In this document: piece after piece, positions 1 to 64,000 of the stretch | Layout of the letters: every line of letters starts with the position of its first letter | Position numbering within the stretch: position 1 is the first letter of the stretch | Assembly (NCBI GenBank): GCA_000018565.1 | Contig: CP000875.1 | Coordinates: 2,123,199-2,187,198 of the forward strand | DNA length: 64,000 bases | DNA from: Herpetosiphon aurantiacus DSM 785 | Lineage (GTDB): Bacteria; Chloroflexota; Chloroflexia; Chloroflexales; Herpetosiphonaceae | Direction of reading: 5' to 3' | Translations under genes and position numbers: made by a program | Notes under the pieces: model-generated | The model's input: only the letters and a program-made list of their open reading frames with translations | Databases searched by the model: none | Told to the model about the DNA's origin: nothing

Positions 1-1825
1 CGTAGCCATACATTTGGCCTGCAATAAATTCATCGGCCTGAGCAATTTTGGCGGCATTGCGAATTAATTCTAAATCGGTATCACGCATCAGGGTGATGTT
101 ATCGCGAATTGATTGTTGCAGCAGCCGCGTATTTTGAAAGACGGCACTAATTGAGCGTCGTAATTCATCGGGGTCGATATTGCGCGTGCTAATGCCATCA
201 ATTAATACATCGCCGTGGGTTGGGAGATAAAAACCTGCGATCAAATTAGCCAACGAGGTTTTACCTGAGCCAGTTTCACCAACAATTGCTACAGTTTCGC
301 CAGGCTTGATTTCAAAATTGAGCTTTTTTAGCACCATTTTGTTGCGCATATAGGCAAAATGCACATCATTGAACTTAATTTCGCCCTTGACTTCAGCTAA
401 TGCGATTGGTTCGCTGGTTCGTGAAGCTTCGTCTGGTAAGGTGGTAATTTCATCCATCCGTTCAATGCCCAATAACGCTGTGCGCAGATTGAGAATTGTG
501 GCAGGTAAACGCTGGATTGGTTGGAGATAAAATGCGACCATTCCAAACAAAACAACTAACTCACCTGGAGTCATGCGCCCAGCAAATACTTGGCTACTGC
601 CGTACCATAAAATTGAAGCAGTAATTAATGAGGTTGCTAAAACGCTCCATGCGCTGGGCAGGGCGATATTAATTCGGCTATCCATACGAGATTTTGTGAA
701 ATTAGCCAATTTTTCGTTGAGTAAAGCTTTATATTGTTCTTCTGCGCCAAAAACCTTGATTGTTCGTACACAATCAAATACATCGACCATCTGCGAGGTG
801 AATTCTTCCATCCGAATGATTGCGGCTAATTGAGCGTTATACACCCGATCATTCAACGCGAATAAGACAAACCAAACAAGTGGTAAGGCAGCTGCTGCGA
901 TCAAGGCCGCAATTGGGTTATAGAATGCGATAATGCCTAATGCAGTTACAAACATTGCTACATCGGCCAAAATCGTAATCAATCCTTCAGAAAGCGCTAA
1001 TTGCACCCCATCGGCTTGGGTAACCCGCAACACCAGTCCAGGGATACAACGAACATCAAATACTTTCATTGGTAGGCGTAACAGACGATCAATATACTGA
1101 GCTGAATAGGCTTGGTGGACATGCTGCCCAACCTTGGCACTAAGCCATAAACGCCCAAATTGGAGTGTCGATTGGAAAACACTGACCAAAATTAACCCTA
1201 GACCTAAGGCAAAAAGTAATGCTTGATCACGATTTGGGATAATCGAATCGATCAATATTTGCATAAAAAACGAGGTTACCCAGCCTAACGAGGTTGCTAG
1301 CAAGGCGAAGAAGAGCACAATTCCTAACATAAGTTTATGTTGGCGGGCGAGCTGCAACAGGGTTTTGAAGGGCTTAACATCGATCTCGCGAGGTTTGAGC
1401 GCTGCGGTAGGCTTAAATTCAACTAAATAACCACTCCACATGGCCTCAAATTCAGCTTTGCTGAGCGTGCGCAGACCACGGCTAGGGTCTAGCACAACCA
1501 CTGAGGTTGGCGACCATTTATGGATAACCACATAATGGCCTTCGCCACCCTTGAGGTGGGCAATCGCTGGCAATTGGATATGTTGCAATGCGCTATAAAT
1601 CGCTTGAGCAGGCCGTGATTCAAGCCCAATTGCGCGGCCTCCATCACGCAAACCTGCCAAACTTGTACCATTGCGATCGGCTCCAACCAAAGACCGTGCT
1701 TGCTCCAAGGTAATTCGATGCTTGTAGAAATGCGCTACTGATGCAAAAACCGAGGGGCCGCAATCGCGGCCTTCTGAAGCACGAATCCATGGTAAGCGGC
1801 GGTAAATTAACGTCTTACTGAGCAT
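1..1825 (-). CDS. Peptidase-containing (C39) ABC transporter, 3' end cut by window edge
   Basis: About 608 residues are visible; the gene runs off the left edge. Residues 1-125 are a C39 bacteriocin-processing peptidase: catalytic Cys22 in GRDCGPSVF, His97 in GGEGHYVVI and Asp113 in VLDPSRG are all present, so it should be active. An ABC membrane domain with several hydrophobic helices follows, then a nucleotide-binding domain with Walker A GETGSGKT and a Q-loop (VFQNT). The sequence stops before the signature and Walker B motifs. Such exporters cleave a leader after a double-glycine-type site and export the mature peptide across the inner membrane. The ATG overlaps the 3' end of the upstream ATP-grasp gene by 11 bp, indicating translational coupling. 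Together they suggest a graspetide/RiPP locus (inference); the precursor gene is not seen. Confidence 0.93.
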   Translation of the reverse strand, partial: MLSKTLIYRRLPWIRASEGRDCGPSVFASVAHFYKHRITLEQARSLVGADRNGTSLAGLRDGGRAIGLESRPAQAIYSALQHIQLPAIAHLKGGEGHYVVIHKWSPTSVVVLDPSRGLRTLSKAEFEAMWSGYLVEFKPTAALKPREIDVKPFKTLLQLARQHKLMLGIVLFFALLATSLGWVTSFFMQILIDSIIPNRDQALLFALGLGLILVSVFQSTLQFGRLWLSAKVGQHVHQAYSAQYIDRLLRLPMKVFDVRCIPGLVLRVTQADGVQLALSEGLITILADVAMFVTALGIIAFYNPIAALIAAAALPLVWFVLFALNDRVYNAQLAAIIRMEEFTSQMVDVFDCVRTIKVFGAEEQYKALLNEKLANFTKSRMDSRINIALPSAWSVLATSLITASILWYGSSQVFAGRMTPGELVVLFGMVAFYLQPIQRLPATILNLRTALLGIERMDEITTLPDEASRTSEPIALAEVKGEIKFNDVHFAYMRNKMVLKKLNFEIKPGETVAIVGETGSGKTSLANLIAGFYLPTHGDVLIDGISTRNIDPDELRRSISAVFQNTRLLQQSIRDNITLMRDTDLELIRNAAKIAQADEFIAGQMYGY

Positions 1826-2873
1826 TAACAGCCTCCTGAGCCAACGGAATTGGATAATCAATGCTGGCAGCTTGTAACATTGCTGCAAAATGTTCATAAA
1901 TTGGCATACCTGTCAGGCGATCAATCCAATCGAATTGGCCGTTGGGGTTGATTTCGAGAAAAATATGCTCGCCTTCGGGGGTGACAATCATATCGATGCT
2001 GCCAAACACCAGCTGGAGCCGATCCATATAGGTGCGAACCTTGGCGGCCAAATCATCGGGTAATGCATAGATTTGATGCGGAGTGTTAGGTATATCGTAG
2101 CGTCGCCAGTCTTCGCGAGCACGTTCGCTGCTTTGTGAATGAATTGCACAGCTAAAAATTTCGCGACCAACGACGACAATCCGTAATTCAAAGGCTTTTT
2201 CAACGTAGGGTTGGAAAATACCAGGGGTGGGAACTGCATTGCGAGCATTGCTGAAGTGTTGCTTAGAAACCCGATTCGTCAATAATTTGGCAATTTTGCT
2301 TGGTTCTTGATCTTTTGGTGGAATCATCTTGAAAAATGGACGGAATGGCTTATAAATTATTGAATCAGCATGTTGCTCATAGAAATCTTGGGCATATGGC
2401 AGATGCGCTGTAAATAATGTATCTGGAATTTTAAAGCCAATATCAGCGGCTGTCCATAATTGACCGCATTTTTCTTCAAATGCTTCGTGAAATGGTGGTG
2501 GATTGACACAGAAAATGTTATGACATTTGAGCGCTAAAACGATACCTTTATATAACGCACCCCATTCGCTAGAAAAGAAATTCCATTCATCAGTTTGTTT
2601 GGCTAGTTGCTGATAGCGTTCAAGCAGTGGCTCTGGTCGCCAGCTACGCCAAATCCATGCAGCGCTGACATCAGTTGCAAAGTTTATTTCACGCTCACCT
2701 AAGCGCAAAATTGCCTGAGCGTGGCCATCAGCACTCTGATTGATTCGGAATGAGGCATTTTGTTCCATAACCTCTTGGCTTAAGACCACAACCTCTTGAC
2801 CTTGGGCCTCTAAAAGCTCACGGACACTAACCACAGTCGTATCGGTTAAAAGCTTGGTAATGATTAAGATCAC
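1815..2873 (-). CDS. MvdD/MvdC-like ATP-grasp ribosomal peptide maturase (graspetide ligase)
   Basis: 352 residues. The N-terminus (VILIITKLLTDTTV) is the pre-ATP-grasp domain of microviridin-type ligases. The ATP-grasp fold follows: IIYKPFRPF region, acidic metal site in EINPNGQFDW, and the tail DRLTGMPIYEHF. The last blocks are typical of graspetide maturases, which form omega-ester or omega-amide side-chain crosslinks in a precursor core using ATP. I chose GTG at 2873 because AAGGAG lies six bases upstream (2880-2885) and family members start with this beta strand; a longer reading from GTG at 2903 has no Shine-Dalgarno. It is the first gene of a leftward operon with the C39 exporter. Family recognition is fairly sure; the substrate is unknown. 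Confidence 0.85.
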   Translation of the reverse strand: MILIITKLLTDTTVVSVRELLEAQGQEVVVLSQEVMEQNASFRINQSADGHAQAILRLGEREINFATDVSAAWIWRSWRPEPLLERYQQLAKQTDEWNFFSSEWGALYKGIVLALKCHNIFCVNPPPFHEAFEEKCGQLWTAADIGFKIPDTLFTAHLPYAQDFYEQHADSIIYKPFRPFFKMIPPKDQEPSKIAKLLTNRVSKQHFSNARNAVPTPGIFQPYVEKAFELRIVVVGREIFSCAIHSQSSERAREDWRRYDIPNTPHQIYALPDDLAAKVRTYMDRLQLVFGSIDMIVTPEGEHIFLEINPNGQFDWIDRLTGMPIYEHFAAMLQAASIDYPIPLAQEAVNAQ

Positions 2874-2943
2874 TGATGACTCCTTGCTAAATTGTAGCGC
2901 CACATGAATTTTTTGAGAGGATTCGATATGTTGGGTATAGCAA

Positions 2944-2957
2944 AGCTTAGCTAAGCT
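2944..2957. repeat. 14-bp perfect palindrome upstream of ATP-grasp gene
   Basis: AGCTTAGCTAAGCT is its own reverse complement. It lies about 70 bp upstream of the chosen start of the ATP-grasp gene, inside the predicted leader. It could be a regulator-binding site or part of a leader RNA hairpin; no family is assigned. Confidence 0.5.
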
Positions 2958-3205
2958 GGCTGCTGGAACTTAATCTAGCCAGAGGCTAAATTTTTGCCAA
3001 ACTTAACTACACTGCATACCTATCGAGCATGCAATTCAAACTATTATGATGAATAGCTATAAAGAATCTTATCAAGCCTTGATTAACGACTTGAATTGAT
3101 CAGGAATGACTTGATTAAATATATCTGAACTGATACCAATTCAGATAATTTAACGAGACACCTAGCCGAACATCCATCCGATTTATTGATTAAGGATTGT
3201 GTGAT

Positions 3206-3222
3206 TTGGCAAGATTTGCCAA
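3206..3222. repeat. Inverted repeat TTGGCAA-N3-TTGCCAA
   Basis: Two perfect 7-base arms are separated by three bases. The position is between the promoter at 3446-3474 and the ATP-grasp gene. The size and spacing are operator-like. No binding protein can be named. Confidence 0.5.
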
Positions 3223-3445
3223 GGGTTTACTGGTCGATTTAGGAATGTGAATGAGGGAGAGCTGGCTGATTCCTAAATATATCGATCAGGTGATGTTTTC
3301 GCTTGTGGCAACCAAATATCGCTTTTGGCAAAGCAAATGCAACTTATGGGAGCACCCACAAGGTTACGATGGTTTATTTGCCACAATTGAGTTGGGATTA
3401 CCGTGTAGAGGACTAGAAAGTAGGTAGGACTACGGTATGGAGGGC

Positions 3446-3474
3446 ATCATAACAAGAACTTGTAATAATGTCAA
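3446..3474 (-). promoter_or_regulatory. Sigma70-type promoter for the ATP-grasp/exporter operon
   Basis: On the minus strand: TTGACA (3474-3469), exactly 17 bases, then TATGAT (3451-3446). The -35 is a perfect consensus match and the -10 has five of six. Transcription would start near 3440, leaving a leader of about 565 nt before the GTG at 2873. Confidence 0.75.
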
Positions 3475-3787
3475 CTTTTTATCAAAAAAACGACATATCC
3501 TAATAGTAGAGCAGATTTTTAATCTTTTTTTAGCTACTTTAAGGAAATTTGGTAAATAAAGCATTAAAAAATGGTTACTTAAACCGATCAACCATGAATA
3601 TTAAGTTATTTATCATGAGGTTAGCTGGTTAAGCTGCCAACGTTAATCTATTTTGGTCGTGCTGATGTTGGCTAAAAACATGCTCGCCGCCTGCCAACCT
3701 GGGTGCTATGCGAATTTTTACATATGCGGTAGACTAGGGTTACGCAATGTCGCGCCGATCATTGTTTTGCAAACGTAGGGTATCGCT

Positions 3788-5578
3788 ATGCCGATGACCA
3801 ATCAATCTCTTGCCGCCCGCCGTTCATCTGCCGCAGCCAAATCAACTGCTCAAAATCCCATGCGCCTTTTATTAACCTTATATCGTGAGGATTGGGGTAA
3901 ATTAGCGCTGGCTAGCCTGATCTATATTGTTAAACATAGTCCAGTTTGGATTATGCCGCTAATTACTGCCGATATTATTAATATTATTGCCAGTCAAGGC
4001 CAAATCGGGCTTGGGCGTTTATGGTTTGATGGATTTTTGTTGTTAATTGTGTTATTGCAGAATATTCCAACTCAGTATGTTTATATTCGCTTGCTAAGCC
4101 GCGCAATTCGCCGTATGGAAAGCAAATTGCGTTCGATGTTAGCGCAGCAGCTTCAATTAATTTCAATTGGTTTTTACAATCAACGTAGTAGCGGCGTGTT
4201 GCAGGCCAAGGTACTGCGCGATGTTGAAATTATCGAGCAATTAACCCGCAATGTGTTTCAGAGTTTCCCTGCGGCAATTTTAAATTTGCTGGCAGCAATT
4301 ATTGTGGTGGCCTTTCGTTCACCATGGTTTTTAGTCTTTTTTGTGGCAACTGTGCCGCTCGCAGCAATTGTGTTGCGTACCACTCGTAATCCCATTCAAT
4401 CGAGCAATAGCGCCTTTCGTCATCAAGTTGAGCGTTTGGCAGCACGCTTGAGCGAAATGATCCAACTGATTCCGATTACTCGTGCTCATGCCGCCGAAGA
4501 AGAAGAAATGCGCAAACTTGATCGGCGCTTGGTGCAATTTCAACATGCTGGGTTGCGCCTCGATGCGGTCAATTCACTATTTGGGGCGGCTTCATGGGTC
4601 AGCTTCAATCTGTTCAATGGCTTGTGTTTAGTCGTTGCTGCTTGGGCTTGCTACACCCAATTTTTGCCCTTGGCTGTGGGCGATGTGGTTTTGATGACCA
4701 GCTATTTCTCAATTTTGACTGGCGCAGTGATGGAATTAGCCAACCTTGCACCCCAAATTAGCAAAGGCTTGGAATCGGTCCAGTCGGTCAGCGAAATTCT
4801 GGATAACGATGATATTGAGGATAACGAAGGCAAACAACGCCTCAATCAAGTTGCTGGGCATTTTCAATTTAATAATGTGCATTTCAGCTACCCTGATACC
4901 CAACGTTCATCGCTCTACGACCTGACGTTGGAAGTGCAGCCAGGCGAAACAATTGCCTTCGTCGGCCCATCGGGTTCGGGTAAATCGACCTTGCTTAATT
5001 TGGTAATTGGCTTTTTGCAACCCAGCGCTGGCAACATTTTGCTTGATGGTCATGATCTACAAACGCTTGATTTGCGCAGCTATCGCCGCCATATCTCGGT
5101 TGTTTCGCAAGAAACCTTGCTCTTCGATGGTTCGGTGCGCGACAATATTTGTTATGGTTTGAATGATGTGAGCGAAGCGACGATTGAGCAAGCCTTGCGC
5201 GATGCCAATGCCTTGGAGTTTGTGCTCGACATGCCCGATGGCCTCGATACGATCATTGGCGAACGTGGCACGCGGCTTTCGGGTGGCCAACGCCAGCGCT
5301 TAGCAATTGCGCGAGCCTTGATTCGCAACCCACGGGTTTTGATTTTGGATGAAGCAACGTCGGCGCTCGATAGCATCTCGGAAGGCTTAATTCAAGAGGC
5401 CTTAGAACGCTTGATGCAAGGCCGTACTACCTTTGTGGTTGCTCACCGCCTTTCGACCGTGCGCAACGCTGATCGGATTGTGGTAATTGAGCATGGCCAA
5501 ATTGTTGAGGTTGGTAGTCATCAAACCTTAATTGCCCAACACGGAGCCTACGCCCAGTTGCAAGCCTTGCAAGCCTAA
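3788..5578 (+). CDS. ABC transporter, fused permease and ATPase (type I exporter)
   Basis: 596 residues, a full half-transporter length. An N-terminal membrane domain (about residues 35-330, with hydrophobic helices such as LLLIVLLQNIP and LNLLAAIIVVAF) is followed by an ABC ATPase: Walker A GPSGSGKST, signature LSGGQRQRL, Walker B VLILDEATSALD, H-loop VAHRLSTV. It should act as a homodimeric inner-membrane exporter. Unlike the exporter at the left edge it lacks a C39 peptidase. Its substrate cannot be told from sequence. It is divergent from the graspetide-like operon, so it could be that locus's second exporter or an unrelated drug/lipid exporter. The start has only a weak TAGGG ribosome site; ATG at 3794 is an alternative. 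Confidence 0.92.
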   Translation: MPMTNQSLAARRSSAAAKSTAQNPMRLLLTLYREDWGKLALASLIYIVKHSPVWIMPLITADIINIIASQGQIGLGRLWFDGFLLLIVLLQNIPTQYVYIRLLSRAIRRMESKLRSMLAQQLQLISIGFYNQRSSGVLQAKVLRDVEIIEQLTRNVFQSFPAAILNLLAAIIVVAFRSPWFLVFFVATVPLAAIVLRTTRNPIQSSNSAFRHQVERLAARLSEMIQLIPITRAHAAEEEEMRKLDRRLVQFQHAGLRLDAVNSLFGAASWVSFNLFNGLCLVVAAWACYTQFLPLAVGDVVLMTSYFSILTGAVMELANLAPQISKGLESVQSVSEILDNDDIEDNEGKQRLNQVAGHFQFNNVHFSYPDTQRSSLYDLTLEVQPGETIAFVGPSGSGKSTLLNLVIGFLQPSAGNILLDGHDLQTLDLRSYRRHISVVSQETLLFDGSVRDNICYGLNDVSEATIEQALRDANALEFVLDMPDGLDTIIGERGTRLSGGQRQRLAIARALIRNPRVLILDEATSALDSISEGLIQEALERLMQGRTTFVVAHRLSTVRNADRIVVIEHGQIVEVGSHQTLIAQHGAYAQLQALQA

Positions 5579-5589
5579 ATAATCGCACC

Positions 5590-5620
5590 GCGCCCTGCAA
5601 TCAAGGCCATTGCGGGGCGC
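5590..5620 (+). terminator. Hairpin after the ABC exporter
   Basis: GCGCCCTGCAAT (5590-5601) pairs with ATTGCGGGGCGC (5609-5620) across a 7-base loop, with one G-T wobble. No clear T run follows, so it may be a weak terminator or an mRNA-stabilising stem before the LRR gene 20 bp further on. Confidence 0.6.
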
Positions 5621-5640
5621 ATAAATTAAATGAGGGAAGC

Positions 5641-7170
5641 ATGACCGAAGATTTCCTCCGCTACAATGATTGGCCCTTGGTTTTAGCAACTGCCCGTGAC
5701 GAGCAATGGACGAACTTATTGCTGAGCTGTTGTCCACTTGAAACAAACCCTGAACTTCTGAATCTCCTGGGCCAATGTCATAGCCTGAATAGCCTTGGTT
5801 TATTTCAGTGTAAGTTAACCGAAGTACCAACAGTATTACGCCAGTTACCACTAAAGGTATTAAGCTTGAGTTGTAATAACTTACGCCAGTTACCCGATTG
5901 GTTAATTGAATTGCCGCTCGTTGAATTGTCGCTTTTTGGTTGCCCTCACGTTGAATTGCCAGCAAATTTTGATCAAAGCTCAATCGAAATCCTCGATCTA
6001 AGCTCCAACGAAATGACCGAGTTGCCAGCTATTGTTAGGCGCATGCCGAAATTGAAACAGCTTTTGTTGCGGGAGAATCATTTTCAGAGCATTCCCCGCC
6101 TGATTGCCGATACTGCCATCGAACGGCTTGACTTGGCTGAAAACCCAATTCGCGATTTTCGTTTGCTTCCTGCTACCCGCTTACGCATTTTGAATCTTAG
6201 CAACACTGGATTGACAATGCTGCCGATCGAGTTGCGTCAGCACCCACTCCAAGAGCTTGATCTTTCGAGGCTTGATGATTTACATATTCCACCCTGGTTC
6301 GCAGAACTAAGCAGTCTTCGCATTTTAAATTTATTCTATAGCAACTTCTCTGAGCCAGAACTGCATCTGCCAACAAACTTGGCTGCTGTTTGGATGCAAC
6401 ATTGCAACTTAACCTCTATTCCTCAGGCGATTCAATCCAACCCGCAATTACGCTCGCTCAACCTTAGTGAAAACAATTTTGCCGATGCTGAGTTGGTGGT
6501 CAATGGCCCATGCGAATTTATCAACTTATCGGAATCATCGTTAGGTGAGCTTATTTTAGCCGATCACGCTCTATCAAGCCTTAAGAGTCTTGATCTTCAA
6601 ATGGCAAACGTTAAGCAGGTTCGGAATTTAGCGAAGTGTCGAAATTTAGGCGGATTGCGTTGCGTTGATGCCTATTTACTTGCAATGCCCACTACGCCTG
6701 AGTGGCTGAAGAGTCTTCGTTACTTGTGGCTCAATGGCGACTTTTCTAACGAACATATTCCGTCGTGGTTTTGGCAGCTTGAGCAACTCCAATCACTCCA
6801 TTTGCAATCGCCAGATTGGACACTGCTTGACCCGCGGATTGGTCAATTGAGTGAACTCCAAGATTTGTCAATTTATAGTACACGGTTTGAGCATGTTCCA
6901 ATCAGTTTATTACAATTAACCAAATTGCATAGGCTACAGCTGCATCTTGCAGATCCAAGCCATTTTAATTGGCTAGCAAGTTTGCCAGCATTACACGAGT
7001 TGGGTTCGTATCCTTATGGTCAGAAACCACCGTTGGCGATTCAAGCACGAGCTGCTGACGCAGATTTTCGTTATCATAACCAATTTGCAGAGAGTAACGA
7101 TGACGACGGGTTGTATCCTCATGCTGATTTGGCTTGGCTTGATCGGTATTTTCCCCAAAACGATCGTTAA
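5641..7170 (+). CDS. Leucine-rich-repeat protein
   Basis: 509 residues built almost entirely of leucine-rich repeats of about 20-24 residues (for example LKVLSLSCNNLRQLPDWL and IEILDLSSNEMTELPAIV). There is no signal peptide, transmembrane segment or catalytic domain, so it is probably a cytoplasmic protein-interaction scaffold. A GAGG site lies just ahead of the ATG. It follows the ABC exporter by 62 bp with a hairpin between, so co-transcription is possible. It does not resemble the STM4015-like LRR proteins at 21-25 kb: the repeat phasing is regular here and the conserved WW and C-terminal blocks of that family are missing. No specific function can be assigned. Confidence 0.85.
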   Translation: MTEDFLRYNDWPLVLATARDEQWTNLLLSCCPLETNPELLNLLGQCHSLNSLGLFQCKLTEVPTVLRQLPLKVLSLSCNNLRQLPDWLIELPLVELSLFGCPHVELPANFDQSSIEILDLSSNEMTELPAIVRRMPKLKQLLLRENHFQSIPRLIADTAIERLDLAENPIRDFRLLPATRLRILNLSNTGLTMLPIELRQHPLQELDLSRLDDLHIPPWFAELSSLRILNLFYSNFSEPELHLPTNLAAVWMQHCNLTSIPQAIQSNPQLRSLNLSENNFADAELVVNGPCEFINLSESSLGELILADHALSSLKSLDLQMANVKQVRNLAKCRNLGGLRCVDAYLLAMPTTPEWLKSLRYLWLNGDFSNEHIPSWFWQLEQLQSLHLQSPDWTLLDPRIGQLSELQDLSIYSTRFEHVPISLLQLTKLHRLQLHLADPSHFNWLASLPALHELGSYPYGQKPPLAIQARAADADFRYHNQFAESNDDDGLYPHADLAWLDRYFPQNDR

Positions 7171-7178
7171 AAACCAAC

Positions 7179-7266
7179 AGCGTAGCAACCCTAAACCCTT
7201 TAGTATGGCTACGCTATATGTTTCCACATCGGTGGAGTGTGTTCTTTCTGATTTCGTTGAAAGAAC
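7179..7266. repeat. Two consecutive inverted repeats in convergent gap
   Basis: AGCGTAGC (7179-7186) pairs with GCTACGCT (7208-7215), and GTTCTTTC (7241-7248) pairs with GAAAGAAC (7259-7266). With the terminator at 7298-7330 they give three stems within 160 bp between convergent genes. Confidence 0.45.
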
Positions 7267-7297
7267 CCCTATTCATCGCTCAATTGTTAGTATAAAG

Positions 7298-7330
7298 CCC
7301 CCAAATGGATGTAGATTGTACATTTGGGGG
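7298..7330. terminator. Bidirectional terminator hairpin between convergent genes
   Basis: CCCCCAAATG (7298-7307) and CATTTGGGGG (7321-7330) form a perfect 10-bp stem with a 13-base loop. It sits two bases beyond the stop of the leftward regulator gene and about 130 bp beyond the rightward LRR gene. Confidence 0.7.
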
Positions 7331-7332
7331 GA

Positions 7333-8187
7333 TTAATTGCTGAGAAAAAGCCCAAACGCTACTAAAATATGTTCAATTGTTGCCTCAAGTTTACGCCGAC
7401 CAATCGCCTCTTGGGCCGCAATGCGCTCTTGCGAAACGCCTTGCAAAATCCGATTGAGAATTTTTAGCTCGAAAGTCGAGAGTTGTTGATTGGTGAGAAA
7501 ATCACGGATTGAACGTTGAAGCTGCATCAAGCCACCCGCTCGCTCTAGAATCTGCTCACGTTGTTGTTGCAAATGGCGTGGGCAATAGATCGAATTGGTG
7601 AGGTGGCTCAACAGCACCCGTAGTTCATCCAATGACCAATCGGTGCTTGCGCTTGGTGCTGCTTGATTTTGATACGCCGCAATCACCGTGTGCATAATAT
7701 CCAAATGTTGTTTTCGAATAATCTCACACGCAATTTGATCAACGCCGTCGATGGCTGGCGGTGTTGGATTATTTAAACTTTGCTGTAAACGCTGAAAATG
7801 TTCAGGCCGCAAAGGCTTTTCAAACAATTGATAACAGCCAGCAATTTTTGCTTCCCACTCGCGATGTAAGGTTTTATCGGTCGTCATGCCAAAAATTGGT
7901 GCTTGTTGGAGGCGCTGTTCGTGCATGGCATGGCTTAGCCAGGTTGCTAAAACTGAGCCTTCTAAATTGCGATATGCCGGATCAGGCATTTTCATATCGA
8001 GCATAATTACGCAATTGAGCGGCGGCTGCTCACGATCGAGCATACTGACACAATATTGCCACATTGCAAAGAGACTTTTGAGCCAAACAACCTGCCAGCC
8101 ACAGCGTTGGGCAATCACTTGCACAATCGTGGCATCAGTCTGGGCATCCTCAGCCAGCAGCAGAATTGGTTCGGCATTATCCAACAT
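7333..8187 (-). CDS. Response regulator with divergent receiver and LuxR-like C-terminal helix-turn-helix
   Basis: 284 residues. Residues 1-135 are a receiver domain: acidic pair in LLAEDAQTD, phospho-acceptor Asp in VIMLDMKMP, Thr in GMTTD and Lys in FEKPLRP. A helical linker follows. The last ~50 residues (LSTFELKILNRILQGVSQE onward) align with the GerE/LuxR pattern LTPRELEVLRLIAQGLSNK, though the recognition helix is degenerate, so DNA binding is likely but not sure. It is the third gene of a leftward kinase - CheY-like - regulator set and begins five bases after the receiver gene, so it is probably the output of that phosphorelay. Confidence 0.8.
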   Translation of the reverse strand: MLDNAEPILLLAEDAQTDATIVQVIAQRCGWQVVWLKSLFAMWQYCVSMLDREQPPLNCVIMLDMKMPDPAYRNLEGSVLATWLSHAMHEQRLQQAPIFGMTTDKTLHREWEAKIAGCYQLFEKPLRPEHFQRLQQSLNNPTPPAIDGVDQIACEIIRKQHLDIMHTVIAAYQNQAAPSASTDWSLDELRVLLSHLTNSIYCPRHLQQQREQILERAGGLMQLQRSIRDFLTNQQLSTFELKILNRILQGVSQERIAAQEAIGRRKLEATIEHILVAFGLFLSN

Positions 8188-8192
8188 AACAG

Positions 8193-8603
8193 TTAAATCT
8201 CCCAGACAGCTTCGCCAGCTAAAATCCGCTGGATTTGTAATGGAAAACGTTTGGTATTAATTGGTTTACCGATCATACCATCAAAGCCAACTTGTTGGTA
8301 TAAGACAACGCGCTGCGGCACAACATCGGCTGTCCAAGCAATAATTTTGGTTTTTGGCAATAATTCACGCAGCTCTTGATAGAGTTTGATTCCACTCTCC
8401 TTGGGCATGTGAATATCCAATAATAAAAGGTCGAAGCCAATCTTGGGGTGTTCATCGTGCCACGTAAAGAAACTCTGGCCGGAACGCCAGCCGCCTTGAT
8501 AATGGGCATGCAGTTGATGAATCAGACAAACCCGCGCAATTTCTAAATTTTGTGGGTTATCTTCAATCACCCCTGCTGAGATTTGGGTTGTTGCTGTGAG
8601 CAT
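8193..8603 (-). CDS. Single-domain response regulator (CheY-like)
   Basis: 136 residues, one receiver domain only. Phosphorylation residues are present: acidic GVIEDNPQN, Asp in LLLLDIHMP, Thr in IIAWTAD and Lys in MIGKPINTK. There is no output domain, so it may carry phosphate between the hybrid kinase encoded upstream and the regulator encoded downstream (inference from gene order). AGGAGG stands eight bases before the ATG. Gaps of 37 bp to the kinase gene and 5 bp to the next gene support one operon. Confidence 0.88.
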   Translation of the reverse strand: MLTATTQISAGVIEDNPQNLEIARVCLIHQLHAHYQGGWRSGQSFFTWHDEHPKIGFDLLLLDIHMPKESGIKLYQELRELLPKTKIIAWTADVVPQRVVLYQQVGFDGMIGKPINTKRFPLQIQRILAGEAVWEI

Positions 8604-8640
8604 TCTATTCTTCCTCCTAAAACGTGAGTTCTCTTATCGG

Positions 8641-10350
8641 CTAGGGCTGTGATGCGAGCTGTTGCTGCTGTTGGGCTTGCGTAAGGGTTTGGTGCAGGAA
8701 ATCATCCAAGGCGTGAGGCCATGGGCGGGTAATGCTTGGCCACGCATCCAAACCCACACTATAATCATTGGTTGGCGTGATGATTACTAGCGCCTGATCG
8801 GGGTTACTGGCTACGATTGCATCGATCAAGCTATGCGCACTGACAAAGGCTAACGTCGCATCCAAGACAACGATCGCTGGCTCTTCCTGTTGATAGATCG
8901 CCAGCGCCTCGCGACTATCCAAACAACTTACGATGCTCCAATTGGTAGCTTGGAGCTGCTGGCCAAATTCGGCAACCGTGTTGGGATTATCATCAACGAC
9001 TAAGATCGTTTGATTGCTTGTTGATTTGACATAACTTTTGTGACGCTGCTCCCACGCAGCTTTGGTGGGCAGACACACTTGAAATTGGGTTCCTTGGCCA
9101 AGCTCGCTTTCGACGGTAATGTTGCCGCCATGCAAATCGACAAGTTGTTTGGTGATACTCATGCCTAAGCCAGTGCCCTCATATTCACGGTCATCGGCAC
9201 TTTGAATTTGGCGAAACGATTCCCAGATAAACTGCTGTTGTTCGCGGGCGATGCCAATCCCGGTATCGTGCACGCTGATATTGACGGTTGTCGCGGAAAA
9301 CTCCAGAGCCACCCGAATCTGGCCAGTTTCAGTAAATTTGATCGCATTCGAGAGCAAATTCAAGACGATTTGTTTAATCGCTTTACTATCAGCCCAGGCC
9401 AAGCCAGTGCCATCGGCATGATGGTAGGCAATTTGTAAACCTTTTGATTCGGCTAAAGGCCGCACGGTTTCCAAGACTTCTTGGGCGATATCACCACAAT
9501 CGACTTGGCCGAATTGTAATTCGATGCGGCCAGCTTCGATCTTCGATAAATCTAAAATGTCGTTGATGAGGTGGAGGAGATGTTCGCCAGCGCCGCGAAC
9601 TTGATCTTGGTAGCTTTTTTGTTGGCTGTTGAGAGGGCCGAACCAATCGATAAACTCGGTCATATTGATGATCGCATTGAGTGGCGTGCGCAATTCGTGG
9701 CTCATGGTGGCCAAAAATTGTGATTTGCGCAGGTTGGCTTGCTCGGCAAGGCGCTGAGCCGATTTGGCTTCTTGCACGCTGGTGGCTAATTGAGCCGTGC
9801 GCTCATCGACCAAATGTTGCAAATTGGCTTGGAGATGAAGCGATTGGCGCAGAGCGTTTTCGAGTGCCCGCACGAGCAACCAGAGTAGGAAAATTACGAT
9901 GCTTAAAAAAAGTAAATTATAATACGTTATCGATCTAATTTCAGCTTGATAAATATAAAAAAAGATAAATACTAATCCTATATTAAAAAAACCACTTAAA
10001 ATCATTCTAAATGAGCCACTAATTAATCCAACCATAATAATTGGTAATAAAAATAATATAGTATGATCGGATATTAATCCATTTAAGCGATCTCCATCAC
10101 CTGCTACATAGATAACATACAAGAATCCAGTAATACTTAAAACAATTCCTTTAAATGAATATCTTTCAGAGAAAAAGAATAACATAATTATATATAATAT
10201 GGCCATAGCAATAACTTCATAATTGATTTCATCATAGGCAAAGATGACAAATAATATGGAATATATAGTTAATCCCAACGCAATTCCACAGCAATATTTA
10301 AACGCAGTTTTGCGCAGCTTACGCACCGATTCAAATTCATTTAAATCCAT
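8641..10350 (-). CDS. Membrane hybrid histidine kinase with C-terminal receiver-like domain
   Basis: 569 residues. Residues about 17-160 hold roughly six hydrophobic helices (MASE-like membrane sensor). A coiled-coil linker leads to HisKA with phospho-acceptor His218 in FLATMSHELRTPLN, then HATPase with N-box LNLLSNAIKFT, DTGIGIA and GTGLGMSI. The last ~110 residues are a receiver fold (VVDDN, VVLDAT, IITPT), but the conserved Lys-Pro is Arg-Pro (ITRPW), so it may phosphorylate abnormally. ATG at 10350 was chosen because AAGGAG lies seven bases upstream; extending the frame to 10470 gives no site. The DNA for the membrane part (about 9900-10300) is strikingly AT-rich compared with the kinase part. 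Confidence 0.92.
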   Translation of the reverse strand: MDLNEFESVRKLRKTAFKYCCGIALGLTIYSILFVIFAYDEINYEVIAMAILYIIMLFFFSERYSFKGIVLSITGFLYVIYVAGDGDRLNGLISDHTILFLLPIIMVGLISGSFRMILSGFFNIGLVFIFFYIYQAEIRSITYYNLLFLSIVIFLLWLLVRALENALRQSLHLQANLQHLVDERTAQLATSVQEAKSAQRLAEQANLRKSQFLATMSHELRTPLNAIINMTEFIDWFGPLNSQQKSYQDQVRGAGEHLLHLINDILDLSKIEAGRIELQFGQVDCGDIAQEVLETVRPLAESKGLQIAYHHADGTGLAWADSKAIKQIVLNLLSNAIKFTETGQIRVALEFSATTVNISVHDTGIGIAREQQQFIWESFRQIQSADDREYEGTGLGMSITKQLVDLHGGNITVESELGQGTQFQVCLPTKAAWEQRHKSYVKSTSNQTILVVDDNPNTVAEFGQQLQATNWSIVSCLDSREALAIYQQEEPAIVVLDATLAFVSAHSLIDAIVASNPDQALVIITPTNDYSVGLDAWPSITRPWPHALDDFLHQTLTQAQQQQQLASQP

Positions 10351-10520
10351 CAAAAAACTCCTTGTTCGGCAGCCACGATCAACCAAGTGCTGGCATAGAG
10401 CACTGGCGGTGGCAGGCAGATCATGGCTTAGTATGAGTATACGCCAGCCAAATGCACAGCAATTGTACAAAATAAGCCAGTTTTTGGGTTAAACGCAGTG
10501 CGTCATGGTCGGCGAGTCTA

Positions 10521-10529
10521 TGGTATACT
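10521..10529 (+). promoter_or_regulatory. Extended -10 promoter element upstream of etfB
   Basis: TGGTATACT has an extended -10 form (TGN then TATACT, five of six to consensus). The -35 region is weak. Transcription would start about 60 bp before the etfB ATG. Confidence 0.45.
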
Positions 10530-10596
10530 ATGGCCAAAGCCACAGCACCTGCTTGTGGTGAAGGAGCCACTCAGCAAACCAACGGAGGTTTCTTGA

Positions 10597-11370
10597 ATGC
10601 ACGCAGTAGTTTGTGTTAAGCAAGTTCCTGAACAAAATAGTGTGAAAATCACTGCCGATAAGCAGATTAACACCGACGGAATCAATCCAATTATCAATTT
10701 GTTTGATGAATATGCGATTGAAGAAGCCTTGCAGTGGGCCGAAAAGAACGATGGCCAAGTGACCGTGATCAGCCTTGGTAGCGATGATGCCACTGATTCA
10801 CTCAAAAAAGCCTTGGCTATGGGTGCTAACGAAGCTGTGTTGATCAATGACCCAGCTTTGGAACATGTTGATTCACAAAGCGCTGCCAAAGTTGTTGCCG
10901 CCGCGATCAAGAAACTCGATAATGTTAATATCGTGTTTTGTGGCAAGCAAAGCACCGATGACGAAACCGGCCAATTTGGCCCAGCCTTGGCTCGCTTCCT
11001 TGGTTGGTCACAACTTACCTATGTTTTCAAAGTGCACGAATTAACCGAAAGTAGCATTGTGGTTGATCGCGCCTTGGAAGATACCCTCGAAACCGTCGAA
11101 GCCTCGTTGCCTGTCGTCGTGACCGCCGTCAAGGATTTGAACGAGCCACGTTACCCATCATTGTTGAAGATTCGCAAAGTCAGCAAGCAACCAATTCCAA
11201 CCTGGGGTTTAAGCGATCTGGGGCTTAGCGGCAGCGATGTTGCTGGCAATGTCCAAGTGGCTGATCGTGTACCACCACCAGCCCGCCCATCTGGCGAGAT
11301 GATGAGTGGCAACGTGCAAACCCAAGTTAGCAGCTTAGTGCAAAAATTGGTTGAAAATCAAATCCTATAG
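10597..11370 (+). CDS. etfB: Electron transfer flavoprotein, beta subunit
   Basis: 257 residues, the family length. The N-terminus MHAVVCVKQVPEQNSVKI, the FDEYAIEEAL block, the ADK-like GKQSTDDETGQFGP motif and VPVVVTAV-type strands identify EtfB. With EtfA it forms the AMP- and FAD-binding heterodimer that takes electrons from acyl-CoA dehydrogenases and passes them to the quinone pool. GGAGG precedes the ATG. It is followed by etfA after 133 bp that carry a heptamer repeat. Confidence 0.97.
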   Translation: MHAVVCVKQVPEQNSVKITADKQINTDGINPIINLFDEYAIEEALQWAEKNDGQVTVISLGSDDATDSLKKALAMGANEAVLINDPALEHVDSQSAAKVVAAAIKKLDNVNIVFCGKQSTDDETGQFGPALARFLGWSQLTYVFKVHELTESSIVVDRALEDTLETVEASLPVVVTAVKDLNEPRYPSLLKIRKVSKQPIPTWGLSDLGLSGSDVAGNVQVADRVPPPARPSGEMMSGNVQTQVSSLVQKLVENQIL

Positions 11371-11452
11371 TAAATCAAAAGGCAAAAATCAGAAGGCAAA
11401 ATAGCCCATACCAATGGACTACTTGCGCTATATGATTGATGATCTTGACGTT

Positions 11453-11487
11453 GACTTTTGACTTTTGACTTTTGACTTTTGACTTTC
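11453..11487 (+). repeat. Tandem heptanucleotide repeat (GACTTTT) x5
   Basis: Five consecutive 7-mers, four GACTTTT and a last GACTTTC, end just before the ribosome site of etfA. Looser related A-rich units (AAAGGCAAAAATCAGAAGG) lie at about 11377-11400. Heptamer tandem repeats of this sort are known from multicellular bacteria such as cyanobacteria. Confidence 0.9.
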
Positions 11488-11503
11488 ACAATGAGGTGTT
11501 TTC

Positions 11504-12481
11504 ATGGCTAGTGGCGTTTGGGTCTTAATCGAACATAAAAATGGCGAAGTTGGGGCAATTTCCAAAGAATTATTGGGCAAAGGCAAAGAAATTGCCGATG
11601 CACTTGGTCAAGCAGTAGCTGCCTTGGTGCTTGGTAACAATACCGCCAGCTTGGTCGAGCAAGCATTTGCTGCTGGTGCAAGCAAAGCCTATGTGGTTGA
11701 TGATGCCAATTTAGCGCAATATACCACTGATGGTTATGTCGCTGCGGCCAAAGCTGCAATCGAAGCCCATCAACCAGAAGTCTTTTTGACTGGTTCATCG
11801 TTGCAAATGCGCGATTTTACGGGAGCCTTGGCTGCTGAATTGGGTGTTGGGCTTGCTCCTGATGTGACCAACATTGGAGTTGAAGCTGGTCAATTGACCG
11901 CTGTGCGCCCTTCACACGGCGCAAATGTGATCAACAGCCTAAGTTTTGGGGCTGCTCGCCCAGCGATTGCCTCGGTTCGTCGCCAAGTTGGCAAGCCAAT
12001 TGCTGGCGCTGGTGCTGGTGAAGTGGTCAATGTGGCGATGCCTGCGGTGAACATTCGCACCAAAGTGCGTAACGTTGAGCAACGTACTGGCGCGGTTAAC
12101 CTCGCCGATGCAACCGTGATCGTTTCGGGCGGTCGTGGGCTTGGCTCACCTGAAAACTACGAAAAACTCATCCCTGAGTTGGCTCGGGTGATGGGCGGAA
12201 CCCACGGTGCTTCTCGTGCGGTAGTCGATGCTGGCTGGATCGCTTACGAGCGCCAAGTTGGCCAAACTGGCAAAACTGTTGCGCCAAAATTGTATGTTGC
12301 CTGTGGTATTTCCGGCGCAATTCAGCACCTCGCTGGCATGCGCTCGTCAAATACCATCGTGGCGATCAACAAAGATCCTGAAGCACCGATTTTCAAGGTG
12401 GCAACATATGGGATTGTTGGCGATATCAATGAAGTTTTGCCCGCTTTGACCGCTGAAGTCAAAGCTAAAACTGGTCGCTAA
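11504..12481 (+). CDS. etfA: Electron transfer flavoprotein, alpha subunit
   Basis: 325 residues. The N-terminal half is the subunit-contact domain. The C-terminal FAD domain shows [24 protein letters not shown], the [19 protein letters not shown] block and NKDPEAPIF, all hallmarks of EtfA. It binds the redox-active FAD and pairs with EtfB encoded upstream. A GAGG site lies nine bases before the ATG. A strong terminator 25 bp after the stop closes the etfBA operon. Confidence 0.97.
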
Positions 12482-12505
12482 ATAAATCTCATCGTACAGT
12501 GTAAG

Positions 12506-12541
12506 AACGCGGGTCAAAGCTTTGCTTTGATCCGCGTTTTG
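12506..12541 (+). terminator. Rho-independent terminator of etfBA
   Basis: AACGCGGGTCAAAGC and GCTTTGATCCGCGTT pair over 15 bp (one G-T wobble) around a TTT loop, and the 3' arm runs into TTTT. Confidence 0.9.
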
Positions 12542-12579
12542 TTATGGTTAAACGCAATTAAAATAGTTGCGCCGATAAC

Positions 12580-12620
12580 AAAAACCACGTCAATGAATAA
12601 TGTTCATTGACGTGGTTTTT
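12580..12620 (-). terminator. Terminator of tRNA-His
   Basis: A near-perfect 18-bp stem (12580-12597 with 12603-12620; core ACCACGTCAATGAA) with a 5-base loop. It begins eight bases beyond the tRNA 3' end and is flanked by A/T runs on both sides, so it can work in both directions. Confidence 0.88.
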
Positions 12621-12627
12621 GCTTCTG

Positions 12628-12703
12628 TGGGGTGGCTGAAGGGGCTCGAACCCTCAACATCCTCAGCCACAGTGAGGCGCTCTGCCATTGAGCTACAGCC
12701 ACC
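12628..12703 (-). tRNA. trnH: tRNA-His (anticodon GTG)
   Basis: 76 nt with encoded CCA. The acceptor stem GTGGCTG/CAGCCAC carries the extra 5' G opposite C73, the identity mark of tRNA-His. The anticodon arm is CCTCA-CTGTGGC-TGAGG with GTG at the anticodon; the T arm is GAGGG-TTCGAGC-CCCTT. A consensus promoter lies upstream and a terminator directly downstream. Confidence 0.98.
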
Positions 12704-12737
12704 ATATTTATATTGGCTTGTTTCGTAAGCCGTGAGG

Positions 12738-12766
12738 ATTATAGCACGATCTGATTGTATTGTCAA
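12738..12766 (-). promoter_or_regulatory. Consensus promoter of tRNA-His
   Basis: On the minus strand TTGACA (12766-12761), 17 bases, TATAAT (12743-12738): both hexamers match consensus perfectly. Transcription should start about 28 nt before the mature tRNA 5' end. Confidence 0.92.
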
Positions 12767-12827
12767 ATTTGCTGAACCCATGATCCTACGTTACAAGCCG
12801 TGATTTACCGATGGGCTACATGTTCAA

Positions 12828-13043
12828 TTAATCAAGTCGCTGATCGGAGCTTGATCCATGAAACCAAGCATAAACATAGGTAACGGCATCAGGATTAAGC
12901 TCCAGCAGCAGATACCGGTAATCGGCCATTTCTCTGCCAACTCCAAGGCTTTTGAGCGTATGCAGAATTGTTGATGGCCGATTTCCTTCATGATGGAGCC
13001 TCATAATCAGCGATTTGATTAATTCAGGAGTTTATTGGTTCAT
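12828..13043 (-). pseudogene. Small hypothetical gene broken by a stop at codon 4
   Basis: An ATG at 13043 preceded by AAGGA reads Met-Asn-Gln, then TAA, then continues in the same frame for 67 codons with protein-like sequence (TPELIKSLIMRLHHEG ... MADYRYLLLELNPDAVTYVY) to a TAA at 12828. One base change (CAA to TAA) would explain the stop. A shorter 58-residue product could begin at the ATG at 13004, but it has no good ribosome site. I do not recognise the family. The alternation of charged and aliphatic residues and the LLLELNPDAVTYVYAWF run argue for real coding ancestry. Confidence 0.45.
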
Positions 13044-13116
13044 AGCAGTCCTTTGTGATCTTCGTAGCTCAATCCGCTAGCTGCTGAACCCCAACCCCTC
13101 GCCCTTCAATCCTCGC

Positions 13117-13145
13117 TTGACGTGAGCAGCAAGCTTCATTACACT
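13117..13145 (+). promoter_or_regulatory. Promoter of asparaginase gene
   Basis: TTGACG (13117-13122), 17 bases, TACACT (13140-13145). The start site would be about 43 nt before the ATG at 13195. Confidence 0.6.
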
Positions 13146-13194
13146 CAATTGCTGAAGCCACTTACGATTCACAGCCTTCGGGCAGGGAGACTAT

Positions 13195-14160
13195 ATGCAC
13201 AACGTTGTGGTTATTACAACGGGCGGCACGATTTCGACCAAACGCACACCGCAATGGAGCGGCGCAGTTCCAATGCTCAAAGGCGATGATTTTTCGGCGA
13301 TGCTCCCACGCGGCGAGTTTAATGTTAGCTTTCAAGATTTTACCAATTTGCCAAGTAGCCATATTACCCCAACCATGGCCCTCGATTTAGCGCAACGGGT
13401 CAATAGTTTGTTGCTAGGCGAGGCTGATGGGGTGGTGGTGACCCATGGCACCGATACCTTGGAAGAAAGCGCCTTTTTATGCGATTTGTTGATCGATTCG
13501 AATAAACCGGTGGTGTTTACTGGCTCGATGCGGATTGCTACCGATGTGGGTTATGATGGCGTGACCAATTTAACTGGGGCGATTCGCGCCGCCGCTGCTC
13601 CGCAAAGCCGTGGGCTTGGCGTGATGGTCGCTTTCAATGATCGTTTGTTTTCAGCTTCGACGGTGCAAAAAATCGATTCACAAACTGCTGATGCCTTCGA
13701 TGCGCCTGGTTTTGGCCCCGTTGGCAGTTTGACAGGCGCAACCGTGCGGATTCATCATCAGCCCAGCGGTCGCCAATATATCCCATGTTCGCGGCTTGCT
13801 GAGCGAGTTGATTTAATTTATGCCACTCAAGGAGCCGATGATCGTCAACTGCGGGCGGCGATTGATACCAATTCACAAGGCATCGTGATTGCGGCGTTTG
13901 GTGGTGGGCGCGTGCCGCCGTGGTGGTTGCCAACCATCCAAGAAGCGCTCAACAAACGGATTCCGGTGGTGGTGACGACGCGCTGCTTGAAGGGCATTTG
14001 CTACGATGAATATGGCTATGTTGGCGAATATCATGATCTCAAACGGCTTGGTGTGATGTTTGCTCAGCAGCTTTCGCCAGTCAAAGCACGCATCAAATTG
14101 ATGGTTGCCTTGGGTGCAGCCGCCCATCCCCAAGAATTGCGTGAGTGGTTTGCTGAATAA
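13195..14160 (+). CDS. L-asparaginase (asparaginase/glutaminase family)
   Basis: 321 residues. Both catalytic threonine motifs are present: VITTGGTIST near the N-terminus and VVTHGTDTLEESA at about residues 81-93. The conserved SMRIATDVGYDG and the C-terminal TRCLKG block also fit. It hydrolyses L-asparagine to aspartate and ammonia. There is no signal peptide, so a cytoplasmic enzyme is expected. AGGGAG precedes the ATG and its own promoter lies 50 bp upstream. It converges on the GalT-like gene with a shared terminator. Type I versus type II cannot be settled by eye. Confidence 0.93.
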   Translation: MHNVVVITTGGTISTKRTPQWSGAVPMLKGDDFSAMLPRGEFNVSFQDFTNLPSSHITPTMALDLAQRVNSLLLGEADGVVVTHGTDTLEESAFLCDLLIDSNKPVVFTGSMRIATDVGYDGVTNLTGAIRAAAAPQSRGLGVMVAFNDRLFSASTVQKIDSQTADAFDAPGFGPVGSLTGATVRIHHQPSGRQYIPCSRLAERVDLIYATQGADDRQLRAAIDTNSQGIVIAAFGGGRVPPWWLPTIQEALNKRIPVVVTTRCLKGICYDEYGYVGEYHDLKRLGVMFAQQLSPVKARIKLMVALGAAAHPQELREWFAE

Positions 14161-14171
14161 TTCCTAAAATA

Positions 14172-14212
14172 AGTACGCCCTGCTCAGTTATTATAATGAT
14201 GCAGGGCGTACT
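14172..14212. terminator. Bidirectional terminator, asparaginase / GalT-like
   Basis: AGTACGCCCTGC (14172-14183) and GCAGGGCGTACT (14201-14212) form a perfect 12-bp stem with a 17-base loop between two convergent genes. Confidence 0.82.
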
Positions 14213-14236
14213 CACGTTTACGTTTAATTGTAAGAA

Positions 14237-15397
14237 TTAGGGAAATCGGCCTGCCAATGCATTGGCAATATTAAATGGATCACTGGCAACCACCGTGGCG
14301 GCATACAATTCCATCGCCCCAATATCCGAGCCACGGCTGTTGGGGTCGCCGCGATCAACGATCCGTACAATCGTTGGCACATTGGCCCACGATTCAGGCG
14401 TAGCGCTGAGCGGCGGCATGGTGATGCTCACATTAAAGCTTTGCACACCCAATTCAGTGACAAAACAATCGAGCACATGGTAGAGATATTGGGCTAACTC
14501 TTGCACATCGTTGCCAAACAGCACGACCTCTTTTTCCTTGATGGGCGTGAGCGAGACATAGCCATGGGTATTGTCGCTATGAATATTCAAGCCCAAACCC
14601 AAGGCCCGATGCACGCGCCAAAGATCTTGGAAATAATTAGCGTTATGTTGGTTGTGATATTGCTCAGCAGTGCGTCGCAACAACTCAACCTTGGGGTAAG
14701 CCATGCCATGGGAAACCGACATTTGAGCATGGCCATGAATGACCGATGCCCCCGAACGCCAGAGGCAATTCCAAATAAAAAATGGATAGATCGCCTGCGG
14801 ATCGGCGGTATGTACCGCATCGAACCAACGCCCAGCAGTCTGAATATAATCCTCGACCCGTTCGAGGTTGAAATTTAAAGGATTATGTTGATCGAAGATC
14901 AGCACGCCATGCCAGCCATCGAATTTGGCAACATTGGAAGCGCTCAGACAGTAACGTCCGCGCACTCGGCCAAAACGATCTTCGGGTGTGCCACTTTCGG
15001 GAGTACAAAAGCCCGCTTCATCCTGTGGGCCAGCACTGGCAGCGATAATTTGATCAATATCCGATTGATAACGGCCTTGCTGTGGTCGTAGCCCGCGAAT
15101 GCGGTTGAAAATTGCACCTTCGAGCGTCCATTGATTGGTAACCCGAATAATTTCTTGGTGCAACACAGCTTCGACACTGCCAAAAGCGCGTTCAATCCAG
15201 CCATGCATGCGGTCTGGTGGATGAATTGTGCCATGGCTCACATCAACGCGGAACAGCTGTCGCCACAAAGCGGCAACCGAGGGCGGCAAGCCCGCCACCA
15301 AACGCGGCAGATGAGTGATCACGGCTCCTCCGTGGTTAATGCTAAATAAGGCTTCTTCAAACGAATCCATCGTCCACAGCGACTCACGAACGCTCAT
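14237..15397 (-). CDS. Galactose-1-phosphate uridylyltransferase-like (HIT superfamily) protein
   Basis: 386 residues from ATG at 15397 (GGAG six bases upstream, overlapping the glgA stop by 14 bp). The nucleotidyl-transfer motif is seen as SVIHGHAQMSV, the His-X-His-X-Gln type used by GalT and related HIT enzymes; CLSASNVAKFDGWHGVLIF upstream matches the usual strand before it. It probably moves or cleaves a nucleotide-sugar or nucleotide phosphate bond. Overlap with glycogen synthase suggests a role in sugar-phosphate or glycogen metabolism. True GalT activity is not certain, as the classic His-Pro-His-Gly-Gln motif is altered. A longer frame to 15502 would lie inside glgA and is unlikely. 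Confidence 0.75.
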   Translation of the reverse strand: MSVRESLWTMDSFEEALFSINHGGAVITHLPRLVAGLPPSVAALWRQLFRVDVSHGTIHPPDRMHGWIERAFGSVEAVLHQEIIRVTNQWTLEGAIFNRIRGLRPQQGRYQSDIDQIIAASAGPQDEAGFCTPESGTPEDRFGRVRGRYCLSASNVAKFDGWHGVLIFDQHNPLNFNLERVEDYIQTAGRWFDAVHTADPQAIYPFFIWNCLWRSGASVIHGHAQMSVSHGMAYPKVELLRRTAEQYHNQHNANYFQDLWRVHRALGLGLNIHSDNTHGYVSLTPIKEKEVVLFGNDVQELAQYLYHVLDCFVTELGVQSFNVSITMPPLSATPESWANVPTIVRIVDRGDPNSRGSDIGAMELYAATVVASDPFNIANALAGRFP

Positions 15398-16895
15398 TCG
15401 CGTCTCCATAGCTAGCGCGTGGCCGACGCGCTGCACGACTGACGAGGGCACGTCGATAGAGTTCATCGTAGCGTTGGGCTGATCGTGCCCACGACCAATC
15501 ACAGTGCATCGCCCGCTTAACTGCGGCTTGCCAGAGTTCTGGGTGTCGATACAACTCTAGAGCACGCATCATTGTGCCATACAGCGATTGACTCTCTGGC
15601 TGGGTAAATCCAAACCCGTTGCCTGTCCCGGCATAGGTATTAATATTCTCAACGGTATCGGCTAGCCCACCAACCGCGCAAACTAACGGTAAACAGCCAT
15701 AGCGCTGAGCAATTAACTGATTCGTGCCGCCTGGCTCGACCAACGATGGCATTAATAAGACATCACTTCCTGCATAACACTGATGTGCTAGGGCTTCATT
15801 GAAGGTCAAGGCTACGGCAACTTGCTGTGGATGTCGTTGCTGCAAATCACTGAGCCATTCATGATAGCGGGCTTCACCAGTCCCCATTACCACACATTGG
15901 AATTGATGATGGCTTAAAACATTTTCGATCGTCTCAGCCAGAAGTCCCAAGCCCTTTTGATCATTCAGTCGTCCGATGAAACAAAACAATGGCTTGCTTG
16001 GATCAGCTTCCCAGCCCAATTGCTGTTGTAAGGCGATTTTGCAAGCTTGTTTTCCCGTTAAATCGTCGTAGCTAAATGGCTGGGCTAGGTACGAATCAGT
16101 AGCAGGATTATAGCGCCGATTGTCAATGCCATTCAAGACCCCAAACAGCCGATCACGCCGATCGCGCAACAATGGGTCGAGGCCTTCGCCGAATGCAGGC
16201 GTTAAGATCTCGCGGGCATGGGTTGGGCTGACCGTATTGATCATATCGGCATAATAGATGCCACGACTCATCAAATCGACCACCCGATGCAAACTTGGCA
16301 TATCCGAATGAGCAATATAGCCATATTCAGCGATGCCCGCCATCTCCAGCACCCGCTGACCAAACACGCCGCGATAGGCCAAGGTATGGATGGTATAAAG
16401 CGAGGCGGTGTTAGCAAAAAATTGATCGTCGCGATATGAGGTGCGCAGCCAGTTGGCCACAATTGCTGCATGCCAATCGTTTAAATGCACCACATCGGGT
16501 TGCCAGCCTTGGTCACGGGCAATTTCCAGCGTGGCCTTAGCCCAAAATACAAAGCGCTCAGCATCGCCATCGCCAAGGTAAACCTCAGGCTGACCAAACA
16601 AACGCTGGTTTTCGACCATCCACACCTTCACATCGCTATCGGGCAAGGCTGTGGTGTACCAAGTAGCAGGTTCGGCGGTATCAGCCAAAGGAATTGTTAG
16701 GGTGATTTGGCTTGGTTCAAGTTGCCAGCGGCTTGGCTCGATATGCCCATAACGCGGCATGGCCACAATCACTTCATGGCCCAAGGCTTGGAGGGCGCGG
16801 GGTAGCGAGGCGGCAACCTCAGCTAAACCACCAGTTCGGGCAAATGGCTCGACCTCGGAGGCGAAATATAGAATCCTTAACGGTTGTTCATTCAT
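15384..16895 (-). CDS. glgA: Glycogen synthase (GT5 family)
   Basis: 503 residues. The N-terminal loop EVEPFARTGGLAEVAASLP is the GT5 nucleotide-sugar site (usual Lys-Thr-Gly-Gly-Leu, here Arg first). The second domain has FIGRLNDQKGL and the catalytic PSLVEPGGTNQLIAQRYG. It extends alpha-1,4-glucan from ADP-glucose or UDP-glucose in the cytoplasm. The gene overlaps the following GalT/HIT-like gene by 14 bp. The start (ATG in MNEQPLRILYFASE) has only a weak ribosome site, but it fits the family N-terminus. Confidence 0.94.
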   Translation of the reverse strand: MNEQPLRILYFASEVEPFARTGGLAEVAASLPRALQALGHEVIVAMPRYGHIEPSRWQLEPSQITLTIPLADTAEPATWYTTALPDSDVKVWMVENQRLFGQPEVYLGDGDAERFVFWAKATLEIARDQGWQPDVVHLNDWHAAIVANWLRTSYRDDQFFANTASLYTIHTLAYRGVFGQRVLEMAGIAEYGYIAHSDMPSLHRVVDLMSRGIYYADMINTVSPTHAREILTPAFGEGLDPLLRDRRDRLFGVLNGIDNRRYNPATDSYLAQPFSYDDLTGKQACKIALQQQLGWEADPSKPLFCFIGRLNDQKGLGLLAETIENVLSHHQFQCVVMGTGEARYHEWLSDLQQRHPQQVAVALTFNEALAHQCYAGSDVLLMPSLVEPGGTNQLIAQRYGCLPLVCAVGGLADTVENINTYAGTGNGFGFTQPESQSLYGTMMRALELYRHPELWQAAVKRAMHCDWSWARSAQRYDELYRRALVSRAARRPRASYGDANERS

Positions 16896-17232
16896 TATGC
16901 TGCTTTTCGCTGAAGTGCGATAAGAAAGCCGCCCGTGCCTTTGCTTGCATGGTCGGCCTCGACTGTGTTTGCTATGCTACCACATAGCGACGGCTGAATG
17001 CAAACTCGTTAGTTGGGGGTTGGGGATCGGTTGTTAGGGGTCGGGGATTAGGTAAACCACGAAGAATGCCAAGGTTCGATTCTTATGCCAATACATGCCG
17101 TCGAACAACCAAACCAACATTCGTGCCCTTCGTGTCCTTCGTGGTTAAAAATCTAGCTGTCTGAAATACCAAATACATGCCGTCGAACAACCAAACCAAC
17201 ATTTGTGTCCTTCGTGTCCTTCGTGGTTAAAC
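16896..17232. other. Intergenic region with dispersed repeat pieces
   Basis: There is no convincing gene. It contains a G-rich repeat at about 17011-17055 (GGTCGGGGATTAGGTAA, also found in nearly the same form at 20269-20285 on the other strand), an inverted AACCACGAAG piece at 17055-17064, and the 59-bp direct repeat at 17091-17231. Confidence 0.7.
17091..17231. repeat. 59-bp direct repeat ending in CTTCGTGGTTAAA motif
   Basis: 17091-17149 and 17173-17231 are identical except for two C-to-T differences. Each ends with CTTCGTGTCCTTCGTGGTTA, a sequence type scattered in many bacterial genomes (AACCACGAAGGACACGAAG on the other strand). The second copy ends one base before the stop codon of the STM4011-like gene. 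Confidence 0.92.
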
Positions 17233-18099
17233 TTACCCCAACGCCTCAAGCGGAATTTGCGGAATTCGTTCGAGCATGCCTTGGCCAAATACCTGCTGCA
17301 AGCCCAAATGTGGCATATGAATGTAGCCAATATGACAACCACAGGTGGCATTGGCACAAACCCGTGGTTGCAAGGCGGTTTGCCAATCAACATTGTAAAT
17401 ATTACCAATCGGCTCGCGTACAAAATGGCAGCGCCGCATCGTGCCATCGCCATCGACCGAAATCACGCTTTCACCAGTTGCACAAGCCCGCCCCTCAGAA
17501 GGATGCCGAGTGTTATTAATGGGAAACAGCGGATCAATCGCGGTCAGTTGGGTAATTTCCTCAGGGCTGTAATAGCCAACTTCGCGCTTGTAGGCATTGA
17601 TCCATAGATAAATTTGCTTGGGTAAGGCTTTACGCAATGCCGCAATTTCAGCTTGATGTTCGTGCATGCCGACAACTCCCACGCTGATCGGGATGCCACG
17701 TGTGATCGCTTCATGGCAACGCGCCAAAAAACGTTCGCGCGGCGTTTGAGTTGGATGATAGGTAGCCCACAAACCAAGCCGTTGTTTGGGGCAATCCTCG
17801 GCCCAATCCAGCCGCGCCGAAAGGTTGGTCTGGATGGCGACTTTTTGGACATGTGGCAAATTAGCCAACTCGACAATTGCCCGTTGATAGCGCCGCCGAA
17901 TCAAGGCCTCGCCCCACGGCGTAAAGAATATGCTTAATTCAAGCTGGATTTGTTGGGCGACCCAAGCCACAAAGCGTTGCAAGGCTGCTTCATCGTGGGC
18001 ATGTTCGGCAGCAGTTTCTTGATGCTTGGCAAATGGGCAATAGCTACAGCCATAATTGCAGCTCGACAACGGGCCACGATACAAAATTGCTAGTTTCAT
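17233..18099 (-). CDS. STM4011-family radical SAM protein
   Basis: 288 residues. The N-terminal radical SAM motif is Cys14-X3-Cys18-X2-Cys21 (SSCNYGCSYC), binding the [4Fe-4S] cluster that splits S-adenosylmethionine. C-terminal cysteines in RACATGES, RRCHF and CANATCGCH could hold an auxiliary cluster, as in SPASM-type peptide-modifying enzymes. It is the last gene of the cassette, and its ATG overlaps the STM4012-like stop (ATGA). Order and families match the Salmonella STM4011-STM4015 set, whose chemistry is unknown to me. The family assignment rests on the gene neighbourhood plus sequence style. Confidence 0.88.
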   Translation of the reverse strand: MKLAILYRGPLSSCNYGCSYCPFAKHQETAAEHAHDEAALQRFVAWVAQQIQLELSIFFTPWGEALIRRRYQRAIVELANLPHVQKVAIQTNLSARLDWAEDCPKQRLGLWATYHPTQTPRERFLARCHEAITRGIPISVGVVGMHEHQAEIAALRKALPKQIYLWINAYKREVGYYSPEEITQLTAIDPLFPINNTRHPSEGRACATGESVISVDGDGTMRRCHFVREPIGNIYNVDWQTALQPRVCANATCGCHIGYIHMPHLGLQQVFGQGMLERIPQIPLEALG

Positions 18100-19415
18100 C
18101 GTAGGATAAACTCCGCGCTAAGCTGACGAATCTGCGGCGAATACAACCAAGGGCCAATTAGATCTGAGCGTTCTAAACCTGCTGGAGTTAATTGATAGAT
18201 GCCATGCTGATATTCAGCCCAACCAATTTCAATTAGTTCGTTGATTTGGCTTAAATCAGCTAAAACATCGCTACCGAATTGCGCCCGATAGGCTTGCGTA
18301 TCTAGCCCACTGACCTGCAACAGCGATTGAATAACAAAGCGGCGGCGTTGCTCGGTGCTCGAAACAACACAGCCATAATCCACCTGACTCAAATCAAGCA
18401 AACTGCGCTGATTGTAATTTTGGATAATTTGGCGAACAGAACTAGCCCCAACCGCGTAATCACTGGAGTAATGCAGCTTGCGAGTGTACGAACGCGCACC
18501 AGCGCCCAAGCCCAGCATCCCATCAGTTTGGCAGCAATATCTTGGTGCTTGGCTGTCATCTGGGGCATGGGCGGCGCGAAACATGCGCATTGAAATTTGT
18601 TGATAGCCTGCTGCCAACAAGCGTTCGCGGCCAGCCCGATAGCATTCCAAGCGTAAATCATGCTCCCAACCTGTGCCCCGCCGATCCAAGCCAGTCAACG
18701 GTCGTACATACAACGGATACAAATATAATTCTTCAGGCCGCCACTGCAAGCCAATTTCCAGCGATTCAAGCCATGTTGCCACGCTTTGGTTGGGCAAGCC
18801 ATAAATTAAATCAATATTCAATGTAGGAATTTGAGCTGCGCGAACTGTGGCTAGCGCCTGCTCCACCTCAGGTCGGCGTTGGGCACGGCCAGCAGCATGC
18901 GCCTCATGATCAAGGAAGCTCTGCACCCCAATGCTCACCCGATCAACTCCTGCTTGAGCTAATATTGCCATGCGGTCGGCGGTCGCAGTGTGCGGCGACG
19001 TTTCAACCGATAAGGGAATTGCTCGTGAATTAACGCCGAGCCAGCGCTGGCTCATGCTAAAAAGCTGCTCCAATTCGCTGGCACTTAAATAGGTTGGTGT
19101 GCCGCCGCCAATCGCCATGCGACTAAACTGCACAGCCCCAAGTTCGTTGTGCAATGCTTGCATCTGAAGCTCTAAAGTGGCCAAATAGCGTTGCACCACC
19201 GATTCGTTGGGGTTGGTGGTTGTGAACAAATTGCAAAAGCCACAGCGCATTTCGCAAAAGGGAATGTGCAGATATAAAAATAATTGATCATGGGCTTCGT
19301 CGGCCCAAACCTCGCGTAATGAACGTGGCTCAAGCTGGCGATAGGCCGATTTATGTGGGTAACTATAGCTATAGCCCATGTAAGGCGTAGCATTGGCATA
19401 TTCACGCAGATGCAT
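18096..19415 (-). CDS. STM4012-family radical SAM protein (HemN-like)
   Basis: 439 residues from ATG at 19415, chosen because GGAGG lies six bases upstream; it overlaps the preceding stop by 14 bp. The radical SAM motif is Cys54-X3-Cys58-X2-Cys61 (IPFCEMRCGFC). AIGGGTPTYLSASEL, VSIGVQSF and LIYGLPNQ are shared with oxygen-independent coproporphyrinogen oxidase (HemN) and its relatives. It is probably not a haem enzyme: in this family it travels with STM4011, STM4013, STM4014 and STM4015 homologues. The substrate is unknown. Overlapping genes on both sides indicate strict co-translation. Confidence 0.9.
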   Translation of the reverse strand: MHLREYANATPYMGYSYSYPHKSAYRQLEPRSLREVWADEAHDQLFLYLHIPFCEMRCGFCNLFTTTNPNESVVQRYLATLELQMQALHNELGAVQFSRMAIGGGTPTYLSASELEQLFSMSQRWLGVNSRAIPLSVETSPHTATADRMAILAQAGVDRVSIGVQSFLDHEAHAAGRAQRRPEVEQALATVRAAQIPTLNIDLIYGLPNQSVATWLESLEIGLQWRPEELYLYPLYVRPLTGLDRRGTGWEHDLRLECYRAGRERLLAAGYQQISMRMFRAAHAPDDSQAPRYCCQTDGMLGLGAGARSYTRKLHYSSDYAVGASSVRQIIQNYNQRSLLDLSQVDYGCVVSSTEQRRRFVIQSLLQVSGLDTQAYRAQFGSDVLADLSQINELIEIGWAEYQHGIYQLTPAGLERSDLIGPWLYSPQIRQLSAEFILR

Positions 19416-20205
19416 GGGCTTCCTCCAAACTGCAATCAGCATAGGGCACAGTCCAAACCGTGGGATGAGCTAGGCGATGCCCCGAAAAACCATCTTCGCC
19501 ATAGGCTGTGCCATGATCGGAACAGATCATTAAAAAGCTTGGGTTGCGCTGCCGTAACGCAGCAAATAAGGCTGGTAACTGACGATCAACATAGCGTAAA
19601 GCCGCCGCATGGCTGGCTAAACTATCGCCTGTCGCGCCAGCCAAATAGTGGCAATTGGGTTGATGCAAGGCTGAAATATTGATAAACAAGAAGATTCGTT
19701 GCTCGGCTGGAATTGCCTGCAAACGTTCGACTGCCAAAGCCACTTGAAATTCGGTCGAACGCGGCTCGGTCACGCCCAAACGTGGCTCCCAATAGGATTC
19801 ATGGAATAAATCAGGCAGCACACAGCTTAATGCAGTTTGGCGATTGAAAAAGCCCACGCCGCCTATACAAATGGTGCGATAGCCGACCTGCGCCAAGCCC
19901 GTAACAATTTCTGGAGCATCAAAGGTAAACGTTTGCTCGGTCGTGGTTTCGCTGCCAGCAAAACGGGCTGCAAACAAGCGGCCATGCGGGCCAGGTGTGG
20001 CAGGCGTAGGCATAAAACCAGCAAACATCGCTTGATGGGCAGCATAGGTGAAGGAGCCTGGGCTATGGCGTTCTTGCCAGCCATGCGGCAACAGTGCCCG
20101 CAAATTGGGCGTGCCGCCATTCGTCCACTCAGCTACCGCCACGTCGTAGCGCAGAGTATCTAAGGTTATCAGTACAATATCGTGAGTTGGAATGTATTGT
20201 TTCAT
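19402..20205 (-). CDS. STM4013/SEN3800-family hydrolase (alkaline phosphatase superfamily)
   Basis: 267 residues. LITLDTLRYD supplies the first metal aspartate of sulfatase/alkaline-phosphatase folds, SPGSFTYAAHQ the likely nucleophile segment, and MICSDHGTAYGEDGFSGHRLAHP the second metal site (Asp-His and later His). The family cleaves phosphate, phosphonate or sulfate esters or transfers phospho-groups; the substrate here is unknown. It overlaps the STM4012-like gene downstream and is separated from STM4014 by 60 bp that contain an inverted repeat. The ribosome site is weak (GAGA). Confidence 0.87.
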   Translation of the reverse strand: MKQYIPTHDIVLITLDTLRYDVAVAEWTNGGTPNLRALLPHGWQERHSPGSFTYAAHQAMFAGFMPTPATPGPHGRLFAARFAGSETTTEQTFTFDAPEIVTGLAQVGYRTICIGGVGFFNRQTALSCVLPDLFHESYWEPRLGVTEPRSTEFQVALAVERLQAIPAEQRIFLFINISALHQPNCHYLAGATGDSLASHAAALRYVDRQLPALFAALRQRNPSFLMICSDHGTAYGEDGFSGHRLAHPTVWTVPYADCSLEEAHASA

Positions 20206-20218
20206 TAGAATCTCTGGT

Positions 20219-20303
20219 GGTTGGGGATCGGTGGTTGAGGATCGGGAATATGCTAGGCAAGAGACTTACCTGATCCCCGACCACCAACTACCAGCCCCCA
20301 CTA
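20219..20303. repeat. Imperfect inverted repeat of a dispersed G-rich element
   Basis: The arm at 20219-20247 (GGTTGGGGATCGGTGGTTG...) is mirrored by 20271-20302. The right arm supplies the last ~10 codons and stop of the STM4014-like gene. The sequence GGTCGGGGAT-AGGTAA recurs at about 17037-17053. Confidence 0.75.
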
Positions 20304-21399
20304 TTTCAGCCTCATAACTATCGAGTCCATCGACCAAGACATTTGGTAGCAAATCGCCAAAGGCATTAACTTCGCCAACCAAACAATGTTGCAGGCTATT
20401 GGCGATCAGCAAATCAACCCCAGCGTAAAGCGAGCGCTCAAAACAGGCGCTAGCCGCTTCGGCCTGTTGCCGCACAATCTGCCAAAATTCGGCTCCTAAC
20501 TGGGCTTGAACTGCCGCCAAATCGCCGCGTGGATTCAATAGATGCAGGTTGGTGATTGGCGAAGTGCTGGTGCGCACAACCGTATGTTGCGCTTTGCCCG
20601 CAATCACCAACATGCGCAAATCGTAGACCTTGCCCGCCAGCCGCGCCTTGGGAACCCATTCTTCAACATGGACTCGTTGTTGGGCCAAGGCATCAATTAA
20701 TGGTTGAATTTCGCGCAGATGGGTGTAGGTGCGCAAATTGCGTGAGTTGTACAATTGCAAGCCAGCGCTGGTTTCGACCAACTCAACCGTGGTAATTGCC
20801 TGCATTTGGCGGCCATTAGTGCGATACGCCACCACGCCCGCCGCGCTTGAGCCATGCGCCAGTTTGATAAAAACCCGTTGCCAGCCATGAGTTTGTAGTG
20901 CTGTTTGCAATTGTTCAAACGAGCCAATCGCTGGCAAACTGCGTGGCACAAGCACATCGGCTTGCGCCAATCGCGCATGGCAGGCCACTTTATCGAACAT
21001 CACGCTGATATCGGCAGGGTGCTGCAACAAGCGTACATTTAAGCTAGCTAATTGTTGCCCAAGTTGGCTTAGTAAGCGGGTGTAGCCGCGATACCATTGG
21101 CGACTACCCCACAAGCGCCCGCGCTCTTGCGGCAAATTTGCATCGATCGGCCAATGCTCAAACTCTGGTTCAGGCGTTAGTTCAGCAGCGAACCGTACCA
21201 GTTCACGATACAGTTGCTCATCCTTGCCAGGCGATTCAATCCGCACTAGCTCACTAGATTTGATCAACTCAGCCAAATCGTGTTGGCCTGCCAACAGATC
21301 GTAATAGCTAATGACGCAAGCTGGCGGCTGGCCTTGACGGGCCAAGGCCGCCTGCCACAGTGCAACTCGCCGATCATGTGGATTACCAATAACGATCAC
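20266..21399 (-). CDS. STM4014-family ATP-grasp protein
   Basis: 377 residues, GTG start at 21399 overlapping the STM4015-like stop (GTGA). ATP-grasp features: FIKLAHGSSAAGVVAYR (nucleotide loop), HVEEWVPKARLAGKVYDLRM, and the metal-binding end GVDLLI...LVGEVNAFGDLLP. ATP-grasp enzymes join a carboxylate to an amine, thiol or hydroxyl via an acyl-phosphate. In this cassette it may ligate or modify whatever the two radical SAM enzymes act on (inference). The extreme C-terminus (GAGSWWSGIR) is encoded by a dispersed repeat and is probably not part of the fold. Confidence 0.87.
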   Translation of the reverse strand: MIVIGNPHDRRVALWQAALARQGQPPACVISYYDLLAGQHDLAELIKSSELVRIESPGKDEQLYRELVRFAAELTPEPEFEHWPIDANLPQERGRLWGSRQWYRGYTRLLSQLGQQLASLNVRLLQHPADISVMFDKVACHARLAQADVLVPRSLPAIGSFEQLQTALQTHGWQRVFIKLAHGSSAAGVVAYRTNGRQMQAITTVELVETSAGLQLYNSRNLRTYTHLREIQPLIDALAQQRVHVEEWVPKARLAGKVYDLRMLVIAGKAQHTVVRTSTSPITNLHLLNPRGDLAAVQAQLGAEFWQIVRQQAEAASACFERSLYAGVDLLIANSLQHCLVGEVNAFGDLLPNVLVDGLDSYEAEIVGAGSWWSGIR

Positions 21400-22328
21400 T
21401 CACTCACCGCGATATAGCGTCGATCGTAGCGATGGGGGTCTTGTGGCTCGGAAATATCGACTTCAATCCCCAATTGTTTGAATTGCTGGGCGATTGCATG
21501 CTCGATATAGTGATAGTGCACATCAAGCAGTTTGAGTTGTTTAATCGCTGGGCAGGCCAAAAGTGCCTTCGCGCCATCGTCGCCAAGGTTGCCCAACGAA
21601 AGATCAAGCACTTCGATGCGGTTGATAATCTTGGATTGGCTAATTGCAACCGCTAAATCATCAGCAAACGAGCAATCGCGCAAGGCCAATACCTTGAGAT
21701 TGGGAAATAACTCGCCATTGAGCAATGGTTCGAGATCGGTCAGGGTGACATCGCCGCCATACCACTCGGAGCCAAGCCATAATTCGAGATGTTCTAGCGC
21801 TGGTAATTTGCCTTGCAAAATCTCCTGCACCACCCGATTGGGCAAGCCACCACTTTGAATCACCAAGGTTTTGAGTTGGGCATGCTGGCATGAACCAAGG
21901 CTCAAGCCATTGGCTCCGCGAATTGCAAAATGCTGCAAATTGGGAAATGCCGAGAGCAAGGGCGAAAGATCATCCTGCTCGATCCACGAAATTTCCGATT
22001 CTTCGCTGGTGATATCGCCGATAAATAAAGCGCGTAAATTGGGTAATTGAGCAGCGGCACTGACCAAGGTTTCAATAACTTGATCAACCGGGCCATTGCC
22101 ATCATCAAGTTCCCACCATGGACCAATCACTAAACCTGTGGTTTTTTCAACCTTGGGCAAGGCCAAAAAATCAGCAAAGCGATCAATCCAAGCCGTCTTG
22201 GTGTCATAATCATCTTCGTAGCCCAGCCCGACGCGATGTACCACGCCAGTCGATTGCAAAACACTGGGGTGATCCCAATCGGCAATATTCGATGGAGCCA
22301 GCTCCGACATCCATGGCAATTGAGCCAT
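21396..22328 (-). CDS. STM4015-family LRR protein, paralog 1
   Basis: 310 residues. The N-terminal ~90 residues include TTGLVIGPWWELDD; then leucine-rich-repeat-like units (LPNLRALFIGDITSEE, FPNLQHFAIRGANGLSLG, LPALEHLELWLGSEWYGGD, IEVLDLSLGNLGDDGAKALL). The tail ends VDISEPQ...RYIAVSE. No catalytic motif is seen; it is a likely binding partner or substrate of the neighbouring enzymes. It overlaps STM4014 by 4 bp and follows paralog 2 after 11 bp, so it belongs in the cassette operon. It is the most divergent of the four copies and occupies the standard STM4015 position. Confidence 0.88.
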   Translation of the reverse strand: MAQLPWMSELAPSNIADWDHPSVLQSTGVVHRVGLGYEDDYDTKTAWIDRFADFLALPKVEKTTGLVIGPWWELDDGNGPVDQVIETLVSAAAQLPNLRALFIGDITSEESEISWIEQDDLSPLLSAFPNLQHFAIRGANGLSLGSCQHAQLKTLVIQSGGLPNRVVQEILQGKLPALEHLELWLGSEWYGGDVTLTDLEPLLNGELFPNLKVLALRDCSFADDLAVAISQSKIINRIEVLDLSLGNLGDDGAKALLACPAIKQLKLLDVHYHYIEHAIAQQFKQLGIEVDISEPQDPHRYDRRYIAVSE

Positions 22329-22339
22329 TATTGTGCTCC

Positions 22340-23281
22340 TTATTCGCTGACCGCGATATAGCGATATTCTTCGTCGCCATCTTCATCGGCAATTTGTTGA
22401 TCGCTGACATCGCAATTAACCTCGATCGTTGGCCAGCAATCGCGCATGCCATCGCTCATATAGTGGTGATGCAAATCGAGAAATTCGAGCTTACGAATCG
22501 CTGGGCTAGTGAACAAGGCCTCGGCTCCAGCATCGCTCAGATTGCCCAACGAAAGATCGAGAATTTTGATTCGCTCAAGCATCGGGGCGTTGGCAACTGC
22601 TTGAGCCAGCACATCAGCATATTCACAATCACGCAAGGCCAAGGTTACTAAATTGGGAAAGCGCTCACCCTGCAAAATTGGTTTTAAATCGTCGATCGTT
22701 GAATTACCGCCATACTCATCGCTGCCCAACCACAGCTCCAAATGCTTAAGTGCTGGCAAATTGGCGGCGGCAACATCACGCACAACTTGCGCTGCTAAAC
22801 CACCAGTCTGAATGATCAAGGCCTTGAGCTGTTGATGCTGAATTGCGCCAAAACTAAGGTTTGAGCCACCGCGAATCGCCAAATATTCAAGCTGCGGGTA
22901 GGCAGCTAAAACTGCGGCATAATCGCCTTGCAAAATCCACGAAATTTCCCATTCATCAGAGGTAAAATCGCCGACGAACAAGGCTTTGAGCAAAGGCAAG
23001 CGTTCGCGGGCATTAACGAGGCTTTCTAAAACGCGCTCAATATCGCCATCATTGGTTGAATCGTGCCACCAGCGGCCAATTACCAAGCCCGTGGTTTGGG
23101 CTGGCTCATCGGTGGCAAGCCAAGCACTAAAATAATCCTGCCAAGTTTGGGCAGGTGCTTTGGAGCGATAATTGTATTCCAAGTGTAAGCGCACCGGATG
23201 CCCAATTGGGTCGAGTTTTAAGCGGCCATCCCAGTTGGTCAAGCTTGATTCACCAAAATGTCCCATCCACGCAAAAATCAT
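22340..23281 (-). CDS. STM4015-family LRR protein, paralog 2
   Basis: 313 residues, closely similar to paralogs 3 and 4: MIFAWMGHFGES start, TTGLVIGRWWHDST, EISWILQGDY, GGLAAQVVRD, LELWLGSDEYGGNST, ILDLSLGNLSDAGAEALF, LDLHHHYMSD, and the tail EVNCDVSDQQ...YRYIAVSE. GAGG lies five bases before the ATG. Its upstream gap (23282-23370) is homologous to that of paralog 4, so a gene-plus-leader unit was duplicated. Function unknown; cytoplasmic LRR protein of the cassette. Confidence 0.88.
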   Translation of the reverse strand: MIFAWMGHFGESSLTNWDGRLKLDPIGHPVRLHLEYNYRSKAPAQTWQDYFSAWLATDEPAQTTGLVIGRWWHDSTNDGDIERVLESLVNARERLPLLKALFVGDFTSDEWEISWILQGDYAAVLAAYPQLEYLAIRGGSNLSFGAIQHQQLKALIIQTGGLAAQVVRDVAAANLPALKHLELWLGSDEYGGNSTIDDLKPILQGERFPNLVTLALRDCEYADVLAQAVANAPMLERIKILDLSLGNLSDAGAEALFTSPAIRKLEFLDLHHHYMSDGMRDCWPTIEVNCDVSDQQIADEDGDEEYRYIAVSE

Positions 23282-23358
23282 GGATACCTCACAAATAGCA
23301 ATTGCAGGCCGATTGCGGCCTAGCTATAGCATAGCCTATTTTGTGACAAACAATGTCA
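23282..23358. repeat. Duplicated intergenic module, copy B (with TGTGACA-N5-TGTCACA palindrome)
   Basis: Read on the minus strand, this ~77-bp stretch aligns end to end with 25305-25379: a TGACATTG-TTGTCACAAA palindrome, a TATGCT block, an AGGCCG hairpin and CTATTTG just before the ribosome site. The palindrome is 23342-23360 and the hairpin (AGGCCG-N4-CGGCCT) lies at about 23306-23321. Confidence 0.8.
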
Positions 23359-23370
23359 CATAGATTGAGT

Positions 23371-24312
23371 TTATTCAGTAACGGCAGCATAGCGATGTTG
23401 CTCACCCTCATGTTCTTGGGGAATTTGTTGCTCGCTGACATCAACATTTAACCCAATTGTCGCCCAACAATCAAGCAGCTCGTTGCTCATATAGTGATGA
23501 TGCAAATCAAGAAAATCAAGGCTGCGAATGGCTTCGCTGGCGAATAAGACTTCAGCTCCCACGTCGCTCAAGTTGCCCAGCGAAAGATCGAGATAGCTGA
23601 TCTGCTCAAGAATCGGGGCATCGACCAGTGCTTGAGCCAGATCATCGGCATATTCACAATCGCGCAAACCCAAAACTGCTAAATTTGGAAAACATTCAGC
23701 CTTCAAAATTGGCTGTAAATCAGCAAGCGTCGAATCGCCACCATAGAAATCGCAGCCCAGCCATAGCTCCAAATGCTCAAGCGCTGGAAAATCGGCGGCA
23801 ACAACATCACGCACAACTTGTGCTGCCAAACCGCCAGTCTGAATGATCAAGGCCTTGAGCTGTTGATGCTGAACCGCGCCAAAACTTAACTCCGAGCCAC
23901 CGCGAATCACCAAATATTCAAGCTGCGGAAATGCGGCTAAAACTGGAGCATAATTGCCTTGGGTAATCCATGAAATTTCCCATTCTTCGTAGGTAAAGTC
24001 GCCGACGAATAAGGCTTTGAGCAAGGGCAACTGTTCGCGGGCAGCGCTGATACTGGCTAGAACTGCATCAATATTGCCAGGATCAACCTGCTCGTGCCAC
24101 CAGCGGCCAATCACCAAGCCCGTGGTTTGGGCTGGTTCATCAGTGGCGAGCCACGCATTAAAATACTCTGCCCATGGTTGAGGTGCTGATTTGGCTTCAT
24201 AATCGTATTCCAAATGCAGCCGCACCGGATGTCCAATTGATTCAAATTGTTCCTGCCCATCCCAGTTTGCGATCGTTGAGTCACCGAAATAGCCGATCCA
24301 ATCAAACACCAT
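23371..24312 (-). CDS. STM4015-family LRR protein, paralog 3
   Basis: 313 residues, the copy nearest to paralog 2 in sequence (MVFDWIGYFGDSTIANWDG, TTGLVIGRWWHEQV, EISWITQGNY, LELWLGCDFYGGDST, LDLSLGNLSDVGAEVLF). The tail NVDVSEQQ...HRYAAVTE keeps the family ending. GAGG six bases before the ATG. It follows paralog 4 after 41 bp without a module of the copy A/B type. No catalytic residues recognised. Confidence 0.87.
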   Translation of the reverse strand: MVFDWIGYFGDSTIANWDGQEQFESIGHPVRLHLEYDYEAKSAPQPWAEYFNAWLATDEPAQTTGLVIGRWWHEQVDPGNIDAVLASISAAREQLPLLKALFVGDFTYEEWEISWITQGNYAPVLAAFPQLEYLVIRGGSELSFGAVQHQQLKALIIQTGGLAAQVVRDVVAADFPALEHLELWLGCDFYGGDSTLADLQPILKAECFPNLAVLGLRDCEYADDLAQALVDAPILEQISYLDLSLGNLSDVGAEVLFASEAIRSLDFLDLHHHYMSNELLDCWATIGLNVDVSEQQIPQEHEGEQHRYAAVTE

Positions 24313-24353
24313 ACCTTACCTCTTTCTTTGGGCAACAACCACTGATATACAAA

Positions 24354-25304
24354 CTAGGCTAAGTATTCACGAATCGCGATCTCGCGTGGTTCTTCGTCTT
24401 CACCATCTTCGGAGTCTTCAACAGCTTGTTGACAGCTAACCTCAACTGCAAGCTCAATTGCCGACCAGCAATCAAGCATGGCATCACTCAGATAGTGGTA
24501 ATGCAGCACGAGCATGCTGAGTTTGCGAATTGCTGGGCTGGCAAATAAGGCTTCGGCTCCAACATCGCTCAAATTGCCCAACGAAAGATCGAGGATTTTG
24601 ATCCGCTCAAGGATTGGGGCCTGAACCAGGGCTTGGGCAAGATCATCGGCGTATTCACAATTACGTAAGGCCAAGGTTGTTAAATTTGGCAAGCCTGTGC
24701 CATTCAAAATTGGCTGCAAATCGGCTACCGTCGAATCGCCACCATGGTAGTCGCAGCCCAACCATAGCTCCAAATGTTCAAGCGCTGGCAAATTGGCGGC
24801 AGCAAGCTCGCGCACGGCTTGGGCTGGTAAGCCAGCGGTTTGCACAACCAAGGTTTTGAGCTGCTGATGTTGAACTGCACCAAAGCTTAAACCAGCGCCA
24901 CCGCGAATAACCAACGATTCAAGCTGGGGGTAGGCCGCCAAAATTGGCGCATAATTGCCTTGCCTAATCCAGGAAATATCCCATTTTTTATCAGTAACAT
25001 TGCCAATAAAGAGCGCTCTCAGTAATGGCAAGTGTTCCCGCGCGTTCGCAATATGGGCTAAAACATAGTCGGCACTCACTCGCTCAGCTGGATCATCCCA
25101 ATGCCACCAACGATCAAGCACGATGCCCGTGGTGTAGGCTGGATCTTCACCTGTTAGCCAATCATTGAAAAAAACATTCCATGGATCTGGGTCATCATCT
25201 TCGACATAAAAGCGCATAAGATAATCGTCTGGCCTAAAGTGATCCCATCCAGAGGTCTCGTTTACCGCCAATTCATCGTAGTGGTTCATCCATGAAAAGA
25301 TCAT
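24354..25304 (-). CDS. STM4015-family LRR protein, paralog 4
   Basis: 316 residues, first gene of the leftward array. It shares the blocks of paralogs 2 and 3 (TTGIVLDRWWHWDD, DISWIRQGNY, LELWLGCDYHGGDST, ILDLSLGNLSDVGAEALF) but its tail is altered: VEVSCQQ, a long acidic run, then REIAIREYLA, so the usual -VSE/-VTE end is changed and extended. The ribosome site is weak (GGGG). Copy A of the duplicated module precedes it. It may be the start of the cassette transcript, or be read from the transporter upstream. Confidence 0.86.
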   Translation of the reverse strand: MIFSWMNHYDELAVNETSGWDHFRPDDYLMRFYVEDDDPDPWNVFFNDWLTGEDPAYTTGIVLDRWWHWDDPAERVSADYVLAHIANAREHLPLLRALFIGNVTDKKWDISWIRQGNYAPILAAYPQLESLVIRGGAGLSFGAVQHQQLKTLVVQTAGLPAQAVRELAAANLPALEHLELWLGCDYHGGDSTVADLQPILNGTGLPNLTTLALRNCEYADDLAQALVQAPILERIKILDLSLGNLSDVGAEALFASPAIRKLSMLVLHYHYLSDAMLDCWSAIELAVEVSCQQAVEDSEDGEDEEPREIAIREYLA

Positions 25305-25379
25305 ACAAACCCCAAATAGTAATGGCAGACCTCAATCGGCCTGCCATAAGCATACGTTGGTTTGTGACAACCAATGTCA
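25305..25379. repeat. Duplicated intergenic module, copy A
   Basis: Homologous to 23282-23358. The palindrome TGACA-N5-TGTCA (25365-25379) overlaps the transporter stop codon, and a GGCAGGCC/GGTCTGCC hairpin lies at about 25324-25345. It precedes paralog 4 as copy B precedes paralog 2. Confidence 0.8.
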
Positions 25380-27014
25380 TAGAAGTTGAATCAGTAATAA
25401 TTGGGCCAGAATGATTTTGATAATTAATGCTAATGGATAAACCGCAGCATAGCCCTGATTTGGCAGCTCATTGTTGCTTTGTTGCAGCGCAAAACTGAGC
25501 AAGGCTGGCTGGGTTTGAAAGCCCGCCAACATCCCCGTCAAAATGCCCATTGGGATTTTCAGCACTTTGTAGCCAATCGTCAAAATCAACATGGCGAGGC
25601 TAAAGGTAATTGCTGCGCCAACTCCAAACAAGAGCAAGCCATTACTGCTGAATAAGAATTTGACGAAATCGTAGCCTGCGCGGGTGCCAACCCCCGCCAA
25701 GAACATCACAATCCCAATTTGGCGCAGGGTTAAGTTGGTGCTATAGGGCATGTTCCAAACCAATGGGCCAGTGCGGTCGAGTGCGCCCAAAATCAACGAA
25801 ACTACCAATGGACCACCAGCAAAGCCAAGTTTGATGCTCACGCCACCTGGTAATGGCAACACCAACGAACCCACAACCAAGCCTAAGACTAAGCCCAAAG
25901 TGAAGGTCAAAATATCAACTTCGCTCAAGGCGCGATACGAATCGCCAAAAAAGCGGCTCACTTGAGGAATATCAGCACGCCGCGCAATCACCCGCACCCG
26001 ATCGCCAAGCTCCAAGCGGGTATCGGCGGTTGGCAACATTTCCACATCGCCACGACGCACCCGGGTAATGGTTGCCCCCAAGACTTGGGGCAAATTGAGC
26101 TGCTCCAGCCGAATTCCAACAATTTTGGGGTTAGAGACGAACATGCGGCGATAATCAAGATCGCGGCGGTCGTTGGAAATATCGTCGGTTTCTTTGCCAA
26201 GCACGGCTAGGGCTTTTTCGAGCACCTCGCTGGCCCCAACAATGCTCACATGATCGCCGAGCATAAATTGGGTTGCGCCAGTGGTGACCGCTACATGGCC
26301 ATCGCGGCGATAGCGCCCAAAAACCATGGGCCAATGATATTTGGCAATCAAGGCCTGAACTGATAGATTAGTGACTTCAGGATTGGTAATTTCAACCGTG
26401 CGGCTGGTAATATCGTGATGATTACCAGCTAAATCATGGCGTGAGGCTAATTCTTTGACATAATCGATGCGCCACAACCGTTGGACAAAAACAATTGCCA
26501 ACATCATCGCCACCACACCCATGGGGTAGGCAATCGAATAACCGACAACTGGATCATTGACCACAGCGGCTAATTCTTGCTCGGGCAAGACCGATTTCAA
26601 ATATTCGATGGCCGCAGCCAGCGCTGGCGTGTTAGTGATTGTGCCGGTAAACAGGCCAACGGTCAAGGTTGGTTTGATGCTAAAGAAAGAATGGGCCAGA
26701 ATTGCAAACAGATAGGCAACGACGATCATCCCACCAATAAAGAGATTATCGCGTAAGCCTTTGCTCTTCCACGAGCGAAAAAACTGATGGCCGCTGCTCA
26801 ACCCGACGGTGTAAACAAACATCACCAAGCCAAATTGATACAGCACTTCGGGCAGTTTTAGGCGCTCGTCGAGCGAGCCAATTGCCAAGCCCACAAACAA
26901 AACGGCGGCAACGCCGAGGCGTACACCGCCGAGATTCAATTGCCCTAAAGGATAGCCGATTGCTGCAACTACAAACAGCAGCAATAGTGGATTCGACGCT
27001 AGCAAGTCCAACAT
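25377..27014 (-). CDS. AspT/YidE-YbjL family transporter
   Basis: 545 residues. Two hydrophobic halves, each with about five or six helices, share internal duplication motifs (GLFTGTITNTPALAAA in the first half, GILTGMLAGFQTQPALLSFA in the second). Between them lie two TrkA-C/RCK-C-like cytoplasmic domains (GDHVSIVGA and LGDRVRVIARR). This is the plan of the aspartate:alanine exchanger (AAEx) family. The substrate is unknown; acidic amino or organic acids are typical. Its stop overlaps the palindrome of the duplicated module upstream of the STM4015 array, so its transcript may continue into the cassette. Confidence 0.88.
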   Translation of the reverse strand: MLDLLASNPLLLLFVVAAIGYPLGQLNLGGVRLGVAAVLFVGLAIGSLDERLKLPEVLYQFGLVMFVYTVGLSSGHQFFRSWKSKGLRDNLFIGGMIVVAYLFAILAHSFFSIKPTLTVGLFTGTITNTPALAAAIEYLKSVLPEQELAAVVNDPVVGYSIAYPMGVVAMMLAIVFVQRLWRIDYVKELASRHDLAGNHHDITSRTVEITNPEVTNLSVQALIAKYHWPMVFGRYRRDGHVAVTTGATQFMLGDHVSIVGASEVLEKALAVLGKETDDISNDRRDLDYRRMFVSNPKIVGIRLEQLNLPQVLGATITRVRRGDVEMLPTADTRLELGDRVRVIARRADIPQVSRFFGDSYRALSEVDILTFTLGLVLGLVVGSLVLPLPGGVSIKLGFAGGPLVVSLILGALDRTGPLVWNMPYSTNLTLRQIGIVMFLAGVGTRAGYDFVKFLFSSNGLLLFGVGAAITFSLAMLILTIGYKVLKIPMGILTGMLAGFQTQPALLSFALQQSNNELPNQGYAAVYPLALIIKIILAQLLLIQLL

Positions 27015-27033
27015 AATGTTCCTTTCGCAGCGT

Positions 27034-27050
27034 ACAGCCGATCAGGCTGT
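27034..27050 (-). other. Small hairpin in transporter 5' region
   Basis: ACAGCC-N5-GGCTGT, a perfect 6-bp stem about 20 bp upstream of the transporter ATG. It could influence translation or act as an operator; nothing more can be said. Confidence 0.3.
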
Positions 27051-27236
27051 TTCTCTCGATGCCATCTTAGCATAGCCGAGCCATCCACTTTGCACGGTTG
27101 CAGCCTCGCTACGATTATTGTGAATTTGATAACAAGATCCTTGGTCACATCTCCTTGGCTTATTCCCAAATATGCAGGATGCGTGATTAATCTAAGCCTA
27201 TAAGGAACGATGCTGCATGGGCATACAGCGTCTAGA

Positions 27237-28286
27237 TTAATCTGTGAGCTGCCAAAGCATAATATCTGTCGAGAAATAATCCCAATCACTGATTCTATCG
27301 CTGCCAGTAATTTGATTTGCATCATTAATCGAGGCGGCACTGGTTTGATGTTCAGTCAGGCCAGTGTCCTCGGGCCACATATACAGCACTGTGCCATTTC
27401 GCCAAACCGTAGCCTTGGAATACCCATCAGTGTCATAGGTTGTGCCAACGATCACGCCTAAATTATTAATGTCGTTGGCGAAGGTGCTGTAGGGTGTTGT
27501 TGTGCTTAATATCGTCGTAATGCCATCGTCCCATATAAAGGCCCGCGAGATGCCATTGGTCATGACCATCGTGCCGACAACTTGTTCGCTATTATTAATC
27601 GCAACCCCATAACTTTGGACTGCTGGGATGTTAAGGTCGATTATTTGCCCATTTTTCCAGATACATGCACGGTTTACGCCGCTGGCGTTGGTACTACTCC
27701 CCACAATGACCTTGTGATCATTGATCTCGCGTGCAGTACTGTAGGTGCCGCCTAGGGTTCCTAAATCGGTTATGGTATTGCGATACCACATAAATGCATG
27801 GGTTTCCCCAGTGCTGGTGCTACTCCTGCCCACGATTCGCTCGCCATTACTCACATCAAAAGCAATACTGCTTGGCCCTCCCAGCGTGCCGAGATCGATC
27901 GGATCGCCGCCAGTCCAATAAAATGCGCGTTGTTCATGGGTATAGGTATTACTTTCGCCAACAACGAACCCACTATCGTTGATACCATGACCATAGCTTT
28001 TGTCGCCACCGCCTAATGGTGGAATCTCGGTGAATGTTCCTCGTCGCCAAACAAAGGCTCGGGTATCGGATAATTCGGTTTCAGATCCGCCAGCAATCCG
28101 CCCAAAATCGTTAATATCCCGTGCGTAAGCGTCATGGCCGCCCATTGTGCCAACAGTCCGCGACGTGTAGCCTGGATTGGGTGGAGTGGGGGTTTGGGCG
28201 TGCATTAATCGCGATTGGCTTTGTGTTAGACCTAATAATCCAATCACAATTAATCCACAACCGATGCGTTTGCTGCTACCTAGCAT
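27237..28286 (-). CDS. Secreted HAF-repeat protein
   Basis: 349 residues. A signal peptide (KRIGCGLIVIGLLGLTQSQS) ends near the AQTPTPPNPG stretch. The rest is a chain of about seven ~45-residue HAF-type repeats (DLGTLGGTYSTAREINDHKVIVGSS, HAFMWYRN), which form beta-rich surface or extracellular modules. There is no enzymatic motif. AGGAGG lies eight bases before the ATG. It is a single gene with no clear operon partner. Role unknown; possibly cell-surface or adhesive. Confidence 0.88.
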   Translation of the reverse strand: MLGSSKRIGCGLIVIGLLGLTQSQSRLMHAQTPTPPNPGYTSRTVGTMGGHDAYARDINDFGRIAGGSETELSDTRAFVWRRGTFTEIPPLGGGDKSYGHGINDSGFVVGESNTYTHEQRAFYWTGGDPIDLGTLGGPSSIAFDVSNGERIVGRSSTSTGETHAFMWYRNTITDLGTLGGTYSTAREINDHKVIVGSSTNASGVNRACIWKNGQIIDLNIPAVQSYGVAINNSEQVVGTMVMTNGISRAFIWDDGITTILSTTTPYSTFANDINNLGVIVGTTYDTDGYSKATVWRNGTVLYMWPEDTGLTEHQTSAASINDANQITGSDRISDWDYFSTDIMLWQLTD

Positions 28287-28590
28287 TGAGCCATCCTCCT
28301 AAACTCTTTTGGGATGAAGGTGCTACGGTAGGCAAGAGTTTATTAATAGAATATCGTTTGGATAATAACCTGATTATAATCTATCTTATACCAATTGGTT
28401 GCGCTAGATTGATCCATTGTGAGTACAATACCTGATTTTGTTTGTTTGGTAACTTTGATGCGCTATTCGCTGGTTAATTACAGGATGGCGGATGTGCCAC
28501 TTGCAGTGGATTGTTCTTGTTGCTCATGGAACAAGATGTGCTTTAGGCTTGGATTAGCAAAGACGAACATTAGCACAAGGAGTTTGTTTC
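28287..28590. other. Divergent intergenic region
   Basis: A 300-bp AT-rich gap between the leftward HAF-repeat gene and the rightward PRC-barrel gene. Several TATAAT-like hexamers occur (for example TATAAT at 28375-28380), but I see no well-spaced promoter pair and no convincing small gene. Confidence 0.5.
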
Positions 28591-29070
28591 ATGACCACGA
28601 TTAATAGTCTTTTTGGTAAACCAATTATTGCCCAATCGACCGGTGAGCGAGTGGCTACGGTGCAGGATGTCGTGCTGGATCTGCCGCCAACCCGCGTCGT
28701 TGCCTTGCTTACCGATCGCGGTGGGCTACTTCGTTCGGCGCATAGCATCCGTTGGGAGCAAGTGATCAGTATTGGTGATGTTGTGGTCGTTGGCGGCGAG
28801 ACGACTCCAACCTCGGTTAATGAAGATCCTGAGCTTACAGCGCTGATCAAGCAAGCCCACCAGATTACTGGCACGACCGTTATTACCGTGGATGGAACCC
28901 AGCTTGGAACGATTGCCGATATTACGATTGATGAGCGTGGCCAAATTCTTGGCTATGAACTCAAACAGGGTTTGTTGCAAGACCTTCGAGGAAGAACCAT
29001 GCTGCCCATTGAACAGATTCGTTCATTCGGCAACGATGCACTGATTGTTGAGCAACCAGCAATCGCCTAG
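28591..29070 (+). CDS. PRC-barrel domain protein
   Basis: 159 residues forming two PRC-barrel units: residues about 5-65 (LFGKPIIAQSTGERVATVQDVVLD) and 90-155 (ITGTTVITVDGTQLGTIADITID ... LPIEQIRSFG). PRC-barrels are small beta-domains in photosynthetic reaction-centre H subunits and RNA-processing RimM; stand-alone double-PRC proteins are usually of unknown role and may bind other proteins. AAGGAG lies eight bases before the ATG. A strong terminator closes this single-gene unit. Confidence 0.85.
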   Translation: MTTINSLFGKPIIAQSTGERVATVQDVVLDLPPTRVVALLTDRGGLLRSAHSIRWEQVISIGDVVVVGGETTPTSVNEDPELTALIKQAHQITGTTVITVDGTQLGTIADITIDERGQILGYELKQGLLQDLRGRTMLPIEQIRSFGNDALIVEQPAIA

Positions 29071-29078
29071 CTGATTGG

Positions 29079-29115
29079 AACCCCTTTTCTGTAACACAGA
29101 AGAGGGGTTTATTAT
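29079..29115 (+). terminator. Terminator of PRC-barrel gene
   Basis: AACCCCTTTTCTGT (29079-29092) pairs with ACAGAAGAGGGGTT (29096-29109), one G-T wobble, three-base loop, followed by TTATTATT. Confidence 0.88.
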
Positions 29116-29256
29116 TAAAGGTTTAAGCCACGACATTAAAACTCATCATCTACTTTTCACGGGTAGGTTTTTAATGATTGCACAATCACAGAAAGCGATG
29201 AAAACCTTCATCTGCTAGCCTCTACAATCTGACGACGAACCTCTAGCCCACTATTG

Positions 29257-29262
29257 TATAAT
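29257..29262 (+). promoter_or_regulatory. TATAAT -10 element upstream of SDR gene
   Basis: A perfect -10 hexamer 57 bp before the chosen GTG start; the matching -35 is poor. Confidence 0.35.
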
Positions 29263-29318
29263 CGTGCTAGCTTTCTCCAGTTTGGGGAAACCAACCGAGC
29301 TACGTGAAAGGATCGTGT

Positions 29319-30059
29319 GTGCCACAGGATTTTAGTGGGCAAGTTGCCTTAGTAACTGGAGCTTCGCGCGGCATTGGAGCCGAAATTAGTCGCCAGCTGG
29401 CGCAACGTGGAGCCGATATCGTGATTAATTATCGCAGCAAAGCCTCGCGAGCCGAAGCTGTTGCCAGCGAAATAACTGCGCTTGGCCGGACTGCACTCCT
29501 GGCTCAGGCCGATTTAACCCAAATTAATGATTTGATTACCACCCAAACCCAAATTCAACAAGCCTTTGGCAAACTCGATTTGTTGGTACTCAATGCCAGC
29601 GGTGGCCTTGAAAAAGATAAACCCGCTAGCTACGCCATGGATCTCAATCTCACTGCTCAAGTGCAAACCGTCGAAACCATGTTGCCATTGATGCAAGCTG
29701 GCAGTTGCATTGTTTTCGTCACCAGCCACTGGGCGCATTTCTATGGCGAACGACCAATTATCGCTGGCTACGAGCCAGTTGCTAGCAGCAAAAAAGCTGG
29801 CGAAATGGCGCTGCGCGAACGGATTGATCAATTTACCCAGCGCGGAATTCATTTTTATGTGGTCAGCGGCGATATGATCGAAGGCACGATCACGCCCAAA
29901 TTGCTTGATCGTGCCCAGCCTGGCTTTTTGGCCGCCCGCAAAGAACACAGCCCTGAGCCAATTCCCACGATTGAAGAATTTGCCAGCGCGATTGTAGCAA
30001 CCGCCGCCGATCGCAGCCAAGCCAATGGCCACACTGTGTTCGTTGGGCCGATTATTTAA
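29319..30059 (+). CDS. Short-chain dehydrogenase/reductase with atypical active site
   Basis: 246 residues. The Rossmann motif VALVTGASRGIGAEIS and LLVLNASGG (usual Asn-Ala-Gly) place it in the classical SDR family using NAD(P)H. The canonical Tyr-X3-Lys is not at normal spacing: the region reads GYEPVASSKKAGEMALR, where the residue four before the first Lys is Val and the only Tyr is seven before it. It may be inactive, or use a shifted Tyr. I chose GTG at 29319 because AAAGGA stands six bases before it; GTG at 29304 lies ahead of that site. Substrate unknown. Confidence 0.8.
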   Translation: MPQDFSGQVALVTGASRGIGAEISRQLAQRGADIVINYRSKASRAEAVASEITALGRTALLAQADLTQINDLITTQTQIQQAFGKLDLLVLNASGGLEKDKPASYAMDLNLTAQVQTVETMLPLMQAGSCIVFVTSHWAHFYGERPIIAGYEPVASSKKAGEMALRERIDQFTQRGIHFYVVSGDMIEGTITPKLLDRAQPGFLAARKEHSPEPIPTIEEFASAIVATAADRSQANGHTVFVGPII

Positions 30060-30081
30060 GATAACTTAATAAGGTAAATAA

Positions 30082-30123
30082 AGAATCCTCATGGCAGATA
30101 TAATTGACTTCCATGAGGATTCT
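30082..30123. terminator. Bidirectional terminator
   Basis: AGAATCCTCATGG (30082-30094) and CCATGAGGATTCT (30111-30123) form a perfect 13-bp stem with a 16-base loop between the rightward SDR gene and the leftward peptidase gene. Confidence 0.88.
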
Positions 30124-30165
30124 GTTTAGTAGTCTAGGGCATCGATTTGAAAACTGAGTTATTAT

Positions 30166-31629
30166 CTAATATCCAGCAGGCAAAGTGCCATAAATATAAC
30201 CTTCATGCCGAATCAACTGGTAGTTATGGTTAATCGCATCGGTAGCTCCTGCTACTGTACCAGTTGTAAAATTATCTCCACGTCCATCATGATAAAATAG
30301 CTCTAAAGGTCGTAGATCCGCACCATTGGTTGGTAAAACATAACCTTCAATTCGCACAAAGCCATATCCAGCCATTAGTGCAGATTGTTCGCCTTCAGCT
30401 GTTGCGGTAATGTAGTTATCTTGTCGGGCATCACTCCAAAATAATTTTAATGGAACTGTATCAGGCAAATGATCAGCAAAAACATAGCCCTCAGTTCGAA
30501 TAAACCCATAGGCTGATATATGAGCAGAAGCAATGCCCTCAGATGTTGCAGTTGGAAAATTATCACCACGATCGGAATGCCAGTAGAGCTGTAGGGGGCG
30601 TGCAACAAAAACATAACCTTCGATTCGCACAAAACTATACCCAGCTGCTAATGCAGATTGTTCGCCTTCTGCAGTCGAGGTTGTAAAATTATCCTGTCGT
30701 GTATCACTCCAAAATAGTTTCAATGGTACAGTATGTTGTTGCTGTGTAGCGTAAATATAGCCTTCGGTTCGCACAAAACTATAGCCAGCATTACGTGCAT
30801 CATTGATTCCTGCATTAGTGGCGACTAAGATATTGTCACCCCTACCACTATGCCAATACTGTTGGAGTGGTACTCTACCTGATCCTGCATGACTAAATAC
30901 AAACCCTTCGGTTCGAATTGAAGTGTATGCATTTGCCGCCGCAGAGATTTCTGCTTGTGTTGAGGCAGTTGTAAAGTTATCTCCACGTTCGCCATGCCAA
31001 AATAGCCTTAATGGTCGATAATTAGCAGTCGGCAATTGTGGTTGGGATTGATTAGTTGAATACAAGCCACGTTGGCCTGAACGCAGCCGATTAGCATCAG
31101 TGATCCCATCAATCGGTATCGGAATCACGCCACTACTCGCCATCCGTGCCCCTTGAAAGATTTGAAAGTGTAGGTGTGGCGCAAAATTTGGATATCCACC
31201 ACAGGTGCCAATTTGTTGACCTTGAAACACTTCCGTTCCAACCGCTAAACCAGGACTTACGGTATCTAAGTGTGAATATAATGAACGGTAATTATTCACG
31301 CGATGATCAATCTGAAGTTCGTGACCATTATTCGATTCAATAAAGCCATGTGCCATCGCTAAAATCGGTCGGCCTAAGCACGCTTGATTCACTGGTACGA
31401 CATCAACTGCATAATAATTCCAAGCTTGTTGATGATTTGCCGCCTCCCAGCCTGCTGTGACTCGCCATTCTGCGCCTGGCTGAAATGGCAGTTTCACGGC
31501 TAAGCCATCGATAGTAATCTGGGCAGGCTGCGCTTGAGCGTTCTGCGCTTGACTTGATTGAGGAGAGCCAAAACCAATACTGACAATAATTGCGACCAAC
31601 CAACAAGCTATGATTCGCTTCGTATTCAT
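30166..31629 (-). CDS. Secreted M23-type metallopeptidase with six lectin-like repeats
   Basis: 487 residues from ATG at 31629 (GAGG five bases upstream). A signal peptide (RIIACWLVAIIVSIGFG) precedes an M23 domain with LasA-like metal ligands (NHQ...YYAVDV, then LYSHLD, then PHLHFQIF), expected to cut peptidoglycan crosslinks or glycine-rich peptides outside the cell. From about residue 200, six ~45-residue repeats follow, each with a YWH/FWSD-x-RGDN/RQDN turn and ending R-x-EGYV(F/Y). They resemble DUF5648-type beta repeats (inference). This architecture suits wall lysis of other bacteria, which fits predatory Herpetosiphon-like organisms. Confidence 0.88.
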   Translation of the reverse strand: MNTKRIIACWLVAIIVSIGFGSPQSSQAQNAQAQPAQITIDGLAVKLPFQPGAEWRVTAGWEAANHQQAWNYYAVDVVPVNQACLGRPILAMAHGFIESNNGHELQIDHRVNNYRSLYSHLDTVSPGLAVGTEVFQGQQIGTCGGYPNFAPHLHFQIFQGARMASSGVIPIPIDGITDANRLRSGQRGLYSTNQSQPQLPTANYRPLRLFWHGERGDNFTTASTQAEISAAANAYTSIRTEGFVFSHAGSGRVPLQQYWHSGRGDNILVATNAGINDARNAGYSFVRTEGYIYATQQQHTVPLKLFWSDTRQDNFTTSTAEGEQSALAAGYSFVRIEGYVFVARPLQLYWHSDRGDNFPTATSEGIASAHISAYGFIRTEGYVFADHLPDTVPLKLFWSDARQDNYITATAEGEQSALMAGYGFVRIEGYVLPTNGADLRPLELFYHDGRGDNFTTGTVAGATDAINHNYQLIRHEGYIYGTLPAGY

Positions 31630-31776
31630 ATCCACCTCACAACTTTATAATTCGTCCAGCCTGATCAACTACTCCATGCCAATTGAACCCACCTCCAAAT
31701 AGATTTCGAATATTGATTTACTCATAACAATACATCCATATGTGAGGATTGAGGAATACACGAACGTGTTAAAATG

Positions 31777-31992
31777 TTAGTAAGCCCCGCCAAATTCGGG
31801 CTTCAGCTTGAGGTCAAAAACGCGTTTAATCAATTGAGTGCGACTGCGCACATCGAGCTTGCTGTAAATTTCGCGCAGATAACATCCGACAGTGTTTTCT
31901 TTCAAATTCAACAATCCAGCAATCTGGCGGTCAGTTTTACCATCAGCAATCAAGCATACGATCCTTAATTCCAGTGGAGTTAAGTCTGACAT
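31777..31992 (-). CDS. Stand-alone LuxR-type helix-turn-helix protein
   Basis: 71 residues, only a GerE/LuxR DNA-binding domain: LTPLELRIVCLIADGKTDRQ, then IAGLLNLKENTVGCYLREIY with SKLDVRSR. There is no receiver or ligand domain. A strong AGGAGG lies seven bases before the ATG, so it is a genuine short gene rather than a fragment. It diverges from the HTH-LamG gene across about 110 bp that hold an inverted repeat, and probably binds there (inference). Confidence 0.88.
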   Translation of the reverse strand: MSDLTPLELRIVCLIADGKTDRQIAGLLNLKENTVGCYLREIYSKLDVRSRTQLIKRVFDLKLKPEFGGAY

Positions 31993-32048
31993 TGGTGTTC
32001 CTCCTTGCCGTTGCTATTCCATACCAAGCAGACTAGCAAAGCTGATCG

Positions 32049-32078
32049 GGCCGAGTTGCATGTTTGTGCAACTCAGCC
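32049..32078. promoter_or_regulatory. Inverted repeat in divergent regulatory gap
   Basis: GAGTTGCA-N6-TGCAACTC (32053-32074), extended by GGC/GCC at both ends. It lies 24 bp before the HTH-LamG start and 57 bp before the LuxR-type start. Operator or leader hairpin. Confidence 0.55.
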
Positions 32079-32101
32079 TAACGTTTGAGGAAATTCGACC
32101 A

Positions 32102-33130
32102 ATGCATAGCCCAAACTATACCTTTGCCGACTTGTTACACATCTTTTTTGCCTTACGCCCCAACCCTGATCGGATTCGCACCTACGATGATTTGGCTCAA
32201 GCAACTGGAATTTCGCGCCGTTCATTAGCTCATTGGTTTGCTGGCGATTACGCTCCCCGTACTCCAGAGCCTGTTGAACGGCTCGGCGATATGTTGGGGC
32301 TAACTGGCTTTCAAATCGATCTGATGTTGTATGCGATCAACCCACGTTGGTCACGCTATAACACCCCAGCCGATCAACTGCAAACGGCTGAGGTCATTCG
32401 GCGGGTTGAACAACGCTTGCCTGATCCAAGCATCAGCACCAACGATCTGCCAAGCCCAAGCCAAATCGAAAGCACTTGGCCGATCTTGTTTCGCGATAGC
32501 TTTGAATCGAATGCGCATCACTGGGGGCTTGGCAGTAAAGATGATGATTCAGGCCGCGTCGAACGTTCGATCAGCAATCAATGCCTTGAACTGCGGCTAA
32601 GCAATCGCTTTGTTAGCGAAATGTTTATCGGAGCCGATTCGCAATGCTTCACGCCCGATCGCTATTATTGCTCGGTTTATGGGCGCTTTGTTAGCGAGGC
32701 TGGACCTGATGATGGCTTGGCTCTTATATTTGAGGAGATCAGTGATGCCTGTCATGGATTAATTCGCATTCGCGATCGAAGTGGCGAGTTTTCAGTGATT
32801 CAAGGGTTTCATGGCGGCGATTTTTGGAAAATTTACTTGCAGCGCCGCCCGATGCATGGCTATCGTATTGGTCAATTTAATAAAATCGCTCTATTGGTGG
32901 AGCATCAACAGCATTCAATATTTATTAACGACTACCATCAAGCAAGCTGGGAGATGCCACGCCTGCCTGCCAGCCGGATCGATCTTGGGATTATCGCAGG
33001 TGGTCAGCAACAAGCCGAGGTTCATTTTAAAGATTTCAGTGTGCGTGTGCCCGCCGATCAACGCCCCTTTGCAACCCTGGAAACGCTGATCGGCGGAACT
33101 TTAGCAAATTCGACGTGGCGGAATCAATAG
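32102..33130 (+). CDS. Helix-turn-helix protein fused to a LamG/concanavalin-like domain
   Basis: 342 residues from ATG at 32102; extending upstream would overlap the divergent LuxR-type gene. Residues about 15-75 are a Cro/C1-type helix-turn-helix (RTYDDLAQATGISRRSLAHW). After a short linker, residues about 130-320 (FRDSFESNAHHWGLG to VHFKDFSVRV) form a jelly-roll lectin-like domain, seen in LamG or DUF1080-type carbohydrate-binding proteins. There is no signal peptide. The fusion suggests a cytoplasmic regulator that senses a carbohydrate-like ligand (inference). It diverges from a LuxR-type gene and converges on the STAND regulator. Confidence 0.8.
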   Translation: MHSPNYTFADLLHIFFALRPNPDRIRTYDDLAQATGISRRSLAHWFAGDYAPRTPEPVERLGDMLGLTGFQIDLMLYAINPRWSRYNTPADQLQTAEVIRRVEQRLPDPSISTNDLPSPSQIESTWPILFRDSFESNAHHWGLGSKDDDSGRVERSISNQCLELRLSNRFVSEMFIGADSQCFTPDRYYCSVYGRFVSEAGPDDGLALIFEEISDACHGLIRIRDRSGEFSVIQGFHGGDFWKIYLQRRPMHGYRIGQFNKIALLVEHQQHSIFINDYHQASWEMPRLPASRIDLGIIAGGQQQAEVHFKDFSVRVPADQRPFATLETLIGGTLANSTWRNQ

Positions 33131-33163
33131 AACGAAACCAATAAATGTGGGCTGGGTTCGTTT
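33131..33163. terminator. Probable terminator between convergent genes
   Basis: AACGAAACC (33131-33139) pairs imperfectly with GGGTTCGTT (33154-33162), followed by T residues. It fills the whole 33-bp gap between the HTH-LamG and STAND genes. Confidence 0.5.
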
Positions 33164-35659
33164 CTACCCCGCGAGCACAAAGCCAATCACTTGATCAAGT
33201 TTGAGTGTTTGGCCGTAACTCCAAGCTTCGCGCCAGACATTGCTTGGTTGTTGGTTTTGCAGCCACATGCCAAATTGCTGCGATCGCGCCTGATCGATTG
33301 GTGGATGGGGCAATTGACGTTGTTCACGTTGAAACCATGCATAGCTCAGCAGATAGGTGGCGGTCTGATGCTGTTGATCATAGGCCAGTAGCGCGGCAAA
33401 TTCTTCTAAACAATGCAAGACGTTTTCTTGATTGTCGTGCATTTGCCAGAGCTTGAGGCTTTGTTCGAGGGCGTTGCGGGTTGGTTGATAGTGGCCTAAA
33501 GCTCGCTCGGTTTGAGCAATCCGCAGCCAAGAAACCGCAATATCACCTTTGATGCCGAGCTGCTGGCGCTCGACCAAACTCTGTTGATGCCACGTCAGTG
33601 CTTCGGTGTAGCAGCGTTTGTAGAAGGCAACATGGCCTTGTAATGATTGATACCACGATGATCGGAAGGGATCAAGCCGGAGTTGTGGCGAATGCCCCAC
33701 CAAATCAAGGTAGCGGCTAGCTTGATCAAGATCGTTGAGATAGATATTTAATTGAGCCAGCAGCAAATGATTAATGCTCAAAAGCCAATACTCAACGCTC
33801 GACTCAAAATAATTAAGGCTTTGGTTGAGCCAGCGGGTTGCTTGCACATATTGATGTTTGCGCATCATAATCAACCCAAGCAACAAGTAACATGTGGCAA
33901 TCCCCTGTTGATCATTCAATTGTTGACATAAATCGAGGGCGCGTTCGAGATAGCCCAACGGGAGATCAAGGCAATGATGAATATTGGTTACAATGCCTGC
34001 GCCTAGAGCCGCCCGCGCTTGAATAATGGGCGAATCGACGTGATTTAACGCTTGATCGACTGCGCTGAGCCATTGCCAAGCCTCCATAAAATGGCCATGA
34101 CCATACCAAAATTGGCTCAGTGCTGCAAACAGCCGTAAAAAGCCATGATACTGTTGTTGATTGAGGCATAAACGTAAAACCGCTTGCCAATGATGAAACT
34201 CCGACTCAAGCTGCTCGAGCAGCTGAATTTGCTCTTTGCCGCGCAGTTCGCGATCAATTTTTTCGGCGAGTTCAATGTAATAATTAATATAGCGTTGGGT
34301 ATAATGATGCGTTTGTTGTTGCTCAGCTAACAAACTCGCCGCAAACTCACGAATTGTCGCCAACATGCCAAAGCGTGAATTGCCTTGAGGGTCGGGTCGA
34401 TGAATAACCAGACTTTTGGCAACGAGGCTGGCCATACAATCAAAAATATCATCGTTCGATGGTGCCAAATCGGCGCAAACCGCCACAATCGCCTCGAAAT
34501 CGCTATCGGTTGCAAAAACACTGAGCCGCGCAAAGATCTGTTGTTCGTTGCTATCAAGCAGTTGATAGCTCCATTCAAGTGTGCGTCGCAGGGTGCTTTG
34601 ATGCGCCGGAGCATCGCGCATGGTGTTGGTTAAGATGCCTAATCGATTGCTTAACCGTGCCAGTAGCGTGGTTGGCGTAACAAATTGGGTGCGTACTGCC
34701 GCCAATTCGATCACCAAGGGCAAGCCATCAAGATGTTGGCAAATTTGGGCGATGGTTGCTGCTTGGCTATCGTTGATTTGCCACTCATGGTTACTAGCTT
34801 GGGCACGCTGGCAAAAAAGTTGTACCGCTGGGTTCTGCCAAATCGCACTCAGATTGCTGCTTTGCGGGTCGGGCGTAGGAAAAGGATGCAGCCAAAAAAG
34901 ATGTTCGATCCGGAGTTTTAGGCTTGTCCGTGAGGTTACCAAGATTTTCAAGCCGCTGCATTGCGCCAATAACTGGGCTAAACCAAGATTAATTTCGCTC
35001 AAATGCTCGCAATTATCTAAAATCAGCAAGCTATTTTTTTGGCCGATTAATGCACTAATTTGCTCGATTAAGGTCATGGAGCTATTGGCCGAACGCCCGA
35101 GCATATTGGCAATATCGACCCAAAAATCGGCAATTGTGGTGCATTGAATGCCTTCAACATACCAAATTCCATCGCAAAAATGGCCGAGGCTGGCCCAACC
35201 AACGGCCTGAGCGACCCGCGTTTTGCCAACCCCAGGCGGGCCGATCACGGTAATCAAGCGATGTTGCGGGTGCTGTAACAACTTGGTAAGCGTTTCAACC
35301 TCGCGTTCACGGCCAATTAACGGGTAGGGCAACATTGGCAAGGTATGCGGCGTAGCGGCAATTGCTGGCTTGGCCTGGGCTACCTGCGGCTGAAGATGCT
35401 CCAGATGATCTGGCAACGAGAGTGCTTGCAGCGCGGTGTCGGAGTTGGCGAAGTCGTGCAAGATCCGCATATCGCTGGCTGGTAACTCAAGCACCATGGC
35501 CAACCGCTCTAAAAATGCTGCCGATGGTGCTAAACCACGCTCAACCTTGCGGTAGGTCACCGTGGCATAGTTAAGTTGTTCGGCAAATTGGTCTTGACTA
35601 TATTGTAATTCATGGCGTACATGACGGAGCCATGCAGCAAACGCTTGGCGCTGCTTCAT
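33164..35659 (-). CDS. STAND-type transcriptional regulator (XRE HTH, NB-ARC ATPase, TPR)
   Basis: 831 residues. The N-terminus is an XRE-type helix-turn-helix (YSQDQFAEQLNYATVTYRKV). Then an NB-ARC/STAND NTPase: LIGREREVETL, Walker A GPPGVGKT (140-147), Walker B SLLILDNCEH, KILVTSRTSL and GLPLVIELAA. The C-terminal ~400 residues are TPR-like helical repeats for ligand or partner sensing. Such proteins switch between ADP- and ATP-bound forms to control transcription. It is transcribed divergently from the lipopeptide operon, so it is the best candidate for its regulator (inference from position). AGGAGG lies ten bases before the ATG. Confidence 0.9.
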   Translation of the reverse strand: MKQRQAFAAWLRHVRHELQYSQDQFAEQLNYATVTYRKVERGLAPSAAFLERLAMVLELPASDMRILHDFANSDTALQALSLPDHLEHLQPQVAQAKPAIAATPHTLPMLPYPLIGREREVETLTKLLQHPQHRLITVIGPPGVGKTRVAQAVGWASLGHFCDGIWYVEGIQCTTIADFWVDIANMLGRSANSSMTLIEQISALIGQKNSLLILDNCEHLSEINLGLAQLLAQCSGLKILVTSRTSLKLRIEHLFWLHPFPTPDPQSSNLSAIWQNPAVQLFCQRAQASNHEWQINDSQAATIAQICQHLDGLPLVIELAAVRTQFVTPTTLLARLSNRLGILTNTMRDAPAHQSTLRRTLEWSYQLLDSNEQQIFARLSVFATDSDFEAIVAVCADLAPSNDDIFDCMASLVAKSLVIHRPDPQGNSRFGMLATIREFAASLLAEQQQTHHYTQRYINYYIELAEKIDRELRGKEQIQLLEQLESEFHHWQAVLRLCLNQQQYHGFLRLFAALSQFWYGHGHFMEAWQWLSAVDQALNHVDSPIIQARAALGAGIVTNIHHCLDLPLGYLERALDLCQQLNDQQGIATCYLLLGLIMMRKHQYVQATRWLNQSLNYFESSVEYWLLSINHLLLAQLNIYLNDLDQASRYLDLVGHSPQLRLDPFRSSWYQSLQGHVAFYKRCYTEALTWHQQSLVERQQLGIKGDIAVSWLRIAQTERALGHYQPTRNALEQSLKLWQMHDNQENVLHCLEEFAALLAYDQQHQTATYLLSYAWFQREQRQLPHPPIDQARSQQFGMWLQNQQPSNVWREAWSYGQTLKLDQVIGFVLAG

Positions 35660-35722
35660 CGCATTTCTGCCTCCTGAGTGAATTCTGCATTCTACCCATC
35701 AACGCTGTGCCTTGGAAGAAAT

Positions 35723-35771
35723 CCAGTAATCGGCCATTGGTGGGAACTACCAATTACGAATGGCCTACTGG
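35723..35771. promoter_or_regulatory. Nested inverted repeat between regulator and megasynthase operon
   Basis: CCAGTA and GGCCATT (35723-35738) pair with AATGGCC and TACTGG (35759-35771), and an inner TTGGT/ACCAA stem closes the loop. It sits about 65 bp upstream of the STAND regulator start and 220 bp before the FAAL gene. Confidence 0.6.
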
Positions 35772-35862
35772 GTTGCACAGTTAATCAACACACACTCACC
35801 CATCGTTTAATCATTGTTTACTACCGTCTGTAATCATCGTTCAGATCAGTGTTCCAAAACAA

Positions 35863-35903
35863 GATCACCAGCGATACGTTAAGCGATACCCTAAAACGAT
35901 CAC
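35863..35903. promoter_or_regulatory. Phased GATCAC/GCGATAC direct repeats upstream of FAAL gene
   Basis: GATCACC (35863), GCGATAC (35871), GCGATAC (35883) and CGATCAC (35897) follow one another at roughly 8-14 bp intervals, with a TTAAG after two of them. Near-helical phasing is typical of cooperative activator sites; the binding protein is unknown. Confidence 0.4.
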
Positions 35904-35992
35904 TTTAAGCGCCTATCAATATCAGGTTAATAGCTGTTGTTGCCATGCTGGGTGTGGTGTAATGCCTTGCAGTTGAACAGTGTGAGGTTGTT

Positions 35993-37732
35993 ATGCTTGA
36001 TCATGATCTGATGTTGGAGGCGGGTGGCAGTTCTGCGACGATTCAATCCAACCCTGCAAGTTTTGTTGAAATTATTCTTCAGCGGGCCAAAACCACTCCT
36101 GAAGCGATTGCGCTTAATTTTTATACAGCTGATGGCTATCGTACCAGCCTATCATATGGCTTATTGGCGCAGCGTTGCCAAGCAATTGCTGCCGTTTTGC
36201 AACGGGTGACCAAACCAGGCGATCGCGCTTTGCTATTATACCCGCCTGGCTTGGGTTATGTGGAAGCATTTTTTGGCTGTTTATTCGCTGGCGTGATTGC
36301 CGTTCCTGCTTATCCGCCGCGACCCAATCGCCGCGATCAACGTTTGGAAGCAATTATTAGTAATGCTCAAGCACGGGTGATGCTGGCAGCCAGCGAGGTC
36401 GTGGCTCAGCAACGCGCTTTATCGCAACAATATCCTGGCCTTGCTCAATTGCAATGGATCGCTAGTGATCTGGTCAATAGCCAATTGGCCAGTATGTGGC
36501 AAGCTCCCAGCATCAATACCCATGATTTGGCCTTTTTGCAATATACCTCTGGCTCAACTTCGCAACCACGCGGTGTAATGGTCAGCCACGAAAATCTGGT
36601 CTATAACTCGGGCTTGATTGCCCAAAGTTTTGGCATCACGGCTGATGATCATGTGTTTATTTGGTTGCCGCCTTACCACGATATGGGCTTGATCGGTGGG
36701 ATTATGCAGCCGTTGTTTACTGGCTGTGAATTAAGTTTGATCGATCCCCTAACCTTTTTGCAACAACCGCTGATTTGGCTCCGCATGATCAGCGATTTAG
36801 GGGTGACGGTCACTGGCGGGCCAAATTTTGCCTACGATTTATGCGTTGCCAAAGCCAAGCCCGAAGCCTTGGCAGGCGTTGATCTAAGCCGTTTGCGGGT
36901 GGCATTTAATGGCGCTGAGCCAATTCGTGCAGCAACCCTTGAGCGATTTAGCCGCACTTTTGCCCCGTTAGGCTTCAAACCTCAGGCCTTCTTGCCGTGT
37001 TATGGCTTAGCCGAAGCCACGCTCTTTGTCAGTGGTGCGCCGCATGCTGCCGAACCAACCACACTCACGGTCGATGCTCAAGCCTTGAGCCAACATCAAG
37101 CGCTGCCAAGTGAGCGTGGGACATTGTTGGTAAGTTCGGGCATGGTGGCCGCGCCGCAAATTGTGGCGATTGTCGATCCTGAGCAGGGCCAGGTTTGTGC
37201 CGATGGTTGGGTTGGCGAGGTCTGCATTCACGGGCGTAGCATTGCCCATGGCTATTGGGATAACTCCGCCGCTAGCGAGGCTACTTTTCAATTGATCTTG
37301 CCTGATGGCAGCGGCCCCTTCCTGCGCACGGGCGACCTTGGTTTTATCCACGAAGGGCAGTTGTATATTACTGGGCGGCTCAAAGACCTGATTATTATTG
37401 ATGGGCGCAATCATTACCCCCAAGACTTGGAATTGAGCGTTGAATTGGCGCATCCGGCAATCCGCCAAGGTGGTTGTGCCGCTTTTGCCGTCGATGGCGC
37501 TGATGGTGAGCAAATTGTGATTGTGGCCGAAATTCGCCGCCCCAATCAAGCCGAAGAAGCGGCTCAGGCTGTGCGCTTGGCCCTCCAGCAACAATACGAT
37601 TTAGCAATTGCCGATTTGATGTGGGTACGGCCTGGTCAAGTGCCCAAAACCTCAAGCGGCAAGGTGCGCCGCCGCGAATGCCGCCAACGCTATTTGAGCC
37701 AAACCCTCAATAGCTTGGAGGGCGAGGAATGA
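35993..37732 (+). CDS. Fatty acyl-AMP ligase (FAAL), lipopeptide starter
   Basis: 579 residues. ANL-superfamily motifs: LQYTSGSTSQPRGVMVSHENL (A3 loop, residue ~184 on), WLPPYHDMGLIGGIMQPLF (FAAL-typical), PCYGLAEATLFVSG, LRTGDLGF and RLKDLIIIDGRNHYPQDLE. FAALs activate a fatty acid as acyl-AMP and pass it to an acyl carrier protein instead of CoA. The stop overlaps the next start (ATGA), and the next protein begins with an ACP, so it loads the fatty acid directly there. GAGG precedes the ATG. First gene of the ~28-kb operon. Confidence 0.94.
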   Translation: MLDHDLMLEAGGSSATIQSNPASFVEIILQRAKTTPEAIALNFYTADGYRTSLSYGLLAQRCQAIAAVLQRVTKPGDRALLLYPPGLGYVEAFFGCLFAGVIAVPAYPPRPNRRDQRLEAIISNAQARVMLAASEVVAQQRALSQQYPGLAQLQWIASDLVNSQLASMWQAPSINTHDLAFLQYTSGSTSQPRGVMVSHENLVYNSGLIAQSFGITADDHVFIWLPPYHDMGLIGGIMQPLFTGCELSLIDPLTFLQQPLIWLRMISDLGVTVTGGPNFAYDLCVAKAKPEALAGVDLSRLRVAFNGAEPIRAATLERFSRTFAPLGFKPQAFLPCYGLAEATLFVSGAPHAAEPTTLTVDAQALSQHQALPSERGTLLVSSGMVAAPQIVAIVDPEQGQVCADGWVGEVCIHGRSIAHGYWDNSAASEATFQLILPDGSGPFLRTGDLGFIHEGQLYITGRLKDLIIIDGRNHYPQDLELSVELAHPAIRQGGCAAFAVDGADGEQIVIVAEIRRPNQAEEAAQAVRLALQQQYDLAIADLMWVRPGQVPKTSSGKVRRRECRQRYLSQTLNSLEGEE

Positions 37733-40700
37733 GTTCCAACTATAGCGCTGCGCAAATTGCAGGTTGGCTGCAAACGCAGATTGCTGAACGTTTGAAACGC
37801 TCGCCCGAACTGGTAGCACTGACGGCTCCGTTTGCTGATCTTGGGCTTTCGTCGCGTGAAGCGGTTGGTTTGAGTGGCGATTTACAGGCATGGCTGGGGC
37901 GCAAAGTCGCTCCAACTGTGCTCTGGGAGTATTCAACCATTCAGGCCTTGAGCGATTTTTTGGCGCACGATCAAGCGCAACAATTGCCTTTGCCAAAGCC
38001 CAAGCCCAGCCAAGCAAGCGCCACTTCCAGCTCGGCAATTGCGATTGTGGCGATGAGTTGCCGCTTGCCTGGAGCCGATTCGCCTGAAGCGTTGTGGCAA
38101 TTGTTGCTCGAAGGTCGTAGCGCAATTGGGTTTGTACCTGCCGATCGCTGGGATGCTCAGGCCTTGTATAGCCCTGAAGCCCGCACTCCTGGCAAAATCA
38201 ACACGCGTTGGGGTGGTTTTCTCGATCAGGTCGATCAATTCGATCCACAGGTGTTTGGCATTTCAGGGCGCGAGGCTAGCCGCATCGATCCTCAACAGCG
38301 CCTAGCTTTGGAGGTTGCTTGGGAAACCTTTGAGCGAGCAGGCATTGCGCCTGATCAATTAGTGGGTAGCGCAACCGGGGTTTTCCTAGGCATTAGTAGC
38401 AATGATTATGCGCGTTTGCAATTTGCCCAGCTTGATCAGCTTGATGCGTATGCTGGCACTGGCAATGCCCATAGCATTGCTGCCAATCGTTTGTCGTATG
38501 TGTTTGGTTTGCAAGGCCCAAGCATGGCGCTTGATACCGCTTGTTCATCGTCGTTGGTCGCTGTGCACTTGGCTAGTCAAAGTTTGCTGGCGGGCGAATG
38601 TGAGCAAGCGCTGGCTGGCGGGGTCAATCTGATTCTCAATCCTGAGTTAAGCGTCACTTTTGCTCAAGCCCAAATGCTTTCTGGCACGGGCGAATGCCAC
38701 ACCTTCGATGCTGCTGCCGATGGCTATGTGCGCAGCGAAGGCTGTGGCATGGTGCTGCTGAAGCGACTCGATGTTGCCGAAGCGGCGGGCGACCCAATTT
38801 TGGCCGTCATTCATGGCTCAGCGGTAAATCAGGATGGGCGCAGCAATGGGTTGACTGCGCCGAATGGTCAGGCTCAGCAGGCGGTTATTCGCCAAGCGCT
38901 GGCCAAAGCCCAGATTCAGCCTGATCAATTAAGTTATATCGAGGCCCATGGCACGGGCACACCCTTGGGCGACCCAATTGAAGTTGCGGCCTTGCAGGCA
39001 GTGCTGGGCGAACGCCAACAACCCTGTTTGCTTGGCTCGCTCAAATCTAATCTTGGGCATCTTGAGGCTGCCGCTGGGATTGCAGGCTTGATCAAGCTGG
39101 TTTTGGCGTTTCAGCAGCAAATAATTCCCGCCCAAGCCAATTTTAAGCAACGCAACCCCCAAATCGAACTTGGCTCAGCCTTAGAAATCGCTACAACCCC
39201 CCAGCCTTGGTATAGCTTTGGCAGTTATGCGGGCATTAGCAGTTTTGGCTTTGGCGGAACTAATGCCCATGTGATTCTCGGTGCTGCGCCGATTCAACCC
39301 AAGCGATTGCCGCAACCAAGCCCAGCTCCAATCCAGTTGTTGGCTTTGCAAGCCAATAGCGAAACTGCATTACGCCAACTTACTGAGCGTTATCAGGCTT
39401 ATTTGGCGCAAACTGAGGTAAACTTGGCCGATATTTGCTGGAGCGCTTACCACCAACGGGCCACGATGCGCCATCGCCTAATAGTCTCTGCTACAGACAA
39501 AATACAAATGCTCGAACGCTTGCAGCACGCTTGGCAAGCTCAAGCCACAGGTAGCATTTATGCTGAGCAACCCCAGCCCGCTCCCCGCATTGCCTTTGTT
39601 TGCTCTGGCCAAGGTAGCCAATACGTTGGTATGGCGCAAACGCTTTATCAAACCCAGCCGCTTGTGCGCCAAATTCTCGATCAAGCGAACAGCATTCTCA
39701 ATGAGTATTTGGCGATTCCACTGCTTGATGTGTTGTATCAGCCGGACCATGGTGCGTTGCTGCGCGATACCCGTTACACCCAGCCCGCCATTTTTGTAGT
39801 GAGCTATGCCCTTGGCCAACTTTGGCGGTCGTGGGGGATTGAGCCTGTCGCTTTGCTTGGCCATAGCATTGGCGAATATAGCGCGGCAGTGTTGGCTGGA
39901 GTTTGGAGCTTTGAGCAGGGTTTGCGCTTGGTCGCCCAACGTGCTCAATTGATGCATGGCTTGCCCGAACATGGCGCAATGCTAGCGATTCGCTCCCCGC
40001 TCGAAAGCATTGAGCCATTGCTCGCACAGCATCAGCTTGATTTGGCGGCGATAAACGGGCCAAATGCCGTAGTTGTCGCGGGCAGCGTGGCAGCCATCAG
40101 CCAATGTGCTGTTGAATTGAATCAACTTAACATAACAAATAAATTGCTTGATGTCTCACATGGCTTCCACTCACGTTTGATGCAGCCGATGTTGGCCGAT
40201 TTCCAACAGGTGCTGAGTGCATATCCCGCCATGGCTCCTCAGATTCGTCTAATTGCCAACCTCGATGGCTCGTGGCACGAACAAGCTCCTAGTGCTGAAT
40301 ATTGGGTCGAGCACACCCGCCAGCCAGTGCAGTTTTATCGCGGTTTGCAAAGCTTGGTTGCTAGCGGCGTGAGCCATATGCTCGAACTTGGTGGCCATAG
40401 CACATTGATCGATCTAGGTCGCCAAGCTGGGCTACCCAATCTGACTTGGCTGGCGAGTTTGCGCCGCCAACAAGCCGATTGGGAAACGCTCTACCACGCG
40501 GCGGCAACGTTGTTGGCTCATGGTTGCCAGCTGAATTGGGCCGCCATGAATCCCGATTATCAACCACAGGCGGTATTACTGCCAACCTATGCTTTTGATC
40601 GCCAACGTTATTGGTTTACGGAAGGAACTGGTATGAACCAAGCTAGCGCTCAACCAACGCCTGCTAGCGCCTCAAGCCGCCATAGCACGATTTTGGCTGA

Positions 40701-43700
40701 ACTTCGCAGCCTGACTGCCAATTTACTCCACGTCAAGCCCGAGCAGATCAATATCCACAGTTCATTTGTTGAAATGGGCGCAGATTCGTTGGTGATGATC
40801 GACGCTGGTCGGGCGATTGAATCACGCTATAACGTGCATATTACGATGCGCCAATTGTTTGAAGATTTGGCTAGCCTTGATGCTTTGGCGCGTTTTCTTG
40901 ATGCGCATGGCACGTTTGAAGCTGAGCCAGCCCCAAGTGAGCCAAGCGTGGTTCCGATTGTCGCCCAAGCGCAACCTGTTGCTCCAGCAGCGGTTACTCC
41001 AGTGGCAGCGGCTGGCTTAGAGGCCGTGGTACAGCAACAATTAGCACTCATGCAACAGCAATTGGCCTTGTTGGCAGGCCAACCAGCGGCAGTAACCCCG
41101 ATTCAGCCAGTAACTCCAGCTAGTGCAACCCCTGCGACCCCAGTGATTAAGCCAGCCTCAACTCCCGCTGCGGCTGCCCCCAAAGCCTATGTGCCCTATC
41201 AACCAGTTCGGCCCGGCTCAATCACGGCCAACGATCTGAGCAGCCAACAACAAGCCCATTTGCAACAATTGATTAAGGATTACACCACGCGGACTGCGAC
41301 TTCCAAGCAGCTGACCCAAGCCTATCGTGCGCAACTAGCCGATAATCGCGAATCAGCGGGTTTTCGCTTCTCGATCAAAGAGATGTTGTATACCTTGATT
41401 TGCGAACGTTCGGAAGGTAGCAAAATTTGGGATGTTGACAATAATCAATATCTTGATTTGACCATGGGTTTTGGAGTTAATTTATTCGGCCATCGACCTG
41501 AAATAACCACCCAAGCTTTGGCGAACCAACTTGCTCAAGGCTATCAGCTTGGCCCACAAACCCGCTTGGCAGGCGAAGTTGCCCAATTAATTTGCCGAAT
41601 TACGGGTATGGAGCGGGTGGCGTTTTGCAATTCGGGCACTGAGGCAGTGCTCACGGCAATTCGCGCTGCTCGCACGGTGACTGGCCGCAAAAAAATAGCG
41701 CTGTTTGCTGGCTCGTATCATGGGTTTTATGATGCAACCTTGGCGACTGCCCAAGCTGGAGCCGCCACCCGTTCGGTTCCGCTAGCGCCTGGCATTCCTC
41801 AAGGGATGGTCGATGATATTGTGGTGTTGGATTATGTCACGCCTGAGAGTTTGGTCACGCTTGAGCAATTGCTGCCCGAATTAGCAGCTGTACTGGTCGA
41901 GCCAGTTCAAAGCCGCCGCCCTGATTTGCAGCCGCAGGCATTTTTGCAAGCTGTGCGCGAATTAACCAAGACTCACGGCAGCTTGTTAATTTTTGATGAG
42001 ATGATTACGGGCTTTCGGATTGCAGCGGGCGGGGCACAGGCTTGGTTCGGCATCGAAGCCGATCTTGCAACCTATGGCAAGATCGTTGGTGGCGGGATGC
42101 CGATCGGCGTGGTGGCTGGGCGGGGCGCGACCCTCGATGCGCTTGATGGCGGCTTTTGGCAATATGGTGACGATTCCTTTCCTCAAGCTGAAACTACCTT
42201 TGTCGCTGGCACCTTCTGCAAACATCCCTTGGCTCTGGCGAGTGCTAAAGCCGTGCTGACAGCGATTGAGCACGCTGGCCAAGGGCTATATGACCAGCTG
42301 AATCAACAAACTGCCAGTTTTGCGGCTGAAATGAACGCCTATTTTGCCCAAGCCGAAGCGCCAATTAGTGTGGTGCATTTTGGCTCGCTCTTTCGCTTTA
42401 GCTTCAAGCAAAACCTTGATTTGTTCTTTTACCATTTGTTGTTGCAGGGCATTTACATTTGGGAAGGCCGTAATTGTTTCTTCTCAACCGCCCACAGCAC
42501 CGCCGACGTGGAATGGCTCAAACGGGCGATTCGCAACGCGGTCGAGGCATTGCAAGACGGCGGATTTTTGCCCAAGCCACAACGTCAATTGAACCAACCC
42601 CACAGCTTTGCCCTAAGCGAAGATCAATATCATCTGTGGGTGCTGGGCCAACTTGGGCAGCACGAGGCGATTGCCTACAATCTGCCAACTGGCTTGGAAA
42701 TTCGCGGCCAGCTGGATTTAGTCCGCTTGGAGCAGGCCTTCAATCTGGTGGTGCAACGCCATGAGAGCTTGCGCACAATCATTGCCAGCGATGGCACGCA
42801 GCAAATTGTTCAGCCCCAGCAGCCAATCACGATTAATTTCAGTGATTTTTCAAGTGCAGCCAATCAGCAACAGGCGCTTGATCAATGGTTTACTCAACAT
42901 AATCAACAAGTATTTGATTTGAGCCAAACCAACCCATTGCGCTGTAACGTGGCGCAGCTAGGGCCAGATCGCTATGCCCTGAGCCTTGTGGTGCATCACT
43001 TGTTGGTTGATGGTTGGTCGGTTGGCGTGATTTTGCAAGAAGTTGCCCAAATGTATCAAGTTTTGAGCGACGGCCAAACCCCGCAATTGGCTCAGCCTTT
43101 GCAGTTTCGCGATTATCTGGCCTGGAAAGCTGGGCGTGATCTGACCACCCAAGCCAATTTCTGGCAAGCGCTGTTTGCCGAGTTGCCAGCACCTTTAGCG
43201 TTGCCAACCGATTACCCGCGCCCAGCGCTCAAAAGCTATGTTGGCCAACGGGTGATGCAAGTATTGGAGCCAGCCAGTTATCAAGCCTTGAAACAACTCA
43301 GCCGCCAATCAGGGGCGACCTTGTTTATGGTGTTGTTGGCGGGCTACCAATTGTTATTGCATCGCCTGACGGGCCAAAACGATCTGGTGGTGGGCATTCC
43401 GGCGGCGGCGCGTTCGTTTGAGGGCAGCGAAACGATTGTTGGTTATTGTGGCAATTTGCTGCCCCTGCGCAGTCGCTTGCAAGCTGAACAGAGCTTTAGC
43501 GATTATCTGCATCTGACTCGCCAGCAACTATTCGATGCCTACGAGAACGAAGATTACTCCTTGGCGCAACTGTTGGCGGTCTTGAACCCAATGCGTGATG
43601 CCAGCCGCTCGGCGATTGTTGAAACCTTGTTCAACTTTGAGCCGCCGACACCTGCTCCCAACTTTGGTGGGCTGGAAACCAGCTTTGTGCCTCAATCAAT

Positions 43701-46700
43701 TAGCGCAACCGCGCTTGATCTCAGTGTCAACGTAATTGAGTTGAATCAACAGCTGGTGGTTTATTGCGATTACAACAGCGATTTATTTGAGCAGGCCACG
43801 ATTGAGCGTTGGCTGGGCCATTATCAAACACTGTTGTTGAGTGCTGCCCAGCAACCAACCAGCCCTGCCGAACGCTTAGCCTTGTTGAACCCCAGCGAAA
43901 CAAACGTACTGCTAGAAACTTGGAATGCGACAGCGAAACAAGTTCCATTCGAGCAGACCTATAGCCAATTGTTTACTGATCAAGTTCAGCGCACGCCCTC
44001 CGCAATTGCGATTAGCGACCAACACACCAACTACAGCTACCAAGCGCTTGATCAACGGGCCAATCGCTTGGCCAACTATTTGCAAAGTTTAGCAATTAGT
44101 ACAAACCAAGTTGTGGCAATTTTGGCAGATCGTTCGTGTGATTTTGTGAGTGCAGTTTTGGGCGTGTTCAAGGCTGGCGCTGCCTATCTCCCGCTCGATT
44201 TGGAGCACCCACCACGGCGTTTGGCCCAGGTGTTGCAACAAAGCCAAAGTCGTTTGGTGCTGGTTGGTGAGGCTTGGCAAGCAACCTTGGCCGCAGCGCT
44301 CAGCATTTTGCCCAGCGACCAACGCCCAATCATCGTGCTGTTGGAGCAAGCCTTCAACCCTGAATTATCAAGCGAAGCACCGACGATTCAATCCCAAGCC
44401 AGCGATTTAGCCTATGTGATTTATACCTCGGGCTCAACTGGCTTGCCCAAAGGAGCCATGATCGAACAACGGGGCATGGTCAATCATCTATATGCCAAGA
44501 TTATCGATTTACAACTGACAGCGGCTGATCGGGTGGCGCAAAATGCCCGCCAAAGCTTTGATATTTCAGTTTGGCAGATGCTGGTAGCGCTGTTGGTTGG
44601 CGCGGAAACCCAAATCTACCCTGATAGTATCGCCCGTGATCCTGAGGTATTGTTGAGCTATGCCGAGCAGCAAGCAACCACAATTTTGGAAATTGTGCCC
44701 TCGTTGTTGGGCGCATGGCTCACAATTTTTCCCAATCGGGCCAACGATTTGCCCAGTTTTGCGCAATTGCGTTGGCTCTTGCTGACGGGCGAGGCCTTGC
44801 CACCCGCCGCCTGCCGTGATTGGTTCACCTGGTATCCTACGATTCCCTTGATGAATGCCTATGGCCCAACCGAATGCTCCGATGATGTGACCCATTATGT
44901 GGTGCGTGAGGCTCCAGCAGCGCATGTGGTGCATATGCCGATTGGCCGTCCAGTGATCAACACACGCTTGTATATTCTTGATGGGTTGTTGCAACCAGTG
45001 CCGATTGGGGTGATTGGTGAACTCTACGTTGGTGGCGTGGGCGTTGGTCGTGGCTACCTGAATGATCCTGAACGAACTCAAGCGGTGTTTGCAGCTGACC
45101 CATTTATGGCTGGCGGGCGTTGGTATCGCACTGGTGATTTGGCTCGCTACCGCAGCGATGGCACGATTGAATACTTAGGTCGAATCGATCATCAAGTCAA
45201 AGTGCGGGGCTTCCGCATTGAGCTGGGCGAAATTGAAGCAGCTTTGGCTCAACATCAAGCGGTGCATCAAAGTATTGTGACGGCAACTCCGAATGCTCAA
45301 GGTCAATTGCGCCTGATTGCCTATGTCGTCTCGAAGGCCGCTGATCAGCCTGCGGAACAAGCAACCAGCGCTCGGTTGGAGCAATGGGATAGCGTTTGGG
45401 CTGATACCTATGATCAACTGAGTGCTGGTGATCATGGCACGATCAACACGATTGGCTGGAACGATAGCTACACCCGCCAGCCCTTCTCGGCAGAGGCCAT
45501 GCACGAATGGAGTTGGGTCACGGTACGCAATATTTTGGCCCAACAGCCGAGCCGCATTTTGGAGCTTGGTTGTGGCACTGGTATGTTGCTGTTGCCGTTG
45601 GCTCCCTATTGCTTGAGTTATCGCGGCCATGATATTGCCGCCGAGGTGTTGGCTTACGTTCAACAACGGCTTGATCAACAAATTCATGATTGGCCGCATG
45701 TGAGCTTGGCGCAGTTTCCGGCCCACGATTTTAGCAATATTGCACCCCACAGCGTTGATACGATTGTGATCAACTCGGTGGCTCAATATTTCCCAAGTAT
45801 CGACTATTTGGTGCAAGTGTTGGCGGCTGGGCTTGAGGCCTTGGTGGCGGGTGGGCGAATCTATCTTGGTGATATTCGCAACTTGAGCCTCAACCCATTG
45901 CTGCATGCCTCAATTCAGTTGTTCCAAGCACCTAACGAATTGGCGGTTGAGCAAATTGCCCAATTGGCGCAGCAGCAACATTTGCGCGATCAAGAGTTGG
46001 TAATCGACCCAAGCTTTTTCTATGCGTTGCAACAGCAATACCCGCAAATCAGCCATATCGAACTGGTGCTGAAACGTGGGCGCATTCATAACGAACTGAC
46101 CCGTTTTCGCTACGATGTGGTGCTGCATGTGCAACGCCCAAGCCTTGATCTGCAACCACATTGGTTTGATTGGCAAGCCGATGGCTTGAGTTTGAGTCTC
46201 GTGCGCCAGGTGCTTGAGCAAAGCCAGCCCGATGCGCTAGGCATCGCCAATGTGCCGAATAGTCGGCTAAGCGAGGCCTGTGGTTTGTGGCAAGCACTGC
46301 ATGTAGCGGAGCAACCATCAACTGCTGGCGAGCTGAAACAAGCACTGCAACCATTGGCTTTGCAAGGCATCGACCCTGAAGATTGGTATAACCTGCATCT
46401 GAATGGGCGCTACCGAATTAGCGTCAGCTTGGCCCAAAGCGGCGAGCTTGGTTGCTATGATGTGTTGTTCTATGCCACTGCCAAGCTGGCAGATGGCGGT
46501 TTGCCGCAGCAAATTCAACGACTCGCCAGCCCACGCAAAGCATGGTCGGCCTATGCCAACAATCCACTCCAAGAAAGCCAATCGCTGACCCAGCAATTCC
46601 GTCAGCATTTGCGCCAAGCCTTGCCCGACTATATGCAGCCCGAAGCCTTTGTGTTGTTGGAGCAATTGCCCTTGACTCCCAATGGCAAGGTTGATCGTCG

Positions 46701-47091
46701 CGCCTTAGCGGCGCTCGAAGCGCCCATCCAAACGACGACCTATTTGGCTCCGCGCAACCCGCTAGAGCAACAACTGGCTAGCCTGTTTGAGCAAGTGCTC
46801 AATCTTAACCAAGTTGGCGTTGATCAAAGTTTCTTTGAATTGGGCGGCCATTCGTTGACTGGAACCCAACTGATTGGCCTGATTCGCAGTGAATGCCATG
46901 CCGATTTGCCCTTGCGCACCTTGTTTGAAGCCCCAACGGTTGGCGAATTGGCCTTGCGAGTTGCCGCTGCCCAAACCGAGCCAAGCGAGATTGCTAAACC
47001 AACCGCGCTCAAACGTCAGCGCCAACGGGTCAATTTGAATACGGCTGGCTTTGGCCAAATTGCTGAAAGCAACGACGGAGGTGCAGCATGA
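37729..47091 (+). CDS. Hybrid PKS-NRPS: ACP-KS-AT-ACP-AMT-C-A-NMT-PCP
   Basis: 3120 residues. Domains: ACP (Ser42 in [10 protein letters not shown]); KS 103-518 with Cys272 (DTACSSS), His407 (EAHGTGTP) and His444; AT 620-910 with Ser713 (GHSIGEYS), HGFH motif suggesting malonyl-CoA; ACP (Ser1020); class-III aminotransferase about 1200-1610 with PLP Lys1451; C about 1621-2050 (His1756, His1757, Asp1761); A from about 2075; N-methyltransferase inserted from about 2549 (ELGCGTG at 2612); PCP (Ser3042). It elongates the FAAL-loaded acyl chain by one malonate, aminates the beta-keto group, and condenses the beta-amino fatty acid with an N-methylated amino acid. The order matches MycA/ItuA except that an AT is built in. 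ATGA coupling at both ends. Confidence 0.95.
41320..42560 (+). other. Aminotransferase domain (beta-amination)
   Basis: About 415 residues of glutamate-1-semialdehyde-aminotransferase type inside the hybrid protein: [54 protein letters not shown] and the PLP lysine in [13 protein letters not shown]. In iturin-class synthetases this domain converts the ACP-bound beta-keto acyl chain to a beta-amino one. Confidence 0.92.
43945..46720 (+). other. Adenylation domain 1, specificity not assigned, interrupted by NMT
   Basis: By eye against GrsA PheA, the nine pocket residues read D-I-W-E-L-T-A-D-D (from [34 protein letters not shown]). I cannot match this to a residue with confidence. The N-methyltransferase insert occupies about 45373-46600 between A8 and A10. 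Confidence 0.7.
45373..46600 (+). other. N-methyltransferase domain inserted in adenylation domain 1
   Basis: Starts [12 protein letters not shown], with [19 protein letters not shown] and the SAM site [17 protein letters not shown], the usual layout of NRPS N-methyltransferases. It should methylate the alpha-amine of the residue activated by A1 before condensation. Confidence 0.88.
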
Positions 47092-50000
47092 CTATGAATG
47101 AGCGCGAAGTGTTTGCCTTCCCGATGTCGTTTGCCCAGCAACGGCTCTGGTTTTTGGAGCAACTTCAGCCGAATAGTGCCTTGTATCATATCGCTAGTTT
47201 GCTGGAAATTCAGGGGTCGCTTGATCTGGCGGCGTTGCAGCAGAGCATTAACCAGATTGTTGTGCGTCACGAGACGTTGCGTACCACCTTTGGCATGGTC
47301 GATCAAACGCCGATGCAATTGATCAGCAGTGAGTTGACGCTCACCCCGGTTGTCCATAATTTGCAGGCGCTTGAGCCTGAGCAACGCTGGTTTGTGGCGC
47401 TTGAACAGGCCAAAGCCAGTTGTTTGGTGCCATTTGATTTGAGCCAAGGCCCGTTGGTGCGGCTTGAGTTGTTTCAACTTGGGCCTGAGCATTGCTTGAT
47501 GACGGTCGTGCTGCACCACATTATTGCTGATGGCTGGTCGATGGAACTTTTCATTCAGGAACTAGTCAGCAGCTATGAGGCCTATCGCGCGGGTTTTCAT
47601 CCGCAACTTGCGCCCTTGGCCTTGCAATATGCCGATTATAGCGAGTGGCAGCGTGAATGGCTGGCTAGCCCACGCCAGCAGCAACAATTGGATTTTTGGC
47701 AACAGCAATTGGCCGATGCCCCCAAGCGTTTGGAGTTAGCAACTGATCACCCTCGGCCTGCTCAGCAGAGTTTTGCGGGGAGCACGTTGAGTTTTGGCAT
47801 CCCAAGCCAACAAACTAGTCAACTGCGCAGTTTGGCCCAGCAAACCCAAACTACGCCGTTTATGCTAGCTTTGGCGGTGTTTGCCAGCTTGTTGAGCCGT
47901 TATAGCCGCCAAGATCAGGTGTTGATTGGCTCGCCGATTGCCAACCGTACTACCGCCGAAGCCCAACCGCTGATTGGCTTTTTCGTCAATACAGTGGTTT
48001 TCAAGGTACAACTGAGTCCAAACCTCGATTTGCTGAGCCTAGTTGAGCAGGTACGCGAGCAAAGTTTGGCGGTCTATGCCAACCAAGATGTGCCGTTTGA
48101 GCAGGTGGTGCAGCAGTTACAGCTTGAGCGCAATCTGAGCCATACGCCCATTTTTCAGGTGATGCTAGCTTACCAAAATGTGCCGAGCCAGCAACTGAGC
48201 ATCGCCAACTTGACAATCAAACAGCTGCCGCTGGATTTGGGTTATGCCAAATTTGACCTAACTTTATTTATTGAGGAAACTCCAGCAGGGCTAGTTGGGC
48301 GCTTGGAATATAACCGTGATTTGTTTGAGCCTGCCACGATTGCGCGCTTGCGCGACCATTTCTTGCGTTTGCTAGGCCACGCCTTGGCTCAGCCAACCCA
48401 ACCACTGGCCCAAATCAGTATCTTGAGCGCTGCCGAATGCCAACAGCTTTTGGTCGATTGGAACCAAACGCAGCAGCCGTTCCCCGACCAACTTGGTTTG
48501 CAGCATTTGGTCGCGCAGCAAGTACAACGTACTCCCAATGCTCCAGCGATGCGTTGGAATAACCAAATAATCTGCTATACAGAGCTTGAGCAACGTGCCA
48601 ACCAATTAGCCCATTTGCTGCTGCAACGTGGCGTTACCCAAGGCTCAATCGTTGGAGTCTATGCGACGCGCTGCCCAGAAATGATCATCAGCTTGCTGGC
48701 GATTTTGAAGGCTGGTGCTGCCTACTTGCCGCTTGATCCGGCCTATCCTGCTGAACGCTTGCACTATTTGGTGGCCGATTCGGCGGCGAGTTTGATTGTG
48801 CAAGCCAGCCATCAGGCGCTGCCAACCCTCGTTAGTACAGCTGAAACGCTTGATGTTGTAGCCGAAGCTGAAACGCTGGCTAGCTTGCCAACCACTGCTC
48901 CGATGGTTGATTTCGACCCGCAGCAATTGGCCTATGTGATTTATACCTCTGGCTCGACTGGCAAGCCCAAAGGTGTGCTGATTCAGCATCAAGGGGTGGT
49001 GAATTATCTGCACTGGGCGATTCATTATTATCCATTTGAGCAGGGTGCTGGTGCACCGCTGGCCTCGTCGTTGGCCTTCGATGCCACAATTACGGCATTG
49101 TGGGGGCCACTCTGTACGGGCAAAACCATCGATTTGCTGCCTGAGCAGGATGAGCTAGAAGTCTTGGCGCAACGCCTGAGCAGCGAAGATTATAGCGTGC
49201 TCAAAATCACCCCAGCGCATATGGAAGCGCTTAGTCAGCTGGTTGCGCCCGACCAAATTGGCTCAAGCAAGGCCTTTGTGATTGGCGGCGAGGCCTTGTT
49301 GCAGCAACATGTGGCCTTTTGGCAAACCAACGCTCCCAACCTGCGCTTGATCAATGAATATGGCCCAACCGAGACGGTAGTTGGCTGTGTGATCTATCAA
49401 GCCCAAGCTGCGCCAAGCGAATGGGCTGCCGTGCCGATTGGCCGCCCGATTGCCAATACCCAGTTGTATGTGCTTGATCCGGCAGGTTTGCCAGTGCCGA
49501 TTGGCGTGCCTGGCGAGTTGTATATCGCTGGCTTGGGTGTTGGGCGCGGCTACCATGGGCGGCCTGAATTGACCGCCGAGCGCTTTGTGCGGCTGGAACA
49601 ATTGGCTGGGGTGCAGGCAGAACTTGCCCGTTGCCAACAGCCTCAGCCAGCGTTTGAACGCTTGTATCGTTCAGGCGATTTGGTGCGCTATCTGCCCGAT
49701 GGTAATCTCGAATATCTTGGGCGGATCGATCAGCAAGTCAAACTCCATGGCTTTCGAATTGAGCTTGGCGAGATCGAAGCCACGCTGGCGAGCCATCCGA
49801 CGGTGCACGCGGCGGTGGCCATGATTCGCGAAGATCGGCCTGGACATAAGCGACTGGTTGCCTATGTGGTCGCTGAGCCAACTGCCAATCAGGATACTTC
49901 GATTGTTTTGACCCATGTTGCCCAACAGTTGCCCCACTATATGCTGCCAAGCGTGGTGATTTGGCTCGATAGCTTGCCATTAACCCCCAATGGCAAAGTT

Positions 50001-51674
50001 GATCGTCAAGCGCTGCCCGCGCCTGAGATCAACCAAACTGCGCTTGATTCGGCCCAAACCACCCCACTCGATCAGTATGAAGCTCAATTGATGGCTATTT
50101 GGCAGCGAGTGTTAGGACTGAAGGCCGTTGATCGCCATGCCAATTTCTTTAGCCTTGGTGGCGATTCGATTTTGGTGATGCAGGTAGTCGGCATTGCACG
50201 GCAGCATGGCCTGATTCTAACCCCACGCTTGTTGTTCCAAAACCAAACGATTGCCAGCTTGGCCCAAGCGATTCGCCAGCAAACCCAAGCTAAGCCCGCG
50301 CTTGATCCCTTGAGTTTGCAGGGCATTGTGCCGCTTAGCCCAATGCAACATTGGCTATTTGAGCGCCAACTGGCCCAGCCCGCCCATGTCAACCAAAGTA
50401 TTGTGCTCAAGTTACAAACGGGGTTAGCGACCGAACAAATACAGGCAGCGCTTGATCAATTAGTGCGTTTGCACCCAAGTTTGCGTTTGATCTTTACCCA
50501 AACTGCGGCTTGGCAACAACGCTATGAGCCAGCCGCCAGCGTGCCCTTGCGCGAATTACAGCAACCAACATTAAGCCAGCAACAAGTCTGTGATGCCGAA
50601 TTGCAAGCTTCATTCGATTTAGCTCAAGTGCCGTTGTTACGAGCCTCGTTGTGGCGTGGTATCGACCACGATCAATTGCTGTTGGTGGCGCACCATAGCA
50701 TTATCGACGGGGTTTCGTGGCGAATTGTGCTCGAAGATTTGGCTTTGTTGCTCAACCAACAAGCTGTGCCAGCGGCAACCACGCCATTTAGTGAGTGGGC
50801 CGAATATCAGGTGCAGCAAGCCCAAACCCCGCAATTGCTGAGCCAACTCGCCTATTGGCGCTCGACGATTGAAGCCATCACGCCGATTCCTCAGCTAGCT
50901 CAAGCGGGGTTGGTTGGCGAAGCACAGCGCTTTCAAACCAAGCTTAATCCTGAATTGACCGAGCAACTGCTGCATCACGCACCTGAGCGCAGCCGTACCA
51001 GCGTGGCCGAGTTGCTGATCACTGGCTTGGCGATAGCTTTCCAGCGTTGGTCAAATCTACAACAATTAGTGCTTGATATTGAAAGCCATGGTCGCGAATC
51101 GCTTGACCCTGAGCATGATTTCAGCCGGAGTTTGGGCTGGTTCACCAGTTTGTACCCAGTGCGCTTGGATTTCCCCACTACCAATGAGCCAAACCAGTGG
51201 ATTAAGCAGATCAAAGAAAGCTTGCGGGCAGTGCCGCAAGCCGGAGCGGGCTATGGCATGTTGCGCTATTTGCACGCTGATCCAGCGATTCGCGCGAGCC
51301 TTGTGCCAACTCACGCCCCAGCAATTGCCTTCAACTACCTTGGTCAGCTCGATAACCAACAAACTTTAGCACCATTCCAAGGGCTAAATTTGGAGTTTGC
51401 CAGCCAAACCTTGGCTCCCACCAACCAACGCAGTCATGCCTTAGAGCTTAATTGTTATAGCACTGATGGCTGTTTGGTGTTCGATTGGGAATGTCATCAG
51501 ACAGCGCGGGCAGCCGTTGAACACTTGGCCGAGCAGTATCAAATAGCCTTAGCCGAGTTGTTGCAAGTACCAACCACAACTGCTAGCTTGGCTCCCTCGG
51601 ATTTTCCAGCAGCTCGCGTCAAGGCCAACGATCTCGATCGATTGTTGGCTCGTTTGAAAGCAAAGGGGCAATAG
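47088..51674 (+). CDS. NRPS module: C-A(Asn)-PCP-E
   Basis: 1528 residues. C about 8-440 with active-site His143-His144...Asp148 (LHHIIADG). A about 470-985 with [18 protein letters not shown] Ser1027 (SLGGDSILVMQ, the GGDS form usual before epimerases). E about 1080-1500 with His1202-His1203...Asp1207 (AHHSIIDGVSWR) and SLGWFTSLYPV. It adds one residue and epimerises it. The pocket residues read D-A-T-K-V-G-E-V-G, close to the known Asn code DLTKLGEVG, so D-Asn is predicted. ATGA overlap with the upstream gene; two bases to the next gene. Confidence 0.95.
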   Translation: MTMNEREVFAFPMSFAQQRLWFLEQLQPNSALYHIASLLEIQGSLDLAALQQSINQIVVRHETLRTTFGMVDQTPMQLISSELTLTPVVHNLQALEPEQRWFVALEQAKASCLVPFDLSQGPLVRLELFQLGPEHCLMTVVLHHIIADGWSMELFIQELVSSYEAYRAGFHPQLAPLALQYADYSEWQREWLASPRQQQQLDFWQQQLADAPKRLELATDHPRPAQQSFAGSTLSFGIPSQQTSQLRSLAQQTQTTPFMLALAVFASLLSRYSRQDQVLIGSPIANRTTAEAQPLIGFFVNTVVFKVQLSPNLDLLSLVEQVREQSLAVYANQDVPFEQVVQQLQLERNLSHTPIFQVMLAYQNVPSQQLSIANLTIKQLPLDLGYAKFDLTLFIEETPAGLVGRLEYNRDLFEPATIARLRDHFLRLLGHALAQPTQPLAQISILSAAECQQLLVDWNQTQQPFPDQLGLQHLVAQQVQRTPNAPAMRWNNQIICYTELEQRANQLAHLLLQRGVTQGSIVGVYATRCPEMIISLLAILKAGAAYLPLDPAYPAERLHYLVADSAASLIVQASHQALPTLVSTAETLDVVAEAETLASLPTTAPMVDFDPQQLAYVIYTSGSTGKPKGVLIQHQGVVNYLHWAIHYYPFEQGAGAPLASSLAFDATITALWGPLCTGKTIDLLPEQDELEVLAQRLSSEDYSVLKITPAHMEALSQLVAPDQIGSSKAFVIGGEALLQQHVAFWQTNAPNLRLINEYGPTETVVGCVIYQAQAAPSEWAAVPIGRPIANTQLYVLDPAGLPVPIGVPGELYIAGLGVGRGYHGRPELTAERFVRLEQLAGVQAELARCQQPQPAFERLYRSGDLVRYLPDGNLEYLGRIDQQVKLHGFRIELGEIEATLASHPTVHAAVAMIREDRPGHKRLVAYVVAEPTANQDTSIVLTHVAQQLPHYMLPSVVIWLDSLPLTPNGKVDRQALPAPEINQTALDSAQTTPLDQYEAQLMAIWQRVLGLKAVDRHANFFSLGGDSILVMQVVGIARQHGLILTPRLLFQNQTIASLAQAIRQQTQAKPALDPLSLQGIVPLSPMQHWLFERQLAQPAHVNQSIVLKLQTGLATEQIQAALDQLVRLHPSLRLIFTQTAAWQQRYEPAASVPLRELQQPTLSQQQVCDAELQASFDLAQVPLLRASLWRGIDHDQLLLVAHHSIIDGVSWRIVLEDLALLLNQQAVPAATTPFSEWAEYQVQQAQTPQLLSQLAYWRSTIEAITPIPQLAQAGLVGEAQRFQTKLNPELTEQLLHHAPERSRTSVAELLITGLAIAFQRWSNLQQLVLDIESHGRESLDPEHDFSRSLGWFTSLYPVRLDFPTTNEPNQWIKQIKESLRAVPQAGAGYGMLRYLHADPAIRASLVPTHAPAIAFNYLGQLDNQQTLAPFQGLNLEFASQTLAPTNQRSHALELNCYSTDGCLVFDWECHQTARAAVEHLAEQYQIALAELLQVPTTTASLAPSDFPAARVKANDLDRLLARLKAKGQ
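48490..50020 (+). other. Adenylation domain 2, predicted Asn
   Basis: Pocket code D-A-T-K-V-G-E-V-G, taken from FDATITAL, VLKITPA, VIGGEA and NEYGPTETVVG. It matches the Asn code except for two conservative positions. Confidence 0.8.
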
Positions 51675-51676
51675 CG

Positions 51677-54600
51677 GTGGACAATATTCAGGATATTTAT
51701 GAATTATCGCCAATGCAGCAGGGCATGCTGTTTCATACCATCGCTAGCCCGACTGCTGGAATGTACCTTGAACAGGTGCAATCGCGCTTGCGTGGCCAAC
51801 TTGATCTCGCGTGTTTTCGCCAAGCATGGCACATGGTGGTGGCTCGGCATACGATTTTGCGCAGTGGTTTTTTCTGGGAAGAACTCGAAAAACCGTTGCA
51901 AGTCGTCTATGAAGCGGTCGAATTGCCGTTTCAAGTGCTCGATTGGCGCACTCTTAGCGCTGCCCAACAGGCCTATGAACTTGACATATTACTAGAGAAT
52001 GATCGCCAACAGCCATTTGCGCTCGATCAAGCACCCTTGCAGCGTTGGGTTGTGGTGCAACTAGCCGATGATCAGTGGCATTGGGTTTGGACGTTTCACC
52101 ACCTTTTGCTTGATGGTTGGTCGGTGGCCTTATTGTTTGAAGAAGTGTTGCAACACTATGCAGCCTTGCGGCGAGGCACAACCCTCAATCAAGCGCCTGC
52201 CCCAGCCTATCGTGCCTATATCGATTGGCTGCAACAGCACGATCAAGCCCAAGCTGAGCAATTTTGGCGTGGCTATTTGGCCGATTTTAGCTATCCAACG
52301 CCTTTGCCATTGCAGCGTTCAAGCCAACGCAGCATGAGCCAGCGTTTTGCTGAATATAACCAGCAGCTAACTAGCGCCGAAACCAGCCAATTACAAAGCT
52401 GGGCACGCCAAAGCCAAGTGACCTTGAATACCTGTGTGCAGGCGGCTTGGGCCTATCTTTTAGCTCAACATAGCCAAACCAATGATGTGGTGTTTGGCGC
52501 GACGTTTGCTGAACGGCCCGCCGAAATCTACCAAAGCGAACAATTGATTGGCTTGTGCATCAATACCCTGCCAATTCGCGCTAAATGTGAGCCGAGCCAA
52601 TCACCGCAAACATGGCTGCAAACCCTGCAAGCTGCCTATGGCGAATTGCAACAGCATAGCGCCAGTGCTTTGGTTGATATTCAACGCTGGAGCGAGCTAG
52701 CCCATGGTTCAAGCTTGTTTGAGAGCATCGTCGTTTTCGAAAATTATCCATTGCAAGCAACCGATGCCAGCCAAGCAGGCTTGCAGATTGAGCAACTCAG
52801 CCTCGCCGAACATACCAATTATCCAGTTACCTTGATTGTTGTGCCTGGCGAGCAATTGCGTTTGAGCTTGAGCGTCGATCACGATCGCTATGATCAAGCT
52901 AGTGCTGAATTGTTGCTGGCCCAATTGCAGCGAATCTTGTTGAGTTTGACTACGGCTAGTAGTGTGGCCGAATTAAGCTTGGTTACGCCAAACCAGCGGG
53001 CAAATTTACAAGCATGGGGCAACTGGCAAGCACCCAATTATGCACCGCCGCTCTGTTTGCATGAATGGTTTGCCCAACAAGTACAAGCCCATCCCAAGGC
53101 CAAGGCGCTGAGTTTTGAGGATACTTGGTTGAGCTACGCCGAGCTTGATCAGCGCAGCAACCAAGTTGCTCATGGCTTGATCGCCCAAGGTGTGACGGTT
53201 GGCAATTTGGTTGGCTTGTGTGTTGAGCGTTCACTCGAATTGGTCGTGGGTATTTTGGCGATTCTCAAGGCAGGCGCGGCCTATGTGCCACTCGACCCGA
53301 CCTACCCTCGCGAACGTTTAGCCTTTGTGCAGGCCGATGCAGCGATTCGCCATATTGTAACGCAGCGCCATTTGCGTGATGTGGTGCAAGCTGAACAGTG
53401 CTATTTGCTTGATCAGCCGATGGATGCTTATCCCACAACGCCACCCAGTGTTGTCTGCTCAACAGAAAATCCAGCCTATGTCATTTATACCTCTGGCTCA
53501 ACTGGCAACCCCAAAGGTGTGGTGGTGAGCCATGCCAACGTTGCACGATTGATGCTGGCAACTAATGCGTGGTATCAATTCAATCAGCACGATGTTTGGA
53601 CGCTATTCCATTCGTATGCCTTTGATTTCTCGGTTTGGGAATTGTGGGGCGCGTTGTTGTATGGCGGCCATTTGGTGGTTGTGCCCTACTGGGTCAGCCG
53701 TAATCCTGAGGCCTTCCATCAATTACTGCGGCAACAACACGTAACGGTGCTCAATCAAACGCCTTCGGCTTTTTACCAACTGATTCAAGCTGATAGTTTG
53801 GCTGAACAACGTTTAGCCTTGCGCACGGTGATTTTTGGTGGCGAGGCGCTTGATCTAGCCCAACTGGCGCCGTGGTTTGCACGCTATGGTGATCAACAGC
53901 CGCAACTAGTAAATATGTATGGCATCACCGAAACCACAGTGCATGTGACCTATCGACCGATTCGTTTGGCTGATTTGCAGGCAGGCCTTGGCAGCGTGAT
54001 TGGTTGCCCGATTCCCGATTTGGCGCTAGCGGTGCTTGATGCGCAGGGTCGTCAGGCTGGAGTTGGGGTGGCGGGCGAGTTGTATGTTGGTGGGGCTGGC
54101 GTGGCTCAGGGCTATCTCGAACGGCCTGAATTGAACGCCCAGCGTTTTATCCAAGCCGATGCGTCAACTCCCGATTTGCCCAGCAACAGCCGTTGGTATC
54201 GTTCAGGCGATTTGGTGCGCTACTGGCCAAATGGTGAGCTAGAGTACCTTGGCCGAATCGATCTGCAAGTCAAAATTCGTGGCTTCCGAATTGAGCTGGG
54301 CGAAATTGAAGCTGCCCTGAGCCAGCATGCGGCAGTGCAATCGGCGGCGGTGATTGTGCGTGAAGATCGGCCAGGCCATAAACGTTTGGTTGGCTATCTG
54401 ATTGCCAAAACGCAGATGCGCAGCGTCGGCGCACAAACTGACCCAAGCCTCGATCTGGCGGCGATCAACCAGCAACTCCGCGAACGCTTGCCTGAGTATA
54501 TGTGGCCAAGTGCCTTGATCGAACTAGCTAGTTTTCCTTTGACCAGCAATGGCAAGCTCGATCGTCAAGCGTTGCCCGCACCTGAAGCAGAACAAGCCAC

Positions 54601-57600
54601 GCCAACCAGCAGCACCCCGCTACAATCGCCGCTTGAGCAACAATTGGCCGACCTCTGGAGCGTGGCGCTTGGTCAAACTATCGCCAGCCGCGAGGTCAAT
54701 TTCTTCAGCCTCGGCGGCGACTCGATTATTGCCATGCAGGTGGTCAGTCGTGCTCGCGCTGCGGGGCTTAATCTTAGCCCGCGCCAACTTTTTCAGCACC
54801 AAACAATCGCTGAATTGGCGCTGATGCTTGAACAGCAGGCCAGTAGCCTTGCGCTTGAACAACCAAGCTACCAACTCGAAGGCGAGATTGCTTGGACATC
54901 GATTGGCCATTGGTTGCGCGAATTGCGGCCAAACAATCCTCAGCATTTCAATCAAAGCTTGATGTTGGTGGTTGCGCCCGATTTAGCGCCAGCAGCAATC
55001 CAAGCAGCGCTTGATCGTTTGGTCAGCTTGCACCCAATTTTGCGAGTACGCTGGCAATTTGAGCCACAGCAACGCCAGTGGTATGGCGATTCGCGCTCGA
55101 TCAACGTGGCGGTTCAGCATTGCGCCGACGATTCGAATAATTGGCCGACGATGCTTGGGCATATTTGCCAACGCATGCAGCAACATTTGCACTTGGAGCA
55201 TGGCCCAAGTTTTGCCGCAACCTTGGTGCGTACCCCAACCCAAGCCCGCCTGATTTTGGTGGCGCATCACTTGGTGATCGATGGAGTTTCGTGGCGGATT
55301 GTGCTCGAAGATTTAGCTATGGCCTTGAATGGGGCAGCCGCAATTCCCAGCACCACGCCTTGGAGTGTGTGGGCCAATCGGCTCCAAGCTGAAGCCACTC
55401 ATCCCCAATATTTGGCTGATTTGAGCTTTTGGCAGCAGCAAATTGCCAATATCAGCCCTGTGCCACTTGATCATGTGCCCAATAGCGGGCAAAACCTCAC
55501 CCGCGATGCAGTTTTTGTGCACACCACACTTGATCAAGTCACAACCCAAGCCTTGTTGCACGATTGTCAACAAGCAGTGCGGGTGAATATCAACGATCTG
55601 TTGCTGACTGCCTTGACCCAAACCTTAGCAGGCTGGGCCGAACAACGCCATTGGGTGATCGATCTCGAAAGCCATGGGCGATTTAGCCCCGAGCCAAGCG
55701 ACGATCTCAGCCGCAGCGTTGGTTGGTTTACCAGTTTGTATCCGGTTGCACTTGATTTACCTGCCGATCCAGCGCCCTTAGCGGCCTTGAAGGCGATCAA
55801 AGAGCAATTACGGGCAGTGCCAGCGGGCGGTCAGAGTTTTGGGATTTTGCGCTACCTTAATTCGGCAACTGCGCCGCAATTACAGCCAACCCAAGCGGTT
55901 CCCTTGGTTTTCAACTATCTTGGCCAGCTCGATCAGAGCGTCAGCATGCCACCATTACTTGGGATTGCCCCCGAATCGACTGGCGCAGATGTGGCGGCGA
56001 GTACACCACGCGGCCATTTGTTGAATGTGGCTAGCTATATTCGCGATGGTCAGTTGCAGTTCGACTGGGAATACAACCAAACATGGCACCAGCAACAGAC
56101 GATTGAACGTTTGGCTAGCGCCTGTGTTGCTGCACTCAAAGCCTTGATTGGCGCTTGTCGCCAGCAACTCCGCCTGAGCTTAACCCCTAGCGATGTTGCT
56201 TTAGCCAAGCTCGATCAGCCGACGCTTGATCAATTATTGGCGCGGTATCATGGCCAAAACCTCACGCCAGTTGATGTGTATCCCTTAGCTCCCTTGCAAG
56301 TTGGCATGCTCTACCATAGCTTGCTCAATCCTCAATCAAGCGTCTATCTCGAACAAGTTGAGTGGACGGTCAATGGCCCGCTCGATTTGGTCAGTTTGCA
56401 AATTGCTTGGCAGCAAGTTCAGCAGCGCCATGCGGTTTTGCGCACAGCATTTTGTACCGAAGGCTTGCCGCAGCCGCTGCAAATTGTGCTTGAGCATGTC
56501 GATACCCCGTGGCGGGTACTCGATTGGCAAGCCATTGCACCTGATGAACAAGCCGAATTACTTGCGGCTTTGCGCGAAGCCGATCGCACCCAGCCATTCA
56601 GCCTTACCCAAGCGCCCTTGCTGCGCTGGACGTGGATCAAACTAGCAGAACAGCGCTATCACTGTCTCTGGACGCATCATCACTTGCTGCTCGATGGCTG
56701 GTCGATCGCCAATGTGTTGGCCGAATTATTTGGCATCTATGGTCATGTTGATCAAGCTCAACCACTGCAATTAGCTCCAGCGGTCGCCTATCGCGACTAC
56801 ATTGCCTGGGCCACGAGCTACGATCAGCAGCAGGCGCAGCAGTTTTGGCGCGACTATTTGGCCGATTTGACTGAACCAACACCGTTGCCTGCGCCACATG
56901 CAGCGCCCCAGGCAACCAGCGGCTATCACGAATATAGCCTGCAACTTACGCCAAGCCAGACCCAAGCGCTTCAGCAGTGGGCACGCCAACAGCATGTCAC
57001 TTTGAATACCTTGGTGCAAGGCGCTTGGGCAGTGCTGCTTGGTCGCTACAATGCGCTCGATGATGTGCTGTTTGGCGCGACGGTGGCAGGCCGACCAACC
57101 GACATTGCAGGCATGGAGCATTTAGTTGGCTTGTGTATCAATAGCTTGCCTGTACGGGTCAAGCTCGATTCGCAACAACCGATTGTGGCATGGTTACAAG
57201 CCTTGCAAGCCCAACAAAGCCGTTGCAACGATTTTGCGGCCACGCCATTGACCACAATTCAGCAGGCCAGCCAGATTCCCGCTAGCCAACACTTATTTGA
57301 AACGTTGCTGGTTTTTGAAAACTACCCGATTGCCGCTAGTGTTGAGCAAGCAGTCAGCGATTTGGCGATTGTTGATGCGAAAACTACTGAGCAAACCAAC
57401 TTACCGCTGACCTTGTTGGTGCTGCCTGATGCTGCGCTGACTTTGAAGTTGAGCTATGACCAAGCGGTGTATTCAACAACTCGCATCGCTCAACTTGCCC
57501 GCCATTTGGCCCATGTGCTCCAACAACTGCCGTTGGCCACCACGGTTGGCGAATTAAGCGTGCTCGATGCCGCCGAACAAGCCCAATTGCTCAATGAGTG

Positions 57601-59467
57601 GAATAACACCGCCCAAATTTGGGATTCAAGCGAGCTTTTGGTTGATGTATTGGCTCAGCAAGTGCAGCGCACGCCCAACGCTCCGGCACTCTCTGATGAA
57701 CATCATCACTACAGCTATGCCGAGCTGGATCAGCGAGTAACCCAGCTTGCCGCCAGCTTGCAAGCCCATGGCGTGCAGGTTGATGATCGGGTTGGGGTGT
57801 TGATGGAGCGCTCGGCACAACTGGTAATTGCACTTTTGGCGATTGTCAAAGCGGGCGCTGCTTATGTGCCGTTTGATCCAGCCTACCCCAGCGAGCGGGT
57901 CTTGGCGATGCTGGCTGATGCTGCGCCACGGGTGGTGATCACTGATACTCCCAAACTCGGCCAAGCCACAATTCCGGTCTTGCTGTTTGATCAAGCGTGG
58001 CAGCCAAACCACAGCCTGAGCTTTAATCCGCCAATAATCCACCCACTCAACGCGGCCTATATGATTTACACCTCTGGCTCGACCGGCAAGCCCAAAGGCG
58101 TGATCAACAGCCATCAGGCGATTGTTAACCGCTTGTTGTGGATGCAGCAGCGCTATCAATTAACAGCGGCTGATGTGGTGTTGCAAAAAACGCCCTACAG
58201 CTTTGATGTTTCGGTCTGGGAATTTTTCTGGCCGCTGATGACTGGCGCTAAATTGGTGGTTGCTCGTCCGGCGGGTCACCTTGATCGACGCTATTTGGCT
58301 GAGACGATTCAGGCCCAAAAGGTAACCACAATTCACTTTGTGCCGTCGATGCTCAGCTTATTTTTGGAAGAACCACAAGCAGCCAATTGCACGAGCTTGC
58401 GTCAAGTTTTTTGCAGTGGCGAGGCCTTGAGCGCCGAAACCAGCGCTCGTTTTTGCCAAACGTTGAATGCCGATTTACATAACTTGTATGGGCCAACTGA
58501 AGCGGCGGTTGATGTGAGTGCCTGGCATTATCAACCGAACGCCGAGCCAAGCGTGCCAATTGGCCGCCCGATTGCCAACACCCAGCTTTATATTCTCGAT
58601 GCCCGAATGCAGCCAGTGCCGGTTGGGGTTGCTGGCGAGTTGCTGATTGGTGGGCTGAATTTGGCGCGAGGTTATGCTGAACGCCCCGATTTGACCGCCG
58701 AGCGTTTTATTCCCCATCCCTACGCTAGCCAAGCAGGCGCACGTTTGTATCGTACTGGCGATTTGGCTCGTTGGCGCGATGATGGCGCGATTGAATACCT
58801 TGGCCGCAACGATTTCCAAATCAAAGTGCGCGGTATTCGGGTTGAGTTGGGCGAGATTGAACATCAACTCAGCCAACATCCAGCGATTGCGCAAATCGTT
58901 GTACATCATCATGCTGGGCAATTGGTGGCCTATTGGGTTGCGCGGCCAGATCAGGCTGTGCCCGAAGAAACTGCCTTGCGCTCGTGGTTGCGGGCGCGAC
59001 TGCCTGAGGCCATGATTCCGGCGCATTGGCTGCAATTGGCTGAATTGCCCTTGAGCAGCAATGGCAAGTTGAATCGCAAAGCCTTGCCAACCCCGCAACT
59101 TGGCGCAGAAACCCCACAACGTCAGCCGCAAAATGCACTGGAACAAACCATCGCGGCAATTTGGTCAGTGGTGCTCGAACGTCCAATTAACCAAGTTGAA
59201 CGGCCATTTTTCGACCTTGGCGGCCATTCTTTGGCCTTGATTCAAGTTCATAGCCGCTTGGAAACAGCCTTAAATCGTTCAATCGAATTGATGTTGTTGT
59301 TTGAGCACCCAACGATTGCGGCCTTGGCCGTAGCCCTGAGCGAACAACCAAGCGAGTTAACACCAACGATCGAAGATCAAGTCCACCAACGTAGCCAACG
59401 CCAACAAAGCCAAGCCCAACGCCGTCAACGCCGCCAACAAGTCCAGCTTAATCTTGATGAGGAATAA
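51677..59467 (+). CDS. NRPS, two modules: C-A(Thr)-PCP-E then C-A(Ser)-PCP
   Basis: 2596 residues, GTG start two bases after the previous stop. Module one: C (His141-His142...Asp146), A about 455-965, PCP Ser1016 (SLGGDSII), E with His1197-His1198...Asp1202. Module two: C about 1530-1960 (His1668-His1669...Asp1673), A about 1985-2470, PCP Ser2518 (DLGGHSLA). Pocket residues give D-F-W-N-I-G-M-V-H, the exact Thr code, and D-V-W-H-F-S-L-V-D, a Ser code. The N-terminus DIYELSPMQQGMLFH is typical of C domains accepting a D-residue, consistent with the upstream E. The C-terminal tail rich in Arg and Gln may serve as a docking linker to the following PKS. Confidence 0.95.
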   Translation: MDNIQDIYELSPMQQGMLFHTIASPTAGMYLEQVQSRLRGQLDLACFRQAWHMVVARHTILRSGFFWEELEKPLQVVYEAVELPFQVLDWRTLSAAQQAYELDILLENDRQQPFALDQAPLQRWVVVQLADDQWHWVWTFHHLLLDGWSVALLFEEVLQHYAALRRGTTLNQAPAPAYRAYIDWLQQHDQAQAEQFWRGYLADFSYPTPLPLQRSSQRSMSQRFAEYNQQLTSAETSQLQSWARQSQVTLNTCVQAAWAYLLAQHSQTNDVVFGATFAERPAEIYQSEQLIGLCINTLPIRAKCEPSQSPQTWLQTLQAAYGELQQHSASALVDIQRWSELAHGSSLFESIVVFENYPLQATDASQAGLQIEQLSLAEHTNYPVTLIVVPGEQLRLSLSVDHDRYDQASAELLLAQLQRILLSLTTASSVAELSLVTPNQRANLQAWGNWQAPNYAPPLCLHEWFAQQVQAHPKAKALSFEDTWLSYAELDQRSNQVAHGLIAQGVTVGNLVGLCVERSLELVVGILAILKAGAAYVPLDPTYPRERLAFVQADAAIRHIVTQRHLRDVVQAEQCYLLDQPMDAYPTTPPSVVCSTENPAYVIYTSGSTGNPKGVVVSHANVARLMLATNAWYQFNQHDVWTLFHSYAFDFSVWELWGALLYGGHLVVVPYWVSRNPEAFHQLLRQQHVTVLNQTPSAFYQLIQADSLAEQRLALRTVIFGGEALDLAQLAPWFARYGDQQPQLVNMYGITETTVHVTYRPIRLADLQAGLGSVIGCPIPDLALAVLDAQGRQAGVGVAGELYVGGAGVAQGYLERPELNAQRFIQADASTPDLPSNSRWYRSGDLVRYWPNGELEYLGRIDLQVKIRGFRIELGEIEAALSQHAAVQSAAVIVREDRPGHKRLVGYLIAKTQMRSVGAQTDPSLDLAAINQQLRERLPEYMWPSALIELASFPLTSNGKLDRQALPAPEAEQATPTSSTPLQSPLEQQLADLWSVALGQTIASREVNFFSLGGDSIIAMQVVSRARAAGLNLSPRQLFQHQTIAELALMLEQQASSLALEQPSYQLEGEIAWTSIGHWLRELRPNNPQHFNQSLMLVVAPDLAPAAIQAALDRLVSLHPILRVRWQFEPQQRQWYGDSRSINVAVQHCADDSNNWPTMLGHICQRMQQHLHLEHGPSFAATLVRTPTQARLILVAHHLVIDGVSWRIVLEDLAMALNGAAAIPSTTPWSVWANRLQAEATHPQYLADLSFWQQQIANISPVPLDHVPNSGQNLTRDAVFVHTTLDQVTTQALLHDCQQAVRVNINDLLLTALTQTLAGWAEQRHWVIDLESHGRFSPEPSDDLSRSVGWFTSLYPVALDLPADPAPLAALKAIKEQLRAVPAGGQSFGILRYLNSATAPQLQPTQAVPLVFNYLGQLDQSVSMPPLLGIAPESTGADVAASTPRGHLLNVASYIRDGQLQFDWEYNQTWHQQQTIERLASACVAALKALIGACRQQLRLSLTPSDVALAKLDQPTLDQLLARYHGQNLTPVDVYPLAPLQVGMLYHSLLNPQSSVYLEQVEWTVNGPLDLVSLQIAWQQVQQRHAVLRTAFCTEGLPQPLQIVLEHVDTPWRVLDWQAIAPDEQAELLAALREADRTQPFSLTQAPLLRWTWIKLAEQRYHCLWTHHHLLLDGWSIANVLAELFGIYGHVDQAQPLQLAPAVAYRDYIAWATSYDQQQAQQFWRDYLADLTEPTPLPAPHAAPQATSGYHEYSLQLTPSQTQALQQWARQQHVTLNTLVQGAWAVLLGRYNALDDVLFGATVAGRPTDIAGMEHLVGLCINSLPVRVKLDSQQPIVAWLQALQAQQSRCNDFAATPLTTIQQASQIPASQHLFETLLVFENYPIAASVEQAVSDLAIVDAKTTEQTNLPLTLLVLPDAALTLKLSYDQAVYSTTRIAQLARHLAHVLQQLPLATTVGELSVLDAAEQAQLLNEWNNTAQIWDSSELLVDVLAQQVQRTPNAPALSDEHHHYSYAELDQRVTQLAASLQAHGVQVDDRVGVLMERSAQLVIALLAIVKAGAAYVPFDPAYPSERVLAMLADAAPRVVITDTPKLGQATIPVLLFDQAWQPNHSLSFNPPIIHPLNAAYMIYTSGSTGKPKGVINSHQAIVNRLLWMQQRYQLTAADVVLQKTPYSFDVSVWEFFWPLMTGAKLVVARPAGHLDRRYLAETIQAQKVTTIHFVPSMLSLFLEEPQAANCTSLRQVFCSGEALSAETSARFCQTLNADLHNLYGPTEAAVDVSAWHYQPNAEPSVPIGRPIANTQLYILDARMQPVPVGVAGELLIGGLNLARGYAERPDLTAERFIPHPYASQAGARLYRTGDLARWRDDGAIEYLGRNDFQIKVRGIRVELGEIEHQLSQHPAIAQIVVHHHAGQLVAYWVARPDQAVPEETALRSWLRARLPEAMIPAHWLQLAELPLSSNGKLNRKALPTPQLGAETPQRQPQNALEQTIAAIWSVVLERPINQVERPFFDLGGHSLALIQVHSRLETALNRSIELMLLFEHPTIAALAVALSEQPSELTPTIEDQVHQRSQRQQSQAQRRQRRQQVQLNLDEE
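53040..54590 (+). other. Adenylation domain 3, predicted Thr
   Basis: Pocket code D-F-W-N-I-G-M-V-H from FDFSVWEL, VLNQTPS, VIFGGEA and NMYGITETTVH, identical to the known threonine code. Followed by PCP and E, so D-Thr or D-allo-Thr. Confidence 0.88.
57630..59090 (+). other. Adenylation domain 4, predicted Ser
   Basis: Pocket code D-V-W-H-F-S-L-V-D from FDVSVWEF, TIHFVPS, VFCSGEA and NLYGPTEAAVD, within one or two conservative changes of the serine code DVWHLSLID. No E domain follows, so L-Ser is expected. Confidence 0.85.
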
Positions 59468-59470
59468 TTG

Positions 59471-62400
59471 ATGCACGCCTATACCGACACTGATATTGCA
59501 ATCATTGGGATGGCTGGACGCTTCCCAGGGGCCAACAATCTGACAACCTTTTGGCATAATATCTGCCAAGGAATTGTCTGCATTACCGATCTAGATCTGC
59601 GACAACTTCAGGCCAGCGGAATCGACCAAGCCCTGCTCAACGATCCCGCCTACGTCAAACGTGCGCCCTTGCTGCTTGACGATATTGCTGGCTTTGATCA
59701 TAACTTTTGGGGCATTACGCCCAATGAGGCCGCCTTGCTTGATCCACAGCAGCGGATGTTGCTGGAATGTGCATGGGAAGCCTTGGAGCAGGCGGGCTAT
59801 GCGCTTAAACAGCCACAAAAAGTTGGGGTTTTTGTGGGAGTCGGCGCAAATAACTATTTGTTGCAACAGGTGCTAGCCAATCCAAGCGCAATCGAGCGCA
59901 ATGGCGATTATGCCGTGATGCTCGCCAATGATAAAGATTATGCGCCAACCCGAATTTCATTCAAGCTGAATTTGCTCGGGCCGAGCGTCAGCGTGCAAAC
60001 CGCCTGCTCAACCTCGTTGGTGGCAACCCATATGGCAATTCAGAGCATTCTGAATGGCGAAAGTGCGATGGCGCTGGCTGGTGGCGCAGCGCTGCGGATT
60101 CCCCAAATGCAAGGCCACCTCTATCAAGCTGGCATGATCCACTCGCCTGATGGCAATTGCAAGCCTTTTACCAGCGAGGCGGCGGGCACAATTGGCAGTA
60201 GCGGCGCTGGCATGGTGTTGCTCAAACGAGCGATTGATGCAGTAGCTGATGGCGATCCAATTTGGGCAGTGATCAAGGGGAGCGCAATTAATAATGATGG
60301 CGCTCAGAAAGTTGGCTTTACCGCACCAAGCATCAAGGGTCAGGCCCAGGTTGTGGCCGAAGCCTTGGCCTTGGCCGAAGTTGAGCCGAGCATGGTTGGC
60401 TACCTTGAAACCCATGGCACCGCGACCAACCTTGGCGATCCAATCGAGTTAGCAGCGCTCAAAAAGGTTTTTGGGGCAACTGCTGCACAAGCCTGGTGCG
60501 CCTTAGGCACGCTCAAAGCTAATATTGGTCATCTCGATAATGCGGCTGGGGTGGCAGGCTTGATCAAAACTGCCTTGGCCCTTCATCATCGCCAACGACC
60601 ACCAACCGCCTATGCCACCATTCCACATAGCAATTTGCAACAATCACCATTTTATTTGAACCCGACTGCGAGCGCTTGGGATGCAAATCTTTATGCTGGA
60701 GTCAGTTCATTTGGCATTGGCGGTACGAATGCCCATGTGGTGCTGGCGGCAGCCGAACCAATCGCCAAGCAAGCTCAGGCTGAATCATGGCAATTGCTGC
60801 CAATTTCGGCGGCCAGCGTTTGGTCGCTAGAGCAGCAAACCGAGCGGCTGGCGGCGCATCTGCAAACTAACCCAGCGCAATCGTTGGCTGATGTAGCCTA
60901 TACCCTGCAAACTGCACGGCAAGCCTTTGCTCAACGCAGTTTTGTGGTTGCCAAAAGCCATGAACAAGCCAGCCAAGCCTTGTTGACCAGCCCAATCCGT
61001 GAGTTTGCCAGCCAACCGCCCAAGGTTGCTTGGCTCTTTTCGGGGCAGGGCAGCCAATGTGCTGGGATGGCCGCTGAACTCTATCAGCAAGCACCCGCTT
61101 TTCGCCAAGCAATTGATCTGGTGAATCGCTATGCTCAACCCTTACTCGGCTACGATCTGCGGCAAATGATGTTCGATCATTCGGGCGATCTGACGGCGAC
61201 GAACGTCGCGCAGCCATGTTTGTTTATGCTGGAATATGCCTTGGCGCAACAATGGTTGGCGTGGGGCATTCAACCACAAGCCTTGTTTGGCCATAGCATT
61301 GGCGAATATGTGGCCGCTTGTGTTGCCAATGTGCTGGATTTACCGACTGCTGTGCGCTTGGTGGTGGTGCGTGGCCAGTTGATGAACCAATTGCCTAGCG
61401 GAGCGATGCTCAGCATTAACGCCAGCCGCGATCAGATTCAGCCAATCTTGCCTGCTGAACTTGATTTGGCGGCGATCAATACCAATCAGCTGTTGGTGGT
61501 CGCTGGTGAGCATGTGGCGATCCAAGCCTTTCAGCAGCAATTGAACGAGCGTGGCATCGAATCACGCATACTGCACACCTCGCATGCCTTTCATTCGCGA
61601 GCAATGCAGCCGATGTTGGCAGCGTTTCGCCAGCACTTTGCCGATGTGCAACTTCAAGCGCCAACCATCCCGATCCTCTCGAATGTGAGTGGTACATGGC
61701 TGACGGCGGTCCAAGCTACCAGTGTTGACTATTGGCTTGAACAGATTGTTAATCCAGTGCAGTGTGCTGCTTGTTTGGCCCAGTTGTTGGCCGATGATGC
61801 TTGGATTGTGCAGGAGCTTGGGCCTGGGCATACGCTGGCAACCTTTGCCCGTGCCAGCCAGGCTGCTCAAACGCCGTTGATTCTCACCAGTTTGCCGCAT
61901 CCACAGGTTAAGCAAGCCGATTTAGCCGTGATGTTGCAAAGTTTAGGTCAATTGTGGCAAGCAGGCATGACGGTGCTGTGGCAGGCTCTACATCAAACAT
62001 CATGTCATAAAGTTTGGTTGCCAACCTATGCGTTCGATCACCAACGCCATTGGATTGAGGCAGAACAGGCCCACGCACCCCGCGCAAGCAATCAAATAAG
62101 CATCAATACCCCAACCTGGCAGGCTCAAAGCTTGGCAACCACCCCAATCCAAGCCAGCACCTGGCTGGTGTGGGGCAGCCAACCAAGCACTATCGAACGG
62201 CTGCTCGAACAATTTGCCGCCGATCAGCAGCTCTATATTTGCAATCAAGATACGTTTGCCCAACAGAGCAAACAACTTAATTCTACGACCAGCCAAATCA
62301 TCTATTTCAGCAACTTCAGCAGCCTCTCAGCATGGTCAGCCGCCGCTGATCTGTTGACGATCGCCAAGCGGGTGCGCGAGTTGGGGCTAGCCCAGGTACA

Positions 62401-63721
62401 TTTGCATGTTGTAAGCAGCCAGAGTTTGGCGATTGCTCCGCATGAAGATCTCAACCCGCATGATGCTGCATTGCGCGGGGTGGCGATGGTTTTGGCCCAA
62501 GAATATCCCGAAATCAGCAGCCATTGGCTTGACCTTGATTTTACCCATCAAGCGTGGCCGAGTATGTTGGCCCAAGAGCTACAAAGTGCCAGCGAGCCAG
62601 TGGTGGCATTGCGTGGTTTCAATCGGTTTGTGCCGCAGGCCAGGGTTGCAAGCTTACCAACCAATCAGCAGGGCTTCCTCGTTGGTGGTTGCTATTTGAT
62701 TACGGGTGGCAACGGCGGACTGGGTCGTCAAATTGCGCTCCAACTAGCCCAACAATATCAGGCCAAGATCGCAATTTTGAGCCGTTCGCTCGTGCCTGAG
62801 TCGCCCGCTGCCTATGATTTGCAACAGCAGATTACCGAACGTGGTGGTGAGGCCTTAATTATTCAGGCCGATGTGGCACAGCCTAAACAATTAGCCGAAG
62901 CCTTGGCGCTGGTCGAAACCCATTGGGGCCAATGTCATGGCCTGATTCACGCAGCGGGCAGTGCCGCCCAAATTGCTTGTACTGACACCACCCAAGCAAC
63001 TTGGGATGCGCTGATGGCGGCCAAGCTCCAGGGAACCCAAAACCTTGCCATGATGGTGCGGCCTTGGAAACTCGATTGGGCGGTGGTGATGTCGTCGTTG
63101 GCCAGTGATTTGGGTGGGCTGGGCTTTGCCTGCTATGCCAGCGCCAACATTGCCCAACATGCCATCGTGCATCAACTCAATCAATCAAGCGCTGTACCGT
63201 GGTATTGCATCAACTGGGATGGTTGGCAAAGCGCCGATGAAGCCGATCCTCAACGCTTGAGCTTTGAACAAGGCTGGGCTGCGCTAAGTGCGATTGTCCA
63301 ACAACGCGGCGTACTCAACCCGCAAGTAGTTGTGGGTGATGTTGCTGCACGTCGTCAGCGCTGGCTCTATCCACAACCGACAGTTGCTGCGCCAATCACG
63401 ACGCATCGTCCACGTTCAGCCAATTTCGAGGCTCCACGCAGCCAACTTGAACAGCAACTTGCGGCAATTTGGCACGATTTACTCGGCGTAAACGAACTTA
63501 GCATTCATGATAATTTCTTCGATTTGGGCGGCCATTCGTTGTTAGCAACCCAAGTGCTTGGCCGAATTCGTCAGCAACTTCAACTTGATCTACCGCTACA
63601 GCTGCTTTTTGAAGCGCCAACCCTTCAAGGCTTGGCCGAGCATATTCGGCAGCAGCAGCTTAGCCAAACGTTACAAGCCCAAGCAGTTGGCGGTGGCGAG
63701 CGTGAGGAGATTGAGTTATGA
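59471..63721 (+). CDS. Type I PKS module: KS-AT-KR-ACP
   Basis: 1416 residues from ATG at 59471 (GAGGA seven bases upstream; a TTG just before it is not needed). KS with Cys179 (QTACSTS), His315 (ETHGTAT) and His354 (NIGHLDN). AT with Ser609 (GHSIGEY) and His705-Ala-Phe-His708, the malonyl-CoA type. KR about 1070-1260 with ITGGNGGLGRQ and Tyr1222 in ACYASANIAQ. ACP Ser1356 (DLGGHSLLATQ). There is no dehydratase or enoylreductase. It should extend the peptidyl chain by C2 and reduce the keto group to a hydroxyl, making a statine-like gamma-amino-beta-hydroxy unit from the preceding Ser. ATGA overlap with the next NRPS gene. Confidence 0.94.
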   Translation: MHAYTDTDIAIIGMAGRFPGANNLTTFWHNICQGIVCITDLDLRQLQASGIDQALLNDPAYVKRAPLLLDDIAGFDHNFWGITPNEAALLDPQQRMLLECAWEALEQAGYALKQPQKVGVFVGVGANNYLLQQVLANPSAIERNGDYAVMLANDKDYAPTRISFKLNLLGPSVSVQTACSTSLVATHMAIQSILNGESAMALAGGAALRIPQMQGHLYQAGMIHSPDGNCKPFTSEAAGTIGSSGAGMVLLKRAIDAVADGDPIWAVIKGSAINNDGAQKVGFTAPSIKGQAQVVAEALALAEVEPSMVGYLETHGTATNLGDPIELAALKKVFGATAAQAWCALGTLKANIGHLDNAAGVAGLIKTALALHHRQRPPTAYATIPHSNLQQSPFYLNPTASAWDANLYAGVSSFGIGGTNAHVVLAAAEPIAKQAQAESWQLLPISAASVWSLEQQTERLAAHLQTNPAQSLADVAYTLQTARQAFAQRSFVVAKSHEQASQALLTSPIREFASQPPKVAWLFSGQGSQCAGMAAELYQQAPAFRQAIDLVNRYAQPLLGYDLRQMMFDHSGDLTATNVAQPCLFMLEYALAQQWLAWGIQPQALFGHSIGEYVAACVANVLDLPTAVRLVVVRGQLMNQLPSGAMLSINASRDQIQPILPAELDLAAINTNQLLVVAGEHVAIQAFQQQLNERGIESRILHTSHAFHSRAMQPMLAAFRQHFADVQLQAPTIPILSNVSGTWLTAVQATSVDYWLEQIVNPVQCAACLAQLLADDAWIVQELGPGHTLATFARASQAAQTPLILTSLPHPQVKQADLAVMLQSLGQLWQAGMTVLWQALHQTSCHKVWLPTYAFDHQRHWIEAEQAHAPRASNQISINTPTWQAQSLATTPIQASTWLVWGSQPSTIERLLEQFAADQQLYICNQDTFAQQSKQLNSTTSQIIYFSNFSSLSAWSAAADLLTIAKRVRELGLAQVHLHVVSSQSLAIAPHEDLNPHDAALRGVAMVLAQEYPEISSHWLDLDFTHQAWPSMLAQELQSASEPVVALRGFNRFVPQARVASLPTNQQGFLVGGCYLITGGNGGLGRQIALQLAQQYQAKIAILSRSLVPESPAAYDLQQQITERGGEALIIQADVAQPKQLAEALALVETHWGQCHGLIHAAGSAAQIACTDTTQATWDALMAAKLQGTQNLAMMVRPWKLDWAVVMSSLASDLGGLGFACYASANIAQHAIVHQLNQSSAVPWYCINWDGWQSADEADPQRLSFEQGWAALSAIVQQRGVLNPQVVVGDVAARRQRWLYPQPTVAAPITTHRPRSANFEAPRSQLEQQLAAIWHDLLGVNELSIHDNFFDLGGHSLLATQVLGRIRQQLQLDLPLQLLFEAPTLQGLAEHIRQQQLSQTLQAQAVGGGEREEIEL

Positions 63722-64000
63722 GCGCGGTTCAAGCATTGCTCGAACAATTAAATGCACTCGACATAAAATTGTGGCTCGATGGGGCAAATCTGCGGGTAAA
63801 CGCACCTAAAGGGGCATTAACACCCGAATTACGGGCTGCGCTGAGTGAGCAAAAACCGCAATTAATTGCTTGGTTCGAGCACTATCAGGCGACGGCCAAT
63901 TCGAATGCAGCGATTCAGCCAAGCCCACGAACTACGCCTTTACCGCTTTCCTTTGGCCAAGAACGGCTGTGGTTTCTTGACCAACTCGAAGGCCAAAGCA
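63718..64000 (+). CDS. NRPS (partial): TubC-like docking domain and start of a C domain
   Basis: 94 residues before the right edge. Residues 1-52 (AVQALLEQLNALDIKLWLDG ... QLIAWF) match the TubC N-terminal docking fold, used to recruit an upstream partner. PLPLSFGQERLWFLDQLEGQ then opens a condensation domain. The ATG overlaps the PKS stop. The position after a PKS with an ACP C-terminus fits a PKS-to-NRPS handover. Confidence 0.9.
   Translation, partial: MSAVQALLEQLNALDIKLWLDGANLRVNAPKGALTPELRAALSEQKPQLIAWFEHYQATANSNAAIQPSPRTTPLPLSFGQERLWFLDQLEGQS

Follow-up and report, generated by a model that had tools for sequence, protein, structure and literature searches.

The LysW pathway comprises a kinase, a reductase, an aminotransferase and a peptidase, and RimK modifies the C-terminus of a protein, its target being ribosomal. 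In amino-group carrier proteins (AmCPs), the gamma-carboxylate of the C-terminal Glu is activated, and the enzymes acting on AmCPs bind the negatively charged carrier, as set out in PMC9303977. Here, we analyzed a 64,000-nucleotide stretch of the Herpetosiphon aurantiacus DSM 785 genome (positions 2,123,199 to 2,187,198 of CP000875.1; hereafter, the window) that contains the STM4011-STM4015 gene set. Three of the four LRR proteins encoded in this cassette carry a Glu-ended tail on an acidic extension. In the open-licence literature searched, we found neither biochemistry on any of the five proteins nor a study of the gene set.

Results

Gene content and organization of the cassette

The first-pass annotation had placed an expanded STM4011-STM4015 cassette at 17233-25304. 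The eight genes lie exactly there, on the minus strand, and all eight proteins scored above the cut-offs of the corresponding NCBIfam models, in the usual gene order. The STM4015 LRR proteins, copy 1 (316 aa, 24354..25304), copy 2 (313 aa, 23371..24312), copy 3 (313 aa, 22340..23281) and copy 4 (310 aa, 21396..22328), matched NF038076 with 294.7, 341, 348.4 and 335.2 bits, respectively (cut-off 275). Copy 4 adjoins the gene of the ATP-grasp ligase STM4014 (377 aa, GTG start, 20266..21399; NF038074, 407.2 bits, cut-off 175), which is followed by those of the alkaline-phosphatase-superfamily hydrolase STM4013 (267 aa, 19402..20205; NF038075, 416.4 bits, cut-off 250), the HemN-like radical SAM protein STM4012 (18096..19415, the ATG at 19415 being assumed as the start; NF006067, 604.4 bits, cut-off 380) and the radical SAM protein STM4011 (17233..18099; NF038073, 411.1 bits, cut-off 200). 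The Pfam LRR and ATP-grasp models remained below their own cut-offs in the window proteins; the predicted LRR and ATP-grasp folds rest on the NCBIfam matches, structure models and solved relatives. A member of the STM4015 family has been solved (PDB 2ra8, Bacteroides fragilis Q64V53; profile E 2.9e-76, TM 0.78), an uncharacterised structural-genomics entry with a title that gives no function.

Strict coupling of these genes had been proposed from their overlaps, and the three overlaps are real: the sequence confirmed the ATGA at 18096-18099 (STM4012/STM4011), the 14 bp at 19402-19415 (STM4013/STM4012, provided that the ATG at 19415 is the STM4012 start) and the GTGA at 21396-21399 (copy 4/STM4014). 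However, 60 bp separate STM4014 from STM4013, and gaps of 11, 89 and 41 bp lie between the LRR genes. Strict operon coupling holds only in part among the relatives: of 58 loci, STM4014 has STM4013 as its neighbor in only 36 and lies on the strand opposite to it in 13, but sits directly beside STM4015 in 57.

An operator-like inverted repeat, TGTGACA-N5-TGTCACA, is located upstream of copy 3 (23340..23358, minus strand), and another of the same type upstream of copy 1 (25361..25379, minus strand). This pattern matched twice in the window, against 0.05 matches expected, and twice in the whole genome. The presence of like repeats before copies 3 and 1 suggests that the LRR/cassette region comprises two transcription units. 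Copies 1 and 2 are on another contig than the cassette in two other genomes of the genus, and the repeat upstream of copy 1 is retained in two loci (L168 and L170) where copies 1 and 2 lie apart from the cassette. A promoter and terminator scan gave fewer sites than shuffled sequence (3 promoter-like matches versus 10.4, and 6 terminator-like matches versus 11.5) and was set aside.

Distribution, co-divergence and copy number

The five-gene set is spread over many phyla and occurs in Salmonella, cyanobacteria, myxobacteria, Planctomycetes, Deinococcus and Streptomyces; no near match to the Salmonella plasmid cassette was found among 5,426 E. coli genomes. We surveyed 80 loci, the best 80 of at least 549 STM4011 relatives, which therefore lean towards the lineage of the window. 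All five genes are together in 56 of these loci; among the 47 loci flanked by 8 kb on each side, 35 have all five. The genes also travel together within the class, as had been anticipated: the genomes with STM4011 over the cut-off (10 of 158) all carry STM4014 and STM4015 over the cut-off, and in one genome of the class STM4014 and STM4015 are present and the other three are not over the cut-off. No LRR gene is nearby in 18 loci; 15 of their genomes were searched, and an LRR-family match was obtained in 14, over the cut-off in only 6. Many of the weak LRR-family matches in those 15 genomes are general LRR proteins.

Using the 62 sources with all five genes, we obtained a partial correlation of 0.53 between the distances of STM4014 and those of STM4015, given the other three proteins; this value was reached by 0 of 500 permutations, which ignore shared ancestry. 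It was 0.33 when two divergent Planctomycetes loci were dropped (three had been named for removal, and L051 is not among the 62). The partial correlation of STM4012 with STM4014 is as high (0.47-0.48).

The four-copy LRR expansion had been regarded as unusual. In the neighborhood survey, at least two STM4015 genes are present in 26 of the 80 related loci, and according to the STM4015 tree, whose bootstrap had not settled, the gene duplicated independently in several lineages. Multi-copy expansion is thus not unusual as such; four or five copies are rare (4/80 loci). The LRR copies are under purifying selection, with dN/dS values of 0.18-0.30 for copy 1, 0.07-0.18 for copy 2 and 0.04-0.10 for copies 3 and 4 (some dS values are near 1).

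The C-terminal tail of STM4015

Open reading frames (ORFs) were delimited from stop to stop, and hence their start positions are inexact. From 120 STM4015 matches, the 109 that reached at least 200 bits with a custom profile, including the four of the window, were considered full-length; some of the other 11 align along just a short segment and may represent different LRR proteins. The last residue is exactly Glu in 103 of the 109 full-length proteins (6 are without it), and an Arg is found six residues upstream of the end (-6) in 102. Position -5 is occupied by Tyr or Phe in 99, the Tyr being substituted in some copies that retain the Arg and the Glu, and the residues between Arg and Glu are mostly hydrophobic. 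A fixed Ser, Thr or Lys acceptor is absent from the last seven residues (Lys in 0/109; Ser or Thr at -1 in 51/109), and one of these three residues appears somewhere from -5 to -1 in 79/109. The linker columns that precede the tail are unconserved in the 109 proteins (the commonest residue reaches only 17-40%), and the linker contains 38% D+E versus 14% in the body. When all the matches are considered, 113/120 end in Glu, versus 58 of 1431 other ORFs of at least 300 aa from the same sequences, a set that includes many non-genes; the weak matches follow the same trend (10/11), with the motif altered in several. Even for proteins with 20-30% body identity, Glu occupies the last tail column in both members of 86% of 1342 pairs.

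In the window, copies 4 and 3 end in RYIAVSE (codons at 21399..21419 and 22343-22363, respectively, minus strand), and copy 2 in RYAAVTE (23374-23394, minus strand). The tail of copy 1 runs past the motif (REIAIRE-YLA), leaving a Glu that is not terminal, and this altered tail is present in 5/5 genomes of the genus examined. The first-pass annotation had suggested that the LRR part is the specificity element; our results do not support this as put, for the most constant part is the tail, which is altered in one of the four copies.

The tail-plus-stop pattern MGNTWYNNNGCNGTNNNNGARTRR matched the genome (6.8 Mb) only at copies 2-4. The reversed control of this pattern also matched twice, so three matches are not many, and their weight lies in the fact that all three are LRR copies. 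An LRR protein of 407 aa encoded elsewhere in the genome does not have the tail; among the other ORFs of the loci, excluding the named families, 7 fit a loose version of the pattern and none was judged to share the motif. Two associated proteins, DUF6745 and a protein of ~110 aa, also have conserved C-termini, indicating that C-terminal conservation alone is no proof of modification. In the AlphaFold2 model of copy 3 (mean pLDDT 90.9), the tail is placed with fair confidence (93 and 80 for the last blocks), which suggests that it may be packed onto the LRR instead of hanging free as an arm.

The STM4014 ligase

The first seven rows of the Foldseek comparison of the STM4014 model (pLDDT 94.6) corresponded to ArgX/LysX chains from three entries, 3vpb (ArgX with LysW), 3vpd (LysX) and 5k2m (LysX/ArgX with LysW-gamma-AAA), which are the nearest solved folds. 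These were followed by DdlB, PsnB and RimK, and the list includes a further graspetide ligase besides PsnB, MdnC. The VIA-align Z values were nearly tied, 23.7 for 3vpb and 22.9 for RimK. From this near tie and the presence of PsnB and MdnC, we conclude that the reaction cannot be read from the fold alone. In the sequence profile comparison LysX chains also came first, but weakly (E 4e-4, with no single stretch passing alone); the LysX_arch model gave E 0.11, and rimK_fam 25 bits versus a cut-off of 143.4 (E 1.1e-5).

The GSWGR motif of LysX was found in 0/49 STM4014 proteins; a GSW near the C-terminus of the window protein, present in 5/49, was considered as its counterpart and treated as chance. 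Likewise, EDWGE, which together with GSWGR pairs LysW with LysX, appears in 0/53 STM4015 proteins, which have no conserved Cys column that could form a LysW-type zinc site (CxxC in 2/53). Judged by these three absent features, STM4015 is not a LysW homologue.

The radical SAM enzymes, STM4013 and the flanking genes

STM4011 contains CxxxCxxC and five further Cys, each present in 87/87 relatives. Extra Cys are common in many peptide-modifying radical SAM enzymes, and those of STM4011 look like a SPASM/twitch set; the Pfam SPASM model did not match this protein, and no relatives were found among solved structures. The PDB relatives of STM4012 are HemN (1olt, 3.4e-21) and the methyltransferase NocN (9p2u, 1.5e-17), and its scores are below the HemW/HemN cut-offs (157.3 versus 205.4 for hemN_rel; 133.4 versus 324.95 for hemN). 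PADLOC yielded weak matches only, of viperin models with both radical SAM proteins and of PDC-M51A with STM4012 (8.9e-8), which we read as general radical SAM similarity. STM4013 shows a conserved Asp/Thr/His pattern, with Thr at the expected nucleophile place, invariant in alignment A5.

No recurrent releasing peptidase was recognised by eye among the clusters of flanking ORFs that were listed. The largest of them (49 loci) is a mixture that was set aside, and a peptidase could hide there. The only clean wide cluster that was recognised, by reading the sequence, is a HAD-type hydrolase that precedes STM4013 in 8 loci. Across seven annotated plasmid regions that carry the cassette, there is one S41 peptidase and no product name of the LysZ, LysY, LysJ or LysK kind.

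Discussion

STM4014 is most like enzymes that attach small molecules to a terminal Glu such as that of STM4015, and therefore the gene set may build something on the LRR proteins. This agrees with the earlier proposal of the LRR protein as substrate or scaffold, for which the C-terminal Glu is now a specific candidate site. We consider it about an even chance (probability close to 0.52) that STM4015 serves as a carrier or undergoes permanent modification, with its terminal Glu loaded by STM4014 and acted upon by the radical SAM enzymes. Gene content, the conserved tail, the fold of the ligase, and its adjacency to and co-divergence with the LRR protein were established by computation; from these we infer the Glu as the attachment site, a small amine as the attached group, and an order of steps, with a product that may be released or may stay on the protein. 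The C-terminal Glu would be displayed on the acidic arm, with the fixed Arg six residues upstream; STM4014 would activate it with ATP and join an amine-bearing molecule to it via an amide, in the way LysX/ArgX act on LysW; and the tethered group would then be altered by STM4012, STM4011 and the phosphatase-fold STM4013. The multiple LRR copies of a cassette would work side by side as carriers or targets. Copy 1, whose Glu has lost its terminal position and whose dN/dS is the highest of the four, would escape the usual kind of loading. That all this amounts to a new class of protein-tethered chemistry, in which an ATP-grasp enzyme loads the C-terminal Glu of an LRR protein, two radical SAM enzymes and a phosphatase-fold enzyme process what is tethered there, and the LRR carrier has multiplied repeatedly in one genome, is a tentative proposal that could well prove wrong.

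The same observations can be accommodated by other explanations. STM4014 could act as RimK does, adding one or more amino acids or a prosthetic group that stays on the Glu as a functional end and is finished by the radical SAM enzymes. RimK adjoins LysX in the fold ranking and in the NCBIfam search (rimK_fam, E 1.1e-5), no recurrent peptidase was recognised by eye near the cassette, and the LRR copies, under purifying selection and apart from the enzymes in some genomes, behave like proteins with their own job. Nevertheless, such a reaction alone does not explain the acidic arm, ArgX and LysX stand above RimK in Foldseek, and we regard this explanation as unlikely. An improbable alternative is that the tail peptide itself is the substrate, as in a RiPP, the radical SAM enzymes crosslinking or methylating residues such as the Tyr and STM4014 closing a graspetide-style ring. 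The five extra invariant Cys of STM4011, the aromatic residue at -5, the Ser, Thr or Lys found within -5 to -1 in most tails, and PsnB and MdnC in the Foldseek list are consistent with this, but the tail has no fixed acceptor, the Tyr is substituted in copies keeping Arg and Glu, and the substrate would be a folded protein of 300 aa instead of a short precursor.

The tail might also be only a docking element, bringing STM4014 or the radical SAM enzymes into contact with the LRR protein while the chemistry takes place on another molecule. An Arg conserved like the Glu, with hydrophobic residues in between, resembles a binding peptide, and the position of the tail is modelled with fair confidence; however, a docking peptide does not need the free terminal Glu, on which the nearest ligase folds act, making this role distinctly improbable. 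Anaerobic sulfatase maturases oxidise a nucleophile that is Cys or Ser. STM4013 is hit by the Pfam Sulfatase model (5.3e-10), and STM4011 shows a very weak match to the maturase model (E 0.021), so that STM4011 could be thought of as the maturase of STM4013; the likely nucleophile is Thr in 74/74 STM4013 relatives, and we rejected this possibility, to which we assign almost no probability.

If the terminal Glu of STM4015 is indeed loaded by STM4014, a large folded repeat protein would join the known carriers LysW and TglA, and two uncharacterised radical SAM families would gain a substrate. A conserved C-terminal Glu beside a LysX/RimK-fold ligase makes the function of the cassette cheaply testable, and the four Herpetosiphon copies, one of them with a masked Glu, are a natural control set.

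With the amino-group carrier systems (LysW-LysX/ArgX and Vzb22), the cassette has in common a putative carrier that ends in Glu on an acidic extension, beside an ATP-grasp ligase for which LysX/ArgX are the nearest solved folds, with RimK almost level. In contrast, LysW is a zinc protein of ~54 aa with EDWGE and STM4015 an LRR protein of ~310 aa, and radical SAM and phosphatase-fold enzymes take the place of the kinase, reductase, aminotransferase and peptidase. RimK, which glutamylates ribosomal protein S6, is nearly as near to STM4014 in fold as LysX, and we know of no radical SAM enzymes in its pathway. The pearlins (TglA, TmoA) share with the cassette a chemistry that takes place at the C-terminus of a ribosomal carrier, including a radical SAM step by TmoD, as described in PMC9303977; their PEARL ligase with aminoacyl-tRNA, short carrier and releasing protease have no counterpart among the five families of the cassette. 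Among the cassettes themselves, that of the Salmonella plasmid has the same gene order and one LRR gene, whereas that of Herpetosiphon departs from the usual arrangement with one or two LRR genes: it has four, one of them encoding an extended tail, and probably two transcription units.

Organization and distribution of the cassette

The first-pass annotation had read the minus-strand genes at 17233-25304 of the window as an STM4011-STM4015 cassette with overlapping starts and stops; all eight proteins scored over the curated NCBIfam cut-offs in an HMM check, and the overlaps were confirmed in the sequence. In the order of transcription, four STM4015 genes encoding leucine-rich repeat (LRR) proteins (copies 1 to 4) are followed by STM4014 (ATP-grasp ligase), STM4013 (phosphatase fold), and STM4012 and STM4011 (radical SAM enzymes), with a YidE/AspT-type antiporter gene upstream and a glycogen synthase-like gene downstream. 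The nearest named relatives of this STM4011 were from Herpetosiphon (93% identity). A search of the whole genome found no STM4015 over the cut-off beyond the four copies, and a 407-aa LRR protein encoded elsewhere matched STM4015 weakly.

A scan for relatives of STM4011 with one genome per species gave at least 549, and the best 80 loci were kept. According to the record labels, these best 80 of at least 549 included Chloroflexota, Actinomycetota, Acidobacteria, Abditibacteriota, Planctomycetota, Cyanobacteria, Myxococcota, Armatimonadetes, Verrucomicrobia, Bacteroidota and Pseudomonadota. Plasmid records with cassette members extended the list further, to genera including Deinococcus, Paenibacillus, Bacteroides and Salmonella. 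In one record titled Comamonas (L053), which may be misnamed or mixed, the LRR genes nested among those of Myxococcus in the tree. The Bacteroides finegoldii cassette (L024, 7745-10685) looks shortened or broken: its annotated STM4014 and STM4011 genes lie only ~365 bp apart, and short stretches of the gap match STM4013 and STM4012. In the open-licence literature, the locus names appeared, in the text available, only as single table-line mentions; for DUF6745, SEN3800, the STM4014 family and PRK08208, the only match in this literature was a software paper, and no open-licence article that combines radical SAM, ATP-grasp and leucine-rich repeat was found.

Two or more STM4015 genes were present in 26 of the best 80 loci of at least 549, four of which carried four or five. 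In the STM4015 tree, in which the bootstrap is not settled, the Herpetosiphon copies grouped together (12 rows, support 100/96), and separate duplications were seen in cyanobacteria, Streptomyces, Deinococcus, Myxococcus and Planctomycetes. Copies 1 and 2 adjoin an antiporter-like gene on another contig in two genomes of the genus, in which copies 3 and 4 stay with the enzymes. An operator-like inverted repeat, TGTGACA-N5-TGTCACA, precedes copy 3 (23340-23358), and a version with one arm change precedes copy 1 (25361-25379); the fixed pattern had only these two matches in the 6.8 Mb genome. Before copy 1, L168 and L170 retain the core repeat, as does L031 before copy 3; the repeat is imperfect before copy 3 of L169 and both copies of L030. 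The paired sites suggest two transcription units under a single putative regulator.

A conserved C-terminal tail in STM4015

Copy 2 of the window ends in RYAAVTE, and copies 3 and 4 in RYIAVSE. We collected 120 STM4015 ORFs from the window, nine plasmid loci and the best 80 genome loci of at least 549. Among the 109 full-length sequences, a terminal Glu was present in 103, Arg at position -6 in 102, and Tyr or Phe at -5 in 99. The terminal Glu also occurred in 10 of 11 weak matches, several with an altered motif such as GDYE or GDIE (Planctomycetes). Overall, 113/120 STM4015 ORFs end in Glu, against 58/1431 of the other ORFs with a length of 300 aa or more, a set that includes many non-genes. 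STM4011-STM4014 had no such C-terminus, the commonest last residue reaching only 20-44%. Across the whole genome, the tail-plus-stop coding pattern occurred in three places, all LRR copies, and the reversed control pattern in two. The residues just before the tail were acidic rather than conserved (D+E 38%, compared with 14% in the body of STM4015). Given its fair model confidence, the tail may be packed against the LRR domain instead of floating. The N-terminal region differs among family members: a WGR domain was present in five of the seven STM4015 proteins scanned (Bacteroides, Myxococcus-type, Planctomycetes), HEAT repeats in one (Nostoc) and neither in one; the domain scan found neither in the window copies.

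The six full-length sequences lacking the terminal Glu were copy 1 of the window (REIAIREYLA) and of two Herpetosiphon species, two Calothrix-type proteins with a final Gly, and a copy from Nostocaceae. In each of the five examined genomes of the genus, copy 1 carries 3-4 extra residues after the motif, leaving the Glu inside the chain in four; H. giganteus has Gly instead. A similar extension was seen in a detached copy of another family (L174) and a cyanobacterial copy (L135). Purifying selection still acts on copy 1, though it is weaker there (dN/dS 0.18-0.30, ten pairs) than on copy 2 (0.07-0.18, ten pairs) or on copies 3 and 4 (0.04-0.10, six pairs each).

STM4014 and STM4015 belong together

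STM4014 adjoined STM4015 in 57 of the 58 loci with both among the best 80 of at least 549; in the same set, STM4014 and STM4013 were adjacent in 36/58 and on opposite strands in 13 (e.g., Myxococcus, Verrucomicrobium). With the other three genes removed, the STM4014-STM4015 distance correlation was 0.53, a value reached by 0/500 permutations, and 0.33 without two divergent loci. STM4015 showed no such link with STM4012 (-0.07) or with STM4013 (-0.18), and its link with STM4011 was weak (0.11, 19/500 permutations; 0.26 without the two divergent loci); STM4014 was also linked to STM4012 (0.48). Among 158 genomes of the window's class, STM4011, STM4012 and STM4013 each had matches over the cut-off in 10, STM4014 in 12 and STM4015 in 11, and all 10 genomes with STM4011 had both STM4014 and STM4015. 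One further genome of the class (G097) has these two, with no match over the cut-off for the other three, and in its assembly the LRR reading frame is interrupted. STM4015 was also present in 13/13 plasmid-collection records having STM4011. In one further record, a Calothrix plasmid, STM4015 (L026, 2014-3288; tail RYCSVAE) stands alone, and STM4011 has no match there.

The remaining enzymes and neighboring genes

STM4011 kept CxxxCxxC and five further Cys in 87/87 relatives; from the sequence, the extra Cys resemble a SPASM- or twitch-type auxiliary site, and Pfam detected no SPASM domain. STM4012 is related to HemN and the methyltransferase NocN and fell under the HemW and HemN model cut-offs. 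The metal-site pattern of STM4013 is that of the alkaline phosphatase superfamily; with Thr at the likely nucleophile position in 74/74 relatives, the protein is probably not a formylglycine sulfatase. A gene read by eye as a HAD-type hydrolase directly precedes STM4013 in L049, L053, L054, L056, L060, L061, L067 and L083, and a Cof-type HAD gene follows STM4011 on a Salmonella plasmid. DUF6745 and a ~110 aa protein, both with conserved C-termini, were adjacent in 29/29 loci with both among the best 80 of at least 549, all holding the five cassette genes, and may be functionally linked to the cassette as a partner; the window's genome has such a pair unlinked to it (L171, G000:C1:3660000-3668000, 3596-5072).

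A proposed carrier-like role for STM4015

The AlphaFold2 model of STM4014 was confident (94.6). In a Foldseek search against solved structures, rows 1-7 were chains of ArgX or LysX belonging to three entries, of which two are complexes with LysW; DdlB, PsnB (a graspetide ligase) and RimK came next. A sequence profile search also placed LysX chains first, weakly (E 4e-4). PMC10433800 and PMC9303977 give the C-terminal Glu of LysW as the target of LysX/ArgX. We propose, with a probability of about 0.52, that STM4014 would load the C-terminal Glu of STM4015, and that STM4011, STM4012 and STM4013 would act on the tethered group.

Realignment of the model gave nearly tied Z scores (ArgX 23.7, LysX/ArgX 23.0, RimK 22.9). 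RimK, too, acts on a partner protein at its C-terminal Glu, and a permanent RimK-like modification of STM4015 is a close but rather unlikely rival. No recurrent peptidase was recognized by eye beside the cassette, where one large mixed cluster was left unsorted. The known LysW-LysX pairing motifs, EDWGE and GSWGR, were not found in the STM4015 and STM4014 relatives; therefore, the proposed loading of STM4015 would resemble the LysW-LysX/ArgX systems in its way of working, and the cassette does not belong to them.
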